Positions 1 through 24,237 of a stretch of 24,237 nucleotides of DNA are shown one piece after another. The stretch spans positions 1 through 24,237 of the IMG/VR virus record IMGVR_UViG_3300042465_005792; one strand, given 5' to 3'. How positions within the stretch are numbered: the first letter of the stretch is position 1; every line of letters starts with the position of its first letter. A program made the position numbers and the translations under genes. The notes beneath the pieces are model-generated. The model saw nothing but the letters and a program-made list of their open reading frames with translations, was not told where the DNA came from and did no database searches. Origin of the DNA: a virus.

Positions 1-65
1 GGTGAATTCGGCGGTGAGTGCGGGCTACTTTGAAAGTGTTGCTAAGGGGGTTATAAGTCTTTCAC

Positions 66-101
66 GCCTCTAGCCGGCGTATTGATTGCCTGAGTAGCTA
101 T
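66..101 (+). repeat. Palindromic repeat element, copy 1
   Basis: A 36-bp element starting GCCTCTAGCCGGCGTA and ending in AGCTAT. It recurs at 11465-11500 in the same orientation (about 28 of 36 positions identical) and inverted at 3752-3787 (about 29 of 36). The conserved ends and GCCGGC core resemble small palindromic intergenic repeats that I recall being common in Comamonadaceae; that family link is memory, not a search. An open frame from base 2 (codon GTG) stops at 71-73 inside this element, so the 3' end of an upstream gene may lie here, but 23 codons are too few to call. Confidence 0.7.
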
Positions 102-227
102 GTTTTTTGAGCGTGTTCGTTTTTAAAATTTAAAAAAAATGGCTGGGCGGGGGGTTTTACAGTACAGAGCTTTTCTACATAGTCCAACCCATCGCGGGTG
201 GATTGGCTGCCCGCAAGCGGGGTGGTC
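102..227 (+). promoter_or_regulatory. AT-rich leader ahead of the packaging genes
   Basis: This stretch between the repeat and the first late gene has a markedly AT-rich run at about 118-139 followed by a G-run at 148-154. It is the natural place for a late promoter or, since the terminase is lambda-like, a cos region. I see no hexamer pair with good spacing (TTGAGC at about 107 has only weak -10 partners) and no cohesive-end signature I can defend. The call rests on composition and position only. Confidence 0.2.
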
Positions 228-1013
228 ATGAAGATTGATGTAGCGGTAGATTTTCAGGCGGTGGCACGCGGCTTGGCGACTGAGTTGCCCAAGCAGTTGC
301 CGTTTGCCATGGCGCTCACGCTCACGCGCCTGGCGCAAGACTCCACCGCCGCCGTGGTGGCTCAGTTGCCGGTGGTGTTTGACCGGCCCACCGCCTTCAC
401 CATGAAGGCCGCCACCTTTGAGAAAGCCACCAAAGCCAACCAGTTTGCGACCGTGCTGTTCAAGCAGTCAGAGCCCGCCGCCGGCAGGAGCAAAAACGAA
501 CACATCCGCCCTGGCGCCGAGGGGGCTGGTGCCCGCGCCCAAAAGAAAACCGAATTTTTGCTTACCCGCTTGGGCGTGCTGCCCGCTGGCTGGGTGACTG
601 TGCCGGGCAAGGCTATGCCGCTGGATGGGTATGGCAACCTGGCCGGGTCGTTTTACAAACAAATTGTGAACGTGCTCCAGCTCAAGGCGGGGTCAAAGTA
701 CGCATCTGGCAAAGCCGTGAGCGGGGCCAGCCAAAAGCGCGCCAAACGCATGAGCGTAGCCGTTGAGATTTTCTCGGTCACGCCCGGGATGAATGCGCTG
801 GCCAAGGGCGGGGGCTGGTTGCCGCCCGGCGTGTACAAGCACCTGCCTGGGCGCAAGCTGCTGCAAATGCTCAAGTTTGTGCGCAAGGCCACTTACACCC
901 AGCGCCTTGACATGCCCAAAGTGGTAGAGGCCGCAGTCACCAAAAACCTGCAAACCCGCTGGGACGAAGCCGCCGCCCAAACCCTGGCCACCCAATTCAA
1001 GGGCAAGTCATGA
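228..1013 (+). CDS. Putative minor tail/neck protein, gpZ-like
   Basis: The protein has 261 residues if translation starts at ATG 228. A GTG at 198 would extend it by ten residues but lacks a better ribosome site. The N-terminus (residues about 20-40, LPFAMALTLTRLAQD) resembles the lambda minor tail protein Z family, in which an AMA.N.. helix follows the start. The rest is basic and rich in aromatic residues, with an LPPGVYKHLPGRK segment near residue 198 that I recall from uncharacterised prophage structural proteins. It has no signal peptide or membrane segment. Its stop overlaps the start of the small terminase gene (ATGA). In lambda, Z sits between FII and U; here those two genes abut with no Z between them, which supports a relocated Z equivalent. 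It could also be another virion protein. The family assignment is weak; its being a real gene is well supported by the coupling and by its length. Confidence 0.55.
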   Translation: MKIDVAVDFQAVARGLATELPKQLPFAMALTLTRLAQDSTAAVVAQLPVVFDRPTAFTMKAATFEKATKANQFATVLFKQSEPAAGRSKNEHIRPGAEGAGARAQKKTEFLLTRLGVLPAGWVTVPGKAMPLDGYGNLAGSFYKQIVNVLQLKAGSKYASGKAVSGASQKRAKRMSVAVEIFSVTPGMNALAKGGGWLPPGVYKHLPGRKLLQMLKFVRKATYTQRLDMPKVVEAAVTKNLQTRWDEAAAQTLATQFKGKS

Positions 1014-1495
1014 GCATGGCCGGCACTTGCACGCAAGCCGAGTTTGGCGAGATGGTGGGCATCAGCCAGCCTGCCGTGAGCGACCTCATATCGCGCTCGG
1101 TGTTGCAACCCGGCGCACCTGCGGGCCAGTGGTTGCGCTGGTATTGCGCGCACTTGCGCGAACAAGCCGCAGGCCGAGGAGGGGATGGCGAGCTGGCCGC
1201 TAACCGCGCAGCAGAAAGTTTTACGCGCAACCAGTTGCTTGAGAGCAAACTGGCCGAGCGCCGCCGCGAGGTGGCCCCAGTTGAAATCATTGAGCAAGTG
1301 CTGGCCCACGTGGGTAGCCAGATCAGGGGCACGCTGGAGCCGCTGCACGTCACCCTGAAAATGCGCTGCCCCCAGCTCACGGCTGATGACGTGAAGATTA
1401 TTGAGACCGAGGTGGCAACCGCGTGCAACCTTGCCGCCAGCGCCTGCATGGCCAGCCTCAGCGCACTGGATGAAGAAGAAGGCGAGGGCGCATGA
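1010..1495 (+). CDS. Terminase small subunit, Nu1-like
   Basis: This 161-aa protein is the DNA-recognition subunit of the packaging terminase; it binds the phage packaging site and recruits the large ATPase/nuclease. Residues about 8-30 form a winged-helix HTH (TQAEFGEMVGISQPAVSDL), the pattern of Nu1/DUF1441-type small terminases, which open with a similar EFA..VGISQ..VS.L. An acidic helical region follows (residues 60-150, NQLLESKLAERRREVAPVE), which in this family mediates oligomerisation and contact with the large subunit. The gene starts at an ATGA overlap with the upstream gene and ends in another ATGA with the 58-codon gene, so translation is probably coupled. A start at ATG 1016 would shorten it by two residues. 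Length is slightly below lambda Nu1 (181 aa). Its position two genes before an unmistakable gpA-type large terminase makes the assignment firm. Confidence 0.82.
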   Translation: MSMAGTCTQAEFGEMVGISQPAVSDLISRSVLQPGAPAGQWLRWYCAHLREQAAGRGGDGELAANRAAESFTRNQLLESKLAERRREVAPVEIIEQVLAHVGSQIRGTLEPLHVTLKMRCPQLTADDVKIIETEVATACNLAASACMASLSALDEEEGEGA

Positions 1496-1668
1496 GCCGC
1501 GCCCAACCGCAAACCAAACAACCCCGAAGAGACGCAGGCACCTGTACTGCGCCCGGTCAGGGGCAAATGACCGGGGTATCCACTAGCGGCACGCACTTTG
1601 TCGCCAATTCAGGGCAAGTGCTAAAGGTCTTCACTCAGCGCCGCAAGGCGTCAAACCCTGATGAGTGA
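1492..1668 (+). CDS. Small hypothetical protein between the terminase subunits
   Basis: A 58-codon frame runs from ATG 1492 to TGA 1666-1668. It begins inside the small terminase stop codon (ATGA) and ends eight bases inside the large terminase gene (ATG 1661), so it bridges the two with no gap. A purine-rich stretch (GAAGAAGGCGAGGG) precedes the start. The product is basic and polar, starting MSRAQPQTKQPRRDAG and ending in QRRKASNPDE, with no membrane segment and no domain I recognise. Coupled overlaps on both sides are the main evidence that it is translated. It may serve mainly to carry ribosomes to the large terminase start. If it is not a gene, the alternative is an unusually long 165-base gap in an otherwise tightly packed unit. 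Confidence 0.55.
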   Translation: MSRAQPQTKQPRRDAGTCTAPGQGQMTGVSTSGTHFVANSGQVLKVFTQRRKASNPDE

Positions 1669-3883
1669 TTCAACACCCGCCCCCAAGCCTGCAGCCGGCC
1701 CCGCGCTGGCCCAAAGCTGGGCGCATCTACCCAACGAGCTGCGCTACAGCCTGCGCAAAGCCGTTGAAAAAGGCCTGCTCGCCCTGAAAGTGCCCGAGCC
1801 CCTGACCCTAAGCCAGTGGTCGGCAAAGCACTTTTACCTGTCCGCCGAATCCAGCCAAAAAACCCAAAAGTGGCGCGCCTACGGGTTCCAGATCGGCATC
1901 ATGGATTGCATGTCGAACGACGACATTGAAGAATTTGACTTCCAGAAGTCCGCCCGCCTGGGTTACACCAAATGCCTGCTCGCCATGATGGGCTACACCG
2001 GCCAGCACCGCCGCCGCAACCAGGCCGTGTGGCAACCCACCGATGACGACAGCGACGACTTTTGCAAAACCGAGGTCGAACCCATGCTGCGCGACGTGCG
2101 CATCATGCGCGAGGTCTTCCCCCAGGCCACGGCCAAAAGCAAAAGCAACACCCTGCAGCAAAAAAAGTTTTTGGGCAGCGTGCTCAAGCTGCGCGGGGGC
2201 AAGGCCGCTGGCAACTTCAGGCGCTTGACCATTGCCGTGGCTATTTTGGATGAGCTGGACGGCTTTGATTGGGAGATTGAAAAAGCCGGCGACCCCTGGA
2301 CGCTGGCCCACAAACGCCTTGAGGGTGCCACCTTCCCCAAACTCATTTGCGGCACCACCCCCCGCATCAAAGGCCTGAGCCACATCGAGAACCGCATGAC
2401 CGCCGCCAACGTGTGCATGCGCTACCAGGCGGTTTGCCCCCATTGCGGCATAGAGCACCCCCTGAGCTGGGGCGGCAAAGACAAAAAACACGGCTTCAAG
2501 TGGGACCCCACCCAGCCCGAAACCACCGTACAACACCACTGCCCCCACTGCCTGGCTGGCTACACCCAAGCCGACTACCTGCGCGTAGCCGATGCCGGCG
2601 CATGGGTCAGCGAATGCGGCCACTGGCGCTTGACCCACACCACAGGCCGCACCGAAACCGGCGTTGACAAACCCACCACCCAATGGACCACCAGCGACGG
2701 CACCCCCTGCATGGCCCCCCGCCATGTGGGTTTTTATGGCTGGACCGCCATGAGCCCCCAAGTCACTTGGGGCTCCATCGTGCGGGAATTTCTGGACGCC
2801 CGCACCGCCTTTAAAAACGGCATGCGCGGCCCCCTTAAAGCCTTTGTGAATGAAACCCTGGGCGAAACGTGGGAAGACGAAGCCGAAAAAGCCGAGGCCC
2901 ATGTGCTCCAAAAACGAGCCGAAAAATACCCCGTCATGACCGTGCCCGTGGGCGGCCTGCAAGTGTGCGCAGGCATTGACGTGCAAGACGACCGCTTCGA
3001 GGTCATCTTGTGGGCCTTTGGCCGGGGTGAAGAAATGTGGGCCGTGGGGTATTTGGTGATAGACGCCAACCCCGCCGACGAGCGCGACTGGCACAAACTC
3101 TGGCAAGCCCTGCAAATACCGCTCCAGCATGAAAACGGCCCCCTGCTCAGCATAGCCGGCGCCGCCGTAGACACGGGCGGCCACTTCACCCACCAGGCCT
3201 ACAACTTTGTGCGCGCCTACGCCGGGCGCACCCACATGCGCCTGGTTGCCATCAAAGGCAGCTCCAAATACGGCGAGGCCATCCAAGGCAAGGGCGCCTG
3301 GCAAGACGTAAACCACGCCGGACGCATCATTAAAAAAGGCGTCAAGCTCTTTATGGTGGGCACCGACACCGCCAAAGATTTGTTCTTTGGGCGCCTCAAA
3401 GTCACCCAGCCCGGCCCCGGCTACGTGCATTTCAGCGCGGGCCTGCCGCTTGAATACTTCAAAGGCATCACCGCCGAGGTGCGCGTGCTCGCCCGCACCG
3501 CCACCGGCGACCAATACCGCTGGGTCAACCCCAAAAAGCAGCGCAACGAACCGCTTGACGGCACCGTGTACGCCATCTTTGTGAGCCACCTGCTGGGCCT
3601 TGACGACAAAACCGAACGCCAATGGCGCGAGCTAGAGCGCCAGGTGGAGCCCAACCTGTTTGAGCAAGCCATGGCGCCCGCGCCCCAAGTGCTGGAGCAA
3701 CCAGCGCCCTTGCTGCAAGACGGCAAAGCCCCGCAAGATACATCAAATTTAATAGCTATCAAGGCAAGTAATACGCCGGCTACAGCCCAAATAGACCAAC
3801 AAACCACCCCCAAACCCCGCCGCCAGCCCGCCCCCTTTGCCCCTAGCCCGTTTGCCCCGGCAGGCTGGAGCAGTCGCATGTAA
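1661..3883 (+). CDS. Terminase large subunit, lambda gpA family
   Basis: This 740-aa packaging motor couples ATP hydrolysis to DNA translocation into the procapsid and cuts the DNA. Residues 96-104 read KSARLGYTK, matching the unusual Walker A-like motif of lambda gpA (KSARVGYSK, lysines 76 and 84). A Walker B-like LDELD lies at about 196-200. Two CPHC knuckles near residues 263 and 290 look like a zinc ribbon. The C-terminal nuclease domain begins near GIDVQDDRF, with Asp440 in the place of lambda's metal-binding Asp401, and continues to a second acidic motif (AAVDTGGHF, near 506). Lambda gpA has 641 residues; the extra length is partly a Pro/Ala/Gln-rich tail after about residue 670. Residues about 697-712 of that tail are encoded by an inverted copy of the palindromic repeat, inserted without breaking the frame. 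The start overlaps the 58-codon gene. Terminases of this family usually act at cos sites. Confidence 0.95.
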   Translation: MSDSTPAPKPAAGPALAQSWAHLPNELRYSLRKAVEKGLLALKVPEPLTLSQWSAKHFYLSAESSQKTQKWRAYGFQIGIMDCMSNDDIEEFDFQKSARLGYTKCLLAMMGYTGQHRRRNQAVWQPTDDDSDDFCKTEVEPMLRDVRIMREVFPQATAKSKSNTLQQKKFLGSVLKLRGGKAAGNFRRLTIAVAILDELDGFDWEIEKAGDPWTLAHKRLEGATFPKLICGTTPRIKGLSHIENRMTAANVCMRYQAVCPHCGIEHPLSWGGKDKKHGFKWDPTQPETTVQHHCPHCLAGYTQADYLRVADAGAWVSECGHWRLTHTTGRTETGVDKPTTQWTTSDGTPCMAPRHVGFYGWTAMSPQVTWGSIVREFLDARTAFKNGMRGPLKAFVNETLGETWEDEAEKAEAHVLQKRAEKYPVMTVPVGGLQVCAGIDVQDDRFEVILWAFGRGEEMWAVGYLVIDANPADERDWHKLWQALQIPLQHENGPLLSIAGAAVDTGGHFTHQAYNFVRAYAGRTHMRLVAIKGSSKYGEAIQGKGAWQDVNHAGRIIKKGVKLFMVGTDTAKDLFFGRLKVTQPGPGYVHFSAGLPLEYFKGITAEVRVLARTATGDQYRWVNPKKQRNEPLDGTVYAIFVSHLLGLDDKTERQWRELERQVEPNLFEQAMAPAPQVLEQPAPLLQDGKAPQDTSNLIAIKASNTPATAQIDQQTTPKPRRQPAPFAPSPFAPAGWSSRM
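3752..3787 (-). repeat. Palindromic repeat element, copy 2, inside the terminase gene
   Basis: Reverse complement of the element at 66-101, with about 29 of 36 positions identical, including the GCCGGCGTATT core and ATAGCTAT end. It lies entirely within the 3' end of the large terminase gene and is translated as IAIKASNTPATA. The local codons (ATA, AAT, TTA just upstream) differ from the GC-rich neighbours, as expected of an inserted element. Confidence 0.75.
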
Positions 3884-3916
3884 ACCCACCCAACCCAAAA
3901 GCCAAACACCTCCACC

Positions 3917-4222
3917 ATGCAAACCACCGCCACCAGCCCCGCCAAAGAAGAATCAAGCGCCCTGTTTTTGCAGCGTGAGATGCAAGACATCCTCAAAACC
4001 GAGACCGGCCTGCATGATGAATTCGCAGCCATGATCGCCACCGCCCTGGTGCGCGGATGGCGCAAGCGCGCGGGCTCACAAACCATCTACATCCCCAGCC
4101 CCATCGACTTTGAGACCCGAAACCAGCGCATCAAGCGCGAGTTTGACGGCACCAACCGCGAGAAGGTCTGCAGAGACCACGACATCAGCCGCAGCCGGCT
4201 TTACCAAATTGTGAACGAGTAG
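3917..4222 (+). CDS. Mor-family transcription activator-like protein
   Basis: The protein has 101 residues. The second half matches the Mor/C transcription-factor domain of phage Mu: an IYIPSPIDFETRNQRIKREF stretch (residues about 57-76) followed by DGTNREKVCRDHDISRSRLYQIV, whose last part is a helix-turn-helix. In Mu, Mor activates the middle promoter and C the late promoters, binding DNA as dimers. The first 20 residues are Ala/Thr/Ser-rich and probably disordered. No strong ribosome site precedes ATG 3917. The gene starts 33 bases after the terminase and is followed almost at once by the methyltransferase, so the two look like an accessory pair inserted into the structural operon. Whether it activates late genes or something else is not visible. 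The domain call is good; the target is unknown. Confidence 0.78.
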   Translation: MQTTATSPAKEESSALFLQREMQDILKTETGLHDEFAAMIATALVRGWRKRAGSQTIYIPSPIDFETRNQRIKREFDGTNREKVCRDHDISRSRLYQIVNE

Positions 4223-4235
4223 GGTGTTGGCAACC

Positions 4236-4982
4236 ATGGCCACGTTTGAAAAATTGGAAATTGGCGACGCTACGCTTTACCTTGGTGATTGTGTGGAAGT
4301 TCTGCCTCTGCTTGAAAAAGTAGACTGCGTAATAACAGACCCTCCATATAGCGACAGCACCCACAAAAACGCAAAAAGTAATGCAGGGGGTGCAGGTGGC
4401 GCAAAAGCCATTGACTTCAAAGCCATTGACTTCAAAGCCATTGAATCACTGCTTGACTCGTGTTCTGTTCTTTGCGATGGGTGGGTTATTGCAAATATGG
4501 ATTGGCGCCACATTGCCCAGCTTGAATTTCAAAAACATCATTTTTACGATCTGATTCGATTCGGCGTTTGGGTCAAAACAAACCCAATGCCCCAAATTAG
4601 CGCCGACCGCCCGGCCAATGGGTGGGACGGCATTGCCTACATCTATCCAAAAGACAAAAAGAAGGCGTGGTTTGGGGGGGGGTGCCATGGCAACTGGATT
4701 GGCCCCGTGATTACCAATGGAGACCACCCAACCGGTAAGCCTGTTGAAATGATTTCCAGTTGGGTCACGCGATTTACAAACTCTGGGCAGACAATTCTGG
4801 ATCCTTACATGGGTAGCGGGACAACAGGGGTTGCAGCCATGCAGCACGGTCGCAAGTTCATTGGAATAGAGCGAGATCCAAAGTATTTCAAGGTTGCAAT
4901 TGCCCGTATTGAGCAAGCGGAATCACAAGGCCGATTGTTTGCGCCTGAACGTCAAAAACAAATGCAAAACCTGCTTGTCTAA
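4236..4982 (+). CDS. Orphan DNA methyltransferase (N6-adenine or N4-cytosine class)
   Basis: The enzyme transfers a methyl group from S-adenosylmethionine to an amino group in DNA. Motif IV, DPPY, is at residues 35-38 of a 248-aa product. Motif I, DPYMGSGTTG, comes late, at about 189-198, followed by FIGIERDPKYF. This catalytic-before-cofactor order is that of the beta group of the N6_N4_Mtase family (PF01555). A start at ATG 4236 is preferred over GTG 4224 because AGGG lies about nine bases upstream. No restriction endonuclease is adjacent, so the likely role is protection of phage DNA against host restriction or regulation by methylation. The gene is visibly richer in A and T than its neighbours (codons such as AAA, ATT, TTT are frequent), which suggests separate acquisition. 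Residues about 57-70 contain a small duplication (AIDFKAIDFKAIE). Confidence 0.88.
   Translation: MATFEKLEIGDATLYLGDCVEVLPLLEKVDCVITDPPYSDSTHKNAKSNAGGAGGAKAIDFKAIDFKAIESLLDSCSVLCDGWVIANMDWRHIAQLEFQKHHFYDLIRFGVWVKTNPMPQISADRPANGWDGIAYIYPKDKKKAWFGGGCHGNWIGPVITNGDHPTGKPVEMISSWVTRFTNSGQTILDPYMGSGTTGVAAMQHGRKFIGIERDPKYFKVAIARIEQAESQGRLFAPERQKQMQNLLV
4404..4444 (+). repeat. 15-bp tandem repeat within the methyltransferase gene
   Basis: The unit AAAGCCATTGACTTC occurs twice in full (4404-4418 and 4419-4433) and then for 11 more bases. It is in frame and adds the repeated peptide AIDFK. It lies just after the DPPY motif region, where family members vary in length. Confidence 0.85.
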
Positions 4983-5006
4983 GCAAGCAGCACGCCGCAG
5001 TCACAT

Positions 5007-5042
5007 GAAAAACAGTCCAGCTTTTTACTAAAAAACTAGACA
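5007..5042 (+). repeat. Long direct repeat with internal palindrome, copy 1
   Basis: These 36 bases match 6917-6952 with one difference. The inner 27 bases (5015-5041, GTCCAG to CTAGAC) form an imperfect palindrome centred on 5028. Read on the minus strand, the two mismatched pairs become G-U wobbles, so a full hairpin would form only in minus-strand RNA. It sits in the short gap between the methyltransferase and the connector-like gene. Function is unknown: operator, mobile repeat or recombination point are all possible. Confidence 0.85.
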
Positions 5043-5065
5043 GCCCCCGCGCTATGGTGCCGCCC

Positions 5066-5311
5066 ATGACCACCCTCCTACAAGCCCAAGCCAAGCTGGC
5101 CGAATACCAAGCCGCCGAAACCCGCATTCTTGAGGCCCAAGAGGTCCGCCTAGGTGGCCCCGGCATCGACCGCTGGGAGAAGCAAACCGAACTCGCCCTG
5201 GTGCAAAAAGGCATAGCCCAATGGCAGCGCACCGTAGACCGGCTAAGCGCTGCCGCCAGCGGGCGCCCCACCTTTGGCGGCCTCACCTTCACCAGCGCCC
5301 GGTTTAACTAA
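5066..5311 (+). CDS. Small head-tail connector-like protein (gpW / DUF6148-like)
   Basis: The product has 81 residues from ATG 5066; ATG 5054 would add MVPP and has no better ribosome site. It starts with an Ala/Gln-rich helix (LLQAQAKLAEYQAAETRI), has a short loop with GG, a second helix (LVQKGIAQWQRTVDRL), and an Arg/Phe/Gly-rich tail. This helix-loop-helix pattern and the position immediately before the portal match lambda gpW and the DUF6148 proteins found between terminase and portal. gpW proteins sit below the portal and help close the filled head. I see no decisive motif, so the name rests on size, helical pattern and order. It is the first gene of the module bracketed by the two 36-bp repeats. 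Confidence 0.6.
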   Translation: MTTLLQAQAKLAEYQAAETRILEAQEVRLGGPGIDRWEKQTELALVQKGIAQWQRTVDRLSAAASGRPTFGGLTFTSARFN

Positions 5312-5338
5312 ACCCGCACCCACCCGAACCCGCACGCC

Positions 5339-6925
5339 ATGGCCAAACCCACCCCCAGCATGAATTCCGTAGACCGCCTCGTCGGGTTCCTGAGCCCCGC
5401 AGCCGGCCTGCGCCGCTACAACGCCCGCCAGGTGCTCAACAGCATCAGCGCCCGTGCCCATGACGACAGCGCCCCCAACCGCAACCGCAAGTTCTACAAA
5501 GACCGCCTCAGCCCCAACCAGATTGTTTTGCAAGGCGCCGCTGCCCTCATGGCCCAAGCCCGCCACATGGAGCGCAACAACGACATTGCGCGCGGCATTT
5601 TGCGCACCATGACCAACAACATCGTAGGCCCCAACGGCATAGGCATTGAGCCCCAGCCCCGCAGGCGTGACGGCTCCATTCATGAGGAATACGCCGCAGC
5701 CCTGCGCACCGCCCACCTGGAGTGGCGCAAAGCCCCCGAAGTCACCGGCCTGCACACCGACGCCTCCATGCAGCGCCTGCTGTGCCGCACCTGGCTGCGA
5801 GATGGCGAAGTGTTTTTGCAGGAGCTGGTGGGCACCGTCCCCGGCCTCACCCACGGCAGCGCCGTGCCCTACAGCGTGGAGATGTTCGAGGCCGACCTCG
5901 TGCCCATGACCTACGATGAAGGCACCCGCATCAAACAAGGCGTAGAGCGCAACGCCTGGGGCCGCCCCATTGCCTACTACAGCTATAAAGGCAACCCCCT
6001 GGAGGGTGTGACCCCGCTCGGGTTTGGCGCGCAAGACCTCAAACGCATACCGGCAGCCAGCGTCATCCATGTGGCCCTGCGTGACCGCATTGGCCAAATG
6101 CGCGGCATCACCGAATTTGCCAGCATCATTGGCCGCCTTGAAGACATCAAAGACTACGAAGACAGCGAGCGCATAGCCGCCAAAGTAGCCGCCGCGCTCA
6201 CCGCCTACGTCAAAAAAACCAACCCCGAAGGCTACGACCCCAGCGAAACCGCCAAAGACGACCAAGGCAACCCCATTGGCCGCGACCTGCGCCTGCAGCC
6301 CGGCATGATCATTGATGGCCTGGCCGTGGGTGAAGAAATTGGTTTGATCGACAGCACCCGCCCCAACCCCAATGTAGTCACCTTCCGTCAGGGCCAATTG
6401 CGCGCCGTGGCCGCAGGCGTGGGTGCCAGTTACTCGTCCATTGCACGGGACTACAACGGCACCTACAGCGCCCAGCGCCAGGAGCTGGTGGAGCAGTGGA
6501 TCAACTACGCCAGCTTGACTGACGCCTTCACCGGCTTGTGCATCCAGCCCGGCTGGGCCAGCTTTGTGCAAGCAGCCCACATCAGCGGCGTGGTGCCCAT
6601 GCCGAAAGACGTGCAGCCCGGCACCCAAGACGACGCCCTCTTTGTGGCCCAGGCCATGCCATGGATTGACCCCATGAAAGAGGCCCAAGCCATGATCGAA
6701 CTCACCAAAGCCGGCTTTGCCAGCGAGGTAGAGAGCATCCGCCGCCGTGGCAAAAACCCGCGTGAAGTGCTGGAGCAAATCAAGCAATGGCGCAAAGAGG
6801 TCAAGCGCGAAGAGCTTGTTTTCAGCAGTGACCATGCCAATGAAAAAGGCCGCATTGACCCCGCCACCAACGCAGGCAAAGACGCCGAAGACACCACCCA
6901 GCAAAAAACCGACGCAGAAAAATAG
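5339..6925 (+). CDS. Portal protein, lambda gpB family
   Basis: This 528-aa protein (lambda gpB has 533) forms the dodecameric ring at one capsid vertex through which DNA enters and leaves. Family signatures include an early RRYNARQV segment, RNNDIARGILRTMTNNIVGP near residues 80-100, and DGEVFLQELV near 155-165. A later portion carries IPAASVIHVALRDRIGQMRGITEFA (residues about 238-263), the conserved strand-helix region of the Phage_portal_2 family, and SYSSIARDYNGTYSAQRQELVEQW near 363-386. The C-terminus is charged and probably flexible (KTDAEK). It precedes the protease-capsid fusion as in lambda and phages with this fused gene. The stop codon TAG lies inside the second copy of the 36-bp repeat. 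Confidence 0.95.
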   Translation: MAKPTPSMNSVDRLVGFLSPAAGLRRYNARQVLNSISARAHDDSAPNRNRKFYKDRLSPNQIVLQGAAALMAQARHMERNNDIARGILRTMTNNIVGPNGIGIEPQPRRRDGSIHEEYAAALRTAHLEWRKAPEVTGLHTDASMQRLLCRTWLRDGEVFLQELVGTVPGLTHGSAVPYSVEMFEADLVPMTYDEGTRIKQGVERNAWGRPIAYYSYKGNPLEGVTPLGFGAQDLKRIPAASVIHVALRDRIGQMRGITEFASIIGRLEDIKDYEDSERIAAKVAAALTAYVKKTNPEGYDPSETAKDDQGNPIGRDLRLQPGMIIDGLAVGEEIGLIDSTRPNPNVVTFRQGQLRAVAAGVGASYSSIARDYNGTYSAQRQELVEQWINYASLTDAFTGLCIQPGWASFVQAAHISGVVPMPKDVQPGTQDDALFVAQAMPWIDPMKEAQAMIELTKAGFASEVESIRRRGKNPREVLEQIKQWRKEVKREELVFSSDHANEKGRIDPATNAGKDAEDTTQQKTDAEK

Positions 6926-6952
6926 TCCAGCTTTTTACTAAAAAACTAGACA
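6917..6952 (+). repeat. Long direct repeat with internal palindrome, copy 2
   Basis: Second copy of the element at 5007-5042, with 35 of 36 bases identical and the same orientation, 1910 bp downstream. The palindrome occupies 6925-6951 and overlaps the last base of the portal stop codon. It lies just upstream of the protease-capsid gene. Such identity in a compact phage genome implies recent duplication, transfer or selection on the site. Confidence 0.85.
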
Positions 6953-6975
6953 CCAACCCCAACAAAATCCGCACC

Positions 6976-9060
6976 ATGCCACAAACCACCACCTCGCAAA
7001 CCCCAGCCGCAGCCTGGTACAGCATTCGCCAGAAAACGCCTGTTGCAGCCGCTGCAGCCCAAGGCGCGCAGGCCGAGGCTGAAATTTTCATCTACGGCGA
7101 CATTGGCGAGAGCTGGTATGGCGACACCATCGCCGCCGCGCAGTTCGTCAAAGACATTGGCGCCTTGAGCGTGAGCGCCATCACCATCCGCATCAATAGC
7201 TTTGGCGGCTCTGTGTCAGACGGCACCGCCATCTACAACGCCATCAAGCGCCACAGCGCCACCGTTACCACCGTAGTTGACGGGGTTGCTATGAGTATTG
7301 CCAGCCTGATCGCCATGGCCGGTGACACCGTAGAGATGGCTGAAAACGCGGTTTTGATGGTTCACGCCCCCTGGACCTACATGTCCGGCAACAGCACCGG
7401 CCTGCGTGAAGCCGCCAACATGCTTGACCAATTTGCAAGCGCCATGGCCACCAGCTATGCCGCCAAAACCGGCAAGCCCGTTGCTGACATGCTGGCCCTG
7501 CTCACCGATGGCGCCGACCACTACTACACCGCCGCCGAGGCCAAAGAGATTGGCTTCATCGACAACATCACCACCGGCCTGCCCATTGCGGCATCTGCCT
7601 CCATGCGCAGCCAGGCCGCCACCCGTTTCACCCGCCCCGTGGCAGAAGCCACCCAACCCCAGAAAGCGCAAACCATGCACCCAACCCAAAACGCCCCGGC
7701 GGCAGGTTCAAACCAAGCCGCCACCCCAGACGCAGCCGCATTGCAAGCCGCAGTGCAAGCCGCCCTGGCCGCTGACGGCGCCCGCCGCGAGGCCATTCAC
7801 ACCAGCTTTGCCAAGTTTGCCGACCGCGACGGCGTGGCCACCCTGCGTGCAGCCTGCCAAAACGACACCAACTGCACCGACGCGCAAGCCGGCCAAAAGC
7901 TACTTGCCTTGCTGGGCAGCACCAGCGCCCCGGTGGCTGGCCACACCATCATCAACACCGTGCACGACGAGTCCGAAAAGCACCGTGAAGCCATGGTCAA
8001 CGCCGTGCTGGCCCGCGCCTCCATTGCAGTGTCCAAAGAAGGCCCTGTGCGCGTGGATGCCTCCAACCCCTACCGGGGCCGCAAGCTCCTGAATTTGGCT
8101 GAAATGTGCCTGGCCCGCGCCGGCATCAAGACCGATGGCATGGACCAGCGCGCCATCGTGGCCAGCGCCTTCACCCAAGGCGGCAGCGATTTCCCGATTT
8201 TGCTGGAAAACGTGATGCACAAAACCCTGCTGGGCGCCTATGCCTTGCAGGCCGACACCTGGACGCTGTTTTGCGCCCGTGGCTCCGTGAGCGACTTCCG
8301 CGCCCACAACCGCTACCGCGTGGGCTCACTGAGCAACCTGGATAGCAAGACCGAGCTGGGCGAGTACCGCAACAAGAGCATTCCTGATGGCGAAAAAGCC
8401 AGCATCGCAGCCACCACCAAAGGCAACATCATCAACATCAGCCGCGAAGCCGTCATCAATGACGACATGGGCACACTCACCGGCCTGGCCTCCAGCCTGG
8501 GCCGCGCAGCCAAGCGCACGGTTGAAGCCGATGTGTATGCCGTGCTGGCCCTGAACTCCGGTTTTGGCCCGACTTTGGCTGACGGCAAAGCCCTGTTCCA
8601 TGCGGACCACAACAATGTGGGCACAGGCGCCCCCACCGTAGCCGCCTTTGAGGCAGCCCGCGTGATCTTGAGCGCCCAAAAAGACGTGAGCGGTAACGAC
8701 TTCTTGGCCTTGTCGCCCGATGTGTGGTTGGGTCCGGACAGCATCAGCGGCCAGGCCCGTGTGGTCAACAACAGCACCTACGACCCAGATGCTGCCAACA
8801 AACTCCAGCGCACCAACATCGCCGCCAACATGGTGGGCACCATTGTGGGCACCCCCCGCCTGTCTGGCACGCCCTGGTTCATCTTTGCCGCGCCATCGCA
8901 AGCCCCTGTGCTTGAGGTTGCCTTTTTGGACGGCATCGACACCCCGTACCTGGAGCTGGAAAACGGCTTCAGCGTAGACGGCGCCCGCTGGAAGGTCCGC
9001 ATGGACTACGGCATTGCCGGCCTCGACTATCGCGGCGCAGTGCGCAGCACAGGCGCCTAA
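6976..9060 (+). CDS. Prohead protease / major capsid protein fusion
   Basis: This 694-aa polyprotein combines the maturation protease and shell subunit. Residues about 35-195 are a ClpP-like (S14) serine protease: a strand region AEIFIYGDIG, then RINSFGGSVSDGTAI, the nucleophile Ser107 in GVAMSIAS, His130 in VLMVHAPW, and probably Asp181 in ADHYYTAAEA, aligning with ClpP's DRFLSAPEA. A low-complexity Ala/Gln-rich linker with an internal Met (ATG 7675) follows. Residues about 330-694 are a major capsid domain of the type seen in Mu gpT-like proteins (GEKASIAATTKGNIINISRE, then ALFHADHNN). Fusions of protease and capsid protein are a known family; in lambda the two are separate genes with an internal scaffold start. 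The protease presumably cuts itself out and trims the shell. No strong ribosome site is seen before ATG 6976. Confidence 0.92.
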   Translation: MPQTTTSQTPAAAWYSIRQKTPVAAAAAQGAQAEAEIFIYGDIGESWYGDTIAAAQFVKDIGALSVSAITIRINSFGGSVSDGTAIYNAIKRHSATVTTVVDGVAMSIASLIAMAGDTVEMAENAVLMVHAPWTYMSGNSTGLREAANMLDQFASAMATSYAAKTGKPVADMLALLTDGADHYYTAAEAKEIGFIDNITTGLPIAASASMRSQAATRFTRPVAEATQPQKAQTMHPTQNAPAAGSNQAATPDAAALQAAVQAALAADGARREAIHTSFAKFADRDGVATLRAACQNDTNCTDAQAGQKLLALLGSTSAPVAGHTIINTVHDESEKHREAMVNAVLARASIAVSKEGPVRVDASNPYRGRKLLNLAEMCLARAGIKTDGMDQRAIVASAFTQGGSDFPILLENVMHKTLLGAYALQADTWTLFCARGSVSDFRAHNRYRVGSLSNLDSKTELGEYRNKSIPDGEKASIAATTKGNIINISREAVINDDMGTLTGLASSLGRAAKRTVEADVYAVLALNSGFGPTLADGKALFHADHNNVGTGAPTVAAFEAARVILSAQKDVSGNDFLALSPDVWLGPDSISGQARVVNNSTYDPDAANKLQRTNIAANMVGTIVGTPRLSGTPWFIFAAPSQAPVLEVAFLDGIDTPYLELENGFSVDGARWKVRMDYGIAGLDYRGAVRSTGA

Positions 9061-9069
9061 AGCGCCACC

Positions 9070-9095
9070 ACCGGGCAGCCCAAACCCTGCCCGGT
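9070..9095 (+). other. RNA hairpin after the capsid gene
   Basis: ACCGGGCAG (9070-9078) pairs perfectly with CTGCCCGGT (9087-9095) around an 8-nt loop, ten bases after the capsid stop codon. No U-run follows, so a classical Rho-independent terminator is unlikely. A partial terminator or a 3' stabiliser raising capsid mRNA level fits the position. Confidence 0.6.
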
Positions 9096-9130
9096 AAAGC
9101 CACCCCAAAAACTCCCCAAGGACCATCACC

Positions 9131-9457
9131 ATGACCACCAAATACGTAATGTCCGGCGACGTTATCGACTTCCCCGCAGGCTCTGCGGTTTCATCCGGCC
9201 AGATTCTTTTGATCGGCAGCCGAATCGGCGTGGCGCTCACAGCCATTGCGGCCGGCGCCGTGGGCGCTGTGCGCGTGCAAGGCGTGTTCACCATTGCCAA
9301 ACTCAGCACCGATGTGGTTGCCCAAGGTGACTTGCTGTACTGGGACGCAGGCAACACCCGCTTGACCACTACCGCCAGCACCCATAAGCTGGCCGGCTAC
9401 GCCTTCAAGGCAGCGGGCTCAGGCGTGACCACGGTTGAAATCAGCATCAACGCCTAA
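9131..9457 (+). CDS. DUF2190 family capsid-associated protein
   Basis: The protein has 108 residues. The pattern MSGDVIDFPAGSAVSSGQILLIGSRIGVA, then a VRVQGVFTIAK strand, GDLLYWDAGNTRLT and a Thr/Ala-rich end with LAGYAF is that of DUF2190 proteins, which follow the capsid gene in many phages. The fold is all-beta and they are thought to decorate or stabilise the head, as gpD does in lambda. AAGGA at 9117-9121 lies at a suitable distance from ATG 9131, so this gene has one of the better ribosome sites in the window, consistent with a protein needed in many copies. It has no signal peptide and no membrane segment. Confidence 0.85.
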   Translation: MTTKYVMSGDVIDFPAGSAVSSGQILLIGSRIGVALTAIAAGAVGAVRVQGVFTIAKLSTDVVAQGDLLYWDAGNTRLTTTASTHKLAGYAFKAAGSGVTTVEISINA

Positions 9458-9475
9458 GCCAAATCAGGCCGCCCC

Positions 9476-9814
9476 ATGAGCTTTGCCACCCTGCAATCCC
9501 GCGTTAACGCCACAGCCGTCAAGCGGCTGGGTGAATCCGTGCTGCTGGGTGGTGAGGAGGTGTCCGGCATTTTTGATAATGGCTTCACGCTGGGCAACGT
9601 GGGCGCCTTTGGCATGGCCAGCACCGAGCCCAAGCTCGTCATGCTCAGCGCTCACATACCACCCCGCGTGATAGAGGACTGGAACCGCTGGTTTTCCGAG
9701 CCATTTGATGCGGTCGAGCAGCACGCAGTCGTCAACGGCGTCACTTACAAGATTGTTGCCATCGAGCCCGCTGGCACCGGCTTGAGCGTGTTGCGCCTGG
9801 AGTCCGTGGCATGA
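9476..9814 (+). CDS. Head-tail joining protein, lambda FII-like
   Basis: The product has 112 residues (lambda FII has 117). It starts with a helix (LQSRVNATAVKRLG), then ESVLLGGEEVSGIFDNGF, which resembles the FII pattern of an exposed strand with GVFDDP. It ends in strands with NGVTYKIVAIEPAGTGLSVLRL, the typical closing beta hairpin of this family. The protein would bind the bottom of the closed head and form the docking surface for the tail. Its stop overlaps the next start (ATGA), and its neighbour is the tail terminator, as expected apart from the missing Z gene. The family call rests on length, order and these short similarities. Confidence 0.7.
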   Translation: MSFATLQSRVNATAVKRLGESVLLGGEEVSGIFDNGFTLGNVGAFGMASTEPKLVMLSAHIPPRVIEDWNRWFSEPFDAVEQHAVVNGVTYKIVAIEPAGTGLSVLRLESVA

Positions 9815-10254
9815 GCAGCGCGTTTATCGGGCTTCAAAGTAGCCTTTTGGCTGCATTGATCACCGCCCCGGCTCTGGCGGGAGGCCGCGTTTACGCCAAC
9901 CGCCTGCGCCCGGTATCCGCTGCCAGTGCAACAGCCGTGGTTGTGCGCCTTGATAAATCCGTGGGCCTGCAAGAAGTGCTTGGCGCGGTTGACTGGGTAA
10001 GTCTCTACACCGTGGAGTGCTACGCCCGCGCTCCGGGCAGCGGCGAGCCAGCCGGCGCCGTTGATCAGCTTTTGTCTGACGTATGGGAACGCCTTTGCGC
10101 GCTGGATGCAGCCGCCATGGGCGCCATTGATATGACACCAAACCCACACATTGACTGGCAGTATGACGATGGAGACACCCCCTTGGTGTGCGCCGTCATC
10201 CAGCTCACCGTCCAGCACCGTACCCCGTCCAACAGTCTGCAAGCCTGGAGCTAA
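9811..10254 (+). CDS. Tail terminator / minor tail protein U-like
   Basis: The protein has 147 residues. Members of the gpU family cap the growing tail tube as a hexameric ring and later contact the head. Visible features are an N-terminal helix (LQSSLLAALITAP), a strand region with RVYANRLRPV, a conserved-looking TAVVVRLDKS and LYTVECYARA, then a helix with DQLLSDVWERL and closing strands ending VQLTVQHRTP-like. This alternation matches tail-completion proteins. It is translationally coupled to the FII-like gene by the ATGA overlap and lies upstream of the tube gene, as in lambda (U then V). The N-terminal hydrophobic stretch is amphipathic rather than a membrane segment. Confidence 0.72.
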   Translation: MSSAFIGLQSSLLAALITAPALAGGRVYANRLRPVSAASATAVVVRLDKSVGLQEVLGAVDWVSLYTVECYARAPGSGEPAGAVDQLLSDVWERLCALDAAAMGAIDMTPNPHIDWQYDDGDTPLVCAVIQLTVQHRTPSNSLQAWS

Positions 10255-10257
10255 CCC

Positions 10258-10461
10258 GTGACCACAAAACCCCCTTCGTTCAAGCCCGCGCTTGACCAGC
10301 CCGCACCCGCAGGCCCCCCATCCACCCCGTTTTTCGGCATGGGCGGCAGCTACAGCCAGGACCCCGCCACAGGCGTGACCGCGCTCATTGAGCGTGCCGG
10401 CCACCCGCAGGCCGGCCAAGCCACCCCAGAAACCCCCCAATCAACCCCCGCCCAGGAGTAA
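10258..10461 (+). CDS. Small Pro-rich hypothetical protein
   Basis: A 67-codon frame starts at GTG 10258, three bases after the upstream stop, with GGAG seven bases before it. It ends three bases before the tail tube start, where its last codons carry the tube gene's AGGAG ribosome site. The product is rich in Pro, Ala, Gln and Thr (KPPSFKPALDQPAPAGPP) with one ordered-looking patch (FFGMGGSYSQDPATG). I do not recognise it. Tight spacing on both sides and the ribosome site support translation. Its place between terminator and tube suggests a tail-assembly accessory role, but nothing in the sequence proves one. Confidence 0.6.
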   Translation: MTTKPPSFKPALDQPAPAGPPSTPFFGMGGSYSQDPATGVTALIERAGHPQAGQATPETPQSTPAQE

Positions 10462-10464
10462 ATC

Positions 10465-11442
10465 ATGGCCCAACGCCGCCTCAAAAACACCACCATCCTT
10501 GCCAAAATTGGCGCCACCTACGGCACTGACGCCGTGCCCACCGGGTCGGCCAACGCCATATTGGTCAGTGATGTGTCATTCTCTCCGCTGGAGGCCTCCA
10601 ACGTAGACCGCAACTTCATCCGCTCCTACATGGGCGCCAGTGAGAACCTGGTGGGCACCGCCTTTAAATCCCTGAGTTACAGCGTGGAGCTGGTTGGCTC
10701 GGGCACCGCTGGCGTTGCACCCGCATGGGGTGCGCTGCTGCGCGCCTGCGGTTTTTCTGAAACCCTCACCGCATCTACCCGGGTTGACTACCTCCCCATC
10801 AGCACCGCGTTTGAGTGGGTAGATCAGTATTACTTTGCTGATGACGTGCTGCACAAGCTGCTGGGTTGCCGGGGCACCGCCTCGCTTGACCTCAGCTCAG
10901 GCGCCATCCCGAAAATCAAGTTTCAATTCAAAGGTGTTGATGGCGGTCTGGCCGCAACAGCCCCCAGTGGCGTCACCTACACCACCTGGAAAACCCCGCA
11001 AGTGGTAACAGATGCCAACACCATCGACCTCCTGATGGGCTGCACCCACGCTGCCGTGGTTGCCCCTGCCTTGGTGGGCGGCACCGCCACCCCTTACAGC
11101 AAACTCATGTTTGACTTTGGTATTGATGCCCCCCACATCCCATTGATCGGCGGCGAGTCCGTTGAAATCATGGACCGCAAGATCACGGGTGATCTGGAGG
11201 TTGACCTCACCGCCGCTCAAGACGTTACCTTCATGGGCAACGTCAAGGCCAACACCATGGGCAGCCTGGGCTTGATCCACGGCACGGTAACGGGCAATAA
11301 AACCCTCATCTTTGCCCCCAACGTGCAACTCACCACACCCACCTATAGCGACCTCAGCGGCAAGCTCATGAACAGCTACAAGATGGTGTTACCACCCACG
11401 GGCACCGGCAACAACGAGCTGCGCATTGTCACCAGCTTCTAA
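10465..11442 (+). CDS. Major tail tube protein
   Basis: This 325-aa protein is preceded by a strong AGGAG site seven bases from ATG 10465, consistent with the need for hundreds of copies. The N-terminus (RRLKNTTILAKIGATYGTDAVPTG) and the segments VDRNFIRSYMGASENLVGTAF, ELVGSGTAGVAPAWGALLRA and FQFKGVDGG are typical of long phage tail tube proteins, in which a beta-barrel core stacks as hexamers around the tape measure. The C-terminal part (SVEIMDRKITGDLEVDL) continues the beta pattern. It is longer than lambda gpV (246 aa), so a surface domain may be present. It is followed by the third copy of the palindromic repeat and then by the chaperone genes. Confidence 0.87.
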   Translation: MAQRRLKNTTILAKIGATYGTDAVPTGSANAILVSDVSFSPLEASNVDRNFIRSYMGASENLVGTAFKSLSYSVELVGSGTAGVAPAWGALLRACGFSETLTASTRVDYLPISTAFEWVDQYYFADDVLHKLLGCRGTASLDLSSGAIPKIKFQFKGVDGGLAATAPSGVTYTTWKTPQVVTDANTIDLLMGCTHAAVVAPALVGGTATPYSKLMFDFGIDAPHIPLIGGESVEIMDRKITGDLEVDLTAAQDVTFMGNVKANTMGSLGLIHGTVTGNKTLIFAPNVQLTTPTYSDLSGKLMNSYKMVLPPTGTGNNELRIVTSF

Positions 11443-11464
11443 GCCGTAGTTTTAAGTAAAACAA

Positions 11465-11500
11465 GCCTCTAGCCGGCGTAATGCTTGGCTAGAGTGCTAT
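11465..11500 (+). repeat. Palindromic repeat element, copy 3
   Basis: Same 36-bp element as 66-101. In this copy CTCTAGCC (11467-11474) and GGCTAGAG (11487-11494) form a perfect 8-bp stem with a 12-nt loop. It lies in the 87-base gap between the tail tube gene and the tail chaperone genes. On the minus strand the stem is followed by a T-rich stretch; on the plus strand it is followed by an A-run, so plus-strand termination here is doubtful. Confidence 0.75.
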
Positions 11501-11529
11501 AAAAAAACATTAATCAGAGAATCACCACA

Positions 11530-11892
11530 ATGGCTATCGTCCGCACAGCGTCCCCCACCCAGTTTGCCCCTGTCACCCACAAGTGCTACAGCGCCGATGG
11601 TGCCCTGCAAGAACTCAAGTTTGACGCTCAATTCAAGCGCCTCAAACAATCCGAAGCGGCGGCCTTGTTTGAGACCCAATCAGACGGCCAAATCAAACAC
11701 AAAGATGTGCTTGACAGCTACATGATCGGCTGGCGTGGCGTTACCGACGAGTCCAAGGCCCCCATTCCCTACACCAAAGAAGACCGCGAGGCCTTGTGTG
11801 ATGAATACGTGGGCATGTTGGGTGCGCTGGCACAAGCCTTTTACGACACCCTTAACCCCAAGGCAGCCGCCCACCTGGCCTCAAAAAACTAG
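11530..11892 (+). CDS. Tail assembly chaperone, G-like
   Basis: The 120-aa product is the unshifted form of the tail assembly chaperone pair. In lambda, G and GT bind the tape measure and recruit tube subunits; neither is in the mature virion. Here residues about 15-60 (KCYSADGALQELKFDAQFKRLKQSEAAAL) and the acidic EDREALCDEYVGMLGALAQAF region look like the mixed alpha/beta G domain. The reading frame stops at TAG 11890-11892 directly after an A AAA AAC slippery heptamer. Ribosomes that slip back one base continue into the frame ending at 12290. The gene lies between tube and tape measure, the conserved place for this pair. Confidence 0.82.
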   Translation: MAIVRTASPTQFAPVTHKCYSADGALQELKFDAQFKRLKQSEAAALFETQSDGQIKHKDVLDSYMIGWRGVTDESKAPIPYTKEDREALCDEYVGMLGALAQAFYDTLNPKAAAHLASKN

Positions 11893-12290
11893 AAGCCGTT
11901 GCGCGCCACTGGGCAACCGGTGGGCGTGCAACGGTAGATGAAAGCGCGCTTGACGGCCTCAAAGCCGCAGGCGCCCCGCCCGAATTTTTGGAGCTAAAAC
12001 GTGCAGAACTCAAGCGCAGCACCGAGTCAGAGCTGGTTGAAATTTGGCCTGAACACTGGCGCGCCGCTGATGTGTTCTTTGCCATGTCAACGCAATGGAA
12101 CGTCATCACCCGCCACCAGGGCATGAATGGCGGCCTGCACCACCAGGGCCTCAAGTACGAAGTGCTTGAACTGGTGGAGCGCCGCTTGCCACTTGACCCC
12201 GAAGCCCCCAGCCCCCCAGACGCTACCACCCTGTTTGACCAGCTCCAAACCCTGGAGCGAGCCGCCCTCAAGCACCTTAACGCCACCTAG
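11530..12290 (+). CDS. Tail assembly chaperone GT fusion, made by -1 frameshift
   Basis: A -1 slip at 11883-11889 joins the G frame to the downstream frame, giving 253 residues (120 from G, then 133). The downstream frame has no stop between the slip site and 12288 and no good start of its own; its first start-like codon is TTG 11989 region, deep inside. Its product carries the DUF1799 pattern found in T-type extensions: ELVEIWPEHWRAADVFFAMSTQW followed by GGLHHQGLKYEVL. This is the part that binds the tube protein in lambda. Because nothing else would translate this domain efficiently, the fusion is strongly implied. A separately initiated protein from 11988 is possible but less likely. Confidence 0.85.
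11883..11934 (+). promoter_or_regulatory. Programmed -1 ribosomal frameshift signal
   Basis: The slippery heptamer A AAA AAC (11883-11889, zero frame TCA AAA AAC TAG) is followed by a 6-nt spacer and a long hairpin (11896-11934). Arms CCGTTGC and GCAACGG pair perfectly, the stem continues through CGCC, and one bulged G (11922 or 11923) precedes CACTGG/CCGGTG around a GCAA (GNRA-type) loop. The stem has about 17 pairs with two G-U. Heptamer, spacing and stem strength all fit known -1 signals, and a zero-frame stop right after the site is common. Confidence 0.9.
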
Positions 12291-12311
12291 CCCAACCAGA
12301 GCCACCACCCA

Positions 12312-15300
12312 ATGACCAGCGAAATCGGCGTAATCCTGCGGGGCAACAGCACCCACCTTGTCACTGAGCTGCAAAAAAGCGGCGCCGAGGTAGACAAGTT
12401 TGGCAAGCGGGCCGAGCAATCCCTGCGCGGCGTTAAAGACGAATCCCAAAGCCTGGGCTCTGCCGTGAGCGTCATGGGGAGTCAGTTGGGTGTGGCCATT
12501 GGCGCGGGATTCGCCATTACCAAGATTCTGGAGTTTCGATCCGCTATGCAAGGCGCGCAGGTCGATATTGACAAACTGCGAAATGCCTTGACCTACGGCA
12601 TGGGGGCGGGCGCGGTAACGCAAGAAGTTGACTACCTGCGCAAAGCCACCAACACCATGGGACTGGAGTTTGCCAGCACCTCCCAGCTTTACGCCAAGTT
12701 TGCCGCTGCGGCCAAAGGTACGGCGCTGGAGGGTAAGGGCGTCCGGGATGTGTTTGAGGCCGTGGGCAAGACCACTACCGTGATGGGGCTAGGTGTCGGA
12801 GAAGTTCAGGGCGTCATGCTGGCCTTGACTCAAATCATGAGCAAAGGAACAGTTCAGGCCGAGGAAATTCGCGGCCAGTTGGGTGAGCGCCTGCCAGGTG
12901 CGTTTGCCATTGCCGCGCGCGCCATGGGTGTGACCACTGCCGAGTTTAGCAAGATGCTGGAGATGGGCCAGGTTGTCAGCACTGACTTTTTGCCAAAGTT
13001 TGCTGCCCAGCTTGAAAAAGAGGCCGCAGGCAGCTTTGAGAAAGCAGCCCAATCCATGCAGTCCAGCATGAACCGTATGGGCAACTCATGGGAGAAGTTG
13101 AAAAATGTAATTACGGAGTCGGGCGTATCAAAAGTTATTGCCAATGAGAACGATGGGCTGTCAAGCTACTTCAACGCATTGGCAGATTCCATGGAAAACG
13201 CCAAAAAATCGGGGCATGGGTTGGCTGCAACTTTAGGTGTAGGTTTGTCGCAAACTGTTTTGCGAGTCCCTTTTGATGCACTGTCCCTTGCGGGCAATAC
13301 CTTGAATGGAGTCATCAATCTACTCTCACGAGGTGTTGTAAATTTAAATACAAACATCAATCTCTTGCCTGAGGCGCTAAGCACCAATGCGGTTCAGGTC
13401 GAAGCCCTGGGCAAAAAAATAACAATTGCTGACGCGGAGCTGCGCAGGCTCCAGCTTCTTGATGCCCAGCCGATGAATGGCAATTATTACAAGCAGGCCA
13501 TTGCTGAGACGGCTGCTTACATCAGGGAGCTAAAGGAGGCTCGACACCAAAAAGAAAGCCTCCAAATTGGATTCGGGCCAGGTGATGTTTCAAAAATTGC
13601 CGCCCAATACCCCACCCGCAGCCAAAGCTATGCCACGGAATCCGAACGCCTGGCCAAGATCAAAACCGCCATGCTGGCCGTGCAAGTCACCGCCTCCGGG
13701 GTTGACGCCAACTTCCAAAAACACCTGTCAGCCCTCAAAGCCGGGTTTGACGAAGGTCTGATGAGCGAAGAGCGCTATGTCTCAGACGTGGCAGCCCTCA
13801 TCCAAAAAGAAGGTGGCATCCGCAAAAGCGCGGCATCAGGAGTCTCTGAGGCGAGCAAATCCCAGGCTGCCGCCATCAAGGCCGATATTGATGGCGCCCG
13901 CCTGATGGCTGAACTCAAAGAGAAGTTTCAAGGCGAAGAAATGAAACAGCAAGAAAAGCTGCGCGAAGAGCTTGAAAAAACCATGGAAGCCTACGCCAAA
14001 GCCTCCGAGGTCGGCGTGTCCAATGCAGTCGCCGCCGCCGTAGCGGCAGAGGCCGAGCTGGCCAACTATGGCTTGCTCAAATCTGCCGTGCAGGAACTGA
14101 CCCTGGTGCACCTGGAGCAATCCCGCGAATCCGCCGCCATGGCCGGCGAGGATGTGGCCAATATTGAGATCCGCATTGCAGCCCAAAAACGCCTGATTGC
14201 CGCCACCCGGGGGCTGGAGGGCCGCACAGCCAGCGACGAGGCCCTGAAAGACCTGACCAGCGCCAACCAAAAAGCAGCCGAGGAGTCGGGCAAATTTTGG
14301 CAAGACTCCCTGATGCGCGCGTTTGAGTCGGGCCAGGGATTTTTTGAATCATTTTTCAGCACAATAAAAAACGCCCTCAAGACGCAAGTACTCAAGGTAT
14401 TTGTGCAGCCCATTGCCGGCGCCATCTCAGGCGCCATGGGCTTGTCGGGTGCGGCCAATGCAGCCAGCGGTGGATCATCGGCTTTGGGTGCGCTGGGCAC
14501 TGGCTCCAGCATTTACAGTGCCGGCTCCATGATGGCGGGACTGTCAGCGGCAACAACAGAGTTTGGCGTGGCCGCGCTGGCCACCACCCAGTCCATGGTT
14601 GGCATGACTGGCACTGCCGCCCAACTGTCGCAATCCATGGCCCTTGGCACTGGCGGTTCGATGGCTGGTTCTATCGGTGCAGTTGCCCCTTACGCACTCG
14701 CCGCCATTGCCGTCTTGGCCGCAGTGGGTGCCTTCCGCACGACCAAGCAAACCGGCACCGGCATCAGCGGTACGCTGGGCGACGATGCCTCGCTCACCGG
14801 CTTTGATGAGATGCGCAAAAGCGGCTACCTGTTTGGCGGCCCCAAATACTGGGACGAGATCAAAGCCATGGACCCCTTGATGGCGCAGGCCCTCAAGACC
14901 GACTTTGCCAACATCAAGACTGCCGCCACGGGCGCCGCCGGCGCACTGGGGTTGGCCTCCGATAGCGTGGCCGGGTTCAACAAGTCCTTCAGAATTGAGT
15001 TCACGGGCGATAAGGCCAAAGATGAGGCGCTTTACACCGAGTTGATGGCCGGCGCCAGTGAAGACTTGGCCCGCACCATCATTGGCAGCTACAAAGACGC
15101 GGGCGAGTATGTGGCCTCTGAATTTGCCAAAGCCGGCGAAACCGCCAGCACCACCCTGGCCCGCTTGAGCAGCAGCATCACCGTCACCAACGCGTGGTTG
15201 TCCATGCTGCGCAACCGCCTGTTTGACGTGAGCACCTCCGGGGCTGACGCAGCCAGCCAACTGGCCGACGCCTTCGGCGGGCTGGACAAGCTCGCCGCCA

Positions 15301-17393
15301 GCAGCGCAGCCTACTACGGCAGCTTTTACACAGAGTCCGAGCGTGCCGCCCGCAGCGCCGAAGACCTGGCCAAGCAGATGGCACTGGTCAACATTGCCAT
15401 GCCCGCGAACAAAGACGCCTTTCGGGCCGTGGTGGATGGCTTGGACCTGACGACTGACGCGGGCCGCAAAGCCTACGCCACCATGTTGACCTTGGCGCCT
15501 GAGTTTGCAACCACCACCGACGCCCTGGACACCTTGGCCACCGCCACAGCCGAGGCGTTGATCAAAGCGTTTTCGGGTAACGGCAAGCTGACGCCCGCAC
15601 TCAATGCCGCCGAGTTGGCCGTGGGTGACTTGACCGGCAGCACGCAAAGCATGCGCGGCGAGCTGAGCTTTATCAACAGCATCATGGGCGACAGCACCAG
15701 CAAGGTCATTGGTTTTAAAAATGGCGCCTATGAGCTTGGCACGGAGATGAGCGCCTCGCAAAAATCAGCCACTCAGCTTCGGGTTGAGATGGATGTGCTG
15801 GGCTATCGGGCCGACCAAGCCGTGGTTGACATTGCTGGCCTGAGCACGGCCTTGGCTGGCGTGAGCACGGCCACTTTTGTGGCCACCGTCACCGCCGTGT
15901 TTGAGACGCTGGCCACCCGCATCAGTAGTGTGCTGGGTGACATCAACAGCGAGCGCATTGCCGTGCGGGATGCTGCCTTGAGCATCATCAACCCCACGGT
16001 TATGAGCAAGGTGCAGATTCAGCGGGGCATTGCGGCCATCGGTGTGAGCATGCCGGGCAATGCCGGGGTGGTGTCTGCCAACAGCAGCCTGAGCGCTGCC
16101 GACCAGCTCAAAGCCCAAAAAGATCAAGCCCTCATTGCCAGCACCGCCGCCCGCGCGGCCAATCAGTCGCAAATACTCAGCGGGCTGACGCTTGACGGCG
16201 CCCCCACCACAACAAAGCCCGGCGAAACCGCCAACGCACTCTGGGAGTCGATCATCGGGCCCGCGTGGAATCAGCACATGGCCATGTTTGGCGTAGGCTG
16301 GGACACGGGCGCCACCTCTGCCGACGCACTAGCCAGCCAAATGCAGCGCATGACCGCCGAGTACTCGCAAGCCGTCTCGTCGAAAAACGCGCCCATTTAC
16401 CAGCAAGCCGCCAACGCCAATACGTATGATCAGGCACAGGTGGCCGCAGCCCAAGCAGCGGCCAACAACGCCACCGCAGCCCAAACCAGCGCAGCCACCG
16501 CAGCCAAAAAAGCCGCGCTGGATTACACCAAGGCCCTCCAGTCATTCGCAATCGAGGCCGGCGCATCGGTCACCAAACTGTCCCGCCTGCGCGAAGAAAC
16601 GGCCAAGTACTACGAAGGCCAAAAAGCCTTGGCCGATTTGATGACCACCAGCGCCACCGGCCTGCGCACCACCGTGGCCAGCTACCGCTTTGCACAACTC
16701 AGCGAAGAGCAGCAATACCAAAGCCTCGCTGGACAGTTCAGCAGCGCCTACGCCAAATCCCAAGGCGCAGGCGGCGAGACGCTGGCCGGCTACGGCGACA
16801 CCCTGAATAGCCTGCTGAACCCGCTCATTGAGTCACTCACCGCCACCGGGCGGGGTGGGCAAGTGGGCAACTACCTGAGCCAAGCCGAGAGCGTGGCCGC
16901 GCTGATTGAAGCCTCCACCCCGGTCAACTACCAGTTAGACAGCCTCAAGCTACTGGGCGACATTGACGCCACGCTGGCATCTTTGCAAGACGCCAGTTTG
17001 AGCGCGGAAAAAATCATCTCCGACGCCATCCGCGCGGGCTCTGACCGCACCGCCGCAGGCTTGGGCGCCGTCATTTCTGCACTCACTGGCCAAGCCATCC
17101 CCGCGTTTGCCATGGGCGGCACGCACTCAGGCGGCATTCGGCTAGTGGGTGAAAACGGCCCTGAGTTGGAGGTGACCGGCCCCAGCCGCATCTACAGCGC
17201 AAGCCAAACGCGCGGCATGCTGGGCGGCAGCAACACCGACCGTCTGGAGGCACTGGTGGAGCGGCAAAGCAAGCAGCTGGAGGCTATGAGCTACGAGCTG
17301 CGCGCCATTGCTGCTGCCACCGGCAAAACCGCCAAAACGCTGGAGCGCGTCACCCCTGACGGCGACAGCCTGCAAATGACGGCGGTCGCATGA
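12312..17393 (+). CDS. Tape measure protein
   Basis: At 1693 residues this is the largest gene; the tape measure sets tail length and is ejected ahead of the DNA. Residues about 75-240 form the N-terminal tape measure domain (KATNTMGLEFASTSQLYAKF, GVGEVQGVMLALTQIMSKGT, QAEEIRGQLGERLPGAF). A Lys/Glu-rich coiled coil lies near 532-566. Gly/Ala/Ser-rich hydrophobic stretches, including AVAPYALAAIAVLAAVGAF near 791-809, are probably the membrane-active part. The C-terminus has the recurrent GGTHSGGIRLVGENGPELEV motif near 1602-1622. From the usual 0.15 nm per residue a tail of about 250 nm is expected. The part coding for residues about 260-433 is richer in A and T than the rest, suggesting a mosaic segment. 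The next gene starts within the stop codon (ATGA). Confidence 0.95.
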   Translation: MTSEIGVILRGNSTHLVTELQKSGAEVDKFGKRAEQSLRGVKDESQSLGSAVSVMGSQLGVAIGAGFAITKILEFRSAMQGAQVDIDKLRNALTYGMGAGAVTQEVDYLRKATNTMGLEFASTSQLYAKFAAAAKGTALEGKGVRDVFEAVGKTTTVMGLGVGEVQGVMLALTQIMSKGTVQAEEIRGQLGERLPGAFAIAARAMGVTTAEFSKMLEMGQVVSTDFLPKFAAQLEKEAAGSFEKAAQSMQSSMNRMGNSWEKLKNVITESGVSKVIANENDGLSSYFNALADSMENAKKSGHGLAATLGVGLSQTVLRVPFDALSLAGNTLNGVINLLSRGVVNLNTNINLLPEALSTNAVQVEALGKKITIADAELRRLQLLDAQPMNGNYYKQAIAETAAYIRELKEARHQKESLQIGFGPGDVSKIAAQYPTRSQSYATESERLAKIKTAMLAVQVTASGVDANFQKHLSALKAGFDEGLMSEERYVSDVAALIQKEGGIRKSAASGVSEASKSQAAAIKADIDGARLMAELKEKFQGEEMKQQEKLREELEKTMEAYAKASEVGVSNAVAAAVAAEAELANYGLLKSAVQELTLVHLEQSRESAAMAGEDVANIEIRIAAQKRLIAATRGLEGRTASDEALKDLTSANQKAAEESGKFWQDSLMRAFESGQGFFESFFSTIKNALKTQVLKVFVQPIAGAISGAMGLSGAANAASGGSSALGALGTGSSIYSAGSMMAGLSAATTEFGVAALATTQSMVGMTGTAAQLSQSMALGTGGSMAGSIGAVAPYALAAIAVLAAVGAFRTTKQTGTGISGTLGDDASLTGFDEMRKSGYLFGGPKYWDEIKAMDPLMAQALKTDFANIKTAATGAAGALGLASDSVAGFNKSFRIEFTGDKAKDEALYTELMAGASEDLARTIIGSYKDAGEYVASEFAKAGETASTTLARLSSSITVTNAWLSMLRNRLFDVSTSGADAASQLADAFGGLDKLAASSAAYYGSFYTESERAARSAEDLAKQMALVNIAMPANKDAFRAVVDGLDLTTDAGRKAYATMLTLAPEFATTTDALDTLATATAEALIKAFSGNGKLTPALNAAELAVGDLTGSTQSMRGELSFINSIMGDSTSKVIGFKNGAYELGTEMSASQKSATQLRVEMDVLGYRADQAVVDIAGLSTALAGVSTATFVATVTAVFETLATRISSVLGDINSERIAVRDAALSIINPTVMSKVQIQRGIAAIGVSMPGNAGVVSANSSLSAADQLKAQKDQALIASTAARAANQSQILSGLTLDGAPTTTKPGETANALWESIIGPAWNQHMAMFGVGWDTGATSADALASQMQRMTAEYSQAVSSKNAPIYQQAANANTYDQAQVAAAQAAANNATAAQTSAATAAKKAALDYTKALQSFAIEAGASVTKLSRLREETAKYYEGQKALADLMTTSATGLRTTVASYRFAQLSEEQQYQSLAGQFSSAYAKSQGAGGETLAGYGDTLNSLLNPLIESLTATGRGGQVGNYLSQAESVAALIEASTPVNYQLDSLKLLGDIDATLASLQDASLSAEKIISDAIRAGSDRTAAGLGAVISALTGQAIPAFAMGGTHSGGIRLVGENGPELEVTGPSRIYSASQTRGMLGGSNTDRLEALVERQSKQLEAMSYELRAIAAATGKTAKTLERVTPDGDSLQMTAVA

Positions 17394-18277
17394 GCAAGGT
17401 CATCAAGCCTTTGGCTCTGACCACCGGCATGGTGGTGTCTACCACCGCGACCGAGGCGCACGCCGCCTGGCTGGTGGGTACAACCTACGCGCTCAATGCC
17501 CGGGTGATTGTGGCCACGCGAATTTTTGAATGCATCCAAGGCCCCAGCACCGGCAATGCCCCCGCCAGCAGCCCCCTGTACTGGATAGACGTAGGACCCA
17601 GCAACGCCTGGGCCATGTTTGACGCAGAAATCAGCACCCAAAGCACCGCCCCCACCGCGCTGACTGTTGTTGTAGCGCCCGGCATTTGCAACAGTTTGGC
17701 GCTGTTTGGGCTGGAAGGTCACACCCTGAGCGTGACCGTGCGCGACGGCTTGGCCGGCACAGTGGTCTACACCCGCACCGCTACGCTCGACGGCACCATC
17801 ATGGCCGACTGGTATCAATACTATTTTGAGCCGAGCGTGCAGCGCGGCGAAGTGGTGTTGTCCGACTTGCCGCCCTACGCCAACGCCCACATTACTGTGA
17901 CTGTGACCAGCGCCGGCACCGCCAAGTGTGGCGCCATCAACATGGGTACGTTTTATGACTTGGGTGGCGCGCAGTACGGGGCCACCGTGGGTATTTTGGA
18001 TTTCTCCAAAAAAATCACCAGCGCCCAAGGTGTGACCAGCTTCCAAAAAGGCAAATACAGCAAGCGCGTGAGCGTGCGCCTGATGCTGGACAACAGCCAG
18101 CTCAACAAAGTGCAGCGCATTTTGTCCGATCTGCGGGCCACCCCGTGCGCCTGGATCATGAGCGACTCCCAGGCGCTGGAGCCCCTGAACTTGCTGGGTT
18201 TTTACCGGGATTTTTCTATCGACGTGGCCTACCCCACGATGTCTTATTGCTCCATTGAAATAGAAGGAATCACCTGA
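17390..18277 (+). CDS. Minor tail protein with carbohydrate-binding-like N-terminus
   Basis: This 295-aa protein directly follows the tape measure with an ATGA overlap, where distal tail proteins are expected. Residues about 23-62 (AAWLVGTTYALNARVI, then FECIQG and NAPASSPLYWIDV) follow the W..GT.Y..G..V...Y/F...P....W pattern of CBM5/12-type modules. Residues about 70-190 are beta-rich, with VRDGLAGTVVYTRTATL. The C-terminal third (ILDFSKKITSAQGVTSFQKGKYSKRVSVRLML, ending TMSYCSIEIEGIT) I recall from uncharacterised phage proteins at this position. No lambda M, L, K, I or J homologue is visible, so this protein and the next two may make up the whole tail tip. Exact role unknown. Confidence 0.6.
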   Translation: MSKVIKPLALTTGMVVSTTATEAHAAWLVGTTYALNARVIVATRIFECIQGPSTGNAPASSPLYWIDVGPSNAWAMFDAEISTQSTAPTALTVVVAPGICNSLALFGLEGHTLSVTVRDGLAGTVVYTRTATLDGTIMADWYQYYFEPSVQRGEVVLSDLPPYANAHITVTVTSAGTAKCGAINMGTFYDLGGAQYGATVGILDFSKKITSAQGVTSFQKGKYSKRVSVRLMLDNSQLNKVQRILSDLRATPCAWIMSDSQALEPLNLLGFYRDFSIDVAYPTMSYCSIEIEGIT

Positions 18278-18759
18278 TGACTATTGCTATCACACCCCTG
18301 CCCACGCCCCCCAGCCGTGCGGACTCCACCAATTTCTCCGCGCGCGGAGATGCTTTCATGGCTGCTTTGCCGCTGCTGCAAAGTGAGGCCAACGCGCAAA
18401 ACGCTGAAAACAACGCGCATAACGCCAACGTCAATGCCCAGGTAGCCGCTGCCCTGGCAGCAGGCTTGGCCAATGCTGCCACCAATGCTGCTGCTGCCGC
18501 CGCAAGCGCCATCACCGCAGGTGCAGCACACACCACGGCCACCAGTGCGGCAGCCAGCGCAGCCGCGCAAGCCGCCGAGGCCACGTCATCCGCAAATGCA
18601 GCCAACACCGCACTGCTTGCACTGGGCAATGTGCTAGCCAATGGCGTGGGCGCCATGGTCGTGGACGCCAGCGGCGACCTGTCCGTGACCTACAACAGCC
18701 CCACTGTCACCAGCATGTCGATAGACGCTGGCGGAAATTTTCTTGTTACCTACCCTTAA
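18277..18759 (+). CDS. Ala-rich tail fibre stalk-like protein
   Basis: The protein has 160 residues and starts one base into the upstream stop (TGATG), with AGAAGGAA upstream. The N-terminus (ITPLPTPPSRADSTNFSARGDAF, residues about 4-27) is a recurrent attachment-like segment in phage tail proteins. Residues about 35-115 are almost all Ala, Asn, Ser and Thr with heptad-like spacing, as in trimeric fibre stalks. The C-terminus has two beta-rich repeats (MVVDASGDLSVTYNSPTV and MSIDAGGNFLVTYP). It probably forms a short trimeric stalk linking tail tip and the lectin-fold fibre encoded next. Confidence 0.65.
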   Translation: MTIAITPLPTPPSRADSTNFSARGDAFMAALPLLQSEANAQNAENNAHNANVNAQVAAALAAGLANAATNAAAAAASAITAGAAHTTATSAAASAAAQAAEATSSANAANTALLALGNVLANGVGAMVVDASGDLSVTYNSPTVTSMSIDAGGNFLVTYP

Positions 18760-18773
18760 TCAAGGACCACACC

Positions 18774-20588
18774 ATGCCAACTACCAACCTCGGGCGCGTC
18801 AAGCCAATTTACAAAGGCGTTTACAGCGCTGCCACGGCCTATGTGCCGCTGGACTTTGTGACCCACGCCGGCCAGGCTTACTTTTGTATTCTTGCGGCCA
18901 CCGCACAAACCCCCGGCTCCACCGCCTACTGGCAGCCCGTGGTCGATGTGGCTGCATGGGCCAGCCTCACCGCCTCGCCAGCCAAAATTCCGCTGGCCAA
19001 GGCAGACGGCACCCTTGATGCCACCTGGCTGGCTGCCATCAGTGGCATCCAGACCAACCACATTGGCACGCCCGGCACAGCAGGCTTTGGCGTGGGCATT
19101 TGCCCTTCTGTGCCTGCTGGCTACACACCCATGGCTGGGTGCACCGACAAGCTCTCAGTCAACTACGGCAACTACCAATTTTCTGACGGCAGCGTCATGG
19201 TGTGGGTGCCCGCCTACTGGCTGCGCATTGGGCACGCCAGCAACCCCACTTTTGCCGCGCACGGCGTCAACAGCCAGCACATCCTGCCTATCAGTGCATT
19301 CCCGGACGACGCCACCGCCAACGCGGATGGCTTTTACCGCCACCGCGCATTTATCAATGGTGGAGCCAACAAACTTGGCTTTTTTCGGGACAAATACGAC
19401 TGCTCGCTCAACGGCGCCATTGCCTCCAGCATTGCCAACGCCATGCCCATGGTCAGTGGGCCCAATCTTGTGGGCACGCCACAAGTCGGCTTTACCGGCG
19501 CCACCGCCAACAGCCAAACCCCGACCAACACCTACGGCGGCTCACTGCAAGCCGCCAAATCGCGCGGCGCAGCGTTTTTCCCGGAAAGCATTTTTATCGC
19601 TGACGCGCTGGCCCGCATCAGCGAGGCGCACGCCCAAGCCAGCGCAAGCACCACCTATTGCGCCTGGTATGACTCCACCGGCGTGCGCAACTACCCCAAA
19701 GGCAATGACAACAACGCCCTCAAGAGCGAGGCCGATGTGTTGCAAAACGGGGCAGGCGCCGTTACCTTTACCAGTGCTGGCACCACCACGTACCCCAACT
19801 TTGCACGCACAGGCTCTGGCTCCAACCTCGCCAAAACCACCCACAACGGCCAAGCGTGCGGCGTGGCCGATGTGGCGGGCAACATTTACAAAATCAACCC
19901 CGGGTTGACGTGCATTGCCACCAGCAAAGCCATTACCGCCGCCACCCAAGCCAACCCTGTGGCGCTTACCGTCACGGCGCACGGGCGCACCACGGGTGAC
20001 CCCATGCAAATCGACGCCGTGGTCGGTATGACGGAGCTGAATGGCGACATCTATATTTGCACCGTGCTGGATGTCAACACGCTAACGCTCAATGGCGTTA
20101 ATGGCACCGCGTTTACTGCCTACACCTCAGGCGGCACGGTCGTCAACGGCACTTTTTACACGCTCAAAGAGTCAGTGGACATTGCCGCTGTCACGTCAGG
20201 CGCAAGCACATCTACCGACCACTGGGGCGCCACGGGTGTGGCTGCGCAATTTGATGCCATCGCCCTTAACTTTGCCACCACTTACCCCGGTAACGGCTAC
20301 GCGCAGCGCTACGGCAATGCCGGCAACGCCGTGTTTGACATGTCTACAGCAGCAGGGCGAAAGCTGTCCATGATGGGCATGCCCGCCGCAGCCGGCATGA
20401 GTGCAGCAGGCAGCACAGCCATGGGTGCGGATTATTTTTATCAGTACATGCGCGATCAGCTCTGTGTGGGGTCTCGTGGCAGTTGGGCCCTCGGCAGCGT
20501 TGCCGGGTCGCGCTTTCGCAATCTCTACAACGCCCGGACGGACGCCAGCTTCATCGTTGGCTTTGCCTGCGCCTCGTATTTGCCTTGA
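18774..20588 (+). CDS. Tail fibre / receptor-binding protein with C-type-lectin-like variable domain
   Basis: The protein has 604 residues with AAGGA upstream of ATG 18774. Residues about 14-62 (YSAATAYVPLDFVTHAGQAYFC to STAYWQPV) form a CBM5/12-like module similar in pattern to that of the minor tail gene. From about residue 125 a sulfatase-modifying/C-type-lectin (FGE-like) fold is suggested by DGSVMVWVPAYWLRI, YPKGNDNNALKSEAD and GVADVAGNIYKINPG. Residues about 386-456 (ITAATQANPVALTVTAHGR to YTSGGTV) are an E1-FCCH-like repeat common in phage fibres, inserted into that fold. The C-terminus (YQYMRDQLCVGSRGSWALGS to RTDASFIVGF) matches the variable end of phage lectin-fold proteins diversified by retroelements. 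It probably contacts the host receptor. Confidence 0.82.
   Translation: MPTTNLGRVKPIYKGVYSAATAYVPLDFVTHAGQAYFCILAATAQTPGSTAYWQPVVDVAAWASLTASPAKIPLAKADGTLDATWLAAISGIQTNHIGTPGTAGFGVGICPSVPAGYTPMAGCTDKLSVNYGNYQFSDGSVMVWVPAYWLRIGHASNPTFAAHGVNSQHILPISAFPDDATANADGFYRHRAFINGGANKLGFFRDKYDCSLNGAIASSIANAMPMVSGPNLVGTPQVGFTGATANSQTPTNTYGGSLQAAKSRGAAFFPESIFIADALARISEAHAQASASTTYCAWYDSTGVRNYPKGNDNNALKSEADVLQNGAGAVTFTSAGTTTYPNFARTGSGSNLAKTTHNGQACGVADVAGNIYKINPGLTCIATSKAITAATQANPVALTVTAHGRTTGDPMQIDAVVGMTELNGDIYICTVLDVNTLTLNGVNGTAFTAYTSGGTVVNGTFYTLKESVDIAAVTSGASTSTDHWGATGVAAQFDAIALNFATTYPGNGYAQRYGNAGNAVFDMSTAAGRKLSMMGMPAAAGMSAAGSTAMGADYFYQYMRDQLCVGSRGSWALGSVAGSRFRNLYNARTDASFIVGFACASYLP
20466..20588 (+). other. 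Candidate hypervariable region (DGR variable-repeat-like)
   Basis: The last ~40 codons encode GSRGSWALGSVAGSRFRNLY followed by NARTDASFIVGFACASYLP. The framework (G.W..GS.AG...RN...RT.....VGF) is that of retroelement-diversified lectins. The variable positions are mostly NNC or NNT codons: GCC CTC after Trp571, CTC TAC AAC before Ala, and GAC GCC AGC TTC ATC after Thr. Every one can arise from AAC by changing only adenines. No template repeat or reverse transcriptase is in this window. Confidence 0.6.
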
Positions 20589-20621
20589 GGCCCTGAGCGA
20601 TAGCGATAAGGGCACCCCACC

Positions 20622-20720
20622 ATGACACACAAAACATCCATACACGCTGAGGCTGGCATGCACCGCAAGCTGGTGCTGTTTGGTGTTGGTGGAGCCCGCG
20701 CCCTACCCTTATTTTTTTGA
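20622..20720 (+). CDS. Possible 32-residue ORF after the fibre gene
   Basis: A short frame (MTHKTSIHAEAGMHRKLVLF and 12 more residues) lies in the 144-base gap after the fibre gene, with AAGGG upstream of ATG 20622. It ends in a T-rich tract at TGA 20718. The gap also holds GCCCT/AGGGC (20590-20594 and 20608-20612) around a 14-nt loop containing GCGATAGCGATA. I recognise no function. It may be non-coding spacer or a remnant of a longer gene. Confidence 0.2.
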   Translation: MTHKTSIHAEAGMHRKLVLFGVGGARALPLFF

Positions 20721-20732
20721 AAGAAAAGCACC

Positions 20733-21185
20733 ATGACCTCTATCTACGCTTACCAAAAGCATTCCACACCGTTTTCCATCATCGCCATGGTCCTGCCCGA
20801 CAACCAAGGTGTTGATGACGCCCTGCGCTGCACCGAGCTTTGCACTATTGGCGAGACTACTTATGTGGCCGTGCCCGAAGAGCTGACGCTGCCCGCTCAG
20901 CCTGCGGAGATTGACCCTCAAATCGCCACACTGGACGCAGCGCTGCTCGCCCAAATAAAAGCAGCCAGTCCGCATGTGCAACTGATCTATGAGCGCACTG
21001 AGCAAAAAATCAGGGCCGTGTACAGCCCCAGTGACGAGGCCAAGTTTGCCCGCATTGGTGTTGGCGCCGCCCTGGGTGCGTACACCTTTGCAGCCGGCGA
21101 GCAAGACGAGCTGCTGGCCTTCGGCGAGCACTGCGAGTTTGCCCGCGCATGGGGCCGCGCAGAACGCGCCAAGCTGGGGCTGTAA
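20733..21185 (+). CDS. Hypothetical protein after the tail fibre
   Basis: The 150-aa product starts MTSIYAYQKHSTPFSIIAMV and is soluble, with no signal peptide. Residues about 9-50 look like alternating strands (PFSIIAMVLPD, then TTYVAVPEELTLP). A Pro/Ala-rich linker follows, then a helical C-terminal part (DAALLAQIKAASPHVQLIY, FGEHCEFARAWGRAERAKL). I do not recognise the family. It lies between the receptor-binding fibre and the lysis genes, where fibre chaperones or small tail proteins are often encoded. The next gene starts in its stop codon (TAATG). A purine-rich AAAGAAAAG precedes the start. Confidence 0.7.
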   Translation: MTSIYAYQKHSTPFSIIAMVLPDNQGVDDALRCTELCTIGETTYVAVPEELTLPAQPAEIDPQIATLDAALLAQIKAASPHVQLIYERTEQKIRAVYSPSDEAKFARIGVGAALGAYTFAAGEQDELLAFGEHCEFARAWGRAERAKLGL

Positions 21186-21457
21186 TGGCCTGGCTTGCTG
21201 CGCTTGAGATTCGCCAGCGCCTGCTGATCCTGCTGATTGCGCTGGATCACCTCGCGCTGGCCATCATCACCCTGGGCAATTGCGCCCGGGGCGAGACCAT
21301 CAGTGCCAGCGCCTGGCGGCAGGAGCAAGCCGGCAAGCTGCAAGGCCGCCTGGCGCGGCCTGTGATTGACTGGTTTTTTCGCGTCGTCGAGAAAGACCAC
21401 TGCCAGGTGAGCTGGCAGGCTGAAAAACACATGTACCGGAGGCCTTCAAATGGCTGA
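21185..21457 (+). CDS. Small lysis-cassette protein with one membrane segment
   Basis: The 90-aa product starts at ATG 21185, which overlaps the upstream TAA; an ATG at 21149 in the same frame lies deep inside the previous gene and is not preferred. Residues about 11-31 (RLLILLIALDHLALAIITLG) form a hydrophobic segment. The remainder is polar with a conserved-looking order: CARGETISASAWR, then RLARPVIDWFFRVVEKDHC and a basic end. I recall this GETISARAWR...ID..FF...HC arrangement from small uncharacterised proteins in lysis regions of beta- and gammaproteobacterial phages. No known activity; it may assist the holin. Confidence 0.7.
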   Translation: MAWLAALEIRQRLLILLIALDHLALAIITLGNCARGETISASAWRQEQAGKLQGRLARPVIDWFFRVVEKDHCQVSWQAEKHMYRRPSNG

Positions 21458-21824
21458 GCCCATCCAATCCACTGTTGCGGGCGTGAGTTTGATCACGCTT
21501 GCCGTGGCCGTCTTTGGCCCCAATGCGGGGCCTTATATCGTCATCGTGCTGGGGTCGCTGGGCGGTGGCTTGTGGGCGCTGTCCAGTGCGGTGATTGAGA
21601 CGCGCGTGCAGGGTGCTTGGCTCATGCTGCGCTGTCTTGTCACTGCCATCGTGCTCACGGCCATGGTTGCGGGTCTGTTGGGTCCGTGGCTTGGCGTGGA
21701 CACGGTTGAGGTGTATGTGGTGGTGGCGTTTGTGATCGGCGCCCTGGGTAACAAGTGGCTTGAGATTATTGATGCCATCAAGACCCGCGTGCAAAACATG
21801 ATTATTGGGGGCGCACGACCATGA
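21450..21824 (+). CDS. Holin-like membrane protein
   Basis: This 124-aa protein overlaps the previous gene by eight bases. It has three hydrophobic segments: residues about 8-42 (GVSLITLAVAVFGPNAGPYI and on), about 57-76 (LMLRCLVTAIVLTAMVAGLL) and about 84-105 (VEVYVVVAFVIGALGN). The C-terminus is positively charged (AIKTRVQN). This size and layout fit a class I-like phage holin, which forms lesions in the inner membrane and times lysis. Its location ahead of a second small membrane protein, the DUF5675 protein and the spanins supports the assignment. The family is not certain; the pair with the next gene could be holin and antiholin in either order. Confidence 0.72.
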   Translation: MAEPIQSTVAGVSLITLAVAVFGPNAGPYIVIVLGSLGGGLWALSSAVIETRVQGAWLMLRCLVTAIVLTAMVAGLLGPWLGVDTVEVYVVVAFVIGALGNKWLEIIDAIKTRVQNMIIGGARP

Positions 21825-22135
21825 CCGCAAAACTCATTTTTTGGGAGTTGCTGTGCGCTGCCCTTTTTTGGTCCGTGTTTTGCCGATCTGTGCGCACCGA
21901 CACAACGACCCGTTTGAATGTGCGCCTGGCGTTGTGGTTGGTGGGGTTGGCCTCGCTGCTGGGCCTGGGTGCCCCGTTGTACGGCTGGCAGCCTGACGCC
22001 GTGACCATAGCCATTGTGCTGGCGGTTGTCTGCATGCAGCTTGTCACGGCCACGTATTGGCGGCGCGGGGTGCCTGAGCGCTTTGTTGCCGGTCAATTTT
22101 TGAAACGCAATCGCAGATCAGGAGACGGCGCATGA
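21821..22135 (+). CDS. Second small membrane protein (holin or antiholin candidate)
   Basis: The 104-aa product starts at an ATGA overlap with the holin-like gene and ends at an ATGA overlap with the DUF5675 gene. Three hydrophobic segments are visible: residues about 5-20 (LIFWELLCAALFWSVF), 34-52 (RLALWLVGLASLLGLGAPL) and 61-78 (VTIAIVLAVVCMQLVTATY). The C-terminus is strongly basic (YWRRGVPERFVAGQFLKRNR). This shape is common in phage lysis cassettes beside a holin. It could be the main holin, an antiholin or an accessory protein; sequence alone does not say. Confidence 0.68.
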   Translation: MTAKLIFWELLCAALFWSVFCRSVRTDTTTRLNVRLALWLVGLASLLGLGAPLYGWQPDAVTIAIVLAVVCMQLVTATYWRRGVPERFVAGQFLKRNRRSGDGA

Positions 22136-22575
22136 AACTCACACTACACAGGCGTAAATCCATCGGTGGCGCCACCATCGGCAAGCTGCACATTGACGGT
22201 GTGTTTGCCTGCGCCACCCTGGAAGATGAGGTGCGCGAGATTGAGGGCGTGCCCGTGGCGCACTGGAAAATCAAGGCCGCCACCGCCATCCCACAGGGCA
22301 CCTATCGCGTCACGCTGGAGTCCAGCCCGCGTTTTGGTCCGGACACTCCTACCATCCACGACGTGCCAGGCTTTATGTACATCCGCATGCACGCTGGCAA
22401 CGTGAGCGCAGACACCGAGGGCTGCATCTTGTTGGGCATGCAAGCTACTGATGCCAGCCTCGTAGGTGGCACCTCGCGCCCGGCAGTCGCACTGATCAAG
22501 CAGGAGCTGCGTCGGGCAACCGCCAGCGGCGAGCCGATCACGATTGAGATTAGCAGCGCCGTGAGGCTGGCGTGA
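22132..22575 (+). CDS. DUF5675 family protein, candidate cell-wall enzyme
   Basis: The 147-aa protein matches DUF5675: KLTLHRRKSIGGATIGKL at the start, FACATLEDEVREIEGVPVAHWKIK, then AIPQGTYRVTLESSPRFG, TIHDVPGFMYIRMHAGN and DTEGCILLG near residues 98-106. The HAGN...DTEGC arrangement recalls the His and Cys of YkuD-type L,D-transpeptidases (HG...S.GC), so a peptidoglycan-acting cysteine enzyme is plausible, with His near 90 and Cys near 102. This is inference by motif resemblance. No lysozyme, amidase or transglycosylase is visible in the window, and this gene sits between the holins and Rz, where the endolysin normally lies. There is no signal peptide, so it would need holin to reach the wall. 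Confidence 0.8.
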   Translation: MKLTLHRRKSIGGATIGKLHIDGVFACATLEDEVREIEGVPVAHWKIKAATAIPQGTYRVTLESSPRFGPDTPTIHDVPGFMYIRMHAGNVSADTEGCILLGMQATDASLVGGTSRPAVALIKQELRRATASGEPITIEISSAVRLA

Positions 22576-23060
22576 GCTGGGCCGCGCAAGCCGTCATCGC
22601 TGCGCTGATCTTTGCAGCAGGCGGGGCAGGGGGCATCAAGTGGCAACTGGGTGTGCAGGCCCGTGCTGAGCTGGCTGCAGCGGATCTGCGGGCACGGGAT
22701 GCGGCCCGGCAAATCAAGGTCATCGACCAGGCGGCGACGGCGCATGTGACTGCGCTGGCCAAAATCAATCAAAAATTAGGAGACGCGCGTGAAAAAATCG
22801 CTTTACTGTCTGGCCGTGAGTGCTTTGACGCTGGCACTGCTGGGGTGCTCAACGCCATCGGTGATCAACCAGTGCGAACCCCTCCCGGCGAATCTGCGGG
22901 TGAGGCCCCAGCCACTGCCCCCGGTGGCGACATCCGGTATTCGACCGACCGAGATGCTGCCGGGGCCATTGCCATCTGTCGGGCCCGGTATGCCGAGGTG
23001 AGCAGCCAGATCAATCAGATTTTGGACATTGAGGAGGCGCGCAGCGCGGGAAAAAAGTAA
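22572..23060 (+). CDS. Rz-like inner-membrane spanin
   Basis: The 162-aa protein starts at GTG 22572 overlapping the upstream stop (GTGA). Residues about 4-24 (AAQAVIAALIFAAGGAGGIK) form a single membrane anchor. Residues about 30-80 are helical and charged (ARAELAAADLRARDAARQIK, then KINQKLGDAREKIALL), the periplasmic coiled coil. A C-terminal helix with ICRARYAEVSSQINQILDIE follows, typical of prophage Rz proteins. i-spanins pair with the outer-membrane lipoprotein Rz1 and fuse the two membranes in the last step of lysis. The complete Rz1 gene is nested in the +1 frame at 22789-23001, which confirms the identification. Confidence 0.88.
   Translation: MSWAAQAVIAALIFAAGGAGGIKWQLGVQARAELAAADLRARDAARQIKVIDQAATAHVTALAKINQKLGDAREKIALLSGRECFDAGTAGVLNAIGDQPVRTPPGESAGEAPATAPGGDIRYSTDRDAAGAIAICRARYAEVSSQINQILDIEEARSAGKK
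22789..23001 (+). CDS. Rz1-like outer-membrane lipoprotein spanin, nested in Rz
   Basis: The 70-aa product is read in the +1 frame wholly inside the Rz gene. It starts at GTG 22789 with TAGGAGA about eight bases upstream. A basic start (MKKS), a hydrophobic stretch and a lipobox LLGC with Cys20 give a lipoprotein signal peptide; the mature part of about 51 residues is Pro-rich (PQPLPPVATSG, LPGPLPSVGPGMP), as in lambda Rz1. Residue 21 is Ser, not Asp, so sorting to the outer membrane is expected. Nesting of Rz1 in Rz is the lambda arrangement. Confidence 0.9.
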   Translation: MKKSLYCLAVSALTLALLGCSTPSVINQCEPLPANLRVRPQPLPPVATSGIRPTEMLPGPLPSVGPGMPR

Positions 23061-23092
23061 GGGTAACTACTTAGAAAATAGTTTTCCATCTG

Positions 23093-23121
23093 CTGCAATA
23101 GTCGCGCTACGCGACTATAAT
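23093..23121 (+). promoter_or_regulatory. Promoter with palindromic operator
   Basis: A perfect -10 box TATAAT (23116-23121) is 17 bases from a weak -35 candidate CTGCAA (23093-23098, three of six consensus positions). The spacer is filled by a perfect palindrome: ATAGTCGCG (23098-23106), CTA, CGCGACTAT (23110-23118). A repressor bound there would block RNA polymerase directly. The terminal HTH gene of the same unit is the obvious candidate. Confidence 0.72.
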
Positions 23122-23128
23122 AAAGCCA

Positions 23129-23148
23129 TGCAATCGAAATTGATTGCA
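23129..23148 (+). promoter_or_regulatory. Second palindrome at the start of the transcript
   Basis: TGCAATC (23129-23135) and GATTGCA (23142-23148) form a perfect inverted repeat around GAAATT. It lies at or just after the expected transcription start of the promoter at 23093-23121. It could be a second operator, with a sequence unlike the first, or a hairpin in the 5' leader. Confidence 0.55.
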
Positions 23149-23182
23149 CCCGACGCCTCCGGTAGCAGGCAGGAGATTCACA

Positions 23183-23446
23183 ATGCGCAAAACCAACATT
23201 TCAATAGACGACGCCAATTTTTTGACAGGCCGGGTCAACGTCTTTTTCCAGGAAAACAACCCCGCTGAAAAGCGGGAGCAAATCAGGGCGTTGCGCATAG
23301 AGCGCATGCGCACGCCAGCACAAACACAAACAACGCGCTGGGCATTGGGCCTGTCTTACAACCGGCAAAAAGTCCAGGCCGGGTTTGATAAAAGCGCCAG
23401 AGAATACGCCGCCCTCGGGCTGACTCACCCCAATCACAAGGTTTAA
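23183..23446 (+). CDS. Small hypothetical protein, first gene of the accessory unit
   Basis: The 87-aa product starts at ATG 23183 with AGGAG seven bases upstream; an ATG at 23144 in the same frame lies in the leader palindrome and lacks a ribosome site. The protein is soluble, basic and helical: MRKTNISIDDANFLTGRVNV, a charged NNPAEKREQIRALRIERMR, then WALGLSYNRQKVQAGFDKSA. I do not recognise it. It is the first gene after the promoter with palindromes and is followed seven bases after its stop by a second unknown gene, then an HTH gene. That context resembles operons where small inhibitors of host defence are co-transcribed with their own repressor, but no function can be read from the sequence. 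Confidence 0.78.
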   Translation: MRKTNISIDDANFLTGRVNVFFQENNPAEKREQIRALRIERMRTPAQTQTTRWALGLSYNRQKVQAGFDKSAREYAALGLTHPNHKV

Positions 23447-23453
23447 GCCGCGC

Positions 23454-23948
23454 ATGTACCTCAACCACATAACACTCTCAACTGGCCACCTGGCGCGCAC
23501 CCCACGCAGCGAGGTAGCCCCAGCCGTCACCCATTTGCTAGCCGCCTGGCTGCCCAACATCATCAATAGCCAGCGCAGCCACCCGCTGCCCCTGCCTGAG
23601 CTGAGCCATTTCAGCGCCCGGGCATTTGTAGAGTCGGGTGCGCTGGTGGTCAGCGTATACGCCCCGCTCGGCCCGCATGAGCAAGGCAAGCCCCACACGG
23701 GCGCTGATATGCCACTGGTCACCCTCGGCGTAGCGCAGCGCTCACGCCAAGGGGGCGAGCTGTGGGCCAAGATGACAAAAGCGTTTGCGACACTGCCCGG
23801 GCTTGAGCAGCCGGGCGCCCCGTGGTGTGCTGTAGCGCTGCACCCCAGTCTCGCGCTATACGCTGGCCCCACAGACTGGCTGGGTGACTTTGAGCGCTGC
23901 ATCGCTTGGGCCTGGCTCACACGCAATCCAGATTTGAGGCCCGCATGA
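23454..23948 (+). CDS. Hypothetical protein, second gene of the accessory unit
   Basis: The 164-aa product starts MYLNHITLSTGHLARTPRSEV. It alternates strands and helices: VTHLLAAWLPNII, FVESGALVVSVYAPLG, PLVTLGVAQRSRQGGELWAK, APWCAVALHPSLALY, and an ending WLGDFERCIAWAWL. There is no signal peptide or membrane segment. I have an impression of similar uncharacterised proteins in other proteobacterial prophages but no function. It lies seven bases after the first gene and its stop overlaps the HTH gene start (ATGA), so the three are probably one transcript. A role in countering host systems or in lysogenic conversion is possible from context only. Confidence 0.78.
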   Translation: MYLNHITLSTGHLARTPRSEVAPAVTHLLAAWLPNIINSQRSHPLPLPELSHFSARAFVESGALVVSVYAPLGPHEQGKPHTGADMPLVTLGVAQRSRQGGELWAKMTKAFATLPGLEQPGAPWCAVALHPSLALYAGPTDWLGDFERCIAWAWLTRNPDLRPA

Positions 23949-24163
23949 CTCCTTACGATCTGCGCGCATGGCAGTCGGCCATGGGTTACACGTATGACAC
24001 GGCGGCTGAGGCGCTGGGCGTCAACCGCTCCACCTATGCAGACTGGGTGGCGGGCAAGTCCAGATCCACGGGAAAGCCGATGGCGATTGACCGGCGCACC
24101 GCGCTGGCGTGTGCGGCTATTGCTGCTGGGCTGGGGGAGTGGCGACCGGCAAAGTTGGCGTAG
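23945..24163 (+). CDS. Small helix-turn-helix regulator, possible Aca-type repressor
   Basis: The 72-aa protein starts at ATG 23945 within the upstream stop (ATGA); in-frame starts further upstream (23906) lie inside the previous gene. Residues about 5-40 (DLRAWQSAMGYTYDTAAEAL, then GVNRSTYADWVAGKSR) are an XRE-like HTH, with GVNRSTYADW as recognition helix. A hydrophobic helix (RTALACAAIAAGLGEW) may mediate dimerisation. Short HTH proteins at the end of small phage operons, such as anti-CRISPR-associated (Aca) proteins, repress their own promoters through inverted repeats. Here such repeats lie at the unit's promoter. The DNA-binding domain is well supported; the Aca role is inference. Confidence 0.78.
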   Translation: MTPYDLRAWQSAMGYTYDTAAEALGVNRSTYADWVAGKSRSTGKPMAIDRRTALACAAIAAGLGEWRPAKLA

Positions 24164-24168
24164 CTTTT

Positions 24169-24199
24169 GGCGTAGGTTTTTAAAAACGCCATGCTTTTT
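24169..24199 (+). terminator. Weak candidate terminator after the HTH gene
   Basis: GGCGT (24169-24173) can pair with ACGCC (24186-24190), enclosing a TTTTTAAAA-rich loop, with TTTTT at 24195-24199. The stem is only five pairs and the U-run is four bases away, so it is weak. Its place six bases after a stop codon at the end of the unit supports it. A further short inverted repeat (GTGAT 24214-24218, ATCAC 24224-24228) follows at the window end. Confidence 0.35.
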
Positions 24200-24237
24200 C
24201 ATTAGCGGGGATCGTGATCGAGTATCACAATGTTCAT

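Follow-up and report, generated by a model that had tools for sequence, protein, structure and literature searches.

The locus described here raises the question of how a phage fibre came to end in what looks like the variable region (VR) of a diversity-generating retroelement (DGR) with no reverse transcriptase (RT) beside it, and of whether the machinery was lost, lies elsewhere in the genome or is supplied in trans. The window, i.e. the whole stretch of DNA analysed, covers the complete IMG/VR record IMGVR_UViG_3300042465_005792 (24,237 bases) and reads as the part of a tailed-phage genome devoted to head, tail and lysis, with terminase, portal, protease/capsid, tape measure and fibre. At 24 kb, this record falls short of the ~40 kb reached by contigs of its relatives, and it may be an incomplete genome. 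Between terminase and portal, an ORF at 4224-4982 resembles a DNA methyltransferase (DPPY motif). Scans with the fibre yielded 22 viral and 3 MAG loci first, and then 80 loci with an alignment; it has 80+ relatives and is 76% identical to its homologue in locus L031. The features of the window that are needed below are the following.

18774..20588, + strand: fibre or receptor-binding protein of 604 aa, a C-type-lectin-like DGR variable protein with an inserted FCCH-like domain (from the ORF, relatives and structural model)
20460..20571, + strand: VR, the putative last written copy of the lost template (from an adenine-site test against the relatives' template repeats, TRs)
20590..20613, + strand: putative DGR target-recognition hairpin GCCCT-GA-GC-[GATA]-GC-GATA-AGGGC with the GRNA loop GATA (from conservation, folding and the GRNA rule)
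20622..20682, + strand: 5' stub of avd (MTHKTSIHAEAGMHRKLVLF...), truncated, ~20 codons (from alignment with L012 avd and tblastn)
20683..20707, no strand: deletion scar, 25 nt of uncertain origin (from gapped alignment with L012)
20708..20732, + strand: probable 3' remnant of RT (..LIFLKEKH..) (from alignment with the L012 RT tail and tblastn)
20733..21185, + strand: 150-aa ORF (ORF150), located 3' of RT in intact relatives and marking the far side of the deletion (from homologue spacing)

The structure of fibre residues 90-604 was predicted with AlphaFold using 68 relatives (mean pLDDT 93.5); an earlier model from 18 sequences had a pLDDT of 55 and was discarded. In the model, the VR lies in a C-type-lectin-like fold at the C-terminus of the fibre. 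The best match among solved structures is TaqVP (PDB 5vf4; E 2e-14), the bacterial variable protein of Thermus aquaticus, which is likewise a DGR target. The two proteins give a weak profile match (E 1.5e-4), and their sequences are about 14% identical when the folds are aligned. The FCCH-like domain is inserted at residues ~381-477 (window 19914-20205) and can be compared to those of ubiquitin E1 enzymes and some tail-tube proteins. The fibre matches to ubiquitin E1 FCCH and tail-tube entries (Pfam, PHROGs and PDB profiles) are due to this inserted domain and not to the VR.

The original prediction had pointed to a C-terminal framework interspersed with codons derivable from AAC by adenine changes, and both are present where it placed them, with the VR beginning at about 20460 instead of 20466. 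It had also noted that most of the codons between are NNC/NNT, but their enrichment proved weak (79% in the VR vs 70% elsewhere in the fibre); C/T-ending codon bias is no evidence on its own and was dropped as an argument for a DGR. The templates for the VR test were the TRs of seven relatives, and sites were counted only if they had the same base in all seven. As compared with these templates, the window VR is changed at 11 of the 20 invariant adenines and at 1 of the 43 invariant non-adenine sites (p=2.8e-6). The 231 bases directly upstream of the VR, used as a control, showed no adenine bias (changed at 0/17 A vs 3/53 non-A sites). A codon comparison with the seven TRs identified GAC590, AGC592, TTC593, ATC594, GCC572, CTC573, TAC585 and AAC586 as the derived positions, as well as AGT570, GTT576, TTT581 and probably GCC587. 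The codons initially proposed as AAC-derived were therefore mostly right, the exceptions being GCC591 and CTC584, which belong to the framework (the TRs have Ala/Ser, as GCC, GCG or TCC, and Leu, respectively). Judged from these sequence comparisons, the window VR is one that was written by a DGR of the type found in the relatives.

In the intact relatives, the gene order is fibre (with its VR), GRNA-loop hairpin, avd, TR, RT and ORF150, and the order from fibre to ORF150 with the cassette in place was observed in 33 contigs, as judged by avd, RT and spacing. The intact avd genes encode ~140 aa and match PF22296 (bAvd) and NF033474 (Avd); the TR is located ~430-545 bp 3' of the fibre stop; and the RTs have 317-383 aa, with the motifs IGN(L)xSQ and YMDD/YVDD in those read. 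The (I)GNxxSQ motif is typical of DGR RTs. A search of 399 host genomes for the RT gave seven matches, which were 35-41% identical. Comparison of TR and VR on the same contig revealed 15-23 differences at template adenines and 1-3 others (ten loci with a non-degenerate TR; Fisher 1e-8 to 1e-16), and a wider scan added similar pairs, with 10-23 adenine mismatches vs mostly 0-4 non-adenine mismatches overall. Moreover, L084/L085 and L088/L089 are identical over 600 bp upstream, yet 14 of 117 VR bases differ between them, which argues that the DGR system is active in nature. The 33 relatives with avd and RT beside the same fibre, together with TR/VR differences confined to adenines, thus bear out the proposal that the window fibre either is a DGR target or descends from one; the variation among relatives, which had been suggested as a check, is confined to template-adenine sites and is not of the ordinary kind.

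The hairpin behind the fibre stop codon is conserved in 12 family members. Its folding energy is -6.6 kcal/mol, 3 of 200 shuffled sequences being as good, and its consensus pairing is better than that of slid and shuffled controls, with one pair only having changes on both sides. The stem is imperfect and interrupted by mismatches, and formal covariation is slight. A rule for GRNA-loop hairpins at DGR targets was described by Guo et al. 2011 (PMC3240598), and the predicted hairpin of the window fits this rule for DGR target recognition.

It is important to mention what the window lacks. No match to a DGR-type RT (RVT_1) was found in the 24 kb record, and an adenine-tolerant scan of both strands for a second copy of the VR, i.e. 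a TR, gave none beyond chance, as the original prediction had stated for both. Its further statement that no Avd-like gene is present has to be corrected: the truncated avd start at 20622-20682, directly behind the fibre, has 86% nucleotide identity with L012 avd, and tblastn gave an avd match with 72% identity over 22 codons (E=3e-5). Since RT and TR were looked for and not found, and avd amounts to ~20 codons only, the window as it stands is not a complete DGR. The gapped alignment of the window with L012 covers +44..109 and then continues from +1680 onward; what is missing relative to L012 is about 1,570 bp, comprising the rest of avd, the TR and nearly all of RT. The putative RT remnant matched RT residues 325-351 by tblastn (E 1e-4), mostly within the overlap with the next ORF; this end of the scar is weaker than the avd end because the tail of RT and the next ORF overlap in the relatives. 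A blastn search of the VR/scar region against phages gave no match.

The interval between fibre and ORF150 was readable in 61 contigs, of which 33 are intact and 28 are without a complete cassette (these counts include some near-copy contigs). The ORF150 homologue is located 1,625-1,790 bp from the fibre in the intact contigs and 16-933 bp from it in those without a complete cassette. At least nine scars with different breakpoints were distinguished.

Window: avd to codon 22, RT from ~325
L031: avd gone except for the start codon, RT from 300 (last ~55 codons kept)
L071: avd to 43, RT 281-314
L063: avd to 84
L078: avd 21-44, RT from 308
L087: avd nearly whole, RT from 151
L101: avd to 50
L076: avd to 87
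L070: RT tail only

The fibres of the window, L031 and L002 form one supported clade (97/92). L031 has a part of RT that the window is without, and the window has a part of avd that L031 is without, so neither scar can derive from the other and the two deletions are independent. Because the breakpoints differ, the aligned scars demonstrate that loss of the cassette has been repeated and independent in this family. The VRs of L031, L002, L010, L014 and L045 have the same adenine bias as that of the window (in L045, 12/20 A vs 1/43 non-A sites are changed). In L011 and L019, in which the hairpin is also lost, the non-adenine sites of the VR are eroded (10/43 and 14/43 changed); this erosion may partly be plain divergence, the upstream sites also being changed more (9/70 vs 3/70).

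Other arrangements were observed at this place. In L014, L015 and L032, RT is gone, avd is whole and half a TR is left. Their template copy (L014:12059-12190, the same in the other two) is TR-like and AAC-rich over the first ~57 bases and VR-like with a stop codon after that, with 5 A in the 51 bases of its second half; it resembles the product of a TR x VR recombination by which the RT was removed. In L045 (5167-6133), an A-site-clean VR is followed by a degraded hairpin and an unrelated ORF where avd would start, representing a further kind of cassette loss. In L099 (7525-8200), whose fibre shares 98.4% identity with that of L101, a locus with a scar, a Cys-rich ORF of ~200 codons stands where the cassette would be; by eye, this ORF is similar to HNH-type homing endonucleases.

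The reading that we consider quite probable from these comparisons is that the window encodes a formerly DGR-diversified receptor-binding fibre, whose retroelement part was deleted in place and which is now frozen. The original prediction had left three fates of the machinery side by side (elsewhere, in trans or lost), and the last of these is favoured by the deletion scar together with the absence of RT from long cassette-less relatives. No RT was found in ten such relatives on contigs of 38-118 kb (L099, L062, L064, L069, L070, L076, L093, L097, L098 and L103), nor in the cassette-less L019 and L020 (55 and 68 kb); cassette-bearing contigs of ~40 kb (L084, L089 and L091) contain exactly one RT each. 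The absence of RT from the long cassette-less contigs makes relocation of the cassette unlikely in the family.

A different possibility, to which we give a small share of belief, is that the cassette has gone from its home and the VR is still rewritten, either by a DGR elsewhere in the genome or in trans by a relative, co-infecting or resident, with the same TR and RT. The window has kept the hairpin, and its VR, with 1/43 changed, is no more eroded at non-adenine sites than the VRs of relatives that carry the cassette. Donors exist, the cassette being common among family members, and the RT or TR may sit in a part of the genome outside the 24 kb record; against this stand the ten cassette-less relatives without any RT, and an exact-pattern search of viral contigs for a TR of the window VR gave no match. 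Additionally, L017 differs from a 99.4% identical cassette-less group (L007, L009 and L010) at four VR positions, all of them template adenines. Since 10 of the 41 bases that can be compared are A sites, such a pattern would arise by chance with a probability of about 0.002, which suggests recent activity in, or next to, the cassette-less L010 lineage. However, the L017 contig ends inside its own VR and may itself carry the cassette, and the VRs of L007, L009 and L010 are identical to each other. A DGR-like RT is also present in the MAG of L031, and it was rejected as a trans donor, as it adjoins formylglycine-enzyme-like genes and is without a TR for the fibre. This RT (8389-9486, minus strand, within L039:5547-11849) has a small neighbour gene and is flanked by caspase-like proteins with C-terminal formylglycine-enzyme-like domains.

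That the deletion is an artefact of assembly or binning, and that the phage has a full cassette, seems to us very improbable. VR and TR are nearly repeats of each other, and the VR is where some contigs (L013 and L017) do break, but the junction in the window is between avd and the RT tail and not at the VR/TR repeat; differing scars occur in many unrelated assemblies, the MAG of L031 included, and a chimera would not be expected to keep the downstream gene order. Finally, an ancestral cassette-less state, with the cassette inserted in the relatives and a fibre that never was a DGR target, is scarcely credible: loci without the cassette are dispersed across the fibre tree, a pattern that by itself cannot tell gain from loss, but the avd start in the right place, the hairpin and the VR differences at template adenines contradict it.

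The DGR of Bordetella phage BPP-1 has the gene order mtd-avd-TR-brt. The intact relatives resemble it in the order target-avd-TR-RT, in adenine-specific TR/VR differences and in a lectin-fold tail protein as target, as well as in a hairpin that directly follows the VR and has a GRNA loop of 4 nt (PMC3240598). The window fibre works, or worked, in the manner of a BPP-1-type target. The window differs from BPP-1 in having no TR or RT and an avd stub only, in the mismatches of the hairpin stem and in its fibre, which is not Mtd and has the inserted FCCH-like domain. Phage structural proteins are among the DGR targets in the survey of global microbiomes by Roux et al. 2021 (PMC8144416), in which activity was read from VR variation, as it is here. 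Remnant DGR target genes without RT and TR have been described in Treponema denticola isolates (PMC4891356). Those are bacterial isolates, whereas the present case concerns a phage family, with losses at the home site, readable scars and many independent events. Orphan DGR targets are therefore already known; in open-licence papers we found nothing on phage DGR loss besides the Treponema denticola paper, and no description of a phage family with repeated, scarred loss at the home site.

The history that we propose starts from an ancestor in which, by analogy with the biochemistry of BPP-1, an Avd-assisted RT would have copied the TR with errors at adenines. Homing of this cDNA into the VR would have taken place at the hairpin that follows the fibre gene; that the lectin-fold tip was randomised in this ancestor is shown by comparison with the intact relatives. 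TR and RT were then removed, as the scar shows, by a deletion of ~1.57 kb that began at avd codon ~21 and stopped shortly before RT ends. The fibre would have been fixed in its last written version and would still serve as a receptor-binding protein of the ordinary kind. Loss of this type has occurred repeatedly and independently in the family, as the different breakpoints show. It is tempting, though we doubt it, to regard the repeated deletion as a strategy and not mere decay: a DGR would find a good binder and the loss of TR and RT would then lock it, or 'cheaters' would retain the VR and its hairpin, a landing site at which relatives that carry the cassette and share the cell would rewrite them in trans.

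Because the RT is the entry point of DGR surveys, target genes that have lost it are missed. The family described here represents a natural experiment, in which one fibre type occurs with intact and half-deleted cassettes, fresh scars and old losses. With it one can ask at what point receptor hypermutation ceases to be worthwhile, how quickly a VR erodes once writing has ended, and whether orphan VRs can still be written in trans.
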